DNA from: an uncultured Subdoligranulum sp.
GTDB lineage: Bacteria; Bacillota; Clostridia; Oscillospirales; Ruminococcaceae
DNA: 57,681 nt
Assembly (NCBI GenBank): GCA_945830575.1
Contig: CALZZE010000017.1
Location: forward strand, 1-57,681
Direction: 5' to 3'
The notes below the pieces were generated by a model. The model saw nothing but the letters and a program-made list of their open reading frames with translations. It had not been told where the DNA came from and searched no databases. The position numbers and the translations under genes were made by a program. Below are positions 1 to 57,681 of this stretch, piece by piece. Within the stretch, counting starts at the first letter, position 1, and the number at the start of each line of letters is the position of its first letter.

Positions 1-182
1 GAGTGATGGATTTTTTCGTTTGGGGGCTTGACTTTTAATAGTTAGTCTCCGTTCAGGTATCATCATTCCAACCGACCATACGGCCCGCACGGGATTCCTC
101 CGCCGTGCCGGATCCCATCATCATAAAGAATCCGAAAGAAAGAGAACAAGAAACACCGGTATGGCGGCAGGCCAGCAAAGAA

Positions 183-377
183 TCATGAGCAGCCCCAATG
201 CTGCTCGGCCCCAAAATGTATCCTTGCTGTCTTTCTCATTTTTTCAGGTTGAGGCGGCTTGCTGCGTCGCGGCCCGCTGGAGGCACTATGATCGCTGTGC
301 ATGTAGAGGGGGCCGTCATCATTATAGAGATAGTCGAGTTCGGCAGGCGACAGGTTGCTTTCGTTATCACGGAACAT
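183..377 (-). CDS. Small hypothetical protein, 64 aa
   Basis: An ORF starting ATGTTCCG with AAGGAG about nine bases upstream encodes a 64-residue polar protein (starts MFRDNESNLSPAELDYLYND). The good ribosome site is the main reason to believe it; the acidic, Leu/Tyr-rich first 30 residues look protein-like, while the Arg/Pro-rich second half could be frameshifted or noncoding. I recognise no family. It lies in the tail of the element that precedes the left att repeat, so it may be a fragment of an older mobile element. Overlapping ORFs on the other strand lack ribosome sites. Confidence 0.3.
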   Translation of the reverse strand: MFRDNESNLSPAELDYLYNDDGPLYMHSDHSASSGPRRSKPPQPEKMRKTARIHFGAEQHWGCS

Positions 378-592
378 ACACGCACGCTCCTTCTGTTTGA
401 CAGATTTCCGATTTCCTGCTATCTCCAGTATATATCAGGGCGTGTCCCACAAACCGGACAGTAAGGCTCCGATACATCTATTTTTCGTGCGGACGGCATT
501 TTCTTCTTGACTTCCTAAGCGTTCTGAGACATTATACTCGTAAGAAAGTAACTCACGATTCTATAAATGCCGTACATCTTGGAGGAAAACCT

Positions 593-1990
593 ATGCGTCC
601 ATTTTATTGCCGGGAGGAAGAGCTTAAAAAACTGAACAAGCGGTATTGCGGCGGAAAATTTGAGTGCATCATCATTTATGGAAGAAGGCGCGTTGGAAAG
701 ACTGCCTTGATCAATGAGTTCTGCAAGGATAAACCAACGGTTGTCTTTTCCGCTTTGAATACCACGGCAAAGGAGAATCTGGAGGCTCTCTCTAAATCAA
801 TCATGAGCTTTGAGCGGCCTGACAGGCAGTCCACGCCGGAGTTTCCGTCTTATGATGCGGCGTTGGATGAATTGACCGAGCTTTCCAAAGAGAATCGTAT
901 CGTCTTTGTCATTGACGAGTACCCATATCTTGCCAAGGCCATGCCTGCGATTTCTGCCATGCTGCAGCACACGATTGACCACAAATGGTCAGAATCGAAG
1001 ATGTATTTGATTCTTTGCGGGTCATCCATGAGCTTTATGGAAAGTCAGGTACTGGGCAGGGAAAGCCCGCTTTACGGAAGAAGAACCGGGCAGTTCAAAA
1101 TCGAACCCTTGGATTACAAAGAAACCGCCGTGTTCCATCCGAACCTGTCGGCGGAAGATAACGCCCTGATTTATGGCATTACGGGCGGAGTACCGCATTA
1201 TATCAACAAGCTGGACGTAACCAGCAGCGTGGATGAAGCACTTCTCGAAAATTTCTTTGACCGCTCCAGCTATCTGTATGAAGAACCGGTGAATCTGCTG
1301 AAACAGGAACTGCGGGAACCGGCACTATACAATGCCATCATCAAAGCAATCGCAGAAGGCGCCTCCCGGATGATTGAGATCAGCACGAAAACCGGCGAGG
1401 AGAATTCAATTGTATCCAAATATCTGAAAACTCTGATCGATTTGGGAATTGTAAAAAAAGAAACGCCGGTTACGGAAAAGCCGGGCAAGAAAACCATCTA
1501 CCGGTTGGCGGACCATTTTTTCCGCTTCTGGTATCGTTTTGTGCCGGTCAACAGGAGTGCGATTGATTCCGGCCGGATCGTGGAAACCTATCCCTCTGCG
1601 GTAAAACGATACCTCCCCGATTATATGGGGCTAATTTTTGAAAAGATGTGTCAGGATTATCTGCTGTACTACGCGAAGGATCTTCCCATCGAGCTGCGTG
1701 AGATCGGGCAGTGGTGGGGTACCGATCCCAAAAAGAAGAAACAGATTCAGATTGATCTCGTCGGAACGCCCATAGCTGGCAGGGACTATCTCATTGGTTC
1801 GTGGAACTATCAGAATGAGAAAGTCGGCATGGAGGAACTCGATTTGATAAGGGACTACGCCTCTGTGTTCAGACCGGGCTGCAATTTCCACTACTATATT
1901 TTCTCCAAAGGCGGATTCACGGAAAGTCTGCTTCAGGCACAGGCGCGCGGAGAAGTGCGGCTGGTAACACTGACAGGCCTTTATATGTAG
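593..1990 (+). CDS. AAA+ ATPase, archaeal-type ATPase_2 with DUF234-like C-terminus
   Basis: A 465-aa protein starting just after a GGAGG site. Residues 1-25 carry the typical opening (FYCREEELKKL), followed by a Walker A motif GRRRVGKTAL near residue 30 and a Walker B-like VFVIDEYPYL near residue 105. The C-terminal third (winged-helix region then a segment with FEKMCQDYLL and IQIDLVG) matches the DUF234 region of this family, which has a restriction-endonuclease-like look (E...D...). Family members are common beside mobile elements and are thought to act as NTP-driven DNA-handling or toxin-like proteins; the real role is unknown. It stands alone, and lies upstream of the left att repeat, so it probably belongs to an adjacent integrated element rather than the 26-kb one. 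Full length; no truncation seen. Confidence 0.8.
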   Translation: MRPFYCREEELKKLNKRYCGGKFECIIIYGRRRVGKTALINEFCKDKPTVVFSALNTTAKENLEALSKSIMSFERPDRQSTPEFPSYDAALDELTELSKENRIVFVIDEYPYLAKAMPAISAMLQHTIDHKWSESKMYLILCGSSMSFMESQVLGRESPLYGRRTGQFKIEPLDYKETAVFHPNLSAEDNALIYGITGGVPHYINKLDVTSSVDEALLENFFDRSSYLYEEPVNLLKQELREPALYNAIIKAIAEGASRMIEISTKTGEENSIVSKYLKTLIDLGIVKKETPVTEKPGKKTIYRLADHFFRFWYRFVPVNRSAIDSGRIVETYPSAVKRYLPDYMGLIFEKMCQDYLLYYAKDLPIELREIGQWWGTDPKKKKQIQIDLVGTPIAGRDYLIGSWNYQNEKVGMEELDLIRDYASVFRPGCNFHYYIFSKGGFTESLLQAQARGEVRLVTLTGLYM

Positions 1991-2102
1991 GGTGCGTCTC
2001 CTGAAACAGCCCTGCGATTGGAGATTTCTAATGGGGAAGCCAGCGCAGCTTTGTAAGATTCGACCCTGTTTTGCCTGTTTTCTTCTCGTTCTTCCTTCAA
2101 TC

Positions 2103-2157
2103 CTGACTACTGCCTGACGACTATCTGACCACTGTCTGACTACTGCCAGACTACTAT
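2103..2157 (+). repeat. Five tandem 11-bp repeats (CTGACTACTGC type)
   Basis: Five back-to-back 11-bp units at 2103, 2114, 2125, 2136 and 2147 with consensus CTGAC(T/C)ACTGC. They end about 134 bp before the left att core. Two related units with the same 11-bp period (TTGACCACCAT, CTGACCACTCC) lie about the same distance before the right att core. Direct repeats in helical phase at this distance from a crossover site are typical of integrase arm-type binding sites; that role is inferred. Confidence 0.7.
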
Positions 2158-2290
2158 TGGGGCGTTTTGAGAAATCCCACGATTTTGAACGGTGCAACAT
2201 CAATAACAGACGTCCGGGAAGCGTCTGCTAAACGCAGCACAACGAACAGAAACAACGTATGTACATTGGATTTTGAGGGCTGTCGCAGAA

Positions 2291-2501
2291 CTCCGACCCG
2301 GAAGGCCAGAGGTTCGAATCCTCCCGGTCGCACCAAAGGCAGCACCTTATGGGGTGCTGCTCTTTTTGTTTTGCATGGATTTTATGGAGCAGTAAAAGAG
2401 GGGGATTCGAACAGCCCGTGCCCCGCGCTTTGCGTCCCGCGGGGCAGAAACGCCCCGGTGGGGCGTTTCTAGGGCGCGGTTTGGCGAATCCCTTCGGGCG
2501 C
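2291..2501 (+). repeat. Left 211-bp att repeat with tRNA-Arg(CCG) 3' half
   Basis: Nearly identical to 28602-28812 (four differences seen by eye). Its first 45 bases (2291-2335) are the 3' half of a tRNA: anticodon loop with CCG, anticodon 3' strand, variable loop, T-arm with TTCGAAT, acceptor 3' strand CGGTCGC and encoded ACCA. Upstream bases do not complete the anticodon or acceptor stems, so this is not a full tRNA gene. Identity between copies starts exactly in the anticodon loop, a common crossover site for tyrosine recombinases. The repeat also contains the tRNA terminator and two GC hairpins (2420-2445 and 2446-2470). Confidence 0.9.
2338..2377 (+). terminator. Intrinsic terminator of the tRNA-Arg 3' end
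   Basis: The stem GCAGCACC / GGTGCTGC with a short loop is followed by TCTTTTTGTTTT, immediately after the tRNA CCA. It travels with the att repeat, so an element integrating here restores both the tRNA end and its terminator. Confidence 0.8.
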
Positions 2502-2506
2502 ACTTA

Positions 2507-2548
2507 AAAACCTCATTGCAATGTGTTTTTGCAATGAGGTTTTTTCAT
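2507..2548 (+). terminator. Intrinsic terminator after the left att repeat
   Basis: Long stem CCTCATTGCAA / TTGCAATGAGG with a TGTGTTT loop and a run of six T. A decayed version of the same hairpin follows the right att repeat (around 28823-28860), which shows that homology between the two ends extends past the 211-bp repeat. Confidence 0.75.
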
Positions 2549-2647
2549 TCAATTGTATGTGAAATAATTATTCTACCATAATGTCATTGACAACTCCGGC
2601 TTAAAATCGTATTATAAATGCACCACCTGCTATATTTTAGCGATATG

Positions 2648-2722
2648 GCGTATTAGCTCAGCTGGACAGAGCATTTCCTTCGCAGGGGATAGGTCAAGGG
2701 TTCGAATCCCTTATACGATTAT
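2648..2722 (+). tRNA. Degenerate tRNA-like gene, anticodon CGC (Ala?)
   Basis: The sequence folds as a cloverleaf: acceptor 5' strand GGCGTAT, D-arm GCTC...GAGC, anticodon arm TTTCC-TTCGCAG-GGGAT, T-arm AAGGG-TTCGAAT-CCCTT and acceptor 3' strand ATACGAT. The anticodon would be CGC. There are mismatches at acceptor pair 2 (G-A) and anticodon pair 27-43 (T-T), and no CCA is encoded. It sits inside the mobile element between the att repeat and the integrase operon. It may be an element-borne tRNA, a decayed one, or a remnant att site of another element. Confidence 0.5.
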
Positions 2723-2778
2723 TGTGCGCCTATGGCGCTTTTACATGGGAGTAACAGCATTTTGTTGGCCACTCCCTT

Positions 2779-3051
2779 TTATATTAGTTTTATTAACATA
2801 TCGTCTGCTGCGTCCGTGTACTGCCCTTTTGATAGCCATTCGTTCCTCAGTCGATTTATGGCGGTCCGCATAAGGCAAATTTCTTTTGTGGAAAAAGCGG
2901 CTTTTTTATCAGCTGGTAGAGAATTGATTTTCAGTATCAATCTTCCCGAATCCTGTGTGCTATGCCCAAGTTCCCTTTCTTGATAGTAATACGGAGCAAG
3001 AGCTTTCAGCAGGATACTTTTGTTCGCACGGGTCAATTTGATTTTTCTCAT
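2779..3051 (-). CDS. Small basic element-end protein, 90 aa (paralogue 1)
   Basis: A 90-aa Lys/Arg-rich protein (starts MRKIKLTRANKSILLKAL) whose start codon overlaps the stop of the upstream integrase gene by four bases (ATGA), so the two are probably co-translated. A paralogue of equal length follows the right att repeat, more than half identical by eye. The C-terminus KGQYTDAADDMLIKL is the best-conserved stretch between the two. No known domain recognised; the location suggests a recombination directionality or accessory DNA-binding factor, which is inference only. Confidence 0.7.
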   Translation of the reverse strand: MRKIKLTRANKSILLKALAPYYYQERELGHSTQDSGRLILKINSLPADKKAAFSTKEICLMRTAINRLRNEWLSKGQYTDAADDMLIKLI

Positions 3052-4223
3052 AGTCCAATCGCCTTTCCGAGTTTCTCTTGTGCCTTGCGTTTGTTCTTGT
3101 CAAACGCATGGGCATAAATATCCAATGTAGTGCTTGCTTGTGCATGACCAAGCAGGCTGGCAACCGTTCGTACATCCACGCCCTGTGAAATCAGCAAGCT
3201 GGCGTTTGTGTGTCGCAAGCTATGCACATTCAAATCCAGCGGCAAGTTGTTTGCTTTCAAAATCAGCTTGAAGCGATAGGTAAATGTGCAGGGATTCATC
3301 GGCTTTCCATTAGGTTGGCGGAACAGGTAGTCATCCTCGTCAACGGTTTCGTTCGCGGTCTGCTGCCTATCCCACTCACACTCTTTCCGCCACGCCTTGA
3401 GTAGCTGGCACATTTCTTTGCTCAAGTAGACCATACGATCACCGCTGCTGGTCTTGGGGTCCTTGGTAATAGACTCTTGGTGGCTCAACTTCACGACTCC
3501 TCGCTGTACATGGATTGTACGTTTGCGCCAGTTGATGTCACTCCATTTTAATCCACAGGCTTCCCCGCGCCGCAAACCAGTTGCCAGCACCAGCTTGAAA
3601 TAGGTTTCGTACTTCATACTCTGACCTTCAAACGCTGTAATCAGCTTTTTGACGGTTTCCTCGTCAGCTACCGGGCGCTCTTTCTTTTGTCCTTTCGGTT
3701 TGTAACATCTCCATGCGGGATTGTGAGTAAGGTATCCCTCGTCCACAGCCGCCGATAGGATGCCGCACAGCGTGTTGTGTAAACCTTCGACTGACTTCTC
3801 GGACAGGTTTCCTCTGCCGTCCAAACGCGGGCTGTGCCGCATTTCTTCGTAAAACTCACGGATAACTTCTTTTCGCAAATCCGTCAGCTTGTAGATTCCC
3901 AGTGCCGGCAGGATGCGCCGGATATCCTGCAAATCTCGTTGGTATGTAGAGTCCGCCAGCTTCTTCGGTCCTATGTCAGCCGCCCAATGCTCAATGTACT
4001 TTGCCAGCGTAATGCTGCGGTTAATGGGTTCCGGCGTATGCTGAACCTCGCGCTCAAATAGAATCGCCTGTTCCTTTACCCATTTCTCTGCCTGCTTCGG
4101 CGTATACTCCTTGGGTGGCTTGACTGTTTTCTGCACGGATTTCAGCCTGTTGCCCTCATAATCGTACCCACGGGATACCACGATCAAATAGCTATTACTG
4201 CCGCGTTTTCTGATAGACGCCAT
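3048..4223 (-). CDS. Tyrosine recombinase / integrase (first)
   Basis: A 391-aa integrase. I place the start at the Met of MASIRKRGS because AAAGGAG lies 10 bases before it; the reading frame is open further upstream but without a ribosome site. Residues ~1-60 resemble an arm-type DNA-binding domain, ~70-170 the SAM-like core-binding domain, and the rest the catalytic domain: Arg in ATGLRRGEACGLKW (~217), HxxR in HSLRHTNAS (~336), His in LLGHAQAST, and the nucleophile Tyr in TTLDIYAHAF (~368). All key residues are present, so it should be active. It lies next to the left att repeat and reads toward it, so it is the likely recombinase for the tRNA-Arg sites. The 90-aa gene is coupled downstream. 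Confidence 0.93.
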   Translation of the reverse strand: MASIRKRGSNSYLIVVSRGYDYEGNRLKSVQKTVKPPKEYTPKQAEKWVKEQAILFEREVQHTPEPINRSITLAKYIEHWAADIGPKKLADSTYQRDLQDIRRILPALGIYKLTDLRKEVIREFYEEMRHSPRLDGRGNLSEKSVEGLHNTLCGILSAAVDEGYLTHNPAWRCYKPKGQKKERPVADEETVKKLITAFEGQSMKYETYFKLVLATGLRRGEACGLKWSDINWRKRTIHVQRGVVKLSHQESITKDPKTSSGDRMVYLSKEMCQLLKAWRKECEWDRQQTANETVDEDDYLFRQPNGKPMNPCTFTYRFKLILKANNLPLDLNVHSLRHTNASLLISQGVDVRTVASLLGHAQASTTLDIYAHAFDKNKRKAQEKLGKAIGL

Positions 4224-4385
4224 TGTTTTCAACGCTCCTTTGTATGTTTTATTGACCTGCGGTACTACAAAGCATATCGACAACTGCGACAGAAAGCTAT
4301 CACCACACCCAACAATCTTTTGCTTGAAATTCTACCTATTACTGACAAAAACGGCATCGTCATCTCTGACGGTGCCGCCTGCTAT

Positions 4386-5585
4386 TTAACCTGCTTTCTT
4401 GGCTTTTCTATTCTTATTTTTCATAAATGCAACATAGCACGGATTTTGGTTGTTCAGCAGATCTTGCATCAGGTTTGCCGCCTGACGCTTCGCCACGTCC
4501 TGCGGGTGGCAGTAGGTGCGCTCCAAAAATGCCGTATCCGCATGACCCAGCAGGGATGCCGCCACCTGTTTGCTGGTACCCTCCTGCAGCAGATAGGTTG
4601 CGTAGAAATGCCGCAGAGTGTGCAGGTGATAATCTTCCGATAGCCCACACTTTTTATATAACTTGCGCAGATGCCGTGTAAAAGAATCCGGGTGCGGCAC
4701 ATGACCATCGGGGTCTGTAAAAATCGGCTGCTCTCTATCCGGAACGCCGCTATGCAGCACCTGCTGCTGTCGCAGCGCCATCAGAAGCTCCCATATCCCC
4801 AGCGGAATGGTTACAATCCGTTCCCGATGGCTCTTGGTGTCGCTCTCAACAATCTGCCCGGATGCACAGCTACGGGAACGGCGGACGGTCAGTTCACAAG
4901 CACCGGTTATGTCCCTCCATTGCAGGGCGCACAGTTCCCCACGCCGCAATCCGGTCGTAATTGCCAAGGTATAATAGGCGCGATACAGAATCGGTTCGTT
5001 CTGAATCGTCCGCATTAGTTTACTCATTTCATACTTCTGCGGAATATGCTGCACCTCCTTTTCAAAATGCTTTTTCCGAACGCGGTGCGCCGGATTAAAC
5101 GGAATAATGTCATTTTTCTTGGCATCCTCCAGTACCGAGGAAACCGTTTCCAGATATTTCTGCACAGTTGTTTCCTTGATGCAGTTTCCACCACGTCCGG
5201 GGCGCTTGCGCAGTTCCTCACACATTTCCTCTAAGGTCATGGGGAGCAGCTTTGCAAGCGGAATACCGCCAATCAATGGGTAGACAATATCCAGATTGCG
5301 TTTGTACCCTGCATAGGTGGTAGCTTTGAAAAACGGTTCCTGCCGCTTGAGCCAGTTTTCGGCGTACTGTTCAAAGTGGGTCTGGTCGCTTTCCTCGACA
5401 CCATACTTGAACTTTTTCTCGATGCGTTCCGCTTCAGCCATGACATACTGCTGAATGCCGCGCTTTGGCACAGATGATGGCACGGTGATAGTCTGCGCTT
5501 TCATTCGCTTCTGACCATTGACCTTATAGCCGTTGCAGACAGTGATTTTGAATTTTCGTTCAGATTTTTTCTTGATGTATGCCAT
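4386..5585 (-). CDS. Tyrosine recombinase / integrase (second)
   Basis: A 399-aa recombinase with its start at MAYIKKKSERK, preceded by AAGGAGG. Catalytic residues are all visible: Arg in TTGLRRGELCALQW (~213), HxxR in HTLRHFYAT (~324), His in LLGHADTAF, Tyr in ERTYCHPQD (~357). It shares general architecture with the neighbouring integrase but is clearly different in sequence, so this is not a recent duplication. It lies 162 bp upstream of the first integrase on the same strand. Two adjacent recombinases may act together, or one may be a relic of a nested insertion. Two AGCGTCAT motifs lie just upstream, between it and the Rep gene. Confidence 0.93.
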   Translation of the reverse strand: MAYIKKKSERKFKITVCNGYKVNGQKRMKAQTITVPSSVPKRGIQQYVMAEAERIEKKFKYGVEESDQTHFEQYAENWLKRQEPFFKATTYAGYKRNLDIVYPLIGGIPLAKLLPMTLEEMCEELRKRPGRGGNCIKETTVQKYLETVSSVLEDAKKNDIIPFNPAHRVRKKHFEKEVQHIPQKYEMSKLMRTIQNEPILYRAYYTLAITTGLRRGELCALQWRDITGACELTVRRSRSCASGQIVESDTKSHRERIVTIPLGIWELLMALRQQQVLHSGVPDREQPIFTDPDGHVPHPDSFTRHLRKLYKKCGLSEDYHLHTLRHFYATYLLQEGTSKQVAASLLGHADTAFLERTYCHPQDVAKRQAANLMQDLLNNQNPCYVAFMKNKNRKAKKAG

Positions 5586-5612
5586 TGTACCTCCTTGCTT
5601 GTAAATCAAATC

Positions 5613-5871
5613 AGCGTCATTGCTGATTTTAGCGTCATTTTTCCATTTCAACATTTCAAAAATACCGTCATTCTTTGTAAATGTAATATTTGACGTACTT
5701 ACGATTTCTTTTTTCGCAAAAGTGGTTGCTTTGTATAGGGTTACGCCCCATATTTTCCGCGCCAAGGCTTGGCCGATGACGCTAATGACGCTTGTGACGC
5801 TATTTTTGAGATATCCCAGCCGGATAATTGAGTTATGTCAATATCAGCGTCATTAGCGTCATCAGCGTCAT
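5613..5871. repeat. Iteron-like array of AGCGTCAT motifs
   Basis: Eight copies of AGCGTCAT or its complement: forward at 5613, 5631, 5846, 5855, 5864; reverse at 5776, 5785 and (one base off) 5794. The two triplets each have an exact 9-bp period and are inverted to each other about 45 bp apart, so they could pair as a long hairpin. Six copies lie inside the 3' end of the RepA-like gene, where they encode Asp/Ala/Asn and Ala/Ser repeats. Iterons next to or inside a replication-initiator gene are typical of plasmid and element origins, so this may be a replication origin; inferred. Confidence 0.6.
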
Positions 5872-6853
5872 TTTCAGAATGGGAAAACTTCAGCAAGCGC
5901 GTCTGCGATGTGCGATGCGTTTCATAGTGGATATCCTTTGGTACAAATACCGTGTCAAAGTGTTCCACGATTTTTCGGGTAAGCTTATGGGGCAAAACGC
6001 CGTCAACACCAGCTGCAGACAACAACTCGGTAGCAGTTCCCTGCCACTTTCCGGCTTGCTCGATGTATTCTGCAACTCTCCAAAGATATTCCGGCACAGC
6101 TTTCAGTCGCTGTTCTTCTGCGGTTTCTTCCTCGTCCAACAGCCAAATGCAGTTTCCCTCATGCAGATACAGCGTTCGCCTGTCCAAATCACGCCCGGTC
6201 AGGATAATGTCAGCATTCTTGCTCGTTCGCTTGCGCTGCATAACCCATGTGGTGTCCGCTGCGCCCATCAAACCATTGGAGCCGGAAATCTTGTCAAAGG
6301 GGTCGGACGCAGCCTGTTTACGCAGATGATGAATCAGCAGAATACAGATGCCGTACTTGTCTGCCAGAGATTTCAGCGCACTGACGTCCTTGTAGTCGCT
6401 GGCGTACATACTGCCGCTTTGGTCGCAGGAGCGCACTTTCTGCAAGGTGTCAATGACTACCAGCCCGGTATCCGGATAGTTATGAACAAAGTCCACAATC
6501 TGTTCCTCCAATCCTTGTCCGATACTTTGGCATTCGGTTTGCAGAATCAGCTTTTCTGGCGTATCCTCGCTGCCCACAAGCCGGAACAGACGGTCTTGCA
6601 GGCGGTTAAGCGTGTCCTCCAACGAGAGGTACAGCACCGTGCGCGACTCAATTTCTCGCCCCCACACCGGCTTACCCTGTGCGACCTGCAGGCAAAGCCA
6701 TAGCGTCAGCCAGCTTTTGCCTGCTTTGCTGGGACCTGCAAACAATGCCAGTCCTGCCGGAAGCAAGCCGGGAATAATCCACTTTACGGGCGGTAGCGGT
6801 GTAGAGAGCAGTTCTTCTGCAGTGATTGCTTTCGGAAGTTTCGTAAAAGTCAT
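5741..6853 (-). CDS. RepA-like RecA-fold ATPase (AAA_25 family)
   Basis: A 370-aa ATPase of the RepA/AAA_25 type: hexameric helicases that serve plasmid and element replication. Walker A is FAGPSKAGKSW near residue 44, Walker B LVVIDTLQKV near 132, followed by a conserved LLIHHLRK segment near 172. I chose the Met of MTFTKLPKA as start because AAAGG lies eight bases before it; upstream Met codons are too close to or ahead of the ribosome site. The last 60 residues contain a low-complexity run (DADDANDADID, then ASQASLASSA) encoded by iteron repeats. Located upstream of the two integrase genes on the same strand. No relaxase or conjugation genes are seen, so the element is probably mobilised by a helper or moves by excision only. 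Confidence 0.85.
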   Translation of the reverse strand: MTFTKLPKAITAEELLSTPLPPVKWIIPGLLPAGLALFAGPSKAGKSWLTLWLCLQVAQGKPVWGREIESRTVLYLSLEDTLNRLQDRLFRLVGSEDTPEKLILQTECQSIGQGLEEQIVDFVHNYPDTGLVVIDTLQKVRSCDQSGSMYASDYKDVSALKSLADKYGICILLIHHLRKQAASDPFDKISGSNGLMGAADTTWVMQRKRTSKNADIILTGRDLDRRTLYLHEGNCIWLLDEEETAEEQRLKAVPEYLWRVAEYIEQAGKWQGTATELLSAAGVDGVLPHKLTRKIVEHFDTVFVPKDIHYETHRTSQTRLLKFSHSENDADDANDADIDITQLSGWDISKIASQASLASSAKPWRGKYGA

Positions 6854-7069
6854 TTGCATCATCCTTTCTTGTTTGGTATACATCTATTATCTCATAGTAT
6901 CGTAATTTTGCGTGTAATAAGTTTTACTCTCTAGTGTTAAGTTGCACGGCTCGCGCCGTCCCACAGCCCCGCAGACGCGCCAAATAGCGGCTTTACGGGC
7001 AGCTTCGCGTCCGTGTCCGATGCTGGACATTAGCCCCACACAGGGCGCGTTTGGGCGCGGTATGCGAGC

Positions 7070-7131
7070 GAATCAGATTTGATTCACTCTTTCGGTTTTG
7101 ATCCAAGATAGTGAATCCGTTCTGATTCACT
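7070..7131. promoter_or_regulatory. GTGAATC inverted repeats (sites 1-2)
   Basis: GAATCA-GAT-TTGATTC at 7070-7085 and AGTGAATC-CGTTCT-GATTCACT at 7110-7131 are palindromic and share the GTGAATC half-site with the two larger palindromes at 7921-8002. The spread of one half-site over four palindromes suggests a binding site for a dimeric protein. Confidence 0.5.
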
Positions 7132-7232
7132 CTGGAGGTCCGCGGGCATAATGAACACTTCTTTTTGCCATTTGCTCATCTCCTTTTTTGTCGTTTCGTG
7201 TAACTCTTTTGAATACACCTTCCGGGGAGAAA

Positions 7233-7286
7233 AAAGAGCCCGGAGAACCTTACCGATTTGGTAAGGCCCTCCGGGCTCTTTCTATA
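7233..7286. terminator. Strong intrinsic terminator
   Basis: Stem AAAGAGCCCGGAG / CTCCGGGCTCTTT, with an inner pair CCTTACC / GGTAAGG around GATTT. T-rich sequence follows on both strands, so it may work in both directions. No gene ends right beside it. Confidence 0.75.
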
Positions 7287-7920
7287 TTTTCTCTGTTTTA
7301 TCCGGGCGTGGGGGTACACTTTCCCCGCAAATTTTGATGTGAATTCAATAAAAATCAAATAATGCGCGTAATAGCGTCAATCACGCGGTTATGTAAATAA
7401 TAAAAGAAACCACGTACATCAAAATAAATGCTGAAGAAAAATGTCTAATTTGCCGCTCGCCCCCAGACATGGGAACATAACAGGCAGACCGCTGGCAGCA
7501 GCCGTTCACTGACCTTGTAAGGATCTTACTGATTCCAATCCAAACGCCGTCACCCCATCTGACGCGTGGGGCAGCAGGAGTATCATCATGCCCTCTCCCC
7601 AGTCGCGGGTTATGGTCTGCCGTGACCATGCTGTGCGCCCCACCGGGAGAGTAAAGTACCTGTTATGCTGTGTATTCAGTTGTAAAGGTGCTGTGCAGAG
7701 ATTCTCTGCAAATTCAGGATAACACAGAGTTCACCAGCCTGTCAATGGAAGGTGCACAGATTTGAGAAAATTGTAACATTTGCGTAGCCTCGGGGGTTTG
7801 GGGTTCACCCCAAAAATTCGTTTGTGGATATCCAAATGCTATGCTTGCAAAACCATCTGCCAGCAGGTGGGGGGGCTTTTGGGTCCCTCTTTCGTCCCAG
7901 TCGGTGGGAAAACCGGCTGG

Positions 7921-8002
7921 GGGAGTGAACCATGCTATGATTCACTCCCTGCTGCCATTTCCTGTTCACTCAGAAAAAGTGAATCATAGCATGATTCACT
8001 TT
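7921..8002. promoter_or_regulatory. Two long AGTGAATCAT palindromes (sites 3-4)
   Basis: Site 3 (7921-7949) has 13-bp arms around GCT with one mismatch. Site 4 (7976-8002) has perfect 12-bp arms AAAGTGAATCAT / ATGATTCACTTT around AGC. The two centres are 54 bp apart. They lie 120-200 bp upstream of the DUF188 gene and may be operators for the cargo genes or structural sites of the element; function inferred. Confidence 0.6.
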
Positions 8003-8120
8003 TGGGGAAAAACCGGTTTCGCTTGTTCAAAAAACAGAAGATAATCACTGCTGTTGGCACAGAAATCTGCTACAATAAAAGGAAAACGCTGCCCATAAGT
8101 GGTGGTTGGAGGGGAATACA

Positions 8121-8597
8121 ATGCCAACGATTTTGATTGATGCAGATGGTTGCCCGGTGGTTGACCTGACGGTGCGAATTGGCCGGGCCCACGGCGTGCC
8201 AGTGAAAATCCTCTGTGACACAGCGCACCGCATCGAGCGGGAGGGTGCCAAGACACTGGTCTTTGACAAGGGAGCTGACAGCGTGGACTTTGCCCTGGTC
8301 AACCGGGTGCAGCCGGGAGATATTGTCATCACCCAGGACTATGGCCTTGCCAGTATGTGCCTGGTCCGACGGGCCAGGGTGCTCAACCAAAACGGTCTTG
8401 AGTACACAACCCAGAACATTGACGGTCTGCTAGCTCGTCGGCATGAAAACAAAAAGCTCCTCCGTGCCGGCAAGCACCCGAAAGGGCCAGCCAAACGCAC
8501 GAAGGAGCAGGATGAGGCGTTCGCAAAAGCACTGGAAAAAACACTGTCCATTATAAATAAAAATCAACAAAATAATGATATTTTTCGGAAAACGTGA
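8121..8597 (+). CDS. YaiI/YqxD family protein (DUF188, PIN-like)
   Basis: A 158-aa protein of the UPF0178/DUF188 family. The start MPTILIDADGCPV has GGAGG ten bases upstream and matches the usual family start. Conserved acidic motifs are visible: DADGCPVV at the N-terminus, DKGADSVDFAL and DIVITQDYGLASM in the middle, ARVLNQNGLEYT after it. The family has a PIN-nuclease-like fold and conserved Asp residues, but no firm function. The length is normal. It is the first rightward cargo gene, 73 bp upstream of the DUF262 gene. Confidence 0.9.
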   Translation: MPTILIDADGCPVVDLTVRIGRAHGVPVKILCDTAHRIEREGAKTLVFDKGADSVDFALVNRVQPGDIVITQDYGLASMCLVRRARVLNQNGLEYTTQNIDGLLARRHENKKLLRAGKHPKGPAKRTKEQDEAFAKALEKTLSIINKNQQNNDIFRKT

Positions 8598-8670
8598 TAT
8601 TATAGATTTAGAGCAATACAAAGCCTATTATTTTATAACTCTTTGAATAAACGTAAAGAAGGATGTAGAA

Positions 8671-10662
8671 ATGGCTGAAATCATGGGAACTGTTGCCTCT
8701 GTTAAGAGGTATCTTTCGCCAGAAAAAATAGAGTTAAAGATTTCTCCTGACTTGGGCGGTGAAAGTACAATAATTCTTCAACAGAACAGAAAGTATATAA
8801 TTCCGGATTTTCAGCGGGAAATTCGTTGGGAAGAAAACAATTTGAGCATTTTGCTGTCAGACTTGTCTACCAGCCCTCGGTTCCTTGGAAATATTATTTT
8901 GACAATTAAGAAAGATGGAGACTGCCAAATAATCGACGGCCAGCAACGTACCACAGTCCTCCTATTGATTCTTGCATACATCAAAAGTCGATATAAGGAA
9001 AAGTTGGAGCCATTTACCCCTTGTTCTATTGAAAACCGAAGCTTTACTGGATTATCTGAATTGATGGAGAATGGTTTTGCGGATGAACTTCTGGAAAATC
9101 CTGCTATCACAAAAACAGATTATTATGGTCAGCGACAGTCTTTTATCAATCTATGGAGATGGTTGAAAAAAGAAGAATTGTTAGCCACATCAGCTACTGC
9201 AAAAACAATCCTACATAATATTGAAACGTCGCAGGTGAACATTATTGCCAGCCATGAAGATGAAAGCAATTCCAGTATTCGCTATTTCTTAGACGTCAAT
9301 CTCAAAGGTGTCCAACTGGATACGGAGGATATTTTCAAAGCTCAAATTTTCTCTCTGAACCTATCAGATGATATGCTCCAGCTGTGGAGAGAAAATAAAG
9401 CGGCAATGTTGACCTTTAACCAAACAAAGGAAAAAGGGGGTACTGATAAAAAAGTTAAAGAGCGCTATCCATTAATGAAAGTTTATGAGCATTATTTCTA
9501 TTGCGACCTATTCAAAAGCAAGCCGGAATTGGAGCAAGAAAAGTTAAAGTTCGGAGAAGATTTTTCTATCAGTGCGAATCTTCAATATGATGGAAGAAAA
9601 TTTTTCAAAGGAACGCATTTGGTAGAAGTCTTGGGCGATATTGGCTATATAAAACAGTCCCTTCGGCGGCTACGAAAGGCAATTGATGTAATGAATGACA
9701 TTGTGTCTAGTTCTGGACCCAGCGACAAATTCAAGCATTTGTTTCACTGTGACCAAAAAATAGATAGCAATCAAGTAACACTTGTATATGATTTTTTCCA
9801 AAGAATCCTTCTAGATAAAGAAGTTGTTCCCAAGATTTTAGTTCTTAAATACATTTTGGAATTTTTTGATGGCAATAATCATCAAAAGAAGGATTACGAT
9901 TCGGCCTATCCGATTTTCGCGGCAGCATCTTTATTTATTCTCTTCGCACCGAAAAAGGATGGCGAAAAATTTTATAAAATTGTACAAGCAAACGATTGGA
10001 TTGATAAACTTAACGAGTGGATAAAAACATTTATAAGCGGAGTTGAGTTGACAAAGGGAAAAATGATGGCGGCTTATCGTTTTACAGAAGATGAAGAGGA
10101 AACAAACAATATGTTTCAGTCTGTCCGTTGCAAAGCGTTGGCCATGCTCCATAACTATTTTGTCTTTAAAACGAACGCGGACAGAAAAAAATATGTCGAC
10201 ATTAATAACGTGGCCGAACTTTTAAGTTATCTTACCAATAAAGATGCTTACACGCTTGAACATTTCATTATCCCAAAAGGAAAAACGATACATATACAGA
10301 CAACTCAAATTGACTTTCAGTATACGTTCCCGGGAAAATTTGGAAAATATCGTGATTTCCTATTTGACTATATTTTCATTTCAAAGAATCTCAACGGGAA
10401 TATCGGACAGCTTTCGTTTACGGCAAAAGTAAAGAAACTAGACGAACATCAAGATGAAATTCATTGTGACTATTCTCTACGTTATCTATCGATACTGAAG
10501 GGGTCTGAGCTATTTACAAAGTTTCCAAACTTAGATCAAATCAACTCAGAAGAAGAAGCCAAAGAATGTCTTGATAGGTATTTTGAAGAGGATTTCACAG
10601 GGGCCTTTTATGAATTCGCCAAAAGCTTAATCTCTTCGATAGATTTGATTCCGTGTGTATAA
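8671..10662 (+). CDS. DUF262 protein, GmrSD/SspE-like with a weak DUF1524-like end
   Basis: A 663-aa protein. The N-terminus has the two DUF262 signatures: IPDFQREIRW (~50) and QIIDGQQRTT (~87), the ParB/Srx-like NTP-binding part shared by GmrS, BrxU and the phosphorothioate sensor SspE. Near residue 530 YTLEHFIIPKG, followed by an Asn-rich KNLNGNIGQ stretch, recalls the His-Asn core of the DUF1524 HNH nuclease, but it is weak and may be degenerate. The gene converges on the Dnd operon and shares a bidirectional terminator with its last gene. Known family members restrict modified phage DNA or nick DNA after sensing phosphorothioate; a role as an added effector of this island is inferred. Start with AAGGA upstream. 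Confidence 0.8.
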   Translation: MAEIMGTVASVKRYLSPEKIELKISPDLGGESTIILQQNRKYIIPDFQREIRWEENNLSILLSDLSTSPRFLGNIILTIKKDGDCQIIDGQQRTTVLLLILAYIKSRYKEKLEPFTPCSIENRSFTGLSELMENGFADELLENPAITKTDYYGQRQSFINLWRWLKKEELLATSATAKTILHNIETSQVNIIASHEDESNSSIRYFLDVNLKGVQLDTEDIFKAQIFSLNLSDDMLQLWRENKAAMLTFNQTKEKGGTDKKVKERYPLMKVYEHYFYCDLFKSKPELEQEKLKFGEDFSISANLQYDGRKFFKGTHLVEVLGDIGYIKQSLRRLRKAIDVMNDIVSSSGPSDKFKHLFHCDQKIDSNQVTLVYDFFQRILLDKEVVPKILVLKYILEFFDGNNHQKKDYDSAYPIFAAASLFILFAPKKDGEKFYKIVQANDWIDKLNEWIKTFISGVELTKGKMMAAYRFTEDEEETNNMFQSVRCKALAMLHNYFVFKTNADRKKYVDINNVAELLSYLTNKDAYTLEHFIIPKGKTIHIQTTQIDFQYTFPGKFGKYRDFLFDYIFISKNLNGNIGQLSFTAKVKKLDEHQDEIHCDYSLRYLSILKGSELFTKFPNLDQINSEEEAKECLDRYFEEDFTGAFYEFAKSLISSIDLIPCV

Positions 10663-10707
10663 AAAACAGGGGCTACGGCAAATGTATTGCCTTAGCCCCT
10701 GTTTTTT
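10661..10707. terminator. Bidirectional terminator between convergent units
   Basis: Stem AACAGGGGCTA-GGCAA / TTGCC-TAGCCCCTGTT flanked by A6 on one side and T6 on the other. It ends both the rightward DUF262 gene and the leftward Dnd operon. Confidence 0.9.
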
Positions 10708-11095
10708 ATTCGAGGTATTCACTTGGATCAAAATCCTCGTCATTGTTTTCGTAGTCGGTGCGCAGAATTGCAATGCCGGCGTCAGCATATTCATTCATTC
10801 GCTTTAACAGATCGCTGCCATTATTGATTTCCGGGCAAATGTGAGCAACCAATCCTTTGGCAACTGCAAAATTATCTTTGTCCACATTTCCAACCAAGCA
10901 GATATCCAAGTTTTTCGTCGCAGGATCGGGTTTAGCACCAGCTCGTAGTGCAACCATAATTGCAAACGTATACAACTGATATTTTGTGGAAAAAATGTGC
11001 TTCTCATCTACCAAGAGATCATAAAAGCAACGATTTTCAGTGGTTGTGCGAATGTGAGTAGAGGGATTCATTGAAAAGAACTCTTGTGCTGCCAT
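10706..11095 (-). CDS. Unknown protein, last gene of the Dnd operon (129 aa)
   Basis: A 129-aa acidic protein (MAAQEFFSMNPSTHIRTT...). The upstream ATPase gene ends two bases before the chosen ATG; an alternative TTG start overlaps that stop. AAGGAGG lies ten bases upstream of the ATG. No domain recognised. The middle has LYTFAIMVALRAGAKPD, resembling the helical region of DndE-like or BrxX-accessory small proteins only vaguely. Its position as the fourth gene after dndA fits the fourth gene (pbeD) of dndCDEA-pbeABCD loci, an assignment made from order, not sequence. Confidence 0.75.
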   Translation of the reverse strand: MAAQEFFSMNPSTHIRTTTENRCFYDLLVDEKHIFSTKYQLYTFAIMVALRAGAKPDPATKNLDICLVGNVDKDNFAVAKGLVAHICPEINNGSDLLKRMNEYADAGIAILRTDYENNDEDFDPSEYLE

Positions 11096-11097
11096 TT

Positions 11098-13068
11098 TCA
11101 ATATACCTCCTTGCTTGCAATCACCGTCTTGGGCCAGGTCTGATCACTGTGGTTTTCCAACTTATAGACGGTTTTGACATACGGCTTCAGCTCGTTTTGA
11201 TACTTCTCAGTCAGATCACCGGTGGAGACCATAAAAATCACCTGCTTGCCCATATGCGGCAAGAAACGAGTAATTGCAGCACGATGTTCATCCGAAAACA
11301 GTCCAAGAGGGTTATCAATGATAACCGGTGCTGCAAAATCGGAGGAGCGATTCAATCCGGCAATATAAGAAAGGCTGATCACCTTAGACTGACCAGTCGA
11401 AGGATTCAGCGTGCGGCCAGGCTCGATCTGATAGGTTTCACCATTCGTAAGTTCAAGCAAAAGGCTGTAGTCTTTGGAAATTTTGATGCCTTTATACTTT
11501 TGGGGTGCGTTCGTGATTTGCAAGAAAACTTCGGTGGCATATTTCTCCACAAAAGCACGTTTTTCTTCCAGAAGACGATTGCGATACTCACTGAAGATCT
11601 TTTCCAACGCAATCGTGTTTTCCAATTTCTTCTGGCACAGAGCGCCCTCTTTATCCAACTGGCTAAGCTCGGCAAGCTTCTCTTCCAGCCGGGCAAGTTT
11701 TTCTCGGTCTTGCGACAACAGCACTTCTGTCACTGTGCGACGATTTTCGGTTTCCTTCTTTTTTGCCTCGGTACTGGCAATGTTCTGGATGATACGTTCG
11801 CCAGCTTCCTCATTAAAAGAACCGATATCTTTACGTAAATGCTCAAACTCTTCCTTTTTGGAGGAGCGTTCCTTCTCTTTTTTCCAAACTTCCTCACTCA
11901 GAGAAAAGTAAGCGGCACGTGTCTGGAATCCGTGGGGTTGATATTGGGCACAGACACTGAAAAGAGCACGGCGCTCCTTTTCAACAAGAATGGCATCGTC
12001 TGTGACTAAGTGATCCCGAATGAATGCCTGGATCTTTTCTTTGTGGGAATCCGTCATTGGCTCACCGCATACACAAACAGGCTGTTCCATAAGGCGAACC
12101 AGATACTCTTTTACCGGTTCGGTGATATGGTATTCCGTAGGTTCAGTAGATGTATCCTGCTGCATTTTAGCAAAAATGGAAGCAGCCAACATGAGGGTGG
12201 CATTCTTTTGAAAGCATTCAGACTGTTCCTGCCGAATGCGTTTCAAGTCATCGGTAAGTTGCTTGATTTCCTCAGACAATTTCTGCTTTCGAGTGACCTT
12301 TTCAGAAATCTCCTTGAAATCTTTCAGCTTATCTTCGTCCTTTTGTATCTGCTCGTTGGCGGCGTTAATCTCCTGCTCATATTGGCGCAACAAGGCTTCC
12401 TGCTCGGCAACTTTCTGGTCCGCTTCCATTTTCTGCTGCAGAATATCCTGATACTTGTTCTGATTCTGAATCCAAGTATCCCGACTTTTTTCAAATTCCT
12501 TTTTCAGCAGGCCGAGATCTTCTACGGCGTTATCAACTTCCTTAATGCCAAGGACACGGGCAATAGCGTCCTTATACTGGCTTCCGCTGGCCGTACTATA
12601 ATCGTTGATTTTTTCGCCGTCAAAGAAGAAGTACTGTGAGGCATCCTGATGCACAAGAGAATTGATGAAGTCTGCTTTCTCATCCTCTTCACTGCTCAGC
12701 GGAACATCGTTTTTGATCAGTTCCAACGTACATTTGAAGTCTTTGCTGCTTGGGGTTGCCTCCAGTTTCCCGCGCAGGTCAATGGAGCGAGAAATTTCGA
12801 TCTTGTCGGAGCCGTTCTCAACAAACAGAGAAACCGCGGCATGATAGCACTTCTCCGACTGGGCATTTACATTGATCAGATCTTTAAGATCGTCGCTATC
12901 TTTGGGACCGTACAGACAGAACAAAATTGCGGAAAAGAAGCAGGACTTTCCTACGTCATTATCAGCGTAAAGGATGCTGATGTTCCGCTCGCCGTCAATG
13001 GGAAAATCGAAGTTGCATTCCCCATAATAAGCGCGATAGTTGTTTATGCGGAGGGAATTGAAAATCAT
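11098..13068 (-). CDS. DndD-like SMC/RecN-type ATPase with coiled coil (656 aa)
   Basis: An SMC-like ATPase: N-terminal INNYRAYYGE opening, a non-standard Walker A (YADNDVGKSCFF in place of GxNGxGKS) near residue 35, the FFFDGEKI motif (~147) shared with DndD, long coiled coil (~190-280 and ~400-500) interrupted by CVCGEP (~340), then a signature LNPSTGQSKVISL (~553) and Walker B APVIIDNPLG (~585) where the usual catalytic Glu position is Asn. Starts with a 4-bp ATGA overlap with the upstream 56-aa gene. It is a second, diverged DndD-like protein in the same operon. By gene order it may be PbeC of a dndCDEA-pbeABCD system; changes in the ATP site suggest altered or slow hydrolysis. Confidence 0.85.
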   Translation of the reverse strand: MIFNSLRINNYRAYYGECNFDFPIDGERNISILYADNDVGKSCFFSAILFCLYGPKDSDDLKDLINVNAQSEKCYHAAVSLFVENGSDKIEISRSIDLRGKLEATPSSKDFKCTLELIKNDVPLSSEEDEKADFINSLVHQDASQYFFFDGEKINDYSTASGSQYKDAIARVLGIKEVDNAVEDLGLLKKEFEKSRDTWIQNQNKYQDILQQKMEADQKVAEQEALLRQYEQEINAANEQIQKDEDKLKDFKEISEKVTRKQKLSEEIKQLTDDLKRIRQEQSECFQKNATLMLAASIFAKMQQDTSTEPTEYHITEPVKEYLVRLMEQPVCVCGEPMTDSHKEKIQAFIRDHLVTDDAILVEKERRALFSVCAQYQPHGFQTRAAYFSLSEEVWKKEKERSSKKEEFEHLRKDIGSFNEEAGERIIQNIASTEAKKKETENRRTVTEVLLSQDREKLARLEEKLAELSQLDKEGALCQKKLENTIALEKIFSEYRNRLLEEKRAFVEKYATEVFLQITNAPQKYKGIKISKDYSLLLELTNGETYQIEPGRTLNPSTGQSKVISLSYIAGLNRSSDFAAPVIIDNPLGLFSDEHRAAITRFLPHMGKQVIFMVSTGDLTEKYQNELKPYVKTVYKLENHSDQTWPKTVIASKEVY

Positions 13069-13235
13069 TGGTCTGAATCCTCCTCTCCGCTCATATTAGC
13101 AATAATCTGTCTGATGGGGCCGCGAGTATGACGACTTTTCTGGTATACATGGTCCTTCTCCACCTGGAGAATATTTTCTACGATAGAGGCATCAATATGG
13201 TATTCTTCTGCGACTTGGACAAGCAATGGATCCAT
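13065..13235 (-). CDS. Small acidic protein between helicase and ATPase (56 aa)
   Basis: The best start is the second Met (MDPLLVQVAEEYHI), since AAGGAGG lies between it and the first Met. It encodes 56 residues with one or two predicted helices (VAEEYHIDASIVENIL, then a basic HVYQKSRHTRGPIRQII) and an acidic tail. It sits 16 bp after the helicase stop and overlaps the next start by four bases, so it is co-translated. No family recognised. Order suggests the pbeB slot. It is probably a small linker or subunit of the effector complex. Confidence 0.7.
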   Translation of the reverse strand: MDPLLVQVAEEYHIDASIVENILQVEKDHVYQKSRHTRGPIRQIIANMSGEEDSDQ

Positions 13236-13251
13236 CGTTTTGCCGACCTCC

Positions 13252-15300
13252 TTAAAAATCATACGGATTCAACTTCCGCTGAGATAAAAACTGATCGAGT
13301 TTCTGACGCTCTTGGATGCCATTGATGGCATCGTCCACCATTAAGTTGATTCGCCGATATTGCGCGTCAATCATAGACAGCGCCATGCGACGTTCCTCAT
13401 CGCTGGTACTAGCCGGAAGAACCGGATAGACCAGATAGTCATAAATCCAGGCAGTTGTTTTGCCCGGTGCAATACGAAGGACACGGCCTCTGCGTTGAAT
13501 AAACTGACGTTCAGAGGTTGACGAACTGATAAAAACTGCAACATCGCAAGCAGGAATATCAATGCCTTCATCGAGACAGCCAACGGCCAACAGAATTTTA
13601 CGGATTCCCTGTCGGAATTCCTTCAGGATTGTGGGGCGTTCTTTTTGCGCGTCCAGTTCTCCGGTGTATTTGAAATAGTATTTGCCCATCCGGTCCAGTT
13701 CTTTTCCCAGTTCGTCCAAATGGTTCAGATCATCGCCATAAATCAGAACCCGGGCGGAAAGGGAAATCTCGTCAAAGATCGTCTGCAGCGTTTGAACTTT
13801 TTGATCGTTCTTCTTGAGAAGTTTGGCACGATCACGGTAGCGGCCTTCGATACGCTGCTGTAACCGCAGGCGATTTTTCTCATCATCTTCCTGTTCCAGT
13901 GCGTGCTGAAGCTGTACGATTTCCTTTGAGAACGCTTTATACGACTCCCAGTCCTCTTCCGGCATTGCACAGGGAAGAACCCTATATTGGTATTCCACCA
14001 GGTAGTGTTCACGCTGGGCATCCTTGATCGAAAATTCGAAGGTGTTCTGGTGATAGAAATTCAGAATCTTTTCAGATCCAATTTCATCAAAGTTCCGGCG
14101 AGGCGTTGCACTAAGGCCAATGCGGTAAGCCGGATTCAGTTCCATGAGGCACTGAGATTTTGGAGCACCCATATTGTGAACTTCATCGCAGATCATGGCA
14201 AATTGTTCCGGCTTTGCCTGTCGCCACTTTGCCATGTAGAAATCACCCTGGGCAGAGTCATAGGTGGAAACGACCACCACTTGTTCTGGGAAACGCGCCT
14301 GGGTAAGGGATTTCAGCAACTCTTTGTGGCCACGATAAGGGGACCCACACTTGATAATGGTGATATCAGGATAAAACAGGTGGACATCCGCTTCCCATTG
14401 TTCTACGAGTTCTAGGCTGGGAACACAGATAAGAAGAAGTTTCCAGGTGTCGATTTGGCTGATTGCGTACATTGCCGCCTTGGTTTTGCCAGAACCAGTT
14501 GCCATCATAAAAAGGCAGGAAAAGTCTTTCTGCAGAAAAGCGTTTTTGGCATCCTCTTGGCAGGAACGCGGCTTGAAGTTGGGATGAATCCCAGCGGATA
14601 CGCGATAAACGTAATCGACAGGATGTTCCGGTGCATTTTGAATCAACTTCAGGCGAGAGGCCTTGGGGAAATCGAATGTTACAATATTTCCGGCTGTCCC
14701 GTCCCACAATCTTTCAAAGCGCTGGATTTTCTGCTCTACCCTGGACTGCAATACCGGAATCCAATTTTGCGAAACCTCAAAGGACTCCTCGTTATTAATC
14801 CATCCGCCAAGCGTTTCATTTACAGACCCTAAGAAAGAGATTGCGTTTCCGTCTGCGTCTTTGAAAATACCGAATTTTTCGTGGAACAAATGATACGCGT
14901 CGGGATCATTGGGGTCTTTCCGAAGGCACACTTTAATGTCCAAGCGGTTGTTTTTGATGAGCCAACAGAGATTCTTGATGTTGGCAATATTAAGATCGAT
15001 AAGACTCTGAGTGACAGGGTCGATTTTATCCTCCAACAGCTGGCGGATATCATAGCCGAGGGCGATCTGGCGCTCATCTTCCGGGCTCAGATTCACACTG
15101 CAGACAATACGCATCCGTCCGCCGTTTTGAATAAAGGGATACAAACCGTTGGTGATGTAGCACAAGATGGAAGAGTTGAAATATCCGACAGCGCGGCAGT
15201 ATTCAATGCTCTCCTCCATGCAGGGAACATAGAATTCTTTGATCAGATCGTTTTCCCCGCTCCAGTAAGTGTCTTGGAATGACACTGTGCGCAGGCTCAT
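13252..15300 (-). CDS. PLD-like nuclease fused to SF2 helicase (682 aa)
   Basis: The N-terminus (~1-200) looks like a phospholipase-D-type nuclease half-site: HEKFGIFKDADG (~148, HxK) followed by FLGSVNETLGG. The helicase core follows: Walker A MMATGSGKTKAA (~278), DEVH box MICDEVHNM (~371), GLSATPRR (~397) and motif VI QRRGRVLRI (~610). This PLD-plus-DEAD architecture is found in phage-defence and DNA-repair helicases that cut or unwind foreign DNA. It lies 28 bp downstream of dndA on the same strand and is the first of four genes after the modification genes, the position of pbeA. In place of DndFGH it is the most obvious restriction or replication-blocking component. Ribosome site AAAGGGGG before the chosen ATG. 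Confidence 0.9.
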   Translation of the reverse strand: MSLRTVSFQDTYWSGENDLIKEFYVPCMEESIEYCRAVGYFNSSILCYITNGLYPFIQNGGRMRIVCSVNLSPEDERQIALGYDIRQLLEDKIDPVTQSLIDLNIANIKNLCWLIKNNRLDIKVCLRKDPNDPDAYHLFHEKFGIFKDADGNAISFLGSVNETLGGWINNEESFEVSQNWIPVLQSRVEQKIQRFERLWDGTAGNIVTFDFPKASRLKLIQNAPEHPVDYVYRVSAGIHPNFKPRSCQEDAKNAFLQKDFSCLFMMATGSGKTKAAMYAISQIDTWKLLLICVPSLELVEQWEADVHLFYPDITIIKCGSPYRGHKELLKSLTQARFPEQVVVVSTYDSAQGDFYMAKWRQAKPEQFAMICDEVHNMGAPKSQCLMELNPAYRIGLSATPRRNFDEIGSEKILNFYHQNTFEFSIKDAQREHYLVEYQYRVLPCAMPEEDWESYKAFSKEIVQLQHALEQEDDEKNRLRLQQRIEGRYRDRAKLLKKNDQKVQTLQTIFDEISLSARVLIYGDDLNHLDELGKELDRMGKYYFKYTGELDAQKERPTILKEFRQGIRKILLAVGCLDEGIDIPACDVAVFISSSTSERQFIQRRGRVLRIAPGKTTAWIYDYLVYPVLPASTSDEERRMALSMIDAQYRRINLMVDDAINGIQERQKLDQFLSQRKLNPYDF

Positions 15301-15328
15301 GCCATCATCCCCCTTTCGGAAAAATATA

Positions 15329-16513
15329 TTAGGAAAGTTCTTTCAGGAACGCTTCTACCTGATCGATGGTGTTTTCTGCGGACAGCGAAATGCGCAAAAC
15401 GCTGGACACAGCGTTCCCCTTACCGATGGCCTGCAATACATGGGAAGGCATACCTGCCGTGCAGGCGGAACCGGTAGAAACTGCGAATTTTGTGCTGACG
15501 CGCTTCACAAAACGCTCGTTGTCAAAATCGTCCTGGTTAACCACCAAACTGATGACGCCTGGCAGGTGATGTTCTGGATCTCCTAAAAGTTCCAGGTGCT
15601 CGTTGGATGCAATGATCTTCTTGGCGGCCTGCTCCAGTTTCTGAATATAGGCTGTCTGCTGTTGCTCGTTCGCAATGGCCAGCTCGGCGGCTTTCCCGAA
15701 GCCAACAATGTTGTGAACAGCCAATGTGCCGGCACGCAGGCCGTGTTCCTGTTCGCCCCCATGCATGAAAGCACTTATCGGAGGAAGGCCATAATCATCT
15801 CCCCGAATATAGGCAGCACCCACGCCTTTGGGCCCGTGGAACTTGTGAGCGGATAGAGAAAGAAAATCCACTCTGGTTTGTTCAACGTTGATGGGTAGTT
15901 TTCCAGCTATTTGCGTGGCATCAGCATGGAGTAACACCTGATGCTTATGTGCAACAGCCGCCAATGCGTCCATATCGTTGAGAGAGCCTATTTCGTTATT
16001 TGCCCAGATAAAGGATGCGAGGGTGGTTGTGGGGCGTATGGCTTTTTCAAAGGAATCAGGCGTCACCTGACCATACTCGTTTACATCCAGGAAGGCAACC
16101 TCATAGCCGCGATCCACTTTAGGAACTTTGCCAAACAGCGAAAAGGTGGCATCCTGATTGGAGTAAATATCGCCATTCAGAAAGCGGCAAGTATTTAATG
16201 TGGCGTGATGCTCAACCTTCGATGTGATAATATGGTTGCCCTTTTTTTCGTAGTATTTTTTGTAGTCCGCCACACCTTTAATAATCATATTGGTGCTCTC
16301 GGTGGAACCGCAGGTAAAAATGATTTCTTCCGGTTTGGCGTGAATTAGCTTGGCAACCCAGCTCCGGCTATTTTCCACAGCATCGGCAGCATGGGCGGCA
16401 AGAGGATAATACTTGCTGGAAGGGTTCCCGTATTCCTCTTGCAAGTAGGGGCGCATCGCCTCAAACACTTCCTGCGCGATGGGGGACGTGGCACTATTGT
16501 CTAAATAAATCAT
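15329..16513 (-). CDS. dndA: DndA-type cysteine desulfurase
   Basis: A 394-aa PLP enzyme of the NifS/IscS fold that supplies sulfur for DNA phosphorothioation. Visible landmarks: opening MIYLDNSATSPI, HHATLNT (~129, PLP-stacking His), the PLP lysine in LSLSAHKFHGPKG (~221) and the catalytic Cys in STGSACTAG (~351). ATGA overlap with dndE upstream. A second, housekeeping desulfurase (nifS) lies at 48849-50036 and is clearly different, so this copy is dedicated to the island. The symbol is given on operon context as well as sequence. Confidence 0.92.
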   Translation of the reverse strand: MIYLDNSATSPIAQEVFEAMRPYLQEEYGNPSSKYYPLAAHAADAVENSRSWVAKLIHAKPEEIIFTCGSTESTNMIIKGVADYKKYYEKKGNHIITSKVEHHATLNTCRFLNGDIYSNQDATFSLFGKVPKVDRGYEVAFLDVNEYGQVTPDSFEKAIRPTTTLASFIWANNEIGSLNDMDALAAVAHKHQVLLHADATQIAGKLPINVEQTRVDFLSLSAHKFHGPKGVGAAYIRGDDYGLPPISAFMHGGEQEHGLRAGTLAVHNIVGFGKAAELAIANEQQQTAYIQKLEQAAKKIIASNEHLELLGDPEHHLPGVISLVVNQDDFDNERFVKRVSTKFAVSTGSACTAGMPSHVLQAIGKGNAVSSVLRISLSAENTIDQVEAFLKELS

Positions 16514-16890
16514 ACGGTATCACCAATCCCAAATGTTTCCAGCACATATTTGTCCAGATCTCCGGCGTGTTTATAGCGGGATTCCAAAAGGATGGCTCCG
16601 CGATCTATGTGCGCTTTCATATATTTGGGAAAGTATTCCTCATTGCTTAAATGACGTCCTTCTGCCTGTTCAATCAGGACTTTGAAGTAATCGTCATATT
16701 CGCCGGTAATCGTTTGGCGATTGAGTTCAAGGCCATCTGTATCGCTGTCGAACGAGGTGATTTTTCCTTGTTCTTTTAAAGACCAGGCAATCGCGTGTTT
16801 GACCAGCGTATACGGCTTTAAGGCAGTGCTTTTCCCAATCTCTTCAAAAATTTCCTGCGTTTTTTTGGAAGTCTTTAGCTTGAAAATCAT
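16510..16890 (-). CDS. dndE: DndE phosphorothioation protein
   Basis: A 126-aa protein starting MIFKLKTSKKTQEIFEEIG, with GGAGG upstream and a 4-bp overlap with the dndD stop. Sequence and size fit DndE: KLKTSK opening, an N-terminal helix and a C-terminal HIDRGAILLESRYKHAGDLDKYVLE segment. DndE is a small DNA-binding component of the modification complex with affinity for nicked DNA. Part of the dndC-D-E-A unit, in which every junction overlaps. Confidence 0.88.
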   Translation of the reverse strand: MIFKLKTSKKTQEIFEEIGKSTALKPYTLVKHAIAWSLKEQGKITSFDSDTDGLELNRQTITGEYDDYFKVLIEQAEGRHLSNEEYFPKYMKAHIDRGAILLESRYKHAGDLDKYVLETFGIGDTV

Positions 16891-19082
16891 GCCTTTGCCT
16901 CCTTGAAATAACCCGGTTGTACGGAGGTGCAACCCTGTTCTACGTTGTACTCAAGCAGATACTCGTGCGCAATATGCGGTTGGATGATGGCACGATACGA
17001 ACCCACCACTTCTTCGTCGGTAGAAAGGATGATAACCTGACCGCTGATGTTGGGAAAGAACAAGGCAGAAATCTGTTCGCGATGTTCCGTATCGATACGG
17101 GCAAAGGGAGTATCGATGATGAAGGGAACCGCCTGGTTGGAGGTCTTGATGATTGCCCAATACAGGGAGAGAATAAAAACCTGTTTTTCGCCTTTGGATA
17201 GCTGATTGAGCTCCACGCGATTGTACAGGGGAAGCTCTATATCGTCCTGGAAGGAAATTTGATCGGTGACGATTTTCCCGGAAAAATACCGGCGCAGTTC
17301 GTCGATAGAATCGTTTGTTAAAAGGTGGGCAGCCTCTTTGAGTCCCGCACTTCCCAATCGCTTTTCCAGGGCATCCAGACCAATGTTGTTGGCGAGCAGC
17401 AGCAATTCGTGTGTTGTATAGGTCTGCTTCTTATAGAGGTTGACATTGAAATTGTCATCCAATTCAATAAGCTGCACAAAGTTTTCCTTGCGGATAATCT
17501 TGTTAAACATCTCAAGCGCAAGAGACTCAATCTGGTGGAATTTCTCCTGTGTCACATCGGAAATCATACGCTGCATGACTTGGCTGATGCGGGCGGTAAA
17601 TTCATGTGCCGTACGATCCTTCGCCTTGGCAAACAGCGCTTTGCGCAAGCGTTCCACCAAAGCTTTCTGGTCGGTGATGGTGGCTTCCAGTTCCGCAATT
17701 TGGTTTTCCACGCTTTCCAGACTATCCTCGTAGGCTGCAATGTGCTCCGTGAGAAAGTGAACTCTTTCAAAGTAGGCCGCAGCATCTACAGTGGGCAAAG
17801 CCTCGCGGATCTTTTTGCTGATTTCATCGTATTTTTGAGAAGCTTTTTTCTTCTCTGCGATGGCTTTAATCAATTGAGGCGCGTCTACTTCAGAAAAATG
17901 CTGTGTTCTTACAATATCGCTGATAACCTGGCTTTCCTGTTCCTGCGACAGATCGTGGATAGAGGTGAAGCTTTCCAGAGGAAAAGAGGGCAAAGCATTC
18001 TTCGTAATTCCGTTGGAAATCGCCTGCGCCAATGCAGGAAGTTGCGCTGTGTCGCAATTGGGCTGCTGTTCCAAGACATCCTGAATGGCTTGTGCATCCA
18101 GCAGATCACAGATGGTGTGATACTGACGAACGGCCCGTTCGTCTTTGAGTTGCTTATAGGCGACAGCGGCTAGATCTTTGGTGATGTAAAGGGGCATCAA
18201 GGATTCTACAAATTCCCGAATCCGTTTTGCCTTATCGCCTTTCACACGTTCCTGTGTTGCACGCTGTGCTTCCAGACGTTCTTGTTCTTTGGCGGTCAGA
18301 CCACCAGAACGAGAAAATTGATGATCAAGAGATTCTTTTTCCTCTTTGGCAAAAACCAATTGGGCCGTCAGCTGCTGCCTTTGGGACTCCAAGGCGCTGC
18401 TTCTGGTCGCATAAGCAGAGAGGTTGGCTTCTTCTTGTTCCACCAGTTTGGCAACCTGGTCGTAATCTTCGTTTCCTTCTTCTTCTCCGATATAAGAATC
18501 ACAGAATTTCTGTATTATATTGAAGGTATCGTAACCACTTAATGTCAGGACTGCATTCTTAATATAGTTGCTGTAATTGCCTGTTGCAAAAAAGTCCCCG
18601 ATTTCTTCGCCGTCGAAGAAGAAAAAGTCAAACAGGTTGGGAGGAATGACAGAGAACAAATAGTTCTGAAAGAAATCCAGGTTCTTATCGGCAAGGAGCT
18701 GCTGGTCTTTATACACGGAATAGGTTTCGTGAAGGCGCTTTTCGATAAAAGACCATTCACGACGAATGGTATACAGTGTATGGGCGCGATCTGTAGGAAG
18801 GTCGATTTCTACTTCGACATAGGATTTGACATTGTTGGACAAGAACGCATCGTGGTTGATCAGCTCTTTGATTCGTGCGGTATAGCGGTTGTTTTTATCC
18901 TGAAAGCGGAAGCATTGGGGACCATATAAAGCCAATTTGATGGCAGTGAAAAAGGAGGTCTTACCGGCACCGTTGTTTCCGCCGATCAGAATAATATTTT
19001 GCTCACCATGGGTATCCAACGCAATTGTGTTTTCCCCTACATAGGAGCTGAAATTATAGAGTGTCACTCTGTTGATCTTCAT
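16887..19082 (-). CDS. dndD: DndD SMC-like ATPase of the phosphorothioation complex
   Basis: A 731-aa ATPase: INRVTLYNFSSYVGE opening, good Walker A IGGNNGAGKTSFF (~35), FFFFDGEEIGDFF (~164), coiled coils, signature NQLSKGEKQVFIL (~625) and Walker B VPFIIDTPFARID (~654). I chose the Met of MKINRVTLYNF with AAGGAA nine bases upstream; it overlaps the end of dndC by 29 bp. DndD supplies ATPase activity, possibly nicking or structural change at the modification site. All motifs intact, unlike the paralogue at 11098-13068. Confidence 0.92.
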   Translation of the reverse strand: MKINRVTLYNFSSYVGENTIALDTHGEQNIILIGGNNGAGKTSFFTAIKLALYGPQCFRFQDKNNRYTARIKELINHDAFLSNNVKSYVEVEIDLPTDRAHTLYTIRREWSFIEKRLHETYSVYKDQQLLADKNLDFFQNYLFSVIPPNLFDFFFFDGEEIGDFFATGNYSNYIKNAVLTLSGYDTFNIIQKFCDSYIGEEEGNEDYDQVAKLVEQEEANLSAYATRSSALESQRQQLTAQLVFAKEEKESLDHQFSRSGGLTAKEQERLEAQRATQERVKGDKAKRIREFVESLMPLYITKDLAAVAYKQLKDERAVRQYHTICDLLDAQAIQDVLEQQPNCDTAQLPALAQAISNGITKNALPSFPLESFTSIHDLSQEQESQVISDIVRTQHFSEVDAPQLIKAIAEKKKASQKYDEISKKIREALPTVDAAAYFERVHFLTEHIAAYEDSLESVENQIAELEATITDQKALVERLRKALFAKAKDRTAHEFTARISQVMQRMISDVTQEKFHQIESLALEMFNKIIRKENFVQLIELDDNFNVNLYKKQTYTTHELLLLANNIGLDALEKRLGSAGLKEAAHLLTNDSIDELRRYFSGKIVTDQISFQDDIELPLYNRVELNQLSKGEKQVFILSLYWAIIKTSNQAVPFIIDTPFARIDTEHREQISALFFPNISGQVIILSTDEEVVGSYRAIIQPHIAHEYLLEYNVEQGCTSVQPGYFKEAKA

Positions 19083-20466
19083 TCCGGGTTCCTTCCTGCG
19101 CATTCACCAATTCAGCTTCCTGGAGCCATTGCTGCGTAACGGCTTTCCGGAGAGACTCACGAAGAATGCGAGTGTTCGAGAAAAATTTGGTTTTGTTTGT
19201 TCTGAAAATCATGCTCTTCATCAGGTCCATGGGAACCGAGAATTCAGAGGCATACATTTCCAGCTTTTTGCAGGTTTCCTCATCAAAGACGGGGCGCTTC
19301 AACTGGTCCCAAGGCAAGCGTTCTCCCATCTCATCATAGTAGAGGTCTACCAGCACACGACAGCTCAGGTCCTGTTCCTCATCCCAAATACGGTCAATGG
19401 CGCGGAGTTCATCGATGGTAATGAGCTCATAGTTCATCTGCTTTTGCGTTTGCAGAAGGCGACGCAAAATCATTTGGCGCGCTTCCCAGGTAAACGGACC
19501 AAAGCCGAGCTGGTTTTGAGAGGTACGATAGACACTACCGTCGCGGCGCTTCTTTTCGCGATGCTCAGGTACATCGCGAATGCTCATAAGCCATTTTCTG
19601 AATTCGGCCAGGGGAATCAATTCACGGTGCCCGGAACGGATGAAGCCATTCAAAGACTTATCTTCCTGAACGACAGTGCAGATCCAACAGCCAAAGCGGG
19701 ATTGACCGCAGGACTGTTGCTGATCTTCCTTGGAGGAGTAACCCGCGAAGGGGCATTCACCGCTGTCAGCACCAGAATACAATTCAATCAGTTGGGAGTT
19801 ATCGCCACCCCAGGCATTTTTCCGGTTGTTGGACATCAAGATGTCCCAGACATCATCGGTGGACAAGGAAACAATCGGAGGATATACATAGGCTTCCTTG
19901 ATGGTCTCATGGCGATTCAAAAGGCGATCAGCCAGTTCTCGACCTTCAATGCGGCGCTTTCGTGCCGCGCTTTCGGCTTTGCGCACACCAAGGATAAAAA
20001 CAATCTCGGTATGTTGTTCCTTAATGATGTTTTCTACAAACTGTCCGCTGGGGGCGATCTTCAGGCGGTCTGTACACCAACGGAAGGTGCCGTTCAGACG
20101 CGGAGTGGGAAAACCTCTACCAATGACATTGGCCCAGAACGAAGTGTCCGGGTCGGGAGTTACCTTATTCACATCAAGTGGCAAACGATCCCGTTTGGCT
20201 GCTTCTCGCAACAATTGAAGCATATTATCCAGGTAAATCTTGATCAGCGGGTTTTCCACAAGCGTATCAGAAGAGACAATATAGACTGTCTTGTGCCGCT
20301 CTTCGGGCCGTAAATTCTTCAGCATTTGATATACCAAATGCACAACAACCGTAGAGTCTTTTCCCCCACTGTATCCGATAACCCAGGGGCGCTTGTCAGA
20401 TTTGTATACGCGCTCTATTTCCTCAAGTAGACCCTCGACCAAAGGTTTTCCGTTGTATTCTTTCAT
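19054..20466 (-). CDS. dndC: DndC ATP-pyrophosphatase (PAPS reductase family)
   Basis: A 470-aa protein with the PP-loop GYSGGKDSTVV near residue 33 and several conserved Cys: RWCTDRLK (~130), GECPFAGY (~243) and CGQSRFGCWICT (~258-270), which fit the Fe-S cluster of DndC. It activates the DNA backbone for sulfur transfer. It is the first gene of the leftward operon dndC-D-E-A plus four more. The gene starts 247 bp from a divergent PAPS-reductase-like gene, so both are probably driven from that gap. No dndB (repressor) is visible. Confidence 0.93.
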   Translation of the reverse strand: MKEYNGKPLVEGLLEEIERVYKSDKRPWVIGYSGGKDSTVVVHLVYQMLKNLRPEERHKTVYIVSSDTLVENPLIKIYLDNMLQLLREAAKRDRLPLDVNKVTPDPDTSFWANVIGRGFPTPRLNGTFRWCTDRLKIAPSGQFVENIIKEQHTEIVFILGVRKAESAARKRRIEGRELADRLLNRHETIKEAYVYPPIVSLSTDDVWDILMSNNRKNAWGGDNSQLIELYSGADSGECPFAGYSSKEDQQQSCGQSRFGCWICTVVQEDKSLNGFIRSGHRELIPLAEFRKWLMSIRDVPEHREKKRRDGSVYRTSQNQLGFGPFTWEARQMILRRLLQTQKQMNYELITIDELRAIDRIWDEEQDLSCRVLVDLYYDEMGERLPWDQLKRPVFDEETCKKLEMYASEFSVPMDLMKSMIFRTNKTKFFSNTRILRESLRKAVTQQWLQEAELVNAQEGTRNEDQQSDTL

Positions 20467-20713
20467 GTATGGATTTTACTCCCTCTAGAAGTCTTTTCTG
20501 GTATGGAGAAAACTGTATATTTTTCCTATGCGGAAGTACAGTCTTATCCAATACTGCACCAGTATCAAGTATAACATTTTACGGAACAAAATGCACCTTG
20601 TCCGGCAAAAAAACTCTGCCTTTCCGGTATTTGACCGAATTTGCGGAAACCGCTTGCAATTCCCTCGAAATAGAGTTAACACAACACAAACGCTTTTTCG
20701 AGGAGGTCGCGAA
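20467..20713. promoter_or_regulatory. Divergent promoter region of dndC and the PAPS-reductase-like gene
   Basis: A 247-bp AT-rich gap between two divergent starts. A leftward -10-like TTATACT (complement near 20570-20576) is visible for dndC; no clear consensus -35 goes with it. For the rightward gene the AGGAGG ribosome site at 20701 is clear, but its promoter is not. Confidence 0.4.
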
Positions 20714-21661
20714 ATGGAAAATAGGATTTGTGAAAATCAAGAAACGACGATAGTAAAGGCATTTGAATCCAGAAAGGAAGGACTGAAGTATTTACAAAAG
20801 TTGCCGTTGGAAGTGAAGATCACGCTTTCTAAAAGTTTGATTGTGAACTGCATGGAGACCTTTGGTGAGCAGGTCTATATTTCCTTTTCGGGAGGAAAGG
20901 ATTCAACGGTTCTGTCATCTCTCGTGTGCAGTTTAAAGCCGGACATCCTGCATTTGTTTTCGGATACAGGCTGTGAATATCCGGAAACTCTGTCTTTCGT
21001 CGAAGAGGAACGCCAGAGAGGAAAAAACATTGTATCTGTGCGTCCCGTTTGTCGGGATGGTTCGGTATGGACCTTTGAACGCGTAGTTGCAACCTATGGC
21101 TACCCATTATTCTCCAAGGCGATTGCCAATGGAATACGGACATATCGACACGCGAAAACGCCTATAACAAAGCAGCACACACTGGATTATTTGGGACGGA
21201 TGTATCCCAAAGCACTATCCTATCTGGATTACAATATTTCTGACCTGTGCTGTGAAAAATTGAAAAAGGCGCCCTTGAAGCGTATGGCAAAGCGGATGCA
21301 AACGCAATGTAGTATAATCGGAACACTGGCAGAAGAAAGCCAGGTCCGGAAAAGGGATTGGATTGCGTATGGTTCCAATATCTTCTTTCAGAAGAAAGAC
21401 AACCAGTGTAGGCCGCTGTCTTTCTGGACAGAACGAGACATCTGGGATTATATTGAGCTTTATAAAATACCTATTTCCGCTTTGTATGGACAAGGATATC
21501 AAAGAAACGGATGTATGTTTTGTGGTTTCGGTCTGTGTGCGGAGCGACGGAAATTGGGAATTAACCGCTTTGAGAGACTGGCGATGACACACCCGAAGGA
21601 ATATGACTACATGGTGTCCCGATGGGCATCTCTTTTCAAGGCGTGTGGAATTCCCTATTGA
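20714..21661 (+). CDS. PAPS-reductase/ATP-pyrophosphatase family protein (315 aa)
   Basis: Start at MENRICENQE with AGGAGG seven bases upstream. PP-loop YISFSGGKDSTVL near residue 57 and Cys-rich segments: LCCEKLKK (~176) and RNGCMFCGFGLC (~268-279), suggesting an Fe-S or zinc site. It belongs to the same superfamily as DndC and SspD but is shorter and clearly different. It is transcribed away from dndC. It may be an extra thiol-transfer enzyme of the modification system, or may act on another substrate (members also make tRNA or nucleotide thio-modifications or oppose phage). Which one cannot be told from sequence. Confidence 0.8.
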   Translation: MENRICENQETTIVKAFESRKEGLKYLQKLPLEVKITLSKSLIVNCMETFGEQVYISFSGGKDSTVLSSLVCSLKPDILHLFSDTGCEYPETLSFVEEERQRGKNIVSVRPVCRDGSVWTFERVVATYGYPLFSKAIANGIRTYRHAKTPITKQHTLDYLGRMYPKALSYLDYNISDLCCEKLKKAPLKRMAKRMQTQCSIIGTLAEESQVRKRDWIAYGSNIFFQKKDNQCRPLSFWTERDIWDYIELYKIPISALYGQGYQRNGCMFCGFGLCAERRKLGINRFERLAMTHPKEYDYMVSRWASLFKACGIPY

Positions 21662-21732
21662 TACTATTTTGATTATATCATTCTATGCATACATTAACAG
21701 GGACTTCTAACAAGAATGGGGCAAAAAACAGG

Positions 21733-21761
21733 TTGATAAAACGAATGAAATAGGTTATACT
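21733..21761 (+). promoter_or_regulatory. Promoter of the fic gene
   Basis: -35 TTGATA (21733-21738), 17-bp spacer, -10 TATACT (21756-21761). Direct repeats of TGATACTA directly downstream (21760-21779) could be an operator. Confidence 0.65.
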
Positions 21762-21809
21762 GATACTAAATGATACTACTTTATATCACTTTTTGAAAGG
21801 AGAACCTCC

Positions 21810-22985
21810 ATGGACGCTTCTGTGTTTGCCAAGATGCTCTCAGACCCAGGAATGTTGGACCTCAAAAAAATGGGATATAAATACGGTCAAGGAGATCTGC
21901 AGGAATTCCTCACACTACTCAAACGTGATTTTTATCAGGAACTACCCCTGCATGACTTTGACGGAAAACCGATGGTATACCTGGAAAGTGTGGCGCGGGT
22001 TTCATTGTCGGCTGCTCGTGTTTTGCTGACACCGCAGCAGAATGCCCGTCTGTATGGAACCAAGGCGATGGAAGAGGAAATCCTGTCCACCTTCCGAATC
22101 GAACAGATTGACACCAGCAGGGAAAGTGTGCGGCGGATTTTATCCGGTCAGGTACCGAAGGATAAGGAAGAACATCTCATCTATGGTATGAAACAGGGCC
22201 TGGAATTAATCGCGGACAGATCTCATACCATTACGGAGGAAAATCTCTTTCGGCTGTATCAGATGACCATTGGAGACTTCCTACCAGCGGAGGATCGTTT
22301 ACTGCCCGAACATTGGTATCGGCATGATAGCGTGTATATCGTAGGCAGCAAGGTGGAACATACTGGATTGCCTTGGCAGAAACTGCCAGCTTATATGGCA
22401 GAACTGGTTGCGTTTGCTGCCGAGAAAACAGCACAGAATGATCTAATCAAGGCAGCCATTTTGCATTTCGCGTTTGCCTATCTGCATCCCTACTTTGATG
22501 GAAACGGTCGGATGGCGCGCCTGCTCCATTTGTGGTATCTGGTGCAGCAGGGATACTCGTCGGCATTGCTCGTGCCGATGTCCCGCTTTGTGGAGGAAAG
22601 CCGCTCCCGGTATTATAAAGCGTACACCCAAGTGGAACAGAATCAGCAGATCAGCGGCGTGCTGGATGTGACGCCGTTCCTGGTCTATTTTGCGGAATCG
22701 GTGTATCACCGGCTGGGAGAAGATCAGCCGCAGCCACGGACGCTACAAGCTTTCGAGGAAGCGCTGCGGCAAGGGAAGGTTACCGAGAAGGAGCGGGCGC
22801 TCTGGCAGTTTGTCCTCACGGCTTATGGCAGCGAAGAGTTTTCCACCAAGCGGTTGGAAAAAGACTTCGGCGATGCGGCTTATGCCACGATCCGGAGCTT
22901 CGTTCTCAAATTTGAGAGCCTTGGTCTGCTGACTTCGGTCCGCTACGGCAACCGGGTTAAGTACCGGATTCAGGATGCGGAATAA
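21810..22985 (+). CDS. Fic family AMP-transferase-type protein
   Basis: A 391-aa Fic protein; AAAGGAG nine bases before the ATG. The active-site motif AYLHPYFDGNGRMAR (~223) fits HPFxxGNGRxxR, so it should be able to transfer AMP or another nucleotide. An N-terminal inhibitory-helix-like STFRIEQI (~93) resembles (S/T)xxxE(G/N), but has Gln after the Glu. The C-terminal ~80 residues form a winged-helix-like domain (KRLEKDFGDAAYATIRSF). This layout is common in bacterial Fic proteins with self-inhibition. It stands alone between the Dnd genes and the STAND pair and may be a toxin-like defence component; target unknown. Confidence 0.9.
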   Translation: MDASVFAKMLSDPGMLDLKKMGYKYGQGDLQEFLTLLKRDFYQELPLHDFDGKPMVYLESVARVSLSAARVLLTPQQNARLYGTKAMEEEILSTFRIEQIDTSRESVRRILSGQVPKDKEEHLIYGMKQGLELIADRSHTITEENLFRLYQMTIGDFLPAEDRLLPEHWYRHDSVYIVGSKVEHTGLPWQKLPAYMAELVAFAAEKTAQNDLIKAAILHFAFAYLHPYFDGNGRMARLLHLWYLVQQGYSSALLVPMSRFVEESRSRYYKAYTQVEQNQQISGVLDVTPFLVYFAESVYHRLGEDQPQPRTLQAFEEALRQGKVTEKERALWQFVLTAYGSEEFSTKRLEKDFGDAAYATIRSFVLKFESLGLLTSVRYGNRVKYRIQDAE

Positions 22986-23071
22986 AGAAGCCCGCAAAGC
23001 CAAGTATTACACAGCTTTGCTGGCTATTCCATAATCATTTTGTATCAATCAACACAAAACGAAAAAACTTT

Positions 23072-24076
23072 TTATTCTCGACAAAAGAATTTTGAGTTCT
23101 GTTTTGCATGAGAAGGTCTGTAATACTGGCGGCGCATCTCTGTATCTGCCCAGTAACAAATCTGATCCTGCAAAAAGACAAAATCGGCAGCAGTGGTAGG
23201 AAGGCCTGCTTCCCGCTGATCAATGTAATCTATCAAACGTTCCTCTAGTTTACTTATGTCAGAGGAGAGCGTTACATCTCGCAGATTCAGTTGATACTTT
23301 TTCTGCCGCCAGCGCAGTGGAGCCTCCCAGCTTTTCCTGGTCAAAACACTCATTTTAGTTGGCTTGTATAAAAGCGCAATTTTTTTCTTCCATGTGCCTG
23401 GATTTGCCGGTTCGTTTCCACGGGTATGCGCTATGTTTTCGAGCCATGCATACAGTTCATCAGCTGTCTGAGCCATATATTCTTGTAACTGCAGCCAACC
23501 GCCTTCTTGCTGTTCAATCAGCTGTTGTGGTAACGTGCCGCAATTTTCCGTTTTTTCAGAGCAGACATCAAGATAATGTTTGAGCTTGCGAAGCCCTTGG
23601 TCGGAGACTGCATCTGGCCACATATATGCATAATGGCAGAAAAACTGTCTTGTGAAGGCTACAAGGCTTAAAAAGTTTTCCCATTTTATGCGGTCACTGT
23701 CAGGGCTTTCCGAAAGCAATATCTCTATAGAACTATAGGAATAGTCCGGCTCGGCACAGGCGTTCTTCAATGCCGCATTAAAGCAGACAGCATATAGTTG
23801 AGACATCTGGGCGCCAACCAAGATAGCTTCCTGCCCAGCAACCACATTGACCGTCTCTGTCTGTGGTCCGTTTTGTATATTGGCGGGGATTCCGATAAAA
23901 ATATCTACTCCCGTAAGCCGGTAGAAATCCCGGCTCAAATCATAAAGAAGCGACTCACGGCAGAGCTTTGGAACCCGGATGGAAAGTCCAGGCTCATCTT
24001 TATGGGAAACCCTATCAATGCGCCGTTGTTTTTCCAAGGCGCGCAGTTGCTTGTGATCATGGGTCTTTTTGCTCAT
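23072..24076 (-). CDS. Unknown partner of the STAND-like protein (334 aa)
   Basis: A 334-aa protein with a Lys/Arg-rich N-terminus (MSKKTHDHKQLRALEKQRR). Its ATG shares one base with the stop of the 1375-aa gene (TGATG), so translation is coupled. No domain recognised: no P-loop, no membrane helix and no nuclease motif that I trust. Notable segments are VVAGQEAILVGAQMSQLYAV (~80) and a Trp/Tyr-rich region around residues 135-215. Tight coupling to a large NTPase suggests an effector, target or regulator in the same system. Confidence 0.75.
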   Translation of the reverse strand: MSKKTHDHKQLRALEKQRRIDRVSHKDEPGLSIRVPKLCRESLLYDLSRDFYRLTGVDIFIGIPANIQNGPQTETVNVVAGQEAILVGAQMSQLYAVCFNAALKNACAEPDYSYSSIEILLSESPDSDRIKWENFLSLVAFTRQFFCHYAYMWPDAVSDQGLRKLKHYLDVCSEKTENCGTLPQQLIEQQEGGWLQLQEYMAQTADELYAWLENIAHTRGNEPANPGTWKKKIALLYKPTKMSVLTRKSWEAPLRWRQKKYQLNLRDVTLSSDISKLEERLIDYIDQREAGLPTTAADFVFLQDQICYWADTEMRRQYYRPSHAKQNSKFFCRE

Positions 24077-27000
24077 CAGAGTGTGCCTCCCTTCTCCGGG
24101 AGGTCTGCTATCGGGGCTGCCACGGGACCTTCCCGATTAAAGCGAACACCAAAAGTATAGCTGTTTCCGCCGTTCCAGCCAGTCCCCAATACAGCGTCTG
24201 CCACATAAAGATATTTGTTTTTGAGCAGATTATTCATTTGTTCCCACTCCGGGACCTGTTCGGATTTAGAATCGGACTGCACCTCGATGATTTTTGCACA
24301 CTTATCTTCCAATTCCACAGTACAGGTCACCTGTACTGGTGTATGGTCCGACCAGCAGAGTAGCAGATAACTGGTGTTATATCGTCCGTTGCGGGGGGCG
24401 CGCAGTGGACGCCGGCAGTCATCAAACATTTCCGGCTGCCGTCGACGGCGAATCAAACGCGAATCTGAAGTCCTGAACCAGAGCAGTACGGCATGCAGGT
24501 AGTGCAGCAACAGGTCTTTCCCCAAGCCAGTGGTATCCGCACAATAATTTTGGCAGACGACATCAATAAGGTCCCAATAAGGTTCAAGCAGATATACGTC
24601 AGCCATATCCACATAAGGAAATAAACCAGTTTCAGCCATCCATTTGGCACGTACATAATACTCCTGCAGACGAAGATGGGTATCCTGGTATGCGGCATAA
24701 ATGTTCTTGCAGCCATGCGCTGCAGTTCCATTGGGGAGACGGATTCCAGCCTGTTCCGCCGAGCCTTCTTTTCCTTCCATCACATCTACAATTAGCTGGG
24801 CACGGGCACGTTCCTCCTTGGAAAGGTGGCGATTCTTCTCCTCCCATTGAAAATCCAAGGAGCGAAGGTACAAATTGTTTTTCAACAAATCGGCACCCTG
24901 CATTTGTGTCTGACCCGACAAGGGTTCGTGCCAAAGTGCGGTGATTCGGTTGATCCACCAATTGCCTTGATCGCACTGATACAGTTCTTTGTCGTGCCGG
25001 TCAAGATTCAAGGTGGCACCGGCTTCCCACTGGGTATCTTTGCTGAGTTCGTACCAACTGTTCAGAATCTCATTGATCTTATTTTGCTGGCTAGCCCCTG
25101 CGTTGACCAATTCTTTCATGTCCATCAGGCCAAACAGGATGTATTGCCAGTAGAAATCCATGTGTGCGGCCAAGTTACGCAAATCCTTGATGCCCAGCTT
25201 TTTATGAACACGGATGTTGTATACTAGCATATCATTATAGATATATACAATGCGTTGGTTACCGTATTCCCCAGACGCAACGGACAACGGAATCAGCCGA
25301 GTTCTAATTAGCTGCTCCACATCCAGCAAAAGTTGCTCACCATATTCCTGACGTCCTGCTACCAGTTGGCGTTCTGCTTCTGTCAGGTGGTCCATAAACG
25401 CGGTCTCAGGGCAATAGAGGCAGCGACGGTTGCAGCACCATTCGGTATAAAGCTGAATCTGTTGACGTTTGCTCACCGATGTCTGAGAAGCATTCACCTG
25501 CCGGATAGCTTCTATCAATATGTTACTGGTAGAAAGCTGCTTTTTATAGAAATCCTCCGACTGCGGAGACGTTTTATTGAAAGTCTGCAGGCACTTGTCA
25601 GTCCAATCATAATGCCGCAGCAGAAAGGCCGCTTTTTGTAAGGCTGCAACATTTTTTTCGCTATAACGGATCAGTTGCTGAGCAATGTAGGGATACCACC
25701 GTATCATACCTGAATCAGCTTCGTTGTTAGGACCGAAGCAATCTGCCAAATGCAGCGCTTCATAGGCAAATTCATTATTGCCATCGTCTAGCCGCCCCAT
25801 TTTCAATACACTGCACAGTACCTGTACAGCCACCTGCTCCTGCAGTACCTCTCCGTTTTTCCCGATGTATCGCCAAATGTCTCGACCTTCCAAGCCGAGC
25901 ATCCCCTCGCAGGAGACTTTCACCTTTGCGTGCTCAGCCTCGTCGCTGCTGGTAATTTTCCGGGGATATCTGTAGTCCAGAAACAGCTGTGCTTCCAGTG
26001 CAGAGCGGTATCTCAGTGTCCAGTTGGAAGAGTCCTCACCATTCCACGCAATCATAGGACTATAGTCTAGAAGTGCATTAAGCAGTGCCTGCCAATAGCC
26101 AAGATAGCCCAGCAATTTCCCATATCGCTCCCTGTAAAGATCTTCCATAACACGGAAGACCAGCTCAAAATGTAAGCTTTGTCGCCAGCGGCCAGCCACC
26201 GCAAGAATATCATCCAGTACAACGGCACAGTCGGTAATTCGGTTCCGAACTTCTTCGTCCCATTTGCAATTGAAAGCTTTCAGCGCCGTAACTAGGGCGC
26301 CGTCGTGGCGGGCATCTTCCAGCATGGCCATATTGCGATCCAGTGCCGACTGAAGAGCGACTCTGGCAGCATTGACCTCGTTCATGGCAGATCTCTGTAG
26401 ATTCTGGGCAATATCATCGTCTACACCACGGAACAGATGGCTCAACACGCTAAGCAGTGTGTTTTCCTCTTTGTCCTGTTGTATATGCCAGTCGTCGCGC
26501 GGGTTTCCCATCTGTAGTGCCCGCTCAAACTGGATGCGATCCAGCCCTAGATTTCGATTCAGCTTTTCATACAGAGATTCCTGTTCGTATTCGGAAAGCC
26601 GCGGCTGCAGCATCACTTCGTCGTCCCTCAGGGCGTTTCCATTGCGGGGGTTGGCATACGCGCTACCAACAAGCAGAAATTCGGTAGATATCTGTAGTTG
26701 GTGGCGCAGCTGGTAGTAGATTTCCCGCGCCTCCGTTTCATAAAAACCGCCGTCCCAGATGACCAGCACACGTTTTCGGTTGAATTTGCGGTTTCCCATG
26801 ACTTTGGTGAACTGTTCCCGGATAAAAACAGCCAGCTGGGCATACAGGTTCTCGTCCCCCTCACATTCCCGTGGTAGCGAGGAGGGCCCGAGATAAATGG
26901 TTGGGAAGTGGACGGAAAGGTCAAGAGCCAGACGCCCCAGCATCACCGTTTTTCCGCTGCAGGCAGGGCCTTTGAGCAGAAGAAAATCGGTACGCTGGAT

Positions 27001-28203
27001 ACCGGTTTTCAAAGACGTAAAGGCCTTTTTATAAAGCGTTTGATACAAATCCCGCTCAAAATAGCAGTTTTCGTAGCCCTCCCACAACGGAATATCTCGA
27101 TTGTTGGCCAGGAAAGCAGTCATCTGTATTGTCCGGTCAACATTTGTCATCTCTGCCGCTGAAAATTTTTCCAACGGCAGCAGGCAGGATTTGCTGGCAA
27201 AGGGCAGTTTTTCCCACTGCTTTACCGGTACAGAGATATCCAGTGGACGCTCATGGGCCTGCACTCCCAACAGATGAAAATGATAATATTCCTCATCCTG
27301 CACAGGGATGGCTTCCTGGAAACTCTTTTCCCAGAAAAGGTCGGTCAGATGTCCGTCCAGGAAAGTAATTCGGGCGACTAGGCGACGCAGCGTACGGTCG
27401 GTGTCAACAAAAGCTTGTGGGGGCACCCCGAAACAGATAACCTTGATTTGATTACGGCCCTGTTTATTCTGCAGCTCGTCCATTATATACAGCAAGTCCT
27501 GCGCATGGAGCCAGTCGCTGGAGGGGTCCCAGCCATCCAGAATCAGGTATCCGTTGTAAGGGAGGGCCCGGCTCACAGCCACACACAGTGCATTGCGGGC
27601 CCGGTTTTCGGTTTCCCATACAAAATCCGGTTCATCAAAGCTCAGGTGTAGATTGTGGCCGGGTGCAAACAGCTGCAGCAGCGAAAGCGAACTGGTACGG
27701 AACGTCTGGGGAAGGGGAGCGTCGGTATAAATCACGGTTTTCTGGACTGAAAAAGGGCTGCCAGGCACCGTACGTACAAGGGATTCCGGTGCGCTGGTGG
27801 CTACGAGGCGCCAGCCGCCACAAAGCGTCCGGTTGACGCGCACCATCGCTTCCGAAGCGTTCCGCTGCAGTGCCTGCCGCGCCGCATCCGTAATGGCGTC
27901 CCAATTGTTAACGATATCCTCGGGCAGAGAGCAGAATTCTTCACCGCCTTCGGGCATTTCAACCACTCGGGTAAGTTTCTTCCACAATTCGGTATAGTTA
28001 GGAACGGCCGCACCTTTCAAACATTCCAAGACTTTTGATGCCGCCTGCAAAAAGTATTCCTCTCCGTAAAAATCGGTTTGATATTTTTGCCCCAGAAACA
28101 GAACGGACGCGTTAGTTCGCAAGGCACTGCGGAATTCATCGCGGCTTAATTCCAAATGATTCTGCAGCTGTTCTTCTATTTTATTCAGTTGCTCTTGTGC
28201 CAT
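24076..28203 (-). CDS. Giant STAND-like P-loop NTPase with degenerate SIR2-like N-terminus (1375 aa)
   Basis: Residues ~1-290 follow the layout of SIR2-like domains in phage-defence STAND proteins: an LRTNASVLFLGQKY start, VATSAPESLVR where SIR2-like proteins have TTNYDxLLE, then YNGYLILDGWDPSSDWL (~220). The catalytic Asn/Asp are missing, so NAD cleavage is doubtful. Walker A LLKGPACSGKTVMLG (~413) and Walker B RVLVIWDGG (~482) define the NTPase. After ~600 the protein is mainly helical, like a sensor built of repeats, with a CCNRRCLYC cluster near 925. Ribosome site AAGGGGG precedes the ATG; a promoter lies 40-70 bp upstream. It is first gene of a two-gene unit. Defence function is inferred from architecture and location. 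Confidence 0.8.
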   Translation of the reverse strand: MAQEQLNKIEEQLQNHLELSRDEFRSALRTNASVLFLGQKYQTDFYGEEYFLQAASKVLECLKGAAVPNYTELWKKLTRVVEMPEGGEEFCSLPEDIVNNWDAITDAARQALQRNASEAMVRVNRTLCGGWRLVATSAPESLVRTVPGSPFSVQKTVIYTDAPLPQTFRTSSLSLLQLFAPGHNLHLSFDEPDFVWETENRARNALCVAVSRALPYNGYLILDGWDPSSDWLHAQDLLYIMDELQNKQGRNQIKVICFGVPPQAFVDTDRTLRRLVARITFLDGHLTDLFWEKSFQEAIPVQDEEYYHFHLLGVQAHERPLDISVPVKQWEKLPFASKSCLLPLEKFSAAEMTNVDRTIQMTAFLANNRDIPLWEGYENCYFERDLYQTLYKKAFTSLKTGIQRTDFLLLKGPACSGKTVMLGRLALDLSVHFPTIYLGPSSLPRECEGDENLYAQLAVFIREQFTKVMGNRKFNRKRVLVIWDGGFYETEAREIYYQLRHQLQISTEFLLVGSAYANPRNGNALRDDEVMLQPRLSEYEQESLYEKLNRNLGLDRIQFERALQMGNPRDDWHIQQDKEENTLLSVLSHLFRGVDDDIAQNLQRSAMNEVNAARVALQSALDRNMAMLEDARHDGALVTALKAFNCKWDEEVRNRITDCAVVLDDILAVAGRWRQSLHFELVFRVMEDLYRERYGKLLGYLGYWQALLNALLDYSPMIAWNGEDSSNWTLRYRSALEAQLFLDYRYPRKITSSDEAEHAKVKVSCEGMLGLEGRDIWRYIGKNGEVLQEQVAVQVLCSVLKMGRLDDGNNEFAYEALHLADCFGPNNEADSGMIRWYPYIAQQLIRYSEKNVAALQKAAFLLRHYDWTDKCLQTFNKTSPQSEDFYKKQLSTSNILIEAIRQVNASQTSVSKRQQIQLYTEWCCNRRCLYCPETAFMDHLTEAERQLVAGRQEYGEQLLLDVEQLIRTRLIPLSVASGEYGNQRIVYIYNDMLVYNIRVHKKLGIKDLRNLAAHMDFYWQYILFGLMDMKELVNAGASQQNKINEILNSWYELSKDTQWEAGATLNLDRHDKELYQCDQGNWWINRITALWHEPLSGQTQMQGADLLKNNLYLRSLDFQWEEKNRHLSKEERARAQLIVDVMEGKEGSAEQAGIRLPNGTAAHGCKNIYAAYQDTHLRLQEYYVRAKWMAETGLFPYVDMADVYLLEPYWDLIDVVCQNYCADTTGLGKDLLLHYLHAVLLWFRTSDSRLIRRRRQPEMFDDCRRPLRAPRNGRYNTSYLLLCWSDHTPVQVTCTVELEDKCAKIIEVQSDSKSEQVPEWEQMNNLLKNKYLYVADAVLGTGWNGGNSYTFGVRFNREGPVAAPIADLPEKGGTL

Positions 28204-28242
28204 GTCTCTTTCCCCCTTTCATTTTCAAGAGAAATCATTTTT

Positions 28243-28272
28243 ATTATACTATGGTAACACGTCGTTTTACAA
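28243..28272 (-). promoter_or_regulatory. Promoter of the STAND-like operon
   Basis: On the minus strand: -35 TTGTAA (28267-28272), 18-bp spacer, -10 TATAAT (28243-28248). It lies about 40 bp upstream of the start codon. Confidence 0.7.
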
Positions 28273-28444
28273 GCAGATGGACATTTTCTATCCAGTGACT
28301 ATAATCTGATACCGTTTGATTTTCTTAGTTCAAGGAACCAAACCAAGTCGGCTTATGCCTAGGTGCATCAAAATATTGAATGCAGATTAAATGCCGATTC
28401 CAATTATGTAATTGTTCCACCCATTTTGAAAAAGCTAAATGCTC

Positions 28445-28466
28445 TTGACCACCATCTGACCACTCC
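28445..28466 (+). repeat. Two 11-bp repeats before the right att
   Basis: TTGACCACCAT and CTGACCACTCC are adjacent with the same 11-bp period as the array at 2103-2157, and lie about 136 bp before the right att core, close to the 134 bp on the left. They are probably the element's own right-end integrase sites. Confidence 0.55.
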
Positions 28467-28601
28467 TTCTTTCCGACCGGTTCCGTGTATCGTTTTTCAC
28501 GTTTCAACATTCTTTTATAGCCACCAAAACCAGCGTAGGAAGTTGTGCACACCACACAATTTCCGGCGCTGTATTATTGAGTTCTGCCGTTTGTCACGGT
28601 T

Positions 28602-28812
28602 CTCCGACCCGGAAGGCCAGAGGTTCGAATCCTCCCGGTCGCACCAAGAGCAGCACCTTATGGGGTGCTGCTCTTTTTGTTTTGCATGGATTTTATGGAG
28701 CAGTAAAAGAGGGGGATTCGAACAGCCCGTGCCCCGCGCTTTGCGTCCCGCGGGGCAGAAACGCCCCGGTGGGGCGTTTCTAGGGCGCGGCTTGGCGAAT
28801 CCCTTCAGGCGC
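28602..28812 (+). repeat. Right 211-bp att repeat with tRNA-Arg(CCG) 3' half
   Basis: Copy of 2291-2501 with four differences by eye. It again starts in the anticodon loop and gives the tRNA 3' half through CCA (28602-28646), terminator (28648-28688) and two GC hairpins. The bases upstream do not restore a tRNA, so this is a displaced or second-element copy. Sequence similarity to the left end continues past the repeat into the 90-aa gene. Confidence 0.9.
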
Positions 28813-28869
28813 TCCAGAAAACATTATTGCGATGTATTTTTTGCAATGAGGTCTTTCTTTTTTGATTTT

Positions 28870-29142
28870 TTAGAATAATTTTAGCAACATATCATCAGTG
28901 GCGTCTGTGTACTGCCCCTGCTTAATTTTCTTGTTTCGCAGCTGATTTACATCGTTTCTTGCAAGACGGACTTCCTCACCGGTGAAAACTGCTTTTTTAC
29001 CCACTGGGAGAGAATCAACTTTGAGTATCAAATATCCGGTTTCACGCCAACCTGTGTTCATGGTTCTCTGCCGATAATAGTAATCGCCCAGCGCTTTCAG
29101 CAAAATAATTTTATTGGCGCGCGTCAGCTTGATTTTTCTCAT
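28870..29142 (-). CDS. Small basic element-end protein, 90 aa (paralogue 2)
   Basis: Starts MRKIKLTRANKIILLKAL, the same start and length as the 2779-3051 protein; over half the residues agree by eye, ending QGQYTDATDDMLLKL. An upstream in-frame Met exists but the paralogue supports this start. In element B this gene follows the integrase; here no integrase is present upstream. It therefore marks the left end of a third, mostly deleted element. Confidence 0.65.
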   Translation of the reverse strand: MRKIKLTRANKIILLKALGDYYYRQRTMNTGWRETGYLILKVDSLPVGKKAVFTGEEVRLARNDVNQLRNKKIKQGQYTDATDDMLLKLF

Positions 29143-29617
29143 AATCCAACCTGCTTCTATCAAGCATAAGAATAACACCTTGCAGTTGTGCAGTCAACAG
29201 CTAAAAACAAATTTTGGAAGATTAAACAACTACATAAGATTTTATTTGTGAAAAAGAAAAATACCGCCCACGCAGCGCAGCGATGATTTTGTCGGATGAA
29301 GTAAGCGGCAAAATAGATCGGGTGTGTTGCGGGGCGGTAAAAATCTTCATGGGGAATAAATCCTCGCCGTTCTGTACTTTTCTACAAGACCGCGTTTGCG
29401 TAGCAATGAAAGCCCCAGTGGGGCTTTTAAGCGGCAGAGCGGTCTTGCGCAAGCAAGATGGAGGGGCATTGCCCCGACAAGCTCGGTGGGATTTGCGATA
29501 AAGGGTATCACGGATTGCAGCGAGCGTCAAGATGGTTTTGCAAATTTTATTGCAGTAAAGCGGTGATAGTAGGACTTATACTTAACACACGGCAAGAAAC
29601 AATTTCGATTTCGCATA
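29143..29617. other. 475-bp noncoding region, possible transfer-origin remnant
   Basis: No convincing gene. It contains a large nested stem-loop (CAAGACCGC 29385-29393 with GCGGTCTTG 29439-29447, and inside it AAGCCCC / GGGGCTT), followed by a GGGGC-ATT-GCCCC hairpin and the sequence ACAAGCTCGG. This arrangement recalls the origin-of-transfer region of Tn1549-type conjugative elements, but I cannot confirm it. The region probably belongs to the remnant of a mobile element. Confidence 0.35.
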
Positions 29618-29646
29618 TTGTAATGTTCGCAGAAAAAACTTATAAT
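29618..29646 (+). promoter_or_regulatory. Promoter of the two-component/ABC operon
   Basis: -35 TTGTAA (29618-29623), 17-bp spacer, -10 TATAAT (29641-29646), 48 bp before the response-regulator start. Confidence 0.75.
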
Positions 29647-29693
29647 GCTTTTGAACCTGTAGGACACACAAAACGCGGAAAAGAGAGGGAATC

Positions 29694-30374
29694 ATGAGAA
29701 AACTGTTCCTTTTGGAAGATGATCTGAGCCTGTTAAGTGGGCTGACCTTTGCATTCAAGAAACAGGGCTTTGTACTGGATACAGCCCGGACGCTGGCAGA
29801 AGCCGAGGTGCTGTGGTCAGGCAGAAAATATGACCTGCTGGTGCTGGATGTTTCCCTGCCGGATGGCTCTGGCTTCGATTTCTGCCAGAAGGTGCGGCGC
29901 ACATCCAACGTGCCGATTCTGTTCCTGACTGCTTCGGATGAGGAAATGAATATCATCATGGGACTGGATATGGGCGGGGATGATTACCTGACCAAGCCGT
30001 TCAAGCTGGGTGTCCTGTTGTCGCGGGTCAATGCACTGCTTCGCCGTGCAAATGCGTCCAGCGCAGGAGAACCCGTACTGGAATCGGGCAGTATCACCGT
30101 CCGGCTGTTGCAGGGACAGGCGTACAAAAACGGAATCTTGCTAGAACTGACCGGCGCAGAGTACAAGCTGCTCTGCTTCTTTATGCAGCATCCGAATGCC
30201 GTGCTATCCAAGGAACAAATTCTGGATGCACTGTGGGACTGCGATGGGGATTACATTGACAGCAGTGCCTTAACAGTGTACATCCGGCGGCTGCGGATGA
30301 AGATTGAGGACGACCCCGGCAAACCGCAGATGCTGCTGACTGTCCGCGGCATGGGCTATAAATGGAATGGGTAA
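29694..30374 (+). CDS. OmpR-family response regulator
   Basis: A 226-aa regulator: receiver domain with acidic pair EDD (~9), phospho-acceptor Asp in LLVLDVSLPDGSG (~51), the conserved DYLTKPFK (Lys ~101), then an OmpR-type winged helix ending VYIRRLRMKIEDDP...TVRGMGYKW. GAGAGGG before the start. The gene for its kinase follows nine bases later, then an ABC transporter. This arrangement is typical of peptide-antibiotic sensing and resistance; the regulator probably turns on the transporter genes. Confidence 0.93.
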   Translation: MRKLFLLEDDLSLLSGLTFAFKKQGFVLDTARTLAEAEVLWSGRKYDLLVLDVSLPDGSGFDFCQKVRRTSNVPILFLTASDEEMNIIMGLDMGGDDYLTKPFKLGVLLSRVNALLRRANASSAGEPVLESGSITVRLLQGQAYKNGILLELTGAEYKLLCFFMQHPNAVLSKEQILDALWDCDGDYIDSSALTVYIRRLRMKIEDDPGKPQMLLTVRGMGYKWNG

Positions 30375-30383
30375 AGGTGCCGT

Positions 30384-31421
30384 ATGAAAGTATTCGCAAA
30401 CCGGGAGATCCGGATTTTGTTCCGGACAGTGCTGGCGGTCTGGGCGGTGGCATTGGCTCTCACGCAGGGCATCGTATGGCATACGACGCGCGCATTCTCT
30501 TTCGCATTACTGTTGGTTTTTCTTCTGCTGGGCGGCTGTCTCTGGGGCGTGCTTTTTCGCTATTTTCAAAGGCAGAGCGCGCTTCTGGAACAGGCAGTCC
30601 AGCAAATCCAAAGCTGTCTGGATGGCAACCCGGATGCACGACTGGGCTGTGACCGGGAGGGAGAACTTTACCGTCTGTTTCACTCCGTTAATGCATTGGT
30701 GGCAGTTCTGAGCGCACACGCAGACAACGAGCAGCGGGAGAAGCGTTTTTTGAAAAATACCATTGCAGATATTTCGCACCAGCTCAAAACACCGCTGGCG
30801 GCGTTGAATATCTACAACGGTCTGCTTCAGGACGAAGCTGTTTCGCCGTCGGAGGTCAAAGAGTTTGCAGACCTGTCCGAACAGGAGTTGGACCGCATCG
30901 AAACGCTGGTGCAGAATCTGCTCAAAATCACCCGGCTGGATGCCGGTTCGGTTGTCTTGGAGAAGAAAAACGAAAATGCTGCTGAAATGGTGCAGGACAT
31001 TGCGCGGCAGTATAACTATCGTGCAGAAAAGGAACAGAAAAAGCTTGTTCTGTCCGGCTCAGAGGCGGTTACACTTTGGTGCGACCGTGACTGGATGCAG
31101 GAAGCTGTGGACAATCTTGTAAAGAATGCCCTTGACCACACAAAGAGCGGAGATACGATTCAGGTAGAGTGGAATGCACTGCCGTCCATGGTTCAGATCA
31201 AAGTGCGCGACAACGGCAGCGGCATCCACCCAGAAGATTTGTACCATATCTTCAAACGGTTTTATCGCAGCCGCTTTTCACAGGATACACAGGGCATCAG
31301 GCTGGGTCTGCCGCTGGCAAAAGCCGTTGTGGAAGCCCATCACGGCACCATTGAAGTAGACAGCGAGCTGGGAAAGGGCACGACCTTTACTCTGAATTTT
31401 CCGATTCCTACAAAATTGTAG
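30384..31421 (+). CDS. Sensor histidine kinase
   Basis: A 345-aa kinase with two membrane helices (~12-33 and ~40-60) and almost no outside loop, a HAMP-like segment, the H-box ADISHQLKTPLAAL (His ~137), N-box NLVKNALDHT and G1 box DNGSGI. The G2 region reads TQGIRLGLPLAK where GxGLGL is usual. The small sensor part suggests that it senses through the partner ABC transporter, as in Bce-type systems (inferred). AAAGGTG precedes the start. Confidence 0.92.
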   Translation: MKVFANREIRILFRTVLAVWAVALALTQGIVWHTTRAFSFALLLVFLLLGGCLWGVLFRYFQRQSALLEQAVQQIQSCLDGNPDARLGCDREGELYRLFHSVNALVAVLSAHADNEQREKRFLKNTIADISHQLKTPLAALNIYNGLLQDEAVSPSEVKEFADLSEQELDRIETLVQNLLKITRLDAGSVVLEKKNENAAEMVQDIARQYNYRAEKEQKKLVLSGSEAVTLWCDRDWMQEAVDNLVKNALDHTKSGDTIQVEWNALPSMVQIKVRDNGSGIHPEDLYHIFKRFYRSRFSQDTQGIRLGLPLAKAVVEAHHGTIEVDSELGKGTTFTLNFPIPTKL

Positions 31422-31522
31422 GCTGAGTGTAGGCTTGCAGTAATGTTGACGTGTTATCCTTTTCTGCACAGACAGAGATAATCCGTCTGAATCGAAGGAA
31501 CCTGCAAAGTGAGGGATACACT

Positions 31523-32206
31523 ATGGAACTATTAGAAGTCAACCATCTCTGCAAGACCTACGGCAGCGGAGAAACCGCTGTCCATGCGCTGAAAGATGTT
31601 AGCTTTTCAGTGCCGAAAGGCGAATATGTCGCGGTCGTTGGCGAATCCGGCTCCGGCAAAAGCACCCTGCTCAACCTGATTGGTGGACTGGATACGCCGA
31701 CTTCCGGCAAGGTGCTGATTGATGACAAGGATGTTTTTGCCATGAAAGACCGGGAGCTGACGATCTTCCGCCGCCGCAATATCGGTTTTATCTTTCAGGC
31801 ATTCAACCTCATCCCGGAACTGACCGTAGAACAGAACATCCTGTTCCCGGTGCTGCTGGACTACCAAAAGCCGGACAGGGCATATCTGGAAGAACTGCTG
31901 ACCGTGCTGAATCTGAAAGACCGTCGGAAGCATCTGCCTAGCCAGCTTTCCGGTGGGCAGCAGCAACGGGTAGCCATTGGCCGCGCCCTGATGACCCGAC
32001 CTTCACTGATTTTGGCGGATGAGCCGACCGGCAATCTGGACACCCAGAACACCAGCGAGGTCATTGCCCTGCTAAAAGAAACATCCCGGAAATACGAGCA
32101 GACCATCCTGATGATCACCCACAACCGCAGCATTGCGCAGACGGCAGACCGGGTGCTGCAGGTATCGGACGGCTACCTGACCGATTTTGGGAGGTGCCGG
32201 GAATGA
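31523..32206 (+). CDS. ABC transporter ATP-binding protein (MacB/BceA-like)
   Basis: A 227-aa ATPase. I chose ATG at 31523 (MELLEVNHLCKTYG), with GAGGG seven bases upstream. Walker A VGESGSGKSTLLN (~40), Q-loop FQAFNLIPELTV, signature LSGGQQQRVAIGRAL (~142), Walker B LILADEPTGNLD (~166) and H-loop His. Overlaps the permease start by four bases. Belongs to the LolD/MacB/BceA group, partnering FtsX-type permeases in antibiotic or peptide handling. It follows the kinase after a 101-bp gap. Confidence 0.93.
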   Translation: MELLEVNHLCKTYGSGETAVHALKDVSFSVPKGEYVAVVGESGSGKSTLLNLIGGLDTPTSGKVLIDDKDVFAMKDRELTIFRRRNIGFIFQAFNLIPELTVEQNILFPVLLDYQKPDRAYLEELLTVLNLKDRRKHLPSQLSGGQQQRVAIGRALMTRPSLILADEPTGNLDTQNTSEVIALLKETSRKYEQTILMITHNRSIAQTADRVLQVSDGYLTDFGRCRE

Positions 32207-34557
32207 GCAGCACAGAAATGAAAAGCTATCTGAGCCTGATCCCGATTTCTGCCAAGGTACGTAGACGGCAGAACCGCATGACGATTTTGTGCATCGTCCT
32301 TGCGGTGTTTCTGGTCACGGCGGTGTTCAGTATGGCAGATATGGCGATTCGGATGGAAACCTCAAACCAGCTGAACAAAAACGGAAACTGGCATATCATG
32401 GTAAAGGACATCTCCCCTGAAACAGCCGCAGAGCTTGCCGCACAGGAGGATGTTGCTGCATTTTCGGCGTATAGCGACATCAACGCTTCCCTTACGGAAA
32501 ACTACTTTGCCGGAGATAAACGTGCCGCACTGGTAGGAGCAGATGACGCAATCCTTCAAATCTTTCCGGGAATGCAGTGTAGCACTGCCCCGGCGGATGG
32601 CGAAGTGCTCGTGACAGCAAACATCCGGGATTGGCTGGATGTTACGGTCGGTACAGCGATTCCGCTGACGCTCCCGGATGGACAGACCATTTCGCTTACT
32701 GTCGCAGGTTTCAATGAGGATACCTCCGATGCGAACCAGTATGATGCTGTTGTGCTGGTGATGAACCGCAGTACATTTTCTCAGATTGCCGCACAGGTAG
32801 AAGAATCCTTTGAAACACAGTATTTCATCCAGTTCAAGCCAAGTACCAATTTGCGGCAGTCCATTGTGAAGATCGAAAACAAGTACGGAATTTCAGAAGA
32901 AAAAATCTCCGAAAATACTTACCTGATGGCGTTGAACGCAAGCAGCAACAACGATTATATTGTAGGCTTATATGCGGTAGCGGCTGTGTTGGCTGGCATG
33001 GTCGTCCTTGCCGGAATTTTTATGATCACAGGCAGCATCAACAGCAATGTAGCTCAGCGTACCAGCTATTATGGAATGCTGCGTTGTCTTGGGGCAGGAA
33101 AAAATCAGGTTCGGATGCTTGTCCGGCTGGAAGCTCTTTTCTGGTGTAAAACTGCTGTTCCAGCAGGATGTGTGTTGGGAATCGTTTCCACATGGGGATT
33201 GTGTTCCTTTCTGCGTGGATTTATCGGCGAGGAGTTCAGCTCTTTACCAGTGCTTGGCATCAGCCCGGTCGGTATTATCTGTGGTTCCGCGCTGGGACTT
33301 ATCACGGTTTGGTTCGCGGCATCTTCTCCGGCACGGCGGGCGGCAAAAGCTTCTCCGATCACAGCAGCAACTGGGAATGCGGTGGAAAATGCAGCGGATT
33401 CTCCGTGTCATGCTCGGTTGTTTGGAAGTCGTGCAGAGCTTTCTTTGGGCGTAAGCCATGCAGCCTCGTCCAAAAAGAACTTGCTTCTGATGACAGGTTC
33501 CTTTGCGTTAAGCATTCTCCTGTTTTTGAGCTTTTCGGTTTTGCTTCGATGGGTTGGATTTGCGCTGAATCCGTTGCAGTCCTACGCACCGGACTTATCG
33601 GTGGCTGAAACATCCGGGCAAAACGTCCTTGACCCGGTGCTGGTGGAGCAGCTGGAAGCTCTGCCGGAAGTCAAACACGCATTCGGGCGGATGTATTGCC
33701 CGTTCCCGGCGGAATATCAGGGAAAACAGGGGTCCATCGACCTGATTTCATACGATACGATACAGTTTGGCTGGGCGAAAAAAGACCTGATTGGCGGAAC
33801 CCTTCCGCAGGAGCCGGAGGATGGCACATACCCTGTGCTGACGGTATTCGACAAAAGCAACTCCCTGACCGTGGGTGATACCATTCAGCTGGAGGATGCA
33901 AAGCTCACAGTCGTGGGTGTATTGAACGACAGCCCGTTCAGTAGTACCGATTCCCCGACTGTTATCTGCACCGAAGAAACCTTCCATCAGCTGACCGGGC
34001 AAAACCGCTATGCGGTGATCGATATTCAACTAAAAGATACCACAGCAGACGCAGCCATTGCACAAATACACACCCTGCTGAGCGACACGTTAAACAAGCA
34101 GGTTGTTTTTTCCAACCGAATCGAAGGAAATCGGATGATACAAAACACCTACTGGGCGTTCAATCTGGTGGTCTATGCGTTTCTCATCGTGATTGCAGGA
34201 ATCACCATTCTGAACATCATCAACAGCATTTCCATGAGCGTGTCGGCACGAATGAAGCAGTATGGCATCCTGCGTGCCATCGGGATGGATGATGCACAGC
34301 TGAAACGCATGATCTCTGCCGAAGCTGGCACCTATGCGGTGTCCGGTCTTGTGGTGGGCATTGCGCTGGGTCTTGTGCTGAATCGGAAGCTGTATATCCT
34401 GCTCATCACCCATTATTTCGGTGCAGCGTGGCAGGTGCCGTGGGGCTGTCTTGCCGTGATTGTCGTAGTCGTGCTGGCGGCTGTGGTGCTGGCAGTATAT
34501 AACCCGGTCAGGCGAATCCTCATGCAGCCCATTACTGCAACCATCAGTGAATTATAA
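32203..34557 (+). CDS. FtsX-type ABC permease (784 aa)
   Basis: The start ATGAGCAGC has GGGAGG eight bases upstream and overlaps the ATPase stop. The layout is two FtsX units: first membrane helix ~27-48 (MTILCIVLAVFLVTAVFSM), external domain to ~245, three helices (~250-400), a further helix ~430, second external domain ~465-650 and a last trio of helices (~655-770). This is the size and plan of 10-helix MacB/YknZ-like or Vex-type permeases. With the two-component genes, it likely protects against a peptide antibiotic or exports one; substrate unknown. Confidence 0.92.
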   Translation: MSSTEMKSYLSLIPISAKVRRRQNRMTILCIVLAVFLVTAVFSMADMAIRMETSNQLNKNGNWHIMVKDISPETAAELAAQEDVAAFSAYSDINASLTENYFAGDKRAALVGADDAILQIFPGMQCSTAPADGEVLVTANIRDWLDVTVGTAIPLTLPDGQTISLTVAGFNEDTSDANQYDAVVLVMNRSTFSQIAAQVEESFETQYFIQFKPSTNLRQSIVKIENKYGISEEKISENTYLMALNASSNNDYIVGLYAVAAVLAGMVVLAGIFMITGSINSNVAQRTSYYGMLRCLGAGKNQVRMLVRLEALFWCKTAVPAGCVLGIVSTWGLCSFLRGFIGEEFSSLPVLGISPVGIICGSALGLITVWFAASSPARRAAKASPITAATGNAVENAADSPCHARLFGSRAELSLGVSHAASSKKNLLLMTGSFALSILLFLSFSVLLRWVGFALNPLQSYAPDLSVAETSGQNVLDPVLVEQLEALPEVKHAFGRMYCPFPAEYQGKQGSIDLISYDTIQFGWAKKDLIGGTLPQEPEDGTYPVLTVFDKSNSLTVGDTIQLEDAKLTVVGVLNDSPFSSTDSPTVICTEETFHQLTGQNRYAVIDIQLKDTTADAAIAQIHTLLSDTLNKQVVFSNRIEGNRMIQNTYWAFNLVVYAFLIVIAGITILNIINSISMSVSARMKQYGILRAIGMDDAQLKRMISAEAGTYAVSGLVVGIALGLVLNRKLYILLITHYFGAAWQVPWGCLAVIVVVVLAAVVLAVYNPVRRILMQPITATISEL

Positions 34558-34567
34558 GCCAAAACAA

Positions 34568-34615
34568 CAGATGCCCACCAGCTTATGGCGAAAACCATAG
34601 GTCGGTGGGTATCTG
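34568..34615. terminator. Hairpin ending the ABC operon
   Basis: Stem AGATGCCCACC / GGTGGGTATCT with an inner TTATGG / CCATAGG. The T-run after it is poor, so it may be a processing or weak terminator hairpin. It is 10 bp after the permease stop. Confidence 0.5.
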
Positions 34616-34759
34616 ATTTACGAAAAGAATTAAATGCTGTTCGCTGATTTTCCCATTGCAAACCGTTGTAAAATATGGTCTATATATTATACGAACGAAT
34701 ACTTGAGCCACCTGGTACAAAAGTGTGAGTGAATCCCTGAGCCAGCTGTGACCGAAAAT

Positions 34760-36281
34760 TCAGCCAGCGGTGTTGCCGGCGGTTGTTGCAGCTTCATTCT
34801 CAGCCTGTGCAGTCAGCAGACGGTAAGATGGTTCGCTCATGTCCAGCACATGGGATCGGTATGTGAGCCGGTCGACCAGGGCAGCAAACGCCTCATCAGA
34901 AACATTCTTGACATTGGCGGTTTTGTAGCAGTCCAGAGCGGCATCATCGTATGGGAATACGGTGGCGGTGCCTTTCACCACCACGGCGGTCTGCAAACGA
35001 ATGTCCTGTACACTGGCGCCCACCAGAATCTCATACCGGCCGCCCTCGGTTTCCCAACGGTGGGACTTCACATTCCAGAACCGGAACGCCTTGTCATCCA
35101 ACAAAATACTCACCCGCTGTTTTTCGCCGAGGGCAAGGGTCACGCGGGCAAAGCCTTTCAGCTCTTTGATGGGGCGGAAGATGGCACTGTCAGTTTTGGA
35201 AATGTAGATTTGCGCGACCTCACTGCCTGCCACCGTACCTGTGTTGGTCACGGTAAACGATACGCCATGTTCATCGGCGGACAAATCGGAGTAGGTAAAC
35301 TGCGTATAGCTTAACCCAAACCCAAAGGGAAATTGAACAGGTACGCCCGCCGTTTCAAAATAGCGGTAGCAACTCCACTTGATTCTGTGCCAGCTTCATG
35401 GCGGAACGATCAAGACCCTCGCTCTCCTGAATTTCGTCAAGACCAAGACAAACCAGCGCCGCTTGGGCATCGGCGGCCAGTTCACAGGCTCCCTGTTGTA
35501 AGCCTTCATCCGGTTTTCCGTGGCGGTCAAAGCCCTGTGCATAGCCGGTGATGGTCAGCCCGGTAGTTTTCAGCGCGTCCAGCAGGGTATCCACCTTGGT
35601 GGAGTTCACCATGCTGGAGCCAGCGCCCTGATAGCGGGGCGTTTCGGCAAAATCGCCAATGACCGCCGCTTTGGTGCCTTCTGCAAAAGGCAACAACGAA
35701 CCCCCATTCTTTAACAGCACAAGGCTTTCCGCGGCGGCGCGGCGGGCCAATTCGTGGTGGGTAGATTCATCAAACTGTTTGGGGGCCTTGTCCAGCGCGG
35801 CGCGTGTGTCAAAAATCAAGGGCATCAACTCTTTCAGCCGGGCATCCACATCGCTTTCGCTGATTTTGCCGGACTGCACCGCCGCCAGCTTGCCGGCCAG
35901 ATAGGGGTCCTCCGAGAAATATTCAAAGTTGCGCCCGCACAGCGGGTTGCGCTTCATGTTGAGGCCCGGCCCCAGCAGCACCGCCATGTCCTGCGCGGCG
36001 GCCTCCTCGCCCAGCGCCTGCCCGATTTCCTCACCCAACGCAACATCCCAGCTATTGGCAACGGCGGACGCGGTGGGAAAGCAGGTGGCGGGTACGCTGG
36101 GGTTCAGCCCCAGATGGTCGGATTCCCCGGCCTGCTTGCGCACACCGTGGGGGCCATCCGACAGCCACATCTGCGGGATGCCGTGCTGCGGCATCCCCCG
36201 GCTTTTGAAGGTCTCCGCACCGGAGAGCAGGGCGAATTTTTCTTCCAGTGATAACGTGTTTATCAAAGACTGCACATCCAT
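34760..36281 (-). pseudogene. GH3 beta-glucosidase, broken by two deletions
   Basis: The N-terminal part (from MDVQSLINTLSLEEK, AAAGGAGC upstream) has GH3 barrel motifs LSDGPHGVRKQ, FPTASAVANSWD, LGPGLNMKRNPLCGRNFEYFSEDPYL. It then jumps in frame from AGKLAAV to QSGKISESDVD, losing the part that holds the catalytic Asp. The second domain runs to AQNQVELL near 35355 and then changes frame into RYFETAGVPVQFPFGFGLSYTQF, another deletion. The rest is the Fn3-like C-terminal domain (EVAQIYISKTDS... KELKGFARV). About half of a normal ~700-aa GH3 remains, so no activity is expected. Confidence 0.88.
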
Positions 36282-36300
36282 AAAAGCTCCTTTTATAAAA

Positions 36301-36338
36301 AGCGGGAGCCACGCCCACAAACCGGGGTGTGGCTCCCT
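36301..36338 (-). terminator. Intrinsic terminator between the two GH3 remnants
   Basis: On the minus strand: GGGAGCCACACCCC / GGGCGTGGCTCCC followed by GCTTTTT. It ends the transcript of the MATE-GH3 chimera just before the GH3 pseudogene's ribosome site. Confidence 0.75.
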
Positions 36339-36359
36339 GTGGGGAAGGAGAAGAAACGG

Positions 36360-36917
36360 TTACTGCTTGCGCTTTTTGTAGCCCTTCACGGTCTTCCACT
36401 CAAGGAAGAGGACCAGCGCGGCCAGAAGCACATCCGCCGCGAAGACGGAGCGGTGCACGTTCATGGCGGGGGCGTACCAGCCGGAAACGCCCATCTCATC
36501 GGCCATCTTGCCGATGCTCTCGCCAAAGCGGGTGGCAAGGTCGGTGTTCCATGTGGCGGCGATCATGACGGCGGAGGGGAACCCGATGGAGCCCATGCCG
36601 GTGAAGTTGTTGTTGATGGAGGCGGGGTCGTTAAAGGCGGCGGGGTCATAGTTCAGGTTGTTGACGAAGGTGTCCTTGTAGGAATCCGCCAGCACCAGCG
36701 TGGCGGGGGCGGCGGTGGCCTCGACGTAGTTGGCAAAGCCGTCGGCGCGGGACAGGTAGGTCACATCGCCCTTGGCAAAGGCAAACTGGTTGGCGGCCGC
36801 CGTATCATCGCTGGCGCGGCCATCGGTGTAGCGGATGGTCTTGTCCACGGTGTAAGTGCGGAAATCCAGCACGGTGTGGGAATCGCTGTTGATGGAGATG
36901 ACATAATCGCCCTGCTC
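36360..36917 (-). pseudogene. Remnant of a second, permuted-type GH3 protein fused to MATE
   Basis: In frame with the upstream MATE remnant from about EQGDYVISINSDSHTV. It carries a GH3 C-domain piece, then a barrel piece (FTGMGSIGFPSAVMIAATWN, GESIGKMADEMGVSGWYAPAMNVHRS), and then jumps at about 36445 to a C-terminal membrane helix (VLLAALVLFLEWKT) and KKRKQ tail. Putting the C-domain before the barrel is the order of permuted GH3 proteins with a tail anchor. Most of the barrel and the catalytic site are missing. Confidence 0.75.
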
Positions 36918-37846
36918 CAGCACATACACCGCCACCAGCAGTTCAGTGAGGGGCATGGCGAACCAGATGGCCCCAGCGCCGAACAGGGCGGGCAGCACAA
37001 AAATGAAAATGCCGCTGATGACCGCGCCCCGCGCCACCGACACCGCCAGCGAGATGCCGGGCTTCATGAGCGCCTGGAAATAGTAGGTGGAATAGATGTT
37101 CAGCGGCAGCAGCAGGAAGGACAGCGCGTACCGCCGGATGATGCCCGGCGCGATGGCAAGGCTGGCGTCGGTGGGGGCCATGAACACCCGCACAAAGCCG
37201 TTGGGGATGGCCATGCACACCGCCGTCCACACCAGCGCGAAGGCCGCCGCGGTGGCAAGGGTGTAGCGCTGCAGTTCCCGGATGCGGTCGCCTTCGCCCG
37301 CGCCGAAGTTAGTGGACAGCATGGGCTGCGCCGCCTGCCCGATGCTGTAGGCGCAGCACTGCACAAAGGTGCTGACGTTGATGATAATGCCATACACCGA
37401 CAGCGCGTCAGTGCCGAGGCACTTTAGAATTTGCCGGTTGAACAGAACCGTCAAAATGCCCATGGCAACGTCAATAAAGAAGGTGGAAAACCCGGTAACG
37501 CAGATTTTTTGCAGCTTGCCCGCAAGGCCTTTGGGCCCGCCAGCAGCACGGTGCCCAGCACCGCTGCGGAGAACAGTTCGTTGGAGCGGCGCTCGTTGCT
37601 GGCGGATTCTCCCCGCAGCGTGCTGAACAGCACCGACTCGCCGATGCCCATGAGCAGGCCCAGACTGTAAACGATGTTCCACACCGGAGACACCACCGCC
37701 ATGGCGGCGGTGGCCTCCGGGCCGTGGTACTGCCCCACCACGGCCATGTCCACCACGCCGTAGATGGAGGAAATGAGTGAGCTGCCAAAGGCCGCGCCCA
37801 AATACTTGAGATACATGCTTTTGATGCTGCCGTTCAGAAAATCCAT
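36918..37846 (-). pseudogene. MATE-family efflux transporter, broken
   Basis: The start is MDFLNGSIKSMYLKYLGAA with the usual MATE opening (GVVDMAVVGQYHGPEA). The frame goes to AAVLGTVLLAG near 37540 and then continues in another frame as LAGKLQKICVTGFSTFFIDVAMGILTVLFN, the seventh-helix region. About 150 residues (helices 4-6) and the frame are lost. The C-terminal half is then good MATE sequence to LTELLVAVYVL, where it joins GH3 sequence. It should not make a transporter. It lies downstream of marR, its likely regulator. Confidence 0.85.
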
Positions 37847-37863
37847 TGTCTGCTCCTTCCACA

Positions 37864-37904
37864 AAAAATGCGCCCGGTACCGTTGCCAGTAACCGGGCGC
37901 ACCC
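37864..37904 (-). terminator. Intrinsic terminator after marR
   Basis: Minus-strand stem GCGCCCGGT / ACCGGGCGC followed by ATTTTTTG, between marR and the MATE remnant. Confidence 0.75.
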
Positions 37905-37925
37905 GACATCTTCCCTTCGACAGGC

Positions 37926-38405
37926 TCATTCCGATGAGCCGTCCTCCGATGAAAGTATTCTGTTGACTTCCTGCTCTAAAAGTTCGGTGTGGGCGCGGGT
38001 CAGCGCCAGCAGGGTCTGCCGTTCCTCCGGGGCCATCCGCTGCCAGGAGGCCTCCTCCGCCCGTACCACCGGCTCGATGTACCGCTCCACAAAGGTCTGT
38101 CCCTCGCCGGTGAGCACCACCAACTTGGCCTTGCGGCTGCCGGGCCGGGCCTGCAAGGTCAGCAGGCCTTTCTGTTCCAGCGCTTTCAGCGCCGAGTTGA
38201 TGGTCTGGGGCGAAAAAAACCACAGGTTGCACAGGTCCTTCTGCGTCCCCGGCGCGCCCCGCTCGTATAAGGAATACAGCAGCCAGAATGCTGCGTCGGA
38301 CAGCCCCGTCTGTTTCGCATAGCCATGGTACACTGCGTCCATCCGCTTGTGCAGGCGGTTGCACTCCGCCACCATGCCAATCAGCGTGAGAGAATTCGCC
38401 GTCAT
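37926..38405 (-). CDS. MarR-family transcription regulator
   Basis: A 159-aa winged-helix regulator. I take the start at MTANSLTLIGMVAECNRLHK because the upstream open frame is Arg/His-rich and not protein-like; the ribosome site is weak (GGCGGG), so MVAECNRLHK is also possible. The core WLLYSLYERG...QKDLCNLWFFSPQTINSALKALEQKGLL and wing RKAKLVVLTGEGQTFV are typical. Such regulators usually control the neighbouring efflux gene, here a broken MATE, so its remaining target is unclear. Confidence 0.88.
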   Translation of the reverse strand: MTANSLTLIGMVAECNRLHKRMDAVYHGYAKQTGLSDAAFWLLYSLYERGAPGTQKDLCNLWFFSPQTINSALKALEQKGLLTLQARPGSRKAKLVVLTGEGQTFVERYIEPVVRAEEASWQRMAPEERQTLLALTRAHTELLEQEVNRILSSEDGSSE

Positions 38406-38497
38406 CCCGCCGGAATGGAAAGCCCGCATCGAGGAAGATGTGCGGGGCAGAAAATAAAACCCCCGGCAGGGCCAGGGGTTTTGAGAATGGATAACGC

Positions 38498-40318
38498 TTA
38501 TTCCGCACGCTCCATGGATTCCGGCACGGTGACCTTGAACATGGTGAGGATGTTGCGGATAACGCCGCGCACCGCCAGACACAGGGCGATGCGGCCCTGC
38601 TGGACGGCGGGCTCCGCGTCCAGAATCCGGCAGGCGGTGTAGAACCGATGGAAGGCGGTGGCCACATCGATGCAGAACCGGGTGATGCGGGCGGGGTCGT
38701 ACTTGTCTGCCGCCGCCACGATCTCCGCCGGGAAGTTGGCCAGCAGACGGATGAGCGCCTGCTCGCTGGGGTCGGCGAAGTCGTAGGCGGGCCAGCCGCC
38801 CTCCACGCCGCCGAAGGTGATTCCCGCGGCCTCCAGCTTTTTCAGCACCGAGCAGATGCGGGCGTGGGCGTACTGCACATAGTACACCGGGTTTTCGCTG
38901 TCGCTGCGCACCGCCAGATCGAGGTCAAAGTCCAGCGTGGAGGAGCTTTCCCGCTGATTGAAGAAGAACCGGGCGGAATCGATGGGCACCTCGTCCAGCA
39001 GGTCGGTGAGGGTGATGGCCTTGCCGGTGCGCTTGCTCATGCGGACGGGCTTGCCGTCCCGCATCAGGTTGACCATCTGCATCAGCACCACATCCAGACG
39101 GCTGCCGTCCAGCCCGATGGCGTCCATGGCGCCCTTCATGCGGGCCACATGGCCGTGGTGGTCGGCGCCCCACACATCGATGGCCTTGTCAAAGCCGCGC
39201 ACCGCCAGCTTGTCGTAGTGATAGGCAATGTCGGCGGCAAAGTAGGTGGGGATGCCGTTGGCGCGCACCAGCACCTCGTCCTTGACTTCCTCCTCGCCGT
39301 CGCCGTTCTTTTTCTTGTTGGCCACGCCGTATTTGGCGGCGTACTGGGCGCTCTTGTACATGATGGCCCCGTCCTCGGCCTTGTAGCAGGCGCCGGTCTC
39401 CAGCAGCTTGTCCACCACGGCCTGCACCGCGCCGCTGTTGTGCAGGTCGCTCTCATGGAACCACACATCGTACCGGATGCGGTACTTGCCCAAATCCCGC
39501 TGCAGGCCCTCGATGTTCCGGGGCAGCGCAAAGGCCACCAGCGCGTCCTTGAGCGCGGCGAAAGCGGCGCTGTCATACAGCGCATCGCCGGAGAGGTTCC
39601 TGCAGGTCTCCACGGCGTCAGCCACTTCGGCGGCGTGCTCCGCCTTGAAGTGCTCGGCGTGGGCCACGATGTCCCCGCCCTGATAGCACTCGGCGGGCAG
39701 CGGGCAGGCGTCCTCGCCCACAAACAATTGCAGATACCGCACCGCAAGGCTCTTGCCGAATTTCTGAATCTGGTTGCCCGCGTCGTTGATATAGAATTCC
39801 CGGGTCACGTCATAGCCCGCCCAGTCCATGCAGGCGGCGATGCCGTCGCCCAGCGCGCCGCCCCGGGCGTTGCCCATGTGCATGGGGCCGGTGGGGTTGG
39901 CAGAGACGAACTCCACGTTGATTTTTTTGCCCTGTCCCGCGTTGGTGCGGCCGTATTCGGGGTTTTCGGTGGCGGCCATCACAACGCCGGTCAGCCAGCC
40001 GGCGCTGGCGTAAAAGTTCAGAAAGCCCGGCCCCGCGATCTCCACCCGGTCAAAGACGGTATCCGTCAAATCGGGCAGATGGCTGACGATGGCCTCGGCG
40101 ATGGCACGGGGGGCCTTGCGCCACACCCGTGCGCCCGCCATGGCGATATTGCCCGCCACATCGCCGTTTTTGGGGTCGGCGGGGGTCTCGGTGATAAAGG
40201 CGGGCAGCTCTGCGGCGGGCAGGGTGCCGTCCGCCATGGCGGCGTTGGCCGCCTCGGTCAGCATCACGCGGGCCTCGGCCAGCAGCGCCGCCCGGGGGTT
40301 GTAGTTCTCAAAATTCAT
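38498..40318 (-). CDS. argS: Arginyl-tRNA synthetase
   Basis: A 606-aa class I enzyme that charges tRNA-Arg. The start at MNFENYNPRAAL has GAGGAA upstream. HIGH-type motif PTGPMHMGNARGG (~128), INDAGNQIQKFG (~171), the KMSK-type VRMSKRTGKAI (~430) and the C-terminal DALR anticodon-binding domain (RVCFD-like ARITRFCIDVATAFHRFY) are present. Last gene of the ddl-murI-ywiB-argS cluster; 10 bp after the YwiB-like gene. The ywiB-argS pairing is also known in Bacillus. Confidence 0.97.
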   Translation of the reverse strand: MNFENYNPRAALLAEARVMLTEAANAAMADGTLPAAELPAFITETPADPKNGDVAGNIAMAGARVWRKAPRAIAEAIVSHLPDLTDTVFDRVEIAGPGFLNFYASAGWLTGVVMAATENPEYGRTNAGQGKKINVEFVSANPTGPMHMGNARGGALGDGIAACMDWAGYDVTREFYINDAGNQIQKFGKSLAVRYLQLFVGEDACPLPAECYQGGDIVAHAEHFKAEHAAEVADAVETCRNLSGDALYDSAAFAALKDALVAFALPRNIEGLQRDLGKYRIRYDVWFHESDLHNSGAVQAVVDKLLETGACYKAEDGAIMYKSAQYAAKYGVANKKKNGDGEEEVKDEVLVRANGIPTYFAADIAYHYDKLAVRGFDKAIDVWGADHHGHVARMKGAMDAIGLDGSRLDVVLMQMVNLMRDGKPVRMSKRTGKAITLTDLLDEVPIDSARFFFNQRESSSTLDFDLDLAVRSDSENPVYYVQYAHARICSVLKKLEAAGITFGGVEGGWPAYDFADPSEQALIRLLANFPAEIVAAADKYDPARITRFCIDVATAFHRFYTACRILDAEPAVQQGRIALCLAVRGVIRNILTMFKVTVPESMERAE

Positions 40319-40328
40319 GTTTTGTTCC

Positions 40329-40775
40329 TCATTCCTCATGTTCTTCCGGCAGTTTTTCCACCGTGATGTCCACTAAGTTCCGGCTGATGAAATTTTCCGC
40401 GCCGGAATCCAGCGTATAGCTGAATTGCAGCCGCCCGCCGTCCTCGGTCAGTTCGTGGTGGATGACGTCCGCCGCCACGCCCAGCGACACCGCGCCGAAC
40501 CCTGTCTCGTAATGGCAGAGATGGCGGGTGCCCTTTTCAATGACCAACTGACTGGAGGCGGGGCCGAACCGGGTCATGGTGACCATGTGGTCGTCCGAGG
40601 TGACCCGCACCGTGGTGGTGCAGCCATCGTAGCCGGTGGCCTCGGTCTCCCGGTAGGCAATGTACCAGCCGCTGTCCTTGCGCACCAGCGCGCCCCGGGT
40701 CATCAGTTCCACCGTTTCGGTGTCACCGTTCTGCTCCAGCGTGCCTTTGACGGTGATGAGATATTTTTCTTCCAT
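40329..40775 (-). CDS. YwiB-like DUF1934 protein
   Basis: A 148-aa beta-rich protein of the DUF1934/YwiB family (calycin-like fold, role unknown). Opening MEEKYLITVKGTLEQNGDTE, YRETEATGYDGCTTTVRV and the LSYTLD-type C-terminal strand (LQFSYTLDSGA) are recognisable. It starts one base after the murI stop and precedes argS, the usual neighbourhood in Firmicutes. Confidence 0.85.
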   Translation of the reverse strand: MEEKYLITVKGTLEQNGDTETVELMTRGALVRKDSGWYIAYRETEATGYDGCTTTVRVTSDDHMVTMTRFGPASSQLVIEKGTRHLCHYETGFGAVSLGVAADVIHHELTEDGGRLQFSYTLDSGAENFISRNLVDITVEKLPEEHEE

Positions 40776-41591
40776 TTAATAGTCCTCTATGGCGATGCGG
40801 CTCACCGGGCCGCCCGCATACTCGCCCAAAAACATGGTCTCCACTTCGGTGAACTGGGTGGGGTCGTCACTGACAAAATAGTGCGCTGTGCCGCCGGAAT
40901 CCCGGCCATTGAGAAGCCCTAAGTCCGCCAGCGCGGCGGCGGTGGCCTGCGCCGTGACCTTGCCTGAATCCACCAGCGTCACATTTTCTCCCATGAACCG
41001 GCCGATCATGGGCTTTAACAGCGGGTAATGGGTGCAGCCCAGAATGAGGGTGTCCACCCCAGCGTCCCGCAGAGGGGTCAGGTACTCCTGAATGATGAGC
41101 GCCGCCACCGGGTCGCCGTCTGCCACGTAGCCGTTTTCCACCAGCGGCACGAACATGGGGCAGGCTTTGGCGAAAATCTCCACGCCGGGCATGATCTCCC
41201 GCAGCACCTCCGCATAGGAGCCGCTGCGCACCGTGGCCGCCGTGCCGATGACCCCCACCTTGCCGTTGCGGGTGGCGGCGGCCGCCGCCCGGGCGGTGGC
41301 GCCCACCACGCCGGTGTAGGGCACCGGCAGTTTGGCCGCCAGCGCCGGCGGGTAGGTGGAGGAAACGGTGCCGCAGGCGGCAAGCACGAATTTTACATTC
41401 TGGCTGAGCAGGAACCGGATGTCCTGCCCCGCGTACTGGATGATGGTGTCCTCGCCCCGGGGGCCGTAGGGAACCCGCCCTGTATCGCCAAAATAGATGA
41501 TATCCTCCCCGGGCAGCACCTTGCGGAGCTGCCGCACCGCCGTGAGGCCGCCCAGTCCGCTGTCAAACACACCGATGGGACGTTTGTCCAT
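40776..41591 (-). CDS. murI: Glutamate racemase
   Basis: A 271-aa racemase making D-glutamate for peptidoglycan. Opening PIGVFDSGLGGLTAV, YFGDTGRVPYG, the two catalytic Cys in FVLAACGTVSS (~74) and LILGCTHYPLL (~184). One base from ddl upstream and directly followed by the YwiB-like gene, so it is part of an operon with ddl for wall precursors. Confidence 0.96.
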   Translation of the reverse strand: MDKRPIGVFDSGLGGLTAVRQLRKVLPGEDIIYFGDTGRVPYGPRGEDTIIQYAGQDIRFLLSQNVKFVLAACGTVSSTYPPALAAKLPVPYTGVVGATARAAAAATRNGKVGVIGTAATVRSGSYAEVLREIMPGVEIFAKACPMFVPLVENGYVADGDPVAALIIQEYLTPLRDAGVDTLILGCTHYPLLKPMIGRFMGENVTLVDSGKVTAQATAAALADLGLLNGRDSGGTAHYFVSDDPTQFTEVETMFLGEYAGGPVSRIAIEDY

Positions 41592-41592
41592 A

Positions 41593-42687
41593 TCAGTACG
41601 CTCCCTTTCGCATGGTGACTGCCAGCGTGATGAGCCGGTCGGTGAGGGCGGTGAAGTCCAGCCCGGCGGACTCCATCAGCTTGGGGTACATGCTGATGGC
41701 GGTGAAGCCCGGCATGGTGTTCACCTCGTTGCACAGCACCCGGCCGGTGCCGTCCTCCACGAAGAAGTCGCAGCGGGACAGTCCCGAGCACCCCAGCGCG
41801 TAATAGACGCGGTAGGCCATCGCCTTCACCTCGTCCAGCTTGGCGTCCGGCAGACGGGCGGGAATGACGGTTTTGGACACGCCGTTTTTGTACTTGTCAT
41901 CGTAGGTGTAGAACTCGTCCCCGGCCAAAATCTCGCCGGGACGGGTGGTCCAGACGGTGGCGGGGTCGTCCGGGTTGCCGATGGCGGCGCACTCCACCTC
42001 CTGCCCGCGGATGAACTCCTCAAACACCACCTTATCGTCCTCGGCCAGCGCTTTGTCGATGGCGGCGTTCAGCTGCTCCCTGTCATGGGCCTTGGTGATG
42101 CCCACGCTGGAACCGGCGTTGGCGGGCTTGACGAAGATGGGGTAATCCAGACGGCCCTCCACCCGCTTGAGCAGCGCCTCCCGCTGACACTCCGCCTCGG
42201 CGCGGATGGTGTAGCACCAGTGGCAGTGGGGGATGCCGTTGGCATCCATCAGCGTGTTGGCCACCGCCTTGTCCATGCAGACCGCACTGCCCAGCAGCCC
42301 GCAGCCCACACAGGGGATGTCCGCCAGCGCCAGCAGGCCCTGCACGGTGCCGTCCTCGCCGTTTTTGCCGTGCAGCACCGGCACCGCCGCATCGATGGGC
42401 ACCAGGGTGGTTTTGTCCCCCTCCCGCAGCAGCAGACCATGGTCCTGCCGGTCGGGGCTGATGACGCAGGGCAGGTTGCCGGGATGCTGTTCCCAGCGGC
42501 CGTCCGCCATCTCCTCCGGCGTGCCCGCAAAGCGCAGCCACCGCCCCGCTTTTGTGATGCCGATGAGGGTCACATCATATTTTGTTGTATCCAGCGCCCG
42601 CACCCACGCGGACGCAGACACGCAGCTGATCTCGTGTTCACTGGAAACGCCGCCGAACAGCAGCGCCACTCGCAGTTTTTCCGTCAA
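41593..42687 (-). CDS. ddl: D-alanine--D-alanine ligase
   Basis: A 364-aa ATP-grasp ligase. I prefer the TTG start giving LTEKLRVALLFGGVSSEHE, because AAGGAGG lies seven bases before it; an ATG 33 bases upstream lies before that ribosome site. Landmarks: LFGGVSSEHEIS (~8), MDKAVANTLMDANGIP (~150), VKPANAGSSVGI (~185), ATP-grasp FEEFIRGQEVECA (~220) and EVNTMPGFTAISMYP (~325). It makes the D-Ala-D-Ala dipeptide of peptidoglycan. Start of the murI-ywiB-argS cluster. Confidence 0.95.
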   Translation of the reverse strand: MTEKLRVALLFGGVSSEHEISCVSASAWVRALDTTKYDVTLIGITKAGRWLRFAGTPEEMADGRWEQHPGNLPCVISPDRQDHGLLLREGDKTTLVPIDAAVPVLHGKNGEDGTVQGLLALADIPCVGCGLLGSAVCMDKAVANTLMDANGIPHCHWCYTIRAEAECQREALLKRVEGRLDYPIFVKPANAGSSVGITKAHDREQLNAAIDKALAEDDKVVFEEFIRGQEVECAAIGNPDDPATVWTTRPGEILAGDEFYTYDDKYKNGVSKTVIPARLPDAKLDEVKAMAYRVYYALGCSGLSRCDFFVEDGTGRVLCNEVNTMPGFTAISMYPKLMESAGLDFTALTDRLITLAVTMRKGAY

Positions 42688-42775
42688 ACCGCAGCCCTCC
42701 TTAAGATAACTAAGGTTCATCCTGTTATCATACCATATTCAGCAGCCATTGGCTATATTTTTCAGCAAAAATATT

Positions 42776-43498
42776 TTATTCTGCCCTGTAGGTCGTGACG
42801 GTGATGTGGCTGATGACGATGTCCTCCGCCGGGCGGAAGGTGTCCGTTCCGTCCTCCGTTGTGACAGTGTCGGCGCAGGCGATGGCGTCCACCACCTCCA
42901 TACCTTGATACACCTGCCCGAACACCGTGTCGGTGTTGTCCAGATAGGGCAGGCCCCCCGCCGCCTTGTAGGCGGCCACCTGTTCTTCGGGATAGCCCGC
43001 CTCGGTGAGCTGGCTCTGGAGGGTCTTGTCCACACTGTCTGGCAGCGCCTGCACAAAGTAGAACTGCCCGGTGCCCCCCTGCGCTGAAAACGCCGCGCAC
43101 AGCGCCCCGGCGTAATGCCGCAGACTGTCGGAGGCCTCCAGCGGGTAGGGGTTGTTGGACCAGATGGTCCCGCCGCCGCTGCCGGTGCCGTCCGCGTCGC
43201 CCCCCTGCACCACAAAGCCGTACTCCGCCCGCCAGATGACGGTGCCGTCATAGTAGCCGGTGCGGGCCAGCCCGGCAAAATTGTTCACCGCCATGGGCGC
43301 GGCGTCCGGGTACAGAACGGCGCGGATCTCCCCAAGCGAGGTCTCAAAAATGGCGATGATGTCCCCCTCGGCGGGCTGGACGAACTGGCGCTCCTCACTG
43401 TTCACCGTTTTGCGCCGGGGCACACTTTTGCCGCCTCCGCAGCCGCCCAGTGCCAGCACCAGCGCCAGCGCCGCGAACAGACTCATAATTTTTCGCAT
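42776..43498 (-). CDS. Lipoprotein cyclophilin-type peptidyl-prolyl isomerase
   Basis: A 240-aa protein, start at MRKIMSLFAALALVLAL with AGGAGG before it. Signal peptide ends in the lipobox LALGGC (Cys ~19), so it is anchored outside the membrane. The cyclophilin domain (~50-235) has FETSLGEIRAVLYPDAAP, NNFAGLARTGYYDGTVIWR, GGDADGTGSGG and FGQVYQGMEVVDAI. It is thought to help fold exported proteins. An insertion at 150-185 is longer than in the minimal enzyme. Confidence 0.92.
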   Translation of the reverse strand: MRKIMSLFAALALVLALGGCGGGKSVPRRKTVNSEERQFVQPAEGDIIAIFETSLGEIRAVLYPDAAPMAVNNFAGLARTGYYDGTVIWRAEYGFVVQGGDADGTGSGGGTIWSNNPYPLEASDSLRHYAGALCAAFSAQGGTGQFYFVQALPDSVDKTLQSQLTEAGYPEEQVAAYKAAGGLPYLDNTDTVFGQVYQGMEVVDAIACADTVTTEDGTDTFRPAEDIVISHITVTTYRAE

Positions 43499-43525
43499 AT
43501 CCGGCCCTCCTTTTTGCATAAAATT

Positions 43526-43531
43526 AGTATA
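43526..43531 (-). promoter_or_regulatory. Extended -10 of the cyclophilin gene
   Basis: Minus-strand TGCTATACT, an extended -10, about 28 bp before the start. No good -35 is seen. Back-to-back with the DUF1292 promoter. Confidence 0.5.
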
Positions 43532-43547
43532 GCACATTTTTCAGGTC

Positions 43548-43576
43548 TTGACTACCGGGCAAAAAAACGGTACACT
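43548..43576 (+). promoter_or_regulatory. Promoter of the DUF1292 gene
   Basis: -35 TTGACT (43548-43553), 17-bp spacer, -10 TACACT (43571-43576), 34 bp before the start. Confidence 0.75.
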
Positions 43577-43609
43577 ATATACAAGAGAAACAGTAAAGGA
43601 GAAACACCC

Positions 43610-43933
43610 ATGTCTGATGAGCTGAGCCCCGAAATGCTGGAAGAGGCCGCCCCCGACCTGCTGACGCTGGAGGATGAGGACGGGCAGGAAGTGACCTTTG
43701 AGGTCATTGACGTGACCGAAGTAAACGGCACCCGCTATATGGCCGCCGTGCCCTACACCCCCGAGGAGACCGAGGACGAGGAGGCCGAGCTGATTCTGAT
43801 GCGCATCGGCACCGACGAGCAGGGCGAGTATATGGACATCGTGGACGATGACGAGGAACTCATCACGGTCGGCAAGGTGTTTGAGGAACGCCTGCGCGCC
43901 ATGTACGACATCGACGATTCCGAACTGGAGTAA
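43610..43933 (+). CDS. DUF1292 acidic protein (YrzB-like)
   Basis: A 107-aa, very acidic protein. The ATG has AAAGGAG nine bases upstream. Core LTLEDEDGQEVTFEVIDVTEVNG..YMAAVP and LILMRIGTDEQGEYMDIVDDDEELITV is the DUF1292 pattern seen throughout Firmicutes, normally near yrrK/yrzL-type genes. Function unknown. Monocistronic here. Confidence 0.9.
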   Translation: MSDELSPEMLEEAAPDLLTLEDEDGQEVTFEVIDVTEVNGTRYMAAVPYTPEETEDEEAELILMRIGTDEQGEYMDIVDDDEELITVGKVFEERLRAMYDIDDSELE

Positions 43934-43970
43934 GACCCACCCCTGCGCGGTACGATTTGTTGCGGCTTGA

Positions 43971-44140
43971 TATAATCCTACTAATCAAATTTTGGGAGCA
44001 CGGGTCGGGGACCGGATCGCAGACCTCCCGCCCCTCTACGGAGGCAAGCGGAGGAAGGGAGCGTGAACGCCCCCGCAGGGCACCCACCTGCCGTACGGTA
44101 GGTTTTGATTGGCCGCAGACGGCTGTGCGGGGTATTTTTT
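43971..44140 (+). ncRNA. 6S-like structured RNA with promoter
   Basis: An extended -10 TGATATAAT (TATAAT 43971-43976) is followed by a transcript that should start near 43983. Its ends can pair: CTAATCAAA (43981-43989) with TTTGATTGG (44104-44112). Inside lie a long apical hairpin (CCTCCCGC ... GCGGAGG capped by CCTC-TACG-GAGG) and a 3'-side hairpin ACCTGCCG / CGGTAGGT after GGGCACCCACC, an arrangement like 6S RNA. A CCGCA / TGCGG hairpin and T7 follow. No ORF fits. Identity as 6S is likely but not certain; it binds RNA polymerase in other bacteria. Confidence 0.55.
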
Positions 44141-44152
44141 TGAACATGGTGA

Positions 44153-44178
44153 GCCGCCCGCACAGGGCGGCTTTTTTC
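44153..44178 (+). terminator. Intrinsic terminator upstream of the redoxin gene
   Basis: Stem GCCGCCC / GGGCGGC then TTTTTT; a half-copy (GGGCGGC and T7) follows directly at 44184-44197. It separates the small RNA from the next gene, whose ribosome site lies at 44201. Confidence 0.8.
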
Positions 44179-44214
44179 GCAGAGGGCGGCTTTTTTTGAG
44201 AGGAGGTGACGGGA

Positions 44215-44814
44215 ATGCCACGGATGGAACAAGGAGACAAGCTGCCCATGTTCCGGTATGACACGCCGTACAGCGCACAGGAGCGGCTGGCCGACCTGCT
44301 GGAGGAGCAGGCGCCGCTGGTGATGGTGTTCATGAACAATTTCGGGCATCCCATCACCCGGACTTTCGCCACCCGCTACGCCCAGACCATGTCCCAGCTG
44401 GTGGACGGCGGCTTTGCGATGGTGGTGCGCTCCCGGGCGGACAAGCTCTCGGGGAGCATCCGGCGGAGCACCCTGCCCTACCCGCTCATCTGTGACGCGG
44501 AGGGGGTTTTGTACGATTACCTGTGCATTCCCCAACGGGCAGGGGCGCTGACCACCTACTCGCTGGAGGGCTGGCAGATCGTCCGCGCCGCCAAAAAGCA
44601 GGGCTTCCGGCCACCCAAAAACGCGCTGCTCTCGCTGCCGCTGACGCTGATTCTGGACCGCACCGGCACGGTGCAGTTCGTGCATTACGGGGCCAGCCTC
44701 ACCGATGTGCCGCAGGACTGCGGCGCCATGCAGAAGCTGCTGGAGGAGCTGGAGCTTCTGGAGGACACAGAGGACTTCCCCTTGCAGGAGCTGCCCGACT
44801 GGAGCACCCCCTGA
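44215..44814 (+). CDS. Thioredoxin-fold AhpC/TSA-like protein
   Basis: A 199-aa redoxin-like protein starting MPRMEQGDKLPMF, AGGAGG eight bases upstream. The sequence follows peroxiredoxin layout (GDKLPMFRYDTPYS, APLVMVFMNNFGHPITRTF, LPYPLICDAEGVLYDYL, LTLILDRTGTVQFVHYG), but the usual catalytic Cys after the first strand is replaced (FMNNFGHP in place of FxxxxCxxC). So it may lack peroxidase action. The gene has its own terminator pair on each side. Confidence 0.8.
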   Translation: MPRMEQGDKLPMFRYDTPYSAQERLADLLEEQAPLVMVFMNNFGHPITRTFATRYAQTMSQLVDGGFAMVVRSRADKLSGSIRRSTLPYPLICDAEGVLYDYLCIPQRAGALTTYSLEGWQIVRAAKKQGFRPPKNALLSLPLTLILDRTGTVQFVHYGASLTDVPQDCGAMQKLLEELELLEDTEDFPLQELPDWSTP

Positions 44815-44819
44815 CCACG

Positions 44820-44860
44820 CAGAACACCCCCGCCGAACCGGCGGGGGTGCGTTTTGTTTG
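44820..44860. terminator. Bidirectional terminator between redoxin and sstT
   Basis: Stem AACACCCCCGCCG / CGGCGGGGGTGCG with GTTTTGTTT after it; serves the convergent redoxin and sstT genes. Confidence 0.85.
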
Positions 44861-44868
44861 GAAATGGC

Positions 44869-46113
44869 TCAGCGCAGGAATTCCGGCAGGGGCTTGCCCT
44901 CCTTGCGCCACTGGTGATACTCGGCGGTAGCGGCAAACAGCACGTCGCCGGCGGAGTTCAGCGCAGTCTCCACGGAGTCCTGCACCACGCCGATGATGAA
45001 GCCGACGCCCACCACCTGCATGGCGATGTCGTTGGAGATGCCAAACAGCGAGCAGGCCATGGGAATGAGCAGCAGCGAGCCGCCCGCCACGCCGGAAGCG
45101 CCGCAGGCGCCCAGCGCCGACATGACCGACAGCAGGATGGCCGCAGGCAGAGACACCTGAATGCCCAGCGTGTTGGCGGCGGCCAGTGTCATGATGGTGA
45201 TGGTGATGGCCGCGCCGTCCATGTTGATGGTAGCGCCCAGCGGGATGGACACCGAGTACATGTCCTTGTCAAGGCCGAGCTTTTCGCACAAGGCCATGTT
45301 CACCGGGATGTTGGCGGCGGAGCTGCGGGTGAAGAAGGCGGTGACGCCGGATTCCTTCAGGCAGCGCAGCACCAGCGGGTAGGGGTTGCAGTGCAGGTAG
45401 ACCGCCACGATGATGGGGGCCACCACCATCGACATGAGCAGCATGGTGCCCACCAGCAGCGCCAGCAGCTTGCCGTACTGGGTGAAGATGGCAAGACCGT
45501 TGGTGGTGACGTTGGAGTACACCAGACCCATGATGCCGAAGGGAGCCAGATTGATGATCCAGCGCACGATCTGGGAGATGGCGTCCGCCGTGTTGGCAAG
45601 GAACACCTTGGTGCTGTCCGAGGCGATGTTCTTCATGGCAAGGCCGAACAGGCAGGCCCACAGCAGGATGCCAATGTAGTTGCCGCTGATGAGCGACGCG
45701 AAGGGGTTGGCCACGATGTTGCTCAGCAGCGTGTGCATGACCTCGCCCAGACCCTGCGGGATGACGTCCGCCTCGGCGGCCTCGGCCAGCACGATGCTCT
45801 GGGGGAACAGGCGGCTGGTGATGACGGACAGCGCCGCCGCCAGAAAGGTGGTGAGCATGTACAGCCAGATGACGGTGCCGAAACGGCGGTCCAGCCTGGA
45901 GCTGCCCTGCGCCAGCGCGCTGGTGACGATGACGAACACCAGCACCGGGGCGATGGCCTTGAGCGCGCCCACGAACAGGTTGCCGAATTCCGCGATAAAG
46001 CTGGCCTGCGGCAGCGCCAGCGCCAGCACGGCGCCCAGTACCAGACCTGTGGCGATGCGCAGAATCAGGCTGATGCTGTTGTACTTAGCCGCGATGGATT
46101 TGAAAATTTTCAA
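44869..46113 (-). CDS. sstT: Na+:serine/threonine symporter (SstT, DAACS family)
   Basis: A 414-aa membrane protein with about nine helices and the two re-entrant regions of DAACS carriers: SSAANIPVNMALCEKLG (~300), SIPLGATINMDGAAITI (~322) and GACGASGVAGGSLLLIPMA (~352). I favour the TTG start LKIFKSIAAKYN, ten bases after GAGGG; a GTG nine bases earlier is too near that site. It imports serine and threonine with sodium. Sequence most similar to SstT rather than to glutamate carriers (inferred). Confidence 0.92.
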   Translation of the reverse strand: MKIFKSIAAKYNSISLILRIATGLVLGAVLALALPQASFIAEFGNLFVGALKAIAPVLVFVIVTSALAQGSSRLDRRFGTVIWLYMLTTFLAAALSVITSRLFPQSIVLAEAAEADVIPQGLGEVMHTLLSNIVANPFASLISGNYIGILLWACLFGLAMKNIASDSTKVFLANTADAISQIVRWIINLAPFGIMGLVYSNVTTNGLAIFTQYGKLLALLVGTMLLMSMVVAPIIVAVYLHCNPYPLVLRCLKESGVTAFFTRSSAANIPVNMALCEKLGLDKDMYSVSIPLGATINMDGAAITITIMTLAAANTLGIQVSLPAAILLSVMSALGACGASGVAGGSLLLIPMACSLFGISNDIAMQVVGVGFIIGVVQDSVETALNSAGDVLFAATAEYHQWRKEGKPLPEFLR

Positions 46114-46179
46114 CAGAAACACTCCCTCTTTGTCCTTCTGTCAAGGACAGATTTTCAGTTCAAAACCGAACGCCTTCCC

Positions 46180-46185
46180 AGTATA
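46180..46185 (-). promoter_or_regulatory. Extended -10 of sstT
   Basis: Minus-strand TGCTATACT, same extended -10 as for the cyclophilin gene, about 67 bp upstream of the start. The -35 is poor. Confidence 0.4.
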
Positions 46186-46267
46186 GCACAAGATGCGGCA
46201 AAATGGTAGCGGTTTTCTAAAATTTTTTAATAATTTTTGTACGTCACTGAAGGACAGCGTCCTCCCC

Positions 46268-46296
46268 TTGCATCCGGCGCTCCGCCGCGCTATAAT
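46268..46296 (+). promoter_or_regulatory. Promoter of azlCD
   Basis: -35 TTGCAT (46268-46273), 17-bp spacer, -10 TATAAT (46291-46296), 27 bp before the azlC start. Confidence 0.8.
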
Positions 46297-46323
46297 AGGA
46301 CAGGAAAACAGAGGTGTAAGAAA

Positions 46324-47016
46324 ATGAAAAAGGAATTTTTGCAGGGGCTGCGGGACGGCTCGCCCATCATGGCGGGGTATTTCGCGGTCAGTTTCAGTTT
46401 CGGGATTCTGGCGGTGCAGGGCGGCCTGTCGGTGTTGCAGGCGGCGCTCACCAGCCTGACCAACGTGACCAGCGCCGGGCAGTTTGCCGGTTTGCAGGTC
46501 ATTGTGGGCGGCGGCGCACTGGTGGAGCTGGTGCTCACGCAGGTCATCATCAATCTGCGCTACGCGCTGATGAGCCTGTCGCTGTCCCAAAAGCTGGCGG
46601 AGGGCACCACCCTGTGGCAGCGGTGCGTCATTGCCTTCGCCAACACCGATGAGATTTTTGCCGTGGCCATGAGCCACGCGGGCAGTCTGCGGTTCCCCTA
46701 CATGGCGGGGCTGCAAATTCTGCCCATTCTGGGCTGGACGGCGGGCACCGCCGCCGGGGCGGTGGCAGGCAGTCTGCTGCCCGCGGCACTGACCAGCGCG
46801 CTGGGCGTGGCGCTGTACGGCATGTTCATCGCGGTGGTGGTGCCGGCGGCGCGCAAGTCCCGCCCGGTGCTGGCGGCAGCGCTGCTGGCCATCGCGCTGA
46901 GCTGCGTGCTGTTCGCCATGGGGGTCAGCTCGGGCATTTCCATCATCCTCTGCACCGTGGCCGCCTCGGCGGTGATGGCGCTGCTGCATCCCGTGGAAGG
47001 AGGTGAGCAGGCATGA
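46324..47016 (+). CDS. azlC: AzlC-family branched-chain amino-acid exporter, large subunit
   Basis: A 230-aa membrane protein (MKKEFLQGLRDGSPIMAGYFAVSFSFGILA), with AGAGGTG upstream. Motifs AGQFAGLQVIVGGGALVELVLTQVIINLRYALMS and TDEIFAVAM are typical of AzlC/YgaZ. With AzlD it exports branched-chain amino acids or analogues. Overlaps azlD by four bases (ATGA). Confidence 0.94.
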   Translation: MKKEFLQGLRDGSPIMAGYFAVSFSFGILAVQGGLSVLQAALTSLTNVTSAGQFAGLQVIVGGGALVELVLTQVIINLRYALMSLSLSQKLAEGTTLWQRCVIAFANTDEIFAVAMSHAGSLRFPYMAGLQILPILGWTAGTAAGAVAGSLLPAALTSALGVALYGMFIAVVVPAARKSRPVLAAALLAIALSCVLFAMGVSSGISIILCTVAASAVMALLHPVEGGEQA

Positions 47017-47327
47017 AGACATGGCTGTACATTGCCGTGATGGCGCTGGTGACCTACCTCATCCGTGCCCTGCCGCTGACGGTGTTCCACAAAAAAATCC
47101 AGAACCGGTGGGTGCGTTCCTTTTTATATTACGTGCCCTACGCCTGCCTGAGCGCCATGACCTTCCCGGCGATTTTTTACGCCACCCAAAGCCTGTGGAG
47201 CGCGGCGGCGGGCGTGGCGGTGGCGCTGGTGCTGGCCTACTTTGGCCGCAGTCTCATCGTGGTGGCTGCCGGAGCCTGCGCCGCCGTGCTGATTGCAGAG
47301 CAGCTTTTGCCGCTGTTTCTGCGCTGA
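47013..47327 (+). CDS. azlD: AzlD-family exporter small subunit
   Basis: A 104-aa protein with four membrane helices: WLYIAVMALVTYLIRALPL, LYYVPYACLSAMTFPAI, AAAGVAVALVLAYFGRSLIVVAAGACAAVLIAE. It has the size and LIRALPL motif of AzlD/YgaH. Translationally coupled to azlC, with which it forms the exporter. Confidence 0.93.
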   Translation: MKTWLYIAVMALVTYLIRALPLTVFHKKIQNRWVRSFLYYVPYACLSAMTFPAIFYATQSLWSAAAGVAVALVLAYFGRSLIVVAAGACAAVLIAEQLLPLFLR

Positions 47328-47339
47328 ACCGTCAAAAAA

Positions 47340-47375
47340 TCAGAGCCGCTGCGTTGGCAGCGGCTCCTTTTTTAT
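47340..47375. terminator. Terminator after azlD
   Basis: Stem GAGCCGCTGC-GTTG-GCAGCGGCTC then CTTTTTT. Convergent degV ends 4 bp further; A-rich sequence on the other side suggests use in both directions. Confidence 0.85.
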
Positions 47376-47378
47376 TGA

Positions 47379-48227
47379 TTACTCCTTGGTCACGAACACC
47401 ACGCCCACGGCGCGGGGGCCGATGTGGGTGCCGATGGTGGGGCCGATCTGGGCCACGCGGCCGCCGGTGAGGTGCAGCGTCTCGTGCATGTAGTGATGCA
47501 CCGGCGCGGCCAGCTGGCGGTCGTCGGAATACAGCAGCGTGTAGCCGTAGCGGGGATCCACGCCGCCCAGCTTGTCGATCTGCTTGAACATGGCCACCAG
47601 TGCGCCGGGACGGCCGCGGCCCTTGTCCACCATCTTGATCTCGCCGTCCTCGCGCAGCGCCAGCACCGGCTTGATGCCCAGCGCGCCGCCCACCAGCGCC
47701 ACCGCCTTGGGCAGGCGGCCGCCCTTTTGCAGGTGATGCAGGCTGTCCACGATGGCGGTGATGCGCACCCGCTCCTTCAGGTGCTCCAGTTCCTCCGCGA
47801 TCTCAGCGGCGGACAGGCCCTCGGTGCGCAGACGCACCGCCTCGCGCACCAGCAGCGCCTCGCCCTGGGTGGCGGTGCGGGAATCCACAATGTACACCTG
47901 CGCATCCTCCACCTCGGCGGCGGCCAGCTTGGCGCACTGCCAGGTGCCGGACAGCGTCTGGCTGATGGTGATGACCACCACCTCGTCGCCGGCCTCCTGC
48001 GCGTCGCGGAAGGCCTTCATGAAGGACTCCGGGCTGGGCTGGCTGGTGCGGGGCAGCTTGCTCTCCCCCGCCAGACGGGTGAAGTATTCATCGCGGGTCA
48101 TGGAACCGTCATCCTCCACGCCGGTGCCGTCAGCGAAGGTTACCGTCATGGGAACCACGTACACCCCGGGCAGGTAAAGCTCATTTTTGGTCAGGTCAGC
48201 GGCAGAATCGGTGACAATGCGGATCAT
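47379..48227 (-). CDS. DegV-family fatty-acid-binding protein
   Basis: A 282-aa protein with the DegV layout: IRIVTDSAADLTKNE opening, YVVPMTVTFADG, KLPRTSQPSPESFM (TSQPSP lipid-head contact), VVVITISQTLSGTWQ and SLHHLQKGGRLPKAVALVGGALGIKPVL. Such proteins (FakB type) hold a fatty acid for a FakA kinase. Single gene with its own promoter. Confidence 0.95.
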   Translation of the reverse strand: MIRIVTDSAADLTKNELYLPGVYVVPMTVTFADGTGVEDDGSMTRDEYFTRLAGESKLPRTSQPSPESFMKAFRDAQEAGDEVVVITISQTLSGTWQCAKLAAAEVEDAQVYIVDSRTATQGEALLVREAVRLRTEGLSAAEIAEELEHLKERVRITAIVDSLHHLQKGGRLPKAVALVGGALGIKPVLALREDGEIKMVDKGRGRPGALVAMFKQIDKLGGVDPRYGYTLLYSDDRQLAAPVHHYMHETLHLTGGRVAQIGPTIGTHIGPRAVGVVFVTKE

Positions 48228-48281
48228 GGCAGACTCCTTTTTTCTATCTGAAATCAGTATTGTTTGAACAGAACCGCATTT

Positions 48282-48309
48282 ATTGTACCATAAAATTTTG
48301 ATAATTCAA
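48282..48309 (-). promoter_or_regulatory. Promoter of degV
   Basis: Minus strand: -35 TTGAAT (48304-48309), 16-bp spacer, -10 TACAAT (48282-48287). Confidence 0.6.
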
Positions 48310-48385
48310 TAATTTTAGGTAAATTCTTGGAATTACTCAAAATTTCGCTTTCCCGCGAGCAATTTTCAAGCATTTTCACAAACCC

Positions 48386-48421
48386 AAACGAAAAGGAGGG
48401 GCCTTACGGCCCCTCCGGCGG
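48386..48421 (-). terminator. Terminator after nifU
   Basis: Minus-strand stem GGAGGGGCC-GTAA-GGCCCCTCC then TTTTCGTTT, right after the nifU stop. Confidence 0.8.
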
Positions 48422-48862
48422 TCATTCTTCCGCGCCGTGGTCATGGTCATGGCAGCACTCCAGGTCGGCAAACAGCGCCGAGTCGTGGGGGATGCCCTTC
48501 TTCTCGTAGTAGTCCTGCACGGCGGATTTGATGGCCTGCTCCGCCAGCACGGAGCAGTGCATCTTGTAGGCGGGCAGGCCGTCCAGCGCCTCGGCCACCG
48601 CCTTGTTGGACAGCTGCAGGGCCTCGCTCACCGGCTTGCCCTTGATCATTTCGGTGGCCATGCTGCTGGAGGCAATGGCGCTGCCGCAGCCGAAGGTCTC
48701 AAACTTCACATCGTCAATGATGCCGTCCTTGATCTTCAGGTACATTTTCATAATGTCGCCGCACTTGGCGTTGCCCACCTCGCCCACGCCGTCGGCGTCC
48801 TCGATGACGCCCACGTTACGGGGATTGCGGAAATGGTCCATCACTTTTTCACTGTATAACAT
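48422..48862 (-). CDS. nifU: NifU/IscU-type Fe-S scaffold
   Basis: A 146-aa scaffold on which Fe-S clusters are built. Opening LYSEKVMDHFRNPRNVG and the three cluster Cys in GNAKCGDIMKM (~34), TFGCGSAIASSSM (~59) and MHCSVLAEQAI (~103). A His/Cys-rich tail (CCHDHDHG) may bind metal. Overlaps nifS by 14 bp, so they form one unit. Confidence 0.94.
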   Translation of the reverse strand: MLYSEKVMDHFRNPRNVGVIEDADGVGEVGNAKCGDIMKMYLKIKDGIIDDVKFETFGCGSAIASSSMATEMIKGKPVSEALQLSNKAVAEALDGLPAYKMHCSVLAEQAIKSAVQDYYEKKGIPHDSALFADLECCHDHDHGAEE

Positions 48863-50036
48863 AGCTGCGTTTTCCCTCCTGTAAGTCGCGCCACACCGGG
48901 CTGATGCCGCGCAGATAGCCGACCACCTCGGTGACGGCGGCGATGATGGTGTCGATGTCGGATTCGGTCATGGAGGCGTCCAGCGTCAGCCGCAGGCTGC
49001 CGTGGGCGACCTCGTGGGGGCGGCCGATGGCCAGCAGCACGTGGCTGGGGTCCAGCGAGCCGGAGGTGCAGGCCGAGCCGGAGGACGCGCAGATGCCCTT
49101 GTCGTCCAACAGCAGCAGCAGGCTCTCCCCCTCGATGCCCTCAAAGCAGAAATTCACGTTGCCGGGCAGGCGCTGCACCGCGTCGCCATTCAGCCCGCTG
49201 TGGGGAATTTTGGCGATGCCCGCAATGAGCCGGTCCCGCAGCGCGGTGACGCGGGCGCGGTCGGCGTCCATGTGCTCCACCGCTTCGGTGAGGGCGGCGG
49301 CCATGCCGCAGATGGCGGGCACGTTCTCGGTGCCGGGACGGCGTCCGCGCTCCTGCGCGCCGCCGAAAATGATGTTGGCAAGCACCAGACCCCGGCGGGC
49401 AAACAGCACGCCCACCCCCTTGGGGCCGTGGAATTTGTGGCCGGACAGCGACAGGAAGTCCACCTGCCACGCCTTCACATCCACGGGGATGTGGCCCACC
49501 GCCTGCACCGCGTCGGTGTGGAACAGCACGCCCTTCTCCTTACACACCGCGCCGATGGCCGCGATGGGCTGGATGGTGCCGATCTCATTGTTGGCGGTCA
49601 TAATCGTAACCAGGCAGGTGTCCGGCCGGATGGCCTGTGCCACCTGCTCCGCGGTGACCAGGCCGTTTTCATGCACATCCAGCAGCGTGACGGCAAAACC
49701 CTGCTTTTCCAGCGCATCCAGCGCGTGAAGGATGGCGTGATGCTCAAATTTGGTGGAAATGATGTGCTTTTTGCCCTGCTTTTCGCCAAGGCGGGCGGCG
49801 GTGAACAGCGCCTGCGTGTCCGCCTCGGAGCCGCCGGAGGTGAAATAAATCTCGTTGGGCTGGGCGTTCAGCGCTTTGGCGACCTGAGCGCGGGCATTTT
49901 CCAGATGCTCTCTGGCCTTCTGGCCCAGCGTATACAGGCTGGAGGCGTTGCCGTAGCCCTCCTCCAGCAGCGGCAGCATGGCGTCCAGCGCGGCGCGGCT
50001 GGGGCGCGTGGTGGCCGCATTGTCGGCATAGATCAT
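48849..50036 (-). CDS. nifS: Cysteine desulfurase (NifS/IscS), housekeeping
   Basis: A 395-aa PLP enzyme delivering sulfur to NifU. IYADNAATTRPSRAAL opening, FEHHAILHA (~101), PLP lysine in SLSGHKFHGPKG (~203) and Cys in CASSGSACTSG (~327). Strong TTGACT/TATAAT promoter upstream. Distinct from the island desulfurase at 15329-16513. Confidence 0.95.
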   Translation of the reverse strand: MIYADNAATTRPSRAALDAMLPLLEEGYGNASSLYTLGQKAREHLENARAQVAKALNAQPNEIYFTSGGSEADTQALFTAARLGEKQGKKHIISTKFEHHAILHALDALEKQGFAVTLLDVHENGLVTAEQVAQAIRPDTCLVTIMTANNEIGTIQPIAAIGAVCKEKGVLFHTDAVQAVGHIPVDVKAWQVDFLSLSGHKFHGPKGVGVLFARRGLVLANIIFGGAQERGRRPGTENVPAICGMAAALTEAVEHMDADRARVTALRDRLIAGIAKIPHSGLNGDAVQRLPGNVNFCFEGIEGESLLLLLDDKGICASSGSACTSGSLDPSHVLLAIGRPHEVAHGSLRLTLDASMTESDIDTIIAAVTEVVGYLRGISPVWRDLQEGKRSYVIQ

Positions 50037-50081
50037 GGTTATATCTCCTTTAACCCGGTGGGTTGGTTGGTTTACAGTTCT

Positions 50082-50109
50082 ATTATATCCATTTTACCCA
50101 TAAAGTCAA
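50082..50109 (-). promoter_or_regulatory. Promoter of nifS-nifU
   Basis: Minus strand: -35 TTGACT (50104-50109), 16-bp spacer, -10 TATAAT (50082-50087). Confidence 0.75.
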
Positions 50110-50133
50110 TAGGAAATTTTTCGGCACGCCTCC

Positions 50134-50166
50134 AAAAAGCACCCCCGCCGGGCAGGCGGGGGCGGT
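50134..50166 (-). terminator. Terminator after galM
   Basis: Minus-strand stem GCCCCCGCC / GGCGGGGGTGC then TTTTT. Confidence 0.8.
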
Positions 50167-50176
50167 GTTTCGCATT

Positions 50177-51229
50177 TTACAGCGGTGCTACGTCAAACCG
50201 ATAGATGGTGGTGGCACTGTAAGAGGCCTTGGGCAACAGTGTGGTGTCGGGGAAATCGGGATGGTTGGGGGCGTCAGGGAACTCCTGCGCCTCCAGACAC
50301 ACCGCGTCCCGGGGGGCGTAGCGGGCGTCCTCCTTGCAGGGGGTCTCGGGCAGCAGGTAGTTGGCGGTGTACACCTGCAGGCCGGGCTGGGTGGTGAGCA
50401 CCTCCATGCGGATGCCGGTCTCGGGGCCGGTGAGCCACGCCGCGTGGCGCAGGCCGCTGTCCCGGATGACGTAGCAGTGGTCGTAGCCGTTGCCGATTTT
50501 CAGCGGCACGTAGTCGGCGCCGATATCGCGTCCCAGCGTCTTTTCCTCGTTGAAATCCATGGGAGTGCCCTCCACCGGCAGCAGCTTGCCGGTGGGCACG
50601 CTGGCGGCGTCGGTCTCCAGAAAGCTTTTGGCGTTCACCGACAGGCGGTGTCCCAGCGCGGTGCCGCTGGCGTGGCCGTTCAGGTTGAAATAGCTGTGGT
50701 TGGTCAGGTTGCAGACGGTGGGCGCGTCGGTGGAGGCGCTGTACTGGATGACCAGTCCGCACCCCGCCAGCCGGTACTGAATTTCAAAATCCACGTTGCC
50801 GGGGAACCCGTCCATGCCGTCCGGGCTGCGGGCGGTGAGGGTCACGCTGTCGTCGGTGCCGGGGGTGACCTCCATGGCAAACACCGTGTGGTGCAGCCCG
50901 TGCAGGCCGCTGTGCAGGCAGTTGCCGCTCTGGTTGGCGGTGACATGGACAATGTCCTCGTACAGCGGGAACTGTGCGCCGCCGATGCGGTTGGCGTAGC
51001 GCCCCACGATGGCGCCCATGGCGTCCCCGCTGTTCACCTCGTAGTCCGGCACGGTGGGGTAGCCCAGCGCCACATCCACCAAGCGGCCCTTGCGGTCCGG
51101 CACCACCAGACGGTGCACCACACCGGCGTAGCTCAGAATCTCCGCGGTGATCTGTTCATTTTTCAGCGTTGCGCGATGGATGACCGTCCCGTCGGAGGAA
51201 CGGCCGAATTCGGTGATGGAAACAGACAT
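50177..51229 (-). CDS. galM: Aldose 1-epimerase (galactose mutarotase)
   Basis: A 350-aa mutarotase. The start MSVSITEFGRSSDG has GGAGG six bases upstream; the open frame before it is a shadow of yerC. Motifs: GRYANRIGGAQF (~75), LHSGLHGLHHTVF (His ~100), NLTNHSYFNLNGH (His ~175), GNGYDHCYVI (~243) and QPGLQVYTANYL (~280), with CLEAQEFPDAPNHP near the end giving the catalytic Glu. Converts sugar anomers for galactose use. Eleven bases after yerC. Confidence 0.95.
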   Translation of the reverse strand: MSVSITEFGRSSDGTVIHRATLKNEQITAEILSYAGVVHRLVVPDRKGRLVDVALGYPTVPDYEVNSGDAMGAIVGRYANRIGGAQFPLYEDIVHVTANQSGNCLHSGLHGLHHTVFAMEVTPGTDDSVTLTARSPDGMDGFPGNVDFEIQYRLAGCGLVIQYSASTDAPTVCNLTNHSYFNLNGHASGTALGHRLSVNAKSFLETDAASVPTGKLLPVEGTPMDFNEEKTLGRDIGADYVPLKIGNGYDHCYVIRDSGLRHAAWLTGPETGIRMEVLTTQPGLQVYTANYLLPETPCKEDARYAPRDAVCLEAQEFPDAPNHPDFPDTTLLPKASYSATTIYRFDVAPL

Positions 51230-51240
51230 GAGGGGCCTCC

Positions 51241-51561
51241 TTACTGATTTTCCTGTTTCTCCTGCTCCAGATCGTAGCGGACGCTGTCCGCGACCTTTCC
51301 CCCGCCTGCGCCGTAGTTCAGCATGCGGTTCACCCGGCTGACGGTGGCGCTGGACGCGCCGGTCTCCTTGCGGATGACGCTGTACACCTTGCCCTGCATC
51401 AGGCATTTCGCCACATCGTAGCGCTGCTCCATGGTGCGCAGCTCGGTGACGGCGCACAGATCGTCAAAAAAGCGGATGCAGTCCTCCAGCGTTTCCAGAC
51501 GCAGAATTGCCTCGTAAAGCGCGGTGCTGCGCTGTTCCGGCGTATTGTTTTCAGGGCGCAT
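51241..51561 (-). CDS. yerC: YerC/TrpR-related DNA-binding protein
   Basis: A 106-aa helical protein of the YerC/YecD (TrpR superfamily) group: LYEAILRLETLEDCIRFFDDLCAVTEL then the helix-turn-helix YSVIRKETGASSATVSRVNRML. Likely a local regulator; by position could control galM, inference only. Clear promoter upstream. Confidence 0.92.
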   Translation of the reverse strand: MRPENNTPEQRSTALYEAILRLETLEDCIRFFDDLCAVTELRTMEQRYDVAKCLMQGKVYSVIRKETGASSATVSRVNRMLNYGAGGGKVADSVRYDLEQEKQENQ

Positions 51562-51628
51562 AGGCGCCTCCTTTATGCTCTGCTGTATTCGTCAGTTGCT
51601 CCAAAAGTGTTGCACACTGGCTCTTTCT

Positions 51629-51657
51629 ATTGTAGCAATCCACACAGAAAATGTCAA
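51629..51657 (-). promoter_or_regulatory. Promoter of yerC-galM
   Basis: Minus strand: -35 TTGACA (51652-51657), 17-bp spacer, -10 TACAAT (51629-51634), about 70 bp before the yerC start. Confidence 0.85.
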
Positions 51658-51720
51658 TGCATCAAAGTGCTAAAATCTCCCGTTTGCCCTTGCGAAAAAG
51701 GCCGGTTTGAGGTATAGTAT

Positions 51721-52329
51721 TTATAGTTTTTTCCTCAGCACCAGCGCCCGGCTGCCCAGCTGGCGGTACACCTCCATGAACCGGGCGCGGGGCACCCGGC
51801 GGTTGAAATCCAGCGGGTCGGCCACCGTGAAACATTCCTCATCCACGCCGCAGCAGACCATACAGTGCAGCGTGTGGAACACCCGGTGCTCGCCCCCGCC
51901 GGGCAGCGGGTAGGCCCCGCAGGCGTCAAACTGCACATCTCCGAAATGCAGCGTGGCCCAGAAAATAAAGGGCCGCCCGGCCTCCAGCTGGGCCACCAGC
52001 GTCTGCTCCTCCGCGCCGGTCAGGTCCACCGGCTCCCAGCCGCCGCCGTGGTCTGCCAGATACCGGCGCGCCGCCGCCGCGATGGGGCCTGCAAAGCAGT
52101 AGTACCCCGTTTCGGGGCTGCCGTCGTCCAGATGGGGGTTACCCATATAGACCTTGTCCGGGTCGGCGCCGTACCAACGCTCACTGCGCGGAAGGTAGTG
52201 GTCGGCCAGCTGGCATTTGTCGGCGTCAAAGCCCAGATACCGCAGCACTTCGCACAGGCTGGTGATCTCGCAGCCGTTGGGCAGCTCGGGATTCTGCAAA
52301 ATCTGCGGCACATCCAGTAAAATTTCCAT
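51721..52329 (-). CDS. C39-family papain-like cysteine peptidase
   Basis: A 202-aa protein starting MEILLDVPQILQNPELPNGC, AAGGAGG nine bases upstream. The catalytic Cys lies in PNGCEITSLCEVL (~17), the His in TLHCMVCCG (~155) and Asp in VADPLDF (~170), as in Peptidase_C39_2 proteins. No signal peptide, so it may act in the cytoplasm or be exported otherwise. Role unknown. Confidence 0.82.
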   Translation of the reverse strand: MEILLDVPQILQNPELPNGCEITSLCEVLRYLGFDADKCQLADHYLPRSERWYGADPDKVYMGNPHLDDGSPETGYYCFAGPIAAAARRYLADHGGGWEPVDLTGAEEQTLVAQLEAGRPFIFWATLHFGDVQFDACGAYPLPGGGEHRVFHTLHCMVCCGVDEECFTVADPLDFNRRVPRARFMEVYRQLGSRALVLRKKL

Positions 52330-52386
52330 GGGAGGTTTCCTCCTTTTTCTCATAGTATATCATATCAGGAAAGGAAATGGTAGCCT

Positions 52387-53412
52387 ATGTCCTCTCCCAT
52401 TCGCGGCTGGGGGCTTGTCCCCGGCCTGCTGCCGCCCGGTGCGCGCAACCTCATCACCGACGTGCCCGGCGTGACGGTGGGTCACTGGACGCTGCAAAAC
52501 GCCCGCCACAACACCGGGCTGACCGTCATCGTCCCCCGCCCCGGCCTCTATGACGACCCCTGCACCGCCGCCTGCTGTGTCATCAACGGCTACGGCAAGA
52601 CCTGCGGGCTGGTGCAGGTGGAGGAGCTGGGCCGGCTGGAAACGCCCATTGCCCTCACCAACACGCTGAACGTGGGCCTTGTGGCGGACGCGCTGGTGCA
52701 GTACACGCTGGACACCGCCAGCGCCCCGGTGCGCAGTGTCAACCCGGTGGTGGGCGAATGTAACGATGCCACGCTGAATACCATTGCCGAGCGGGTGATG
52801 GGCTATGACCAGTTGCAGGCCGCGCTGGCCGCCGCCGGGCCGGATTTTGCGCAGGGCTGCGTGGGCGCGGGCGCGGGCATGATCTGCCATGAATTGAAGG
52901 GCGGCATCGGCTCGGCCAGCCGTCTTGTGGAGGGTTACACGGTGGGCGTTCTGGCGCTGTGCAACTACGGCCAGCTGGCGGAATTGAACATTCTGGGCCG
53001 CCGCCCCGGCACGGCCATCCGCGCAAAGCTGAACGAACCGCCCCGCCCGGCCGACAGGGGCAGCTGTATGCTGATTTTAGCCACCGACCTGCCGCTGTCC
53101 AGCCGGCAGCTGAAACGGGTGGTGCGCCGCTGCGCGGTGGGGCTGGCCCGCTGCGGCAGCTACTGGGGCCATGGCAGCGGCGATATTGCCATCGGCTTTA
53201 CCACCGCCGCCCACTGGCCCCGCCATGCCGATGGCCTGACCATGACAGAGATCGTTTGGAACGAGGACAAGCTGGACGCGGCCTTTGCGGCCGCCGCCGA
53301 GGCAGCCGAGGAATCGGTGCTGAACGCCCTTGCCGCCGCAGTGCCCGTCACCGGGCCGGACGGGCGGGTCTGCCGCGCCTTATGTGAATTCAAGGAGGAA
53401 GTGTTCCCATGA
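52387..53412 (+). CDS. P1-family (DmpA/BapA-like) aminopeptidase
   Basis: A 341-aa self-processing N-terminal nucleophile hydrolase: NLITDVPGVTVGHWTL opening, GLVQVEELGRLETPIALTNTLNVG, NPVVGECNDATLN, and GRRPGTAIRAK. Around residues 225-240 the protein has RGSCMLILATDLPLSSRQLKR, the region of the cleaved Ser (GSxxxxxATDxPL). Overlaps the next gene by four bases. Releases N-terminal amino acids, often D- or beta-residues, from peptides, which fits the wall-peptide genes after it. Confidence 0.92.
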   Translation: MSSPIRGWGLVPGLLPPGARNLITDVPGVTVGHWTLQNARHNTGLTVIVPRPGLYDDPCTAACCVINGYGKTCGLVQVEELGRLETPIALTNTLNVGLVADALVQYTLDTASAPVRSVNPVVGECNDATLNTIAERVMGYDQLQAALAAAGPDFAQGCVGAGAGMICHELKGGIGSASRLVEGYTVGVLALCNYGQLAELNILGRRPGTAIRAKLNEPPRPADRGSCMLILATDLPLSSRQLKRVVRRCAVGLARCGSYWGHGSGDIAIGFTTAAHWPRHADGLTMTEIVWNEDKLDAAFAAAAEAAEESVLNALAAAVPVTGPDGRVCRALCEFKEEVFP

Positions 53413-54500
53413 AAATTGCAAAAATTGAAACTGCGGAAGTGCAGATTCCGCTGCGCACCCCCTTCAAGACCGCGCTGCGCACTGTGGACAGTGTCCACGA
53501 CCTGCTGGTGCGGGTGACCGCCGACGACGGCTCGGTGGGCTACGGCGAGGCCCCGCCCACCGCCGTCATCACGGGGGACACGCTGGGTTCGCTGAAATGC
53601 GCCATCGAGGAGTTCATCGCCCCGGCGCTGGTTGGCCGGGACGTGGAAGACCTGGACGGCACCATGACGGCGCTGGAGCGCTGCATGGTGAAAAACACCA
53701 GCGCCAAGGCGGCGGTGGACATGGCGGTGTTTGACCTGTTCGCCCAGAGCTGCGGCAAGCCGCTGTATCAGGTGCTGGGCGGCGCAAAACACCAGATCGA
53801 GACTGATTTGACCATCTCGGTGAATCCCACGCCGGAGATGGTGCGGGACGCCCAGGAGGCAGTGGCGCGGGGTTTCCGCATCCTGAAAATCAAGGTGGGC
53901 AAGGACGGCCTTTCGGACATTCAGCGCCTCAAGGCCATCCGGCAGGCGGTGGGGCCGCTCATCACCATCCGGGTGGACGCCAACCAAGGCTGGGAGGCCA
54001 AGCAGGCGGTGCGCATCATCACCGGCATGGAGGACGCCGGCGTGGACGCCGAGCTCATCGAGCAGCCGGTGCCCGCCCATGATGTGGACGGGCTGGCCTA
54101 CATCACCAGCCGGGTGTCCACCCCCATTCTGGCGGACGAGGCGGTGTTCAGCCCCGTGGATGCCATCTCCATCTTGCAGCGCCACGCGGCGGATTACCTG
54201 AACATCAAGCTGATGAAAACCGGCGGCATCTGGCAGGCGCTGAAAATCTGCAATGCCGCCGAGGTGTACGGCGCGAAATGCATGGTGGGCTGCATGCTGG
54301 AAAGCAAGCTGGCGGTGAGCGCTGCGGCGCATCTGGCCGCCGCCCGCGGCGTGGTGACCATGGTGGACCTGGACGGGCCTTCCCTGTGCAGCACCGACCC
54401 CTACACCGGCGGCCCGCTGTACAACGAGGGGACCATTCTCATGAACGAGACCCCCGGCATCGGCATCACCGGCGTGCCGGGCTTTGAGGTGACGCAATGA
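53409..54500 (+). CDS. Dipeptide epimerase (enolase superfamily)
   Basis: A 363-aa enzyme like YkfB/YcjG. Residues: KTALRTVD, the KxK pair in RILKIKVGKDG (~160), metal ligands in IRVDANQGW (Asp ~192), AELIEQPVP (Glu ~217) and PILADEAVF (Asp ~242), and the final Lys in YLNIKLMKTGG (~265). Epimerises L-Ala-D/L-Glu type dipeptides from peptidoglycan. Start overlaps the upstream stop (ATGA) and its stop overlaps the dipeptidase start. Confidence 0.94.
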   Translation: MKIAKIETAEVQIPLRTPFKTALRTVDSVHDLLVRVTADDGSVGYGEAPPTAVITGDTLGSLKCAIEEFIAPALVGRDVEDLDGTMTALERCMVKNTSAKAAVDMAVFDLFAQSCGKPLYQVLGGAKHQIETDLTISVNPTPEMVRDAQEAVARGFRILKIKVGKDGLSDIQRLKAIRQAVGPLITIRVDANQGWEAKQAVRIITGMEDAGVDAELIEQPVPAHDVDGLAYITSRVSTPILADEAVFSPVDAISILQRHAADYLNIKLMKTGGIWQALKICNAAEVYGAKCMVGCMLESKLAVSAAAHLAAARGVVTMVDLDGPSLCSTDPYTGGPLYNEGTILMNETPGIGITGVPGFEVTQ

Positions 54501-55489
54501 AGGTTTGGGACTTGCACTGTGACACGCTGGCCGAGCTGCGCTACGCCGTCCGCCGGGGCCAGCCCAAGGACTTTGCCCGCTGCGATTTGATGGTGGACAT
54601 GGACAAACTGACGCGGGGGGATTATCTACTGCAATGCTTTGCCTGCTTTGTGAATCTGGGCGAGGAGCCGCTGAATCCCCTGCAGGCGTGTCTGGAGGAA
54701 ATCGACATTTACGAGCAGCTGTTGGCGCAGTTTCCCCGCCTCATGCGGGTGCGCACACCGGAGGACATCCGGGCGCTGCCCGGCAGCGGCAGAATCGGCG
54801 CCATGCTGACGGTGGAGGAGGGCGGCGTCTGTCTGGACGACCCGGCGGTGCTGCGCACGCTGTACCGTCTGGGCGTGCGGATGATGACGCTGACCTGGAA
54901 CCACCCCAACGGGCTGGCCCACCCCAACAGCGTGCCCGGCAACGCGGACGATGTGTGGCCCTGCGCCGCCGTCACCGACAAGGGCGTGACGGAACAGGGC
55001 ATGGCGTTTCTTGAGGAGATGGAGCGGCTGCGCATGATCGTGGATGTATCCCATTTATCGGACGCCGGGTTCTGGGACGTGGTGCGCTGCACCACCCGGC
55101 CCTTTGCGGCCAGCCATTCCAACGCCCGGGCGCTGTGCGGCCATGTGCGCAACCTGACCGATGAGATGATCCGCGCCATGGGCGAGCGGGGCTGCCTTAT
55201 CGGGCTGAACTACTGCGCCAGCTTTCTGGACGCAAACCCCGACCGCCACGCGGTGGAAAGCCGCGTGACCGACATGGCCCGCCACGCCAGATACCTCTGC
55301 GATCTGGGCGGCGAGGACATTCTGGCGCTGGGCAGCGACTTCGACGGCATCGGCGGCAGGCTGGAGCTGACCGGTGCGCAGGACATGCCCAAGCTGGCGG
55401 ACGGCCTGCTGCAAGCCGGGTTCACCGAGCGGCAGGTGGAAAAGATTTTTTACAAAAACGCCATGCGGTTCTTTGAGGAGAACCTGTGA
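54497..55489 (+). CDS. Membrane dipeptidase-type M19 peptidase
   Basis: A 330-aa zinc dipeptidase of the renal dipeptidase family: WDLHCDTLAEL (HxD ligands ~7), MLTVEEGGVCL (bridging Glu ~112), LTWNHPNGLAHPNS, IVDVSHLSDAGFW (His ~185) and FAASHSNARALCGHVRNL (His ~207), IGLNY, ALGSDFDGIG (~277). Hydrolyses dipeptides, including those with D residues. Follows the epimerase with ATGA overlap. Confidence 0.94.
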   Translation: MKVWDLHCDTLAELRYAVRRGQPKDFARCDLMVDMDKLTRGDYLLQCFACFVNLGEEPLNPLQACLEEIDIYEQLLAQFPRLMRVRTPEDIRALPGSGRIGAMLTVEEGGVCLDDPAVLRTLYRLGVRMMTLTWNHPNGLAHPNSVPGNADDVWPCAAVTDKGVTEQGMAFLEEMERLRMIVDVSHLSDAGFWDVVRCTTRPFAASHSNARALCGHVRNLTDEMIRAMGERGCLIGLNYCASFLDANPDRHAVESRVTDMARHARYLCDLGGEDILALGSDFDGIGGRLELTGAQDMPKLADGLLQAGFTERQVEKIFYKNAMRFFEENL

Positions 55490-55502
55490 AAAGGAGAATA
55501 CC

Positions 55503-56351
55503 ATGCCCCATCCTGAACTGACTTTGGAAAAACGCATTGACGCGGAATTGTGCGGTCTGGACGCGACGATGTGCGTCTACGCGGACGACCTGCGCGGCAA
55601 CGTGGTTTGCCGCGGCGCGGACGAACCGTTTGAATCCGCGTCCACCATCAAAATTTACGTGCTGGGCTGCCTGTTCGCCAAGGCGGCGGCAGGCACTGCC
55701 GCGCTGGACGAGGTGCTGACCTACGAAAAGCGGCATTTTGTGGACGGCTCCGGCATGATCCGCGCACTGGGCGAAGGCGCAAAGCTGCGCGCGCTGGACG
55801 CCGCCACCCTCATGATCATCTGCTCGGACAACATCGCCACCAACCTGCTCATCGACTATCTGGGCCTTGCGGACATCAACGCCTATATCAGGGGCATCGG
55901 GTGCGAAAACACCACGCTGCACCGGATGCTGCGCTCCGACAACTGGGGCGAGCCGCTGGGCACCATCACCCCGCGGGACATGGGCCTGTTTTTTGCCAGA
56001 CTGGCCAAAGGCGAGCTGGTGGGCAGCGCGGAGATGCGCGCCATCTTCCGCCAGCAGCACTACAACACCATGCTGGCGGGCCAGCTGCCTGCCTACTACA
56101 CCGACGCGGAGGAATCCGGCGCGGACGGGGAGCTGATTTATACCGCCAGCAAATCCGGCAGCATGGACGCCTGCCGCAATGACGGCGGACTGGTACACAC
56201 TCCCTATGGGGATTACGTGCTGGTGATGATGTGCAAGGATTTTGCCAACAAGCTGGAAGTGAGCGACCACCCCGCCATGGTGTACGGCGGCAGGGTGAGC
56301 CGGATGCTGTTTGACCAATATCTTGCGCTGGAAGGACGCTTTTTGCTGTGA
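55503..56351 (+). CDS. Class A beta-lactamase-fold serine hydrolase
   Basis: A 282-aa protein, start at MPHPELTLEKR with AAGGAGA upstream. SxxK in ESASTIKIYVLG (Ser ~46), SDN in IICSDNIATN (~107) and the KTG triad as ASKSGSMDACRN (~218). No signal peptide. It lacks the Glu166 omega-loop pattern that I would expect of a true lactamase, so it may be a cytoplasmic esterase or D,D-peptidase-like hydrolase. It is 13 bp after the dipeptidase and overlaps rmuC. Confidence 0.88.
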   Translation: MPHPELTLEKRIDAELCGLDATMCVYADDLRGNVVCRGADEPFESASTIKIYVLGCLFAKAAAGTAALDEVLTYEKRHFVDGSGMIRALGEGAKLRALDAATLMIICSDNIATNLLIDYLGLADINAYIRGIGCENTTLHRMLRSDNWGEPLGTITPRDMGLFFARLAKGELVGSAEMRAIFRQQHYNTMLAGQLPAYYTDAEESGADGELIYTASKSGSMDACRNDGGLVHTPYGDYVLVMMCKDFANKLEVSDHPAMVYGGRVSRMLFDQYLALEGRFLL

Positions 56352-57646
56352 CGGAGTATCTGATTTTAACGCTGCTGGCGCTGGCGAATCTTTTGCTCAT
56401 CGCGGTGCTGGTGCTGCTGGCCCGCCGCCGGGACGACGGCGAGCTGATGAAAAAGCTGGAGGAGGAAAACGACATCCTCTCGGAGCAGCTGCGGGAGATG
56501 CAGGGCGAGATGGCCCGCACCACCACCGCCGCGGTGCGGGACCTTGCAACGGTGCTGGCGGAGAGCCAGAACCAGAGCGCGGCGGCCTCCACCGCCCGGC
56601 TGGAGGCCATCGACCGGGCGGGCGCGGCGCGGCAGAAGGCCACGCAGGACGCGCTGCTGGCCCAGCTGACCATGATGGAGCGGCGGCTGGAGGGCGTGCG
56701 GGGCGCGGTGTCCACCGGGCTGGCCGAGATGCGCGCCGACAACAACCGCAAGCTGGACGAAATCCGGGTGACGGTGGACGAAAAGCTGCAATCCACCTTG
56801 CAGACCCGCATCGCGGAATCCTTCCGCTCGGTGAGCGCCCAGCTGGAACAGGTGTATAAGGGCCTTGGCGAGATGCAGAATCTGGCCAACGACGTGGGCA
56901 GCCTGAAACAGGTGCTGTCCGGCGTCAAGACCCGGGGCATTCTGGGCGAGGTGCAGCTGGGGGCAATTTTGAAAGAGATGTTGGCTCCCGCCCAGTACGC
57001 CGAGAACGTGGCCACCGTGCCCGGCTCCGCCAACCGGGTGGAGTTTGCGGTGCGGCTGCCGGGACAGGAGGGCACCGTCTGGCTGCCCATCGACGCCAAG
57101 TTCCCCGGCGATACCTACGCCCACCTGCTGGACGCCCAGAACAGCGGCGATGCCGCCGCGGTGGCCAACGCCCGCCGCGCACTGCAGGTGGTGCTGCGGC
57201 AGGAGGCAAAGGACATCCACGACAAGTACATTGAGGTGCCCCACACCACCAATTTCGGCATCCTGTTCCTGCCGGTGGAGGGCCTGTACGCCGAGGTGGT
57301 GTCCACCGGCATTTCGGACGCCTTACAGCGGGAATTTCAGATCACGGTGGCGGGGCCGTCCACCATGGCGGCGCTGCTCAACGCTTTGCAGATGGGCTTC
57401 CGTACGCTGGCCATCCAGCAGCGTTCCGGCGAGGTGTGGCAGGTGCTCGGCGCGGTGAAAACCGAATTTGAGAAGTTCGGCGCGGGCCTGCAGCAGATGC
57501 AGCGCCACCTGACCCAGACCGGCAACGATCTGGAGGAGCTCATCGGCACCCGCAGCCGGGCCATCAACCGCAAGCTGGCCTCGGTGCAGCAGCTGGAGCC
57601 CACCGACGCCGCCCGCCTGCTGGAGCTGGACAGCGGCGCAGAATAA
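56348..57646 (+). CDS. rmuC: RmuC-family DNA recombination protein
   Basis: A 432-aa protein; GTG start overlaps the previous stop (GTGA). N-terminal membrane helix (LILTLLALANLLLIAVLVLLA), coiled coil ~35-190, then the RmuC nuclease-like domain: SGVKTRGILGEVQLGAIL, VWLPIDAKFPGDTY (~245, Asp-x-Lys), KYIEVPHTTNFGILFLPVEGLYAEV. It limits inversions at short repeats in E. coli. The link to the peptidase genes may be only transcriptional. Complete; window ends 35 bp after it. Confidence 0.94.
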   Translation: MTEYLILTLLALANLLLIAVLVLLARRRDDGELMKKLEEENDILSEQLREMQGEMARTTTAAVRDLATVLAESQNQSAAASTARLEAIDRAGAARQKATQDALLAQLTMMERRLEGVRGAVSTGLAEMRADNNRKLDEIRVTVDEKLQSTLQTRIAESFRSVSAQLEQVYKGLGEMQNLANDVGSLKQVLSGVKTRGILGEVQLGAILKEMLAPAQYAENVATVPGSANRVEFAVRLPGQEGTVWLPIDAKFPGDTYAHLLDAQNSGDAAAVANARRALQVVLRQEAKDIHDKYIEVPHTTNFGILFLPVEGLYAEVVSTGISDALQREFQITVAGPSTMAALLNALQMGFRTLAIQQRSGEVWQVLGAVKTEFEKFGAGLQQMQRHLTQTGNDLEELIGTRSRAINRKLASVQQLEPTDAARLLELDSGAE

Positions 57647-57681
57647 CAGAACACAACGGAGCCCCCGGGCCGGCGCAGATG

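Follow-up and report, generated by a model that had tools for sequence, protein, structure and literature searches.

A rare gene pair at the end of a Dnd defence island: a STAND NTPase with a putatively SIR2-derived domain and a candidate HEPN RNase

The window, i.e. the whole stretch of 57,681 nucleotides that was analysed, contains on its minus strand a large and a small gene, here termed A and B (Table 1), which a preliminary description had presented as open reading frames for proteins of 1375 and 334 residues, coupled by a TGATG stop/start; both frames are present, and the junction sequence reads as given. GC contents at the three codon positions are 0.592/0.371/0.555 for A and 0.537/0.382/0.463 for B, with similar values for neighbouring genes. 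The pair had also been credited with a promoter of its own. Of this claim, the sigma-70-like consensus match upstream of A stands, but the total of the promoter scan (8 matches versus 6.1, sd 2.3, expected from shuffles) is not clearly above that of shuffled sequence. Searching the region from 20 to 31 kb of the window against Rfam gave no family at gathering score.

Table 1. Features of the A-B locus and of the island border, with positions in the window
Feature	Position	Strand	Remarks
Gene A	24076..28203	minus	1375 aa; STAND-type NTPase; N-terminal domain putatively SIR2-derived; long C-terminal part without known domain
Gene B	23072..24076	minus	334 aa; candidate HEPN RNase; 1-base overlap with A; GGGAGG upstream of ATG
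Sigma-70-like promoter match TTGTAA-18-TATAAT, upstream of A	28243..28272	minus	10/12 consensus positions; consensus match only
VLFLGQ (A 34-39), place of the SIR2 GAGXS loop	28087..28104	minus	second G lost; LFLG kept in 4/4
VATSAPESL (A 134-142), place of the SIR2 TTNXD motif	27778..27804	minus	Asn lost in 4/4
LILDGWDPSSDWL (A 220-232), place of the SIR2 GYS strand-loop	27508..27546	minus	from alignment
Walker A, GPACSGKT (A 412-419)	26947..26970	minus	GxxxxGKT in 4/4 members
Walker B, VLVIWDGG (A 479-486)	26746..26769	minus	W-D invariant in 4/4
MSQLYAVCFNA (B 91-101), conserved LY segment	23774..23806	minus	from alignment
RQFFCH (B 143-148), R-x4-H, predicted HEPN catalytic motif	23633..23650	minus	aligned in 4/4
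Putative tyrosine recombinase	3048-4283		read from translation
Putative tyrosine recombinase	4386-5765		read from translation

A is a STAND NTPase with an intact P-loop. The clear Walker A and Walker B motifs noted at the outset were located as listed, and GxxxxGKT and hhWD are present in all four A proteins considered here, i.e. the window protein and its relatives from genomes G341, G496 and G776. The Pfam family nSTAND_NTPase5 (cut-off, 34 bits) scored over the cut-off in two of them (G496, 38.7 bits; G341, 37.0 bits) and below it in the window protein (23.1 bits) and in that of G776 (23.7 bits); such sub-threshold matches carry little meaning, since they were obtained in 281/291 genomes at E 0.001, as compared to 16/291 genomes over the cut-off. 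Besides its sub-threshold line, window A gave chance-level lines only in Pfam, and a PDB search by sequence matched A to P-loop proteins only, parts of the protein giving nothing at E 0.01. A cold-shock/OB domain at the C-terminus, likely by eye in the G776 and G341 proteins, was rejected: Pfam held no cold-shock/OB match for this region, and three A C-termini compared by hhalign with one single cold-shock protein scored 8.9, whereas the best of 100 shuffles reached 19.9. In a survey of PF25199 aimed at closer relatives, in which six loci were read, L050 (genome G432) was found to encode a SIR2-nSTAND5 protein with intact motifs, and L051 (G331) a SIR2-STAND protein.

About 1,100 distinct genomes of the phylum, searched in overlapping draws, yielded three distant relatives of A, which brings the family to four members. 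With the single sequence of window A as query, only its own genome was retrieved among 297 genomes of the family, and its own genome, G341 and G496 among 391 genomes of the class, while a three-row A profile retrieved its own genome and G776 from 398 genomes of the phylum, along with five short P-loop matches that were dropped. Members may have escaped the two single-sequence searches, because G776 came up with the profile. Further profile searches on a smaller scale, centred on the three relatives, produced no additional A proteins; genomes matching in the P-loop only (5/7 in the phylum search, 10/11 and 1/2 in the smaller searches; E 2.4e-5 to 1e-3) were not counted as relatives. Leave-one-out profiles of A gave E values of 1.3e-43 to 5.2e-111, versus 0.11 for the best of 200 shuffles each, and judging by these profiles the three relatives are genuine; identities to G496 A are 29% for G341, 24% for G776 and 20% for the window protein. 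In tblastn searches of 72,556 plasmid and 50,697 phage records, neither window A nor G496 A was matched; G341 A and B, searched in the plasmid records, gave no match there either. Pattern scans returned 2 and 585 stretches of genome_contigs and 3, 64, 16, 3 and 2 stretches of viral_contigs, none of which was confirmed.

In all four loci, A is directly followed by a short gene on the same strand, coding for 334 residues in the window and for 246–295 residues in the relatives. The two genes overlap by 1 base in the window and in G496, and are separated by 1 base in G341 and by 15 bases in G776. The A-B pair is conserved but rare, being known from four members; absence of the pair from other genomes had been named as grounds for dropping the proposal, and the pair recurs in three. 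B alone as query retrieved only itself from 391 genomes. The surroundings of the relatives differ. Genes for Cas6, DevR/Csa2 and Cas_CXXC_CXXC proteins and a C5 DNA methylase lie within about 5 kb of the G776 pair, and the G496 pair is preceded, 91 bases upstream on the same strand, by a gene for a SIR2-STAND protein with an FNWDD motif and followed about 4 kb downstream by a protein kinase gene. The neighbours of the G341 pair look like housekeeping genes, with encapsulin among their products, an observation that speaks against an abortive-infection reading.

In the window, the pair borders an island comprising genes for DndA, DndD and DndC, PbeA- and PbeC-like proteins, a GmrSD-like protein, a second PAPS-reductase-like protein and a Fic protein. 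On its other side, genes for a response regulator, a histidine kinase and an ABC transporter were read from their translations, and the initial placement of the pair at the end of a defence island was thus borne out, the Dnd, Pbe-like and GmrSD-like genes lying on one side only. The far side of the island carries a tRNA-Ala gene and the two putative tyrosine recombinase genes, and the GC content of the window is 0.41–0.54 up to 36 kb and 0.61–0.66 beyond. Because of the tRNA gene, the putative recombinases and the GC shift, the A-B pair may travel on an integrated island.

The preliminary description recognised no motif in the 334-aa protein, an assessment that has to be revised, as B carries an R-x4-H motif. 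The hallmark of HEPN RNases is R-x4-6-H in which a polar residue, mostly N, D or H, follows R; the His is indispensable in RNase L, RloC and PrrC, and some HEPN RNases also need the Arg for cleavage (PMC3710099). In a plain alignment of the four B proteins, R and H stand five columns apart, in HEPN spacing, and are invariant; no other basic residue of B is. The residue following R is polar throughout (Q, N, T and S; N, D or H in one protein only), and R-x4-6-H with a polar second residue is accordingly found aligned in 4/4. Invariant R-x4-6-H columns occurred in 0/400 shuffled sets and in 0/400 quadruples of other ORFs, drawn from 90 further open frames, some of which are not genes, in the retrieved loci and the window. 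The number of seven invariant columns across B is not unusual, being equalled by 71/400 control quadruples, and R-x4-6-H is also found elsewhere by chance in three of the four B proteins.

The B proteins share two local segments, LY and, 38–64 residues later, hxxhRxxxxH. In leave-one-out tests, the local p values of which are flattered by segment limits chosen after inspection of all four sequences, the R-H segment was found at the right place in the proteins of the window (p 0.001), G341 (p 0.0005) and G776 (p 0.0015) and failed for G496 (p 0.108, wrong place), and the LY segment gave p 0.0035 for the window, 0.0085 for G496, 0.0075 for G341 (three residues off) and 0.061 for G776. Full-length leave-one-out profiles recovered the fourth B protein above shuffles at a meaningful E value in none of the four cases: G341 ranked first but at E 0.55, G776 came second behind a shuffle, and the window and G496 proteins came behind shuffles. 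Divergence among the B proteins is too great for homology to be detected over their full length. No match that could be taken for HEPN was obtained for B in Pfam (where the sole line for window B stands at E 0.16), PADLOC, NCBIfam or PDB; a PDB line to DjCas13d at E 0.41 does not cover R-x4-H and is taken for chance. Single-sequence AlphaFold models of B and of A 1–325 both had a mean pLDDT of 35 and were unusable.

That B went undetected by any HEPN profile, and that the local R-H test failed in one of the four proteins, would suit an adaptor or antitoxin-like partner with no nuclease activity, in which R-x4-H is structural or due to chance. We consider such a role unlikely: A would then be left without a recognisable effector, and B has no invariant basic residues besides this R and H in HEPN spacing, an invariant pair of columns that arose in 0/800 controls. 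The reading of B as a candidate HEPN RNase is preferred.

The N-terminus of A had been described as SIR2-like in layout, with TSAPESL at the place of the catalytic segment and GWDPSSDWL towards the end; both segments are present in A as quoted. When a profile of the first 300–345 residues of A (three rows; G496, G341 and the window) was compared with SIR2 sequences by hhalign, a score of 26.2 was obtained (P 0.0078, or 0.0088 with G776 added). The SIR2 side consisted of 18 rows, 16 of them distinct, with 15 rows from 17 SIR2 loci (L079 and L082 failed the motif filter and were left out) and three STAND-linked ones. This score was reached by 0/200 column shuffles (best, 21.5), the reversed profile scored 14.2, and other blocks of A scored ≤18.6. 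The register of the alignment is as expected for SIR2, with TS on TTN[YF]D, YLFG on YKMHG and DGWNP on GYS. The proposed layout is supported by this one profile test, but not by a database match, a SIR2 match for A being absent from Pfam and from the PDB sequence search.

The place of the GAGXS loop reads FLGQ, or FLGD in G776, and that of TTNXD is TS or TT, with no Asn, in all four A proteins; in G776 A, moreover, much of the SIR2-like stretch between the first and the second motif is absent. The GAGXS and TTNXD motifs are contact sites for NAD in Avs5, where each of the substitutions N110A, D112A and E202A abolishes defence (PMC12931631). Assessed by these two motifs, none of the four A proteins qualifies as an active SIR2 or Avs5-type NADase. 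Since the loss of NAD-binding motifs is common to all four, a role as SIR2 enzyme is disfavoured and a structural role is supported. We conclude that the N-terminal domain of A is probably SIR2-derived, its descent being indicated by a modest profile score, and that it is presumably catalytically dead as a trait of the family.

The retained FLG of the NAD-binding loop is consistent with a ligand-sensing STAND protein that binds NAD, ADP-ribose or a signal nucleotide in its pseudo-SIR2 pocket, with B as effector and a metabolite instead of a phage protein as trigger, and the SIR2-STAND protein encoded just upstream of A in G496 could make such a product; however, the second G of GAGXS is lost and the upstream gene is present in one of the four loci only, and we regard this version as quite unlikely. 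Very unlikely is a SIR2-derived domain that is still the effector, as a divergent NAD- or nucleotide-processing enzyme relying on other residues, B being its regulator or immunity partner: LFLG, the T and the DG strand-loop are conserved across very divergent A proteins, and Avs5 tolerates NG in place of the SIR2 HG motif without loss of activity (PMC12931631), but both NAD-contacting motifs are lost in 4/4, the G776 domain is truncated, and no conserved polar residue stands at the place of the TTNXD Asn or the HG His. Two alternatives had originally been put forward, and the one in which the SIR2-like part is structural and the 334-aa protein is the effector gains from the loss of motifs in four of four A proteins and from the R-x4-H aligned in four of four B proteins, while the other, a new enzymatic SIR2 variant, is disfavoured by that loss and by the truncation in G776.

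On balance it is fairly probable that A and B together constitute a two-gene abortive-infection module, made up of a STAND sensor, a pseudo-SIR2 platform and a separate HEPN RNase as effector. We infer the steps of its action from trigger binding and oligomerisation to A-B contact and RNase activity, and a function in defence from architecture and neighbourhood, as follows. A would act as the sensor, its long C-terminal part binding a phage trigger, and its STAND NTPase would oligomerise on the phage signal; the pseudo-SIR2 domain, devoid of NAD-binding residues, would be the platform of the oligomer or an adaptor. As a HEPN-type metal-independent RNase, B would be held inactive or undimerised by A until assembly of A brings B monomers together or releases them, and active B would then cut cellular or phage RNA, halting growth of the infected cell. 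A bolder version, possible but doubtful, is that the SIR2 effector domain of this sensor family has died and now serves as a docking site for a HEPN RNase encoded separately, the same STAND scaffold having changed from NAD depletion to RNA cleavage; in G496, the neighbouring, active-looking SIR2-STAND protein might even co-assemble, so that NAD and RNA would both be attacked. If the proposal is true, NLR-like bacterial sensors can swap effectors, the old fused enzyme staying on as a scaffold and its role passing to a separate toxin gene, and bacterial immunity includes a conserved pseudo-sirtuin in a system missed by the PADLOC and NCBIfam releases searched.

Comparison with curated defence models yielded no named two-gene system that covers both genes; a strong match of that kind would have spoken against an undescribed system. 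PADLOC and NCBIfam, searched at E 1, gave 0 families for window A and B. Among the relatives, weak PADLOC lines were obtained for mad8 (7.5e-07, P-loop part of G496 A), PtuA (0.0043), PDC-M19B (0.0097), TIR-TM (0.26) and, with G776 B, PDC-M15B (0.0018). PHROGs gave nothing for window B, and for window A a single line at E 0.62; the best match among the relatives was a family of unknown function (E 0.0024, G496 B). A limited search of the article texts of open-licence papers found no description of a split STAND and HEPN pair with a dead SIR2 domain.

Several known systems share parts of this architecture. Avs5 and other SIR2-STAND proteins likewise combine an N-terminal SIR2-type domain, a STAND NTPase and a large remainder for sensing, but PaAvs5 needs its SIR2 activity (PMC12931631), whereas all four A proteins lack GAGXS and TTNXD and have a linked second gene; A is not a member of Avs5, because the defining catalytic motifs are absent. 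STAND proteins in which SIR2 replaces TIR have been reported from phage-satellite hotspots (PMC9122126). Fusions of HEPN to STAND, TPR and either S1 or cold-shock domains were listed in 2013, and such single-chain HEPN-STAND-TPR-S1/cold-shock proteins resemble the pair in having a HEPN-type motif and a STAND NTPase (PMC3710099); here, in contrast, the candidate HEPN protein is encoded by a separate downstream gene, and the STAND protein carries a pseudo-SIR2 domain. HEPN and PIN RNases have been found bordering Dnd systems; those of the HEPN type, in some cases encoded on the opposite strand, were described in 2024 as likely backup suicide effectors (PMC10853773). The A-B pair also lies at the edge of a Dnd island, but the STAND NTPases of that study, as far as its relevant sections go, are Orc/CDC6 fusions or the subject of general remarks and not partners of HEPN proteins, and the term "SIR2" is absent from its text (PMC10853773). 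Tha, a HEPN anti-phage RNase of 301 aa, has an R-x4-H motif as well (RNSIMH); it differs in being triggered by phage minor tail proteins, and the portion of its description drawn on here mentions no NTPase partner, with "atpase" occurring 0 times (PMC11087260). Of the 31 validated systems reported for DefensePredictor, four have HEPN and seven P-loop NTPase domains (PMC13092281). The A-B pair is best regarded as a variation on the STAND-plus-HEPN theme that is absent from the PADLOC and NCBIfam releases searched.

The GC content of the window is approximately 0.41–0.54 in positions 1–36000, as compared to 0.61–0.66 in 36000–57681; this step near 36 kb, together with a tRNA-Ala and two recombinase-like genes, suggests the presence of an integrated island.

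Features of the window and of loci L004 (genome G496) and L016 (genome G776)
Feature	Position	Strand	Remark
tRNA-Ala	window 2647-2720		
Two recombinase-like genes	window 3048-5765		read from translations
DndD-like ATPase	window 11098-13068	-	PbeC match, 1107 bits (PADLOC)
Second PAPS-reductase-like protein	window 20528-21661	+	Pfam 7.5e-24
SoFic-like Fic protein	window 21810-22985		adjoins second PAPS-reductase-like gene
Terminator-like hairpin	window 28646-28675	+	13 pairs, T-rich tail; gap past gene A
SIR2-STAND, 1082 aa	L004:4813-8061	+	FNWDD motif; nSTAND3 above cut-off
Gene B relative	L016:6329-7231	-	

In G496, the relative of gene A is located 91 bases downstream of the SIR2-STAND gene, and the two may form one transcript. 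Residues 157–203 of the G776 relative of gene B, the candidate HEPN RNase gene, weakly match PDC-M15B of PADLOC (E 0.0018); a literature search by this name retrieved no paper.

The second PAPS-reductase-like gene, whose product matches BrxP of PADLOC (7.4e-17), is arranged divergently to dndC. The gene of the DndD-like ATPase adjoins PbeA-like and Dnd modification genes; the cluster is a mixed Dnd/Pbe cluster comprising two DndD-type ATPases.
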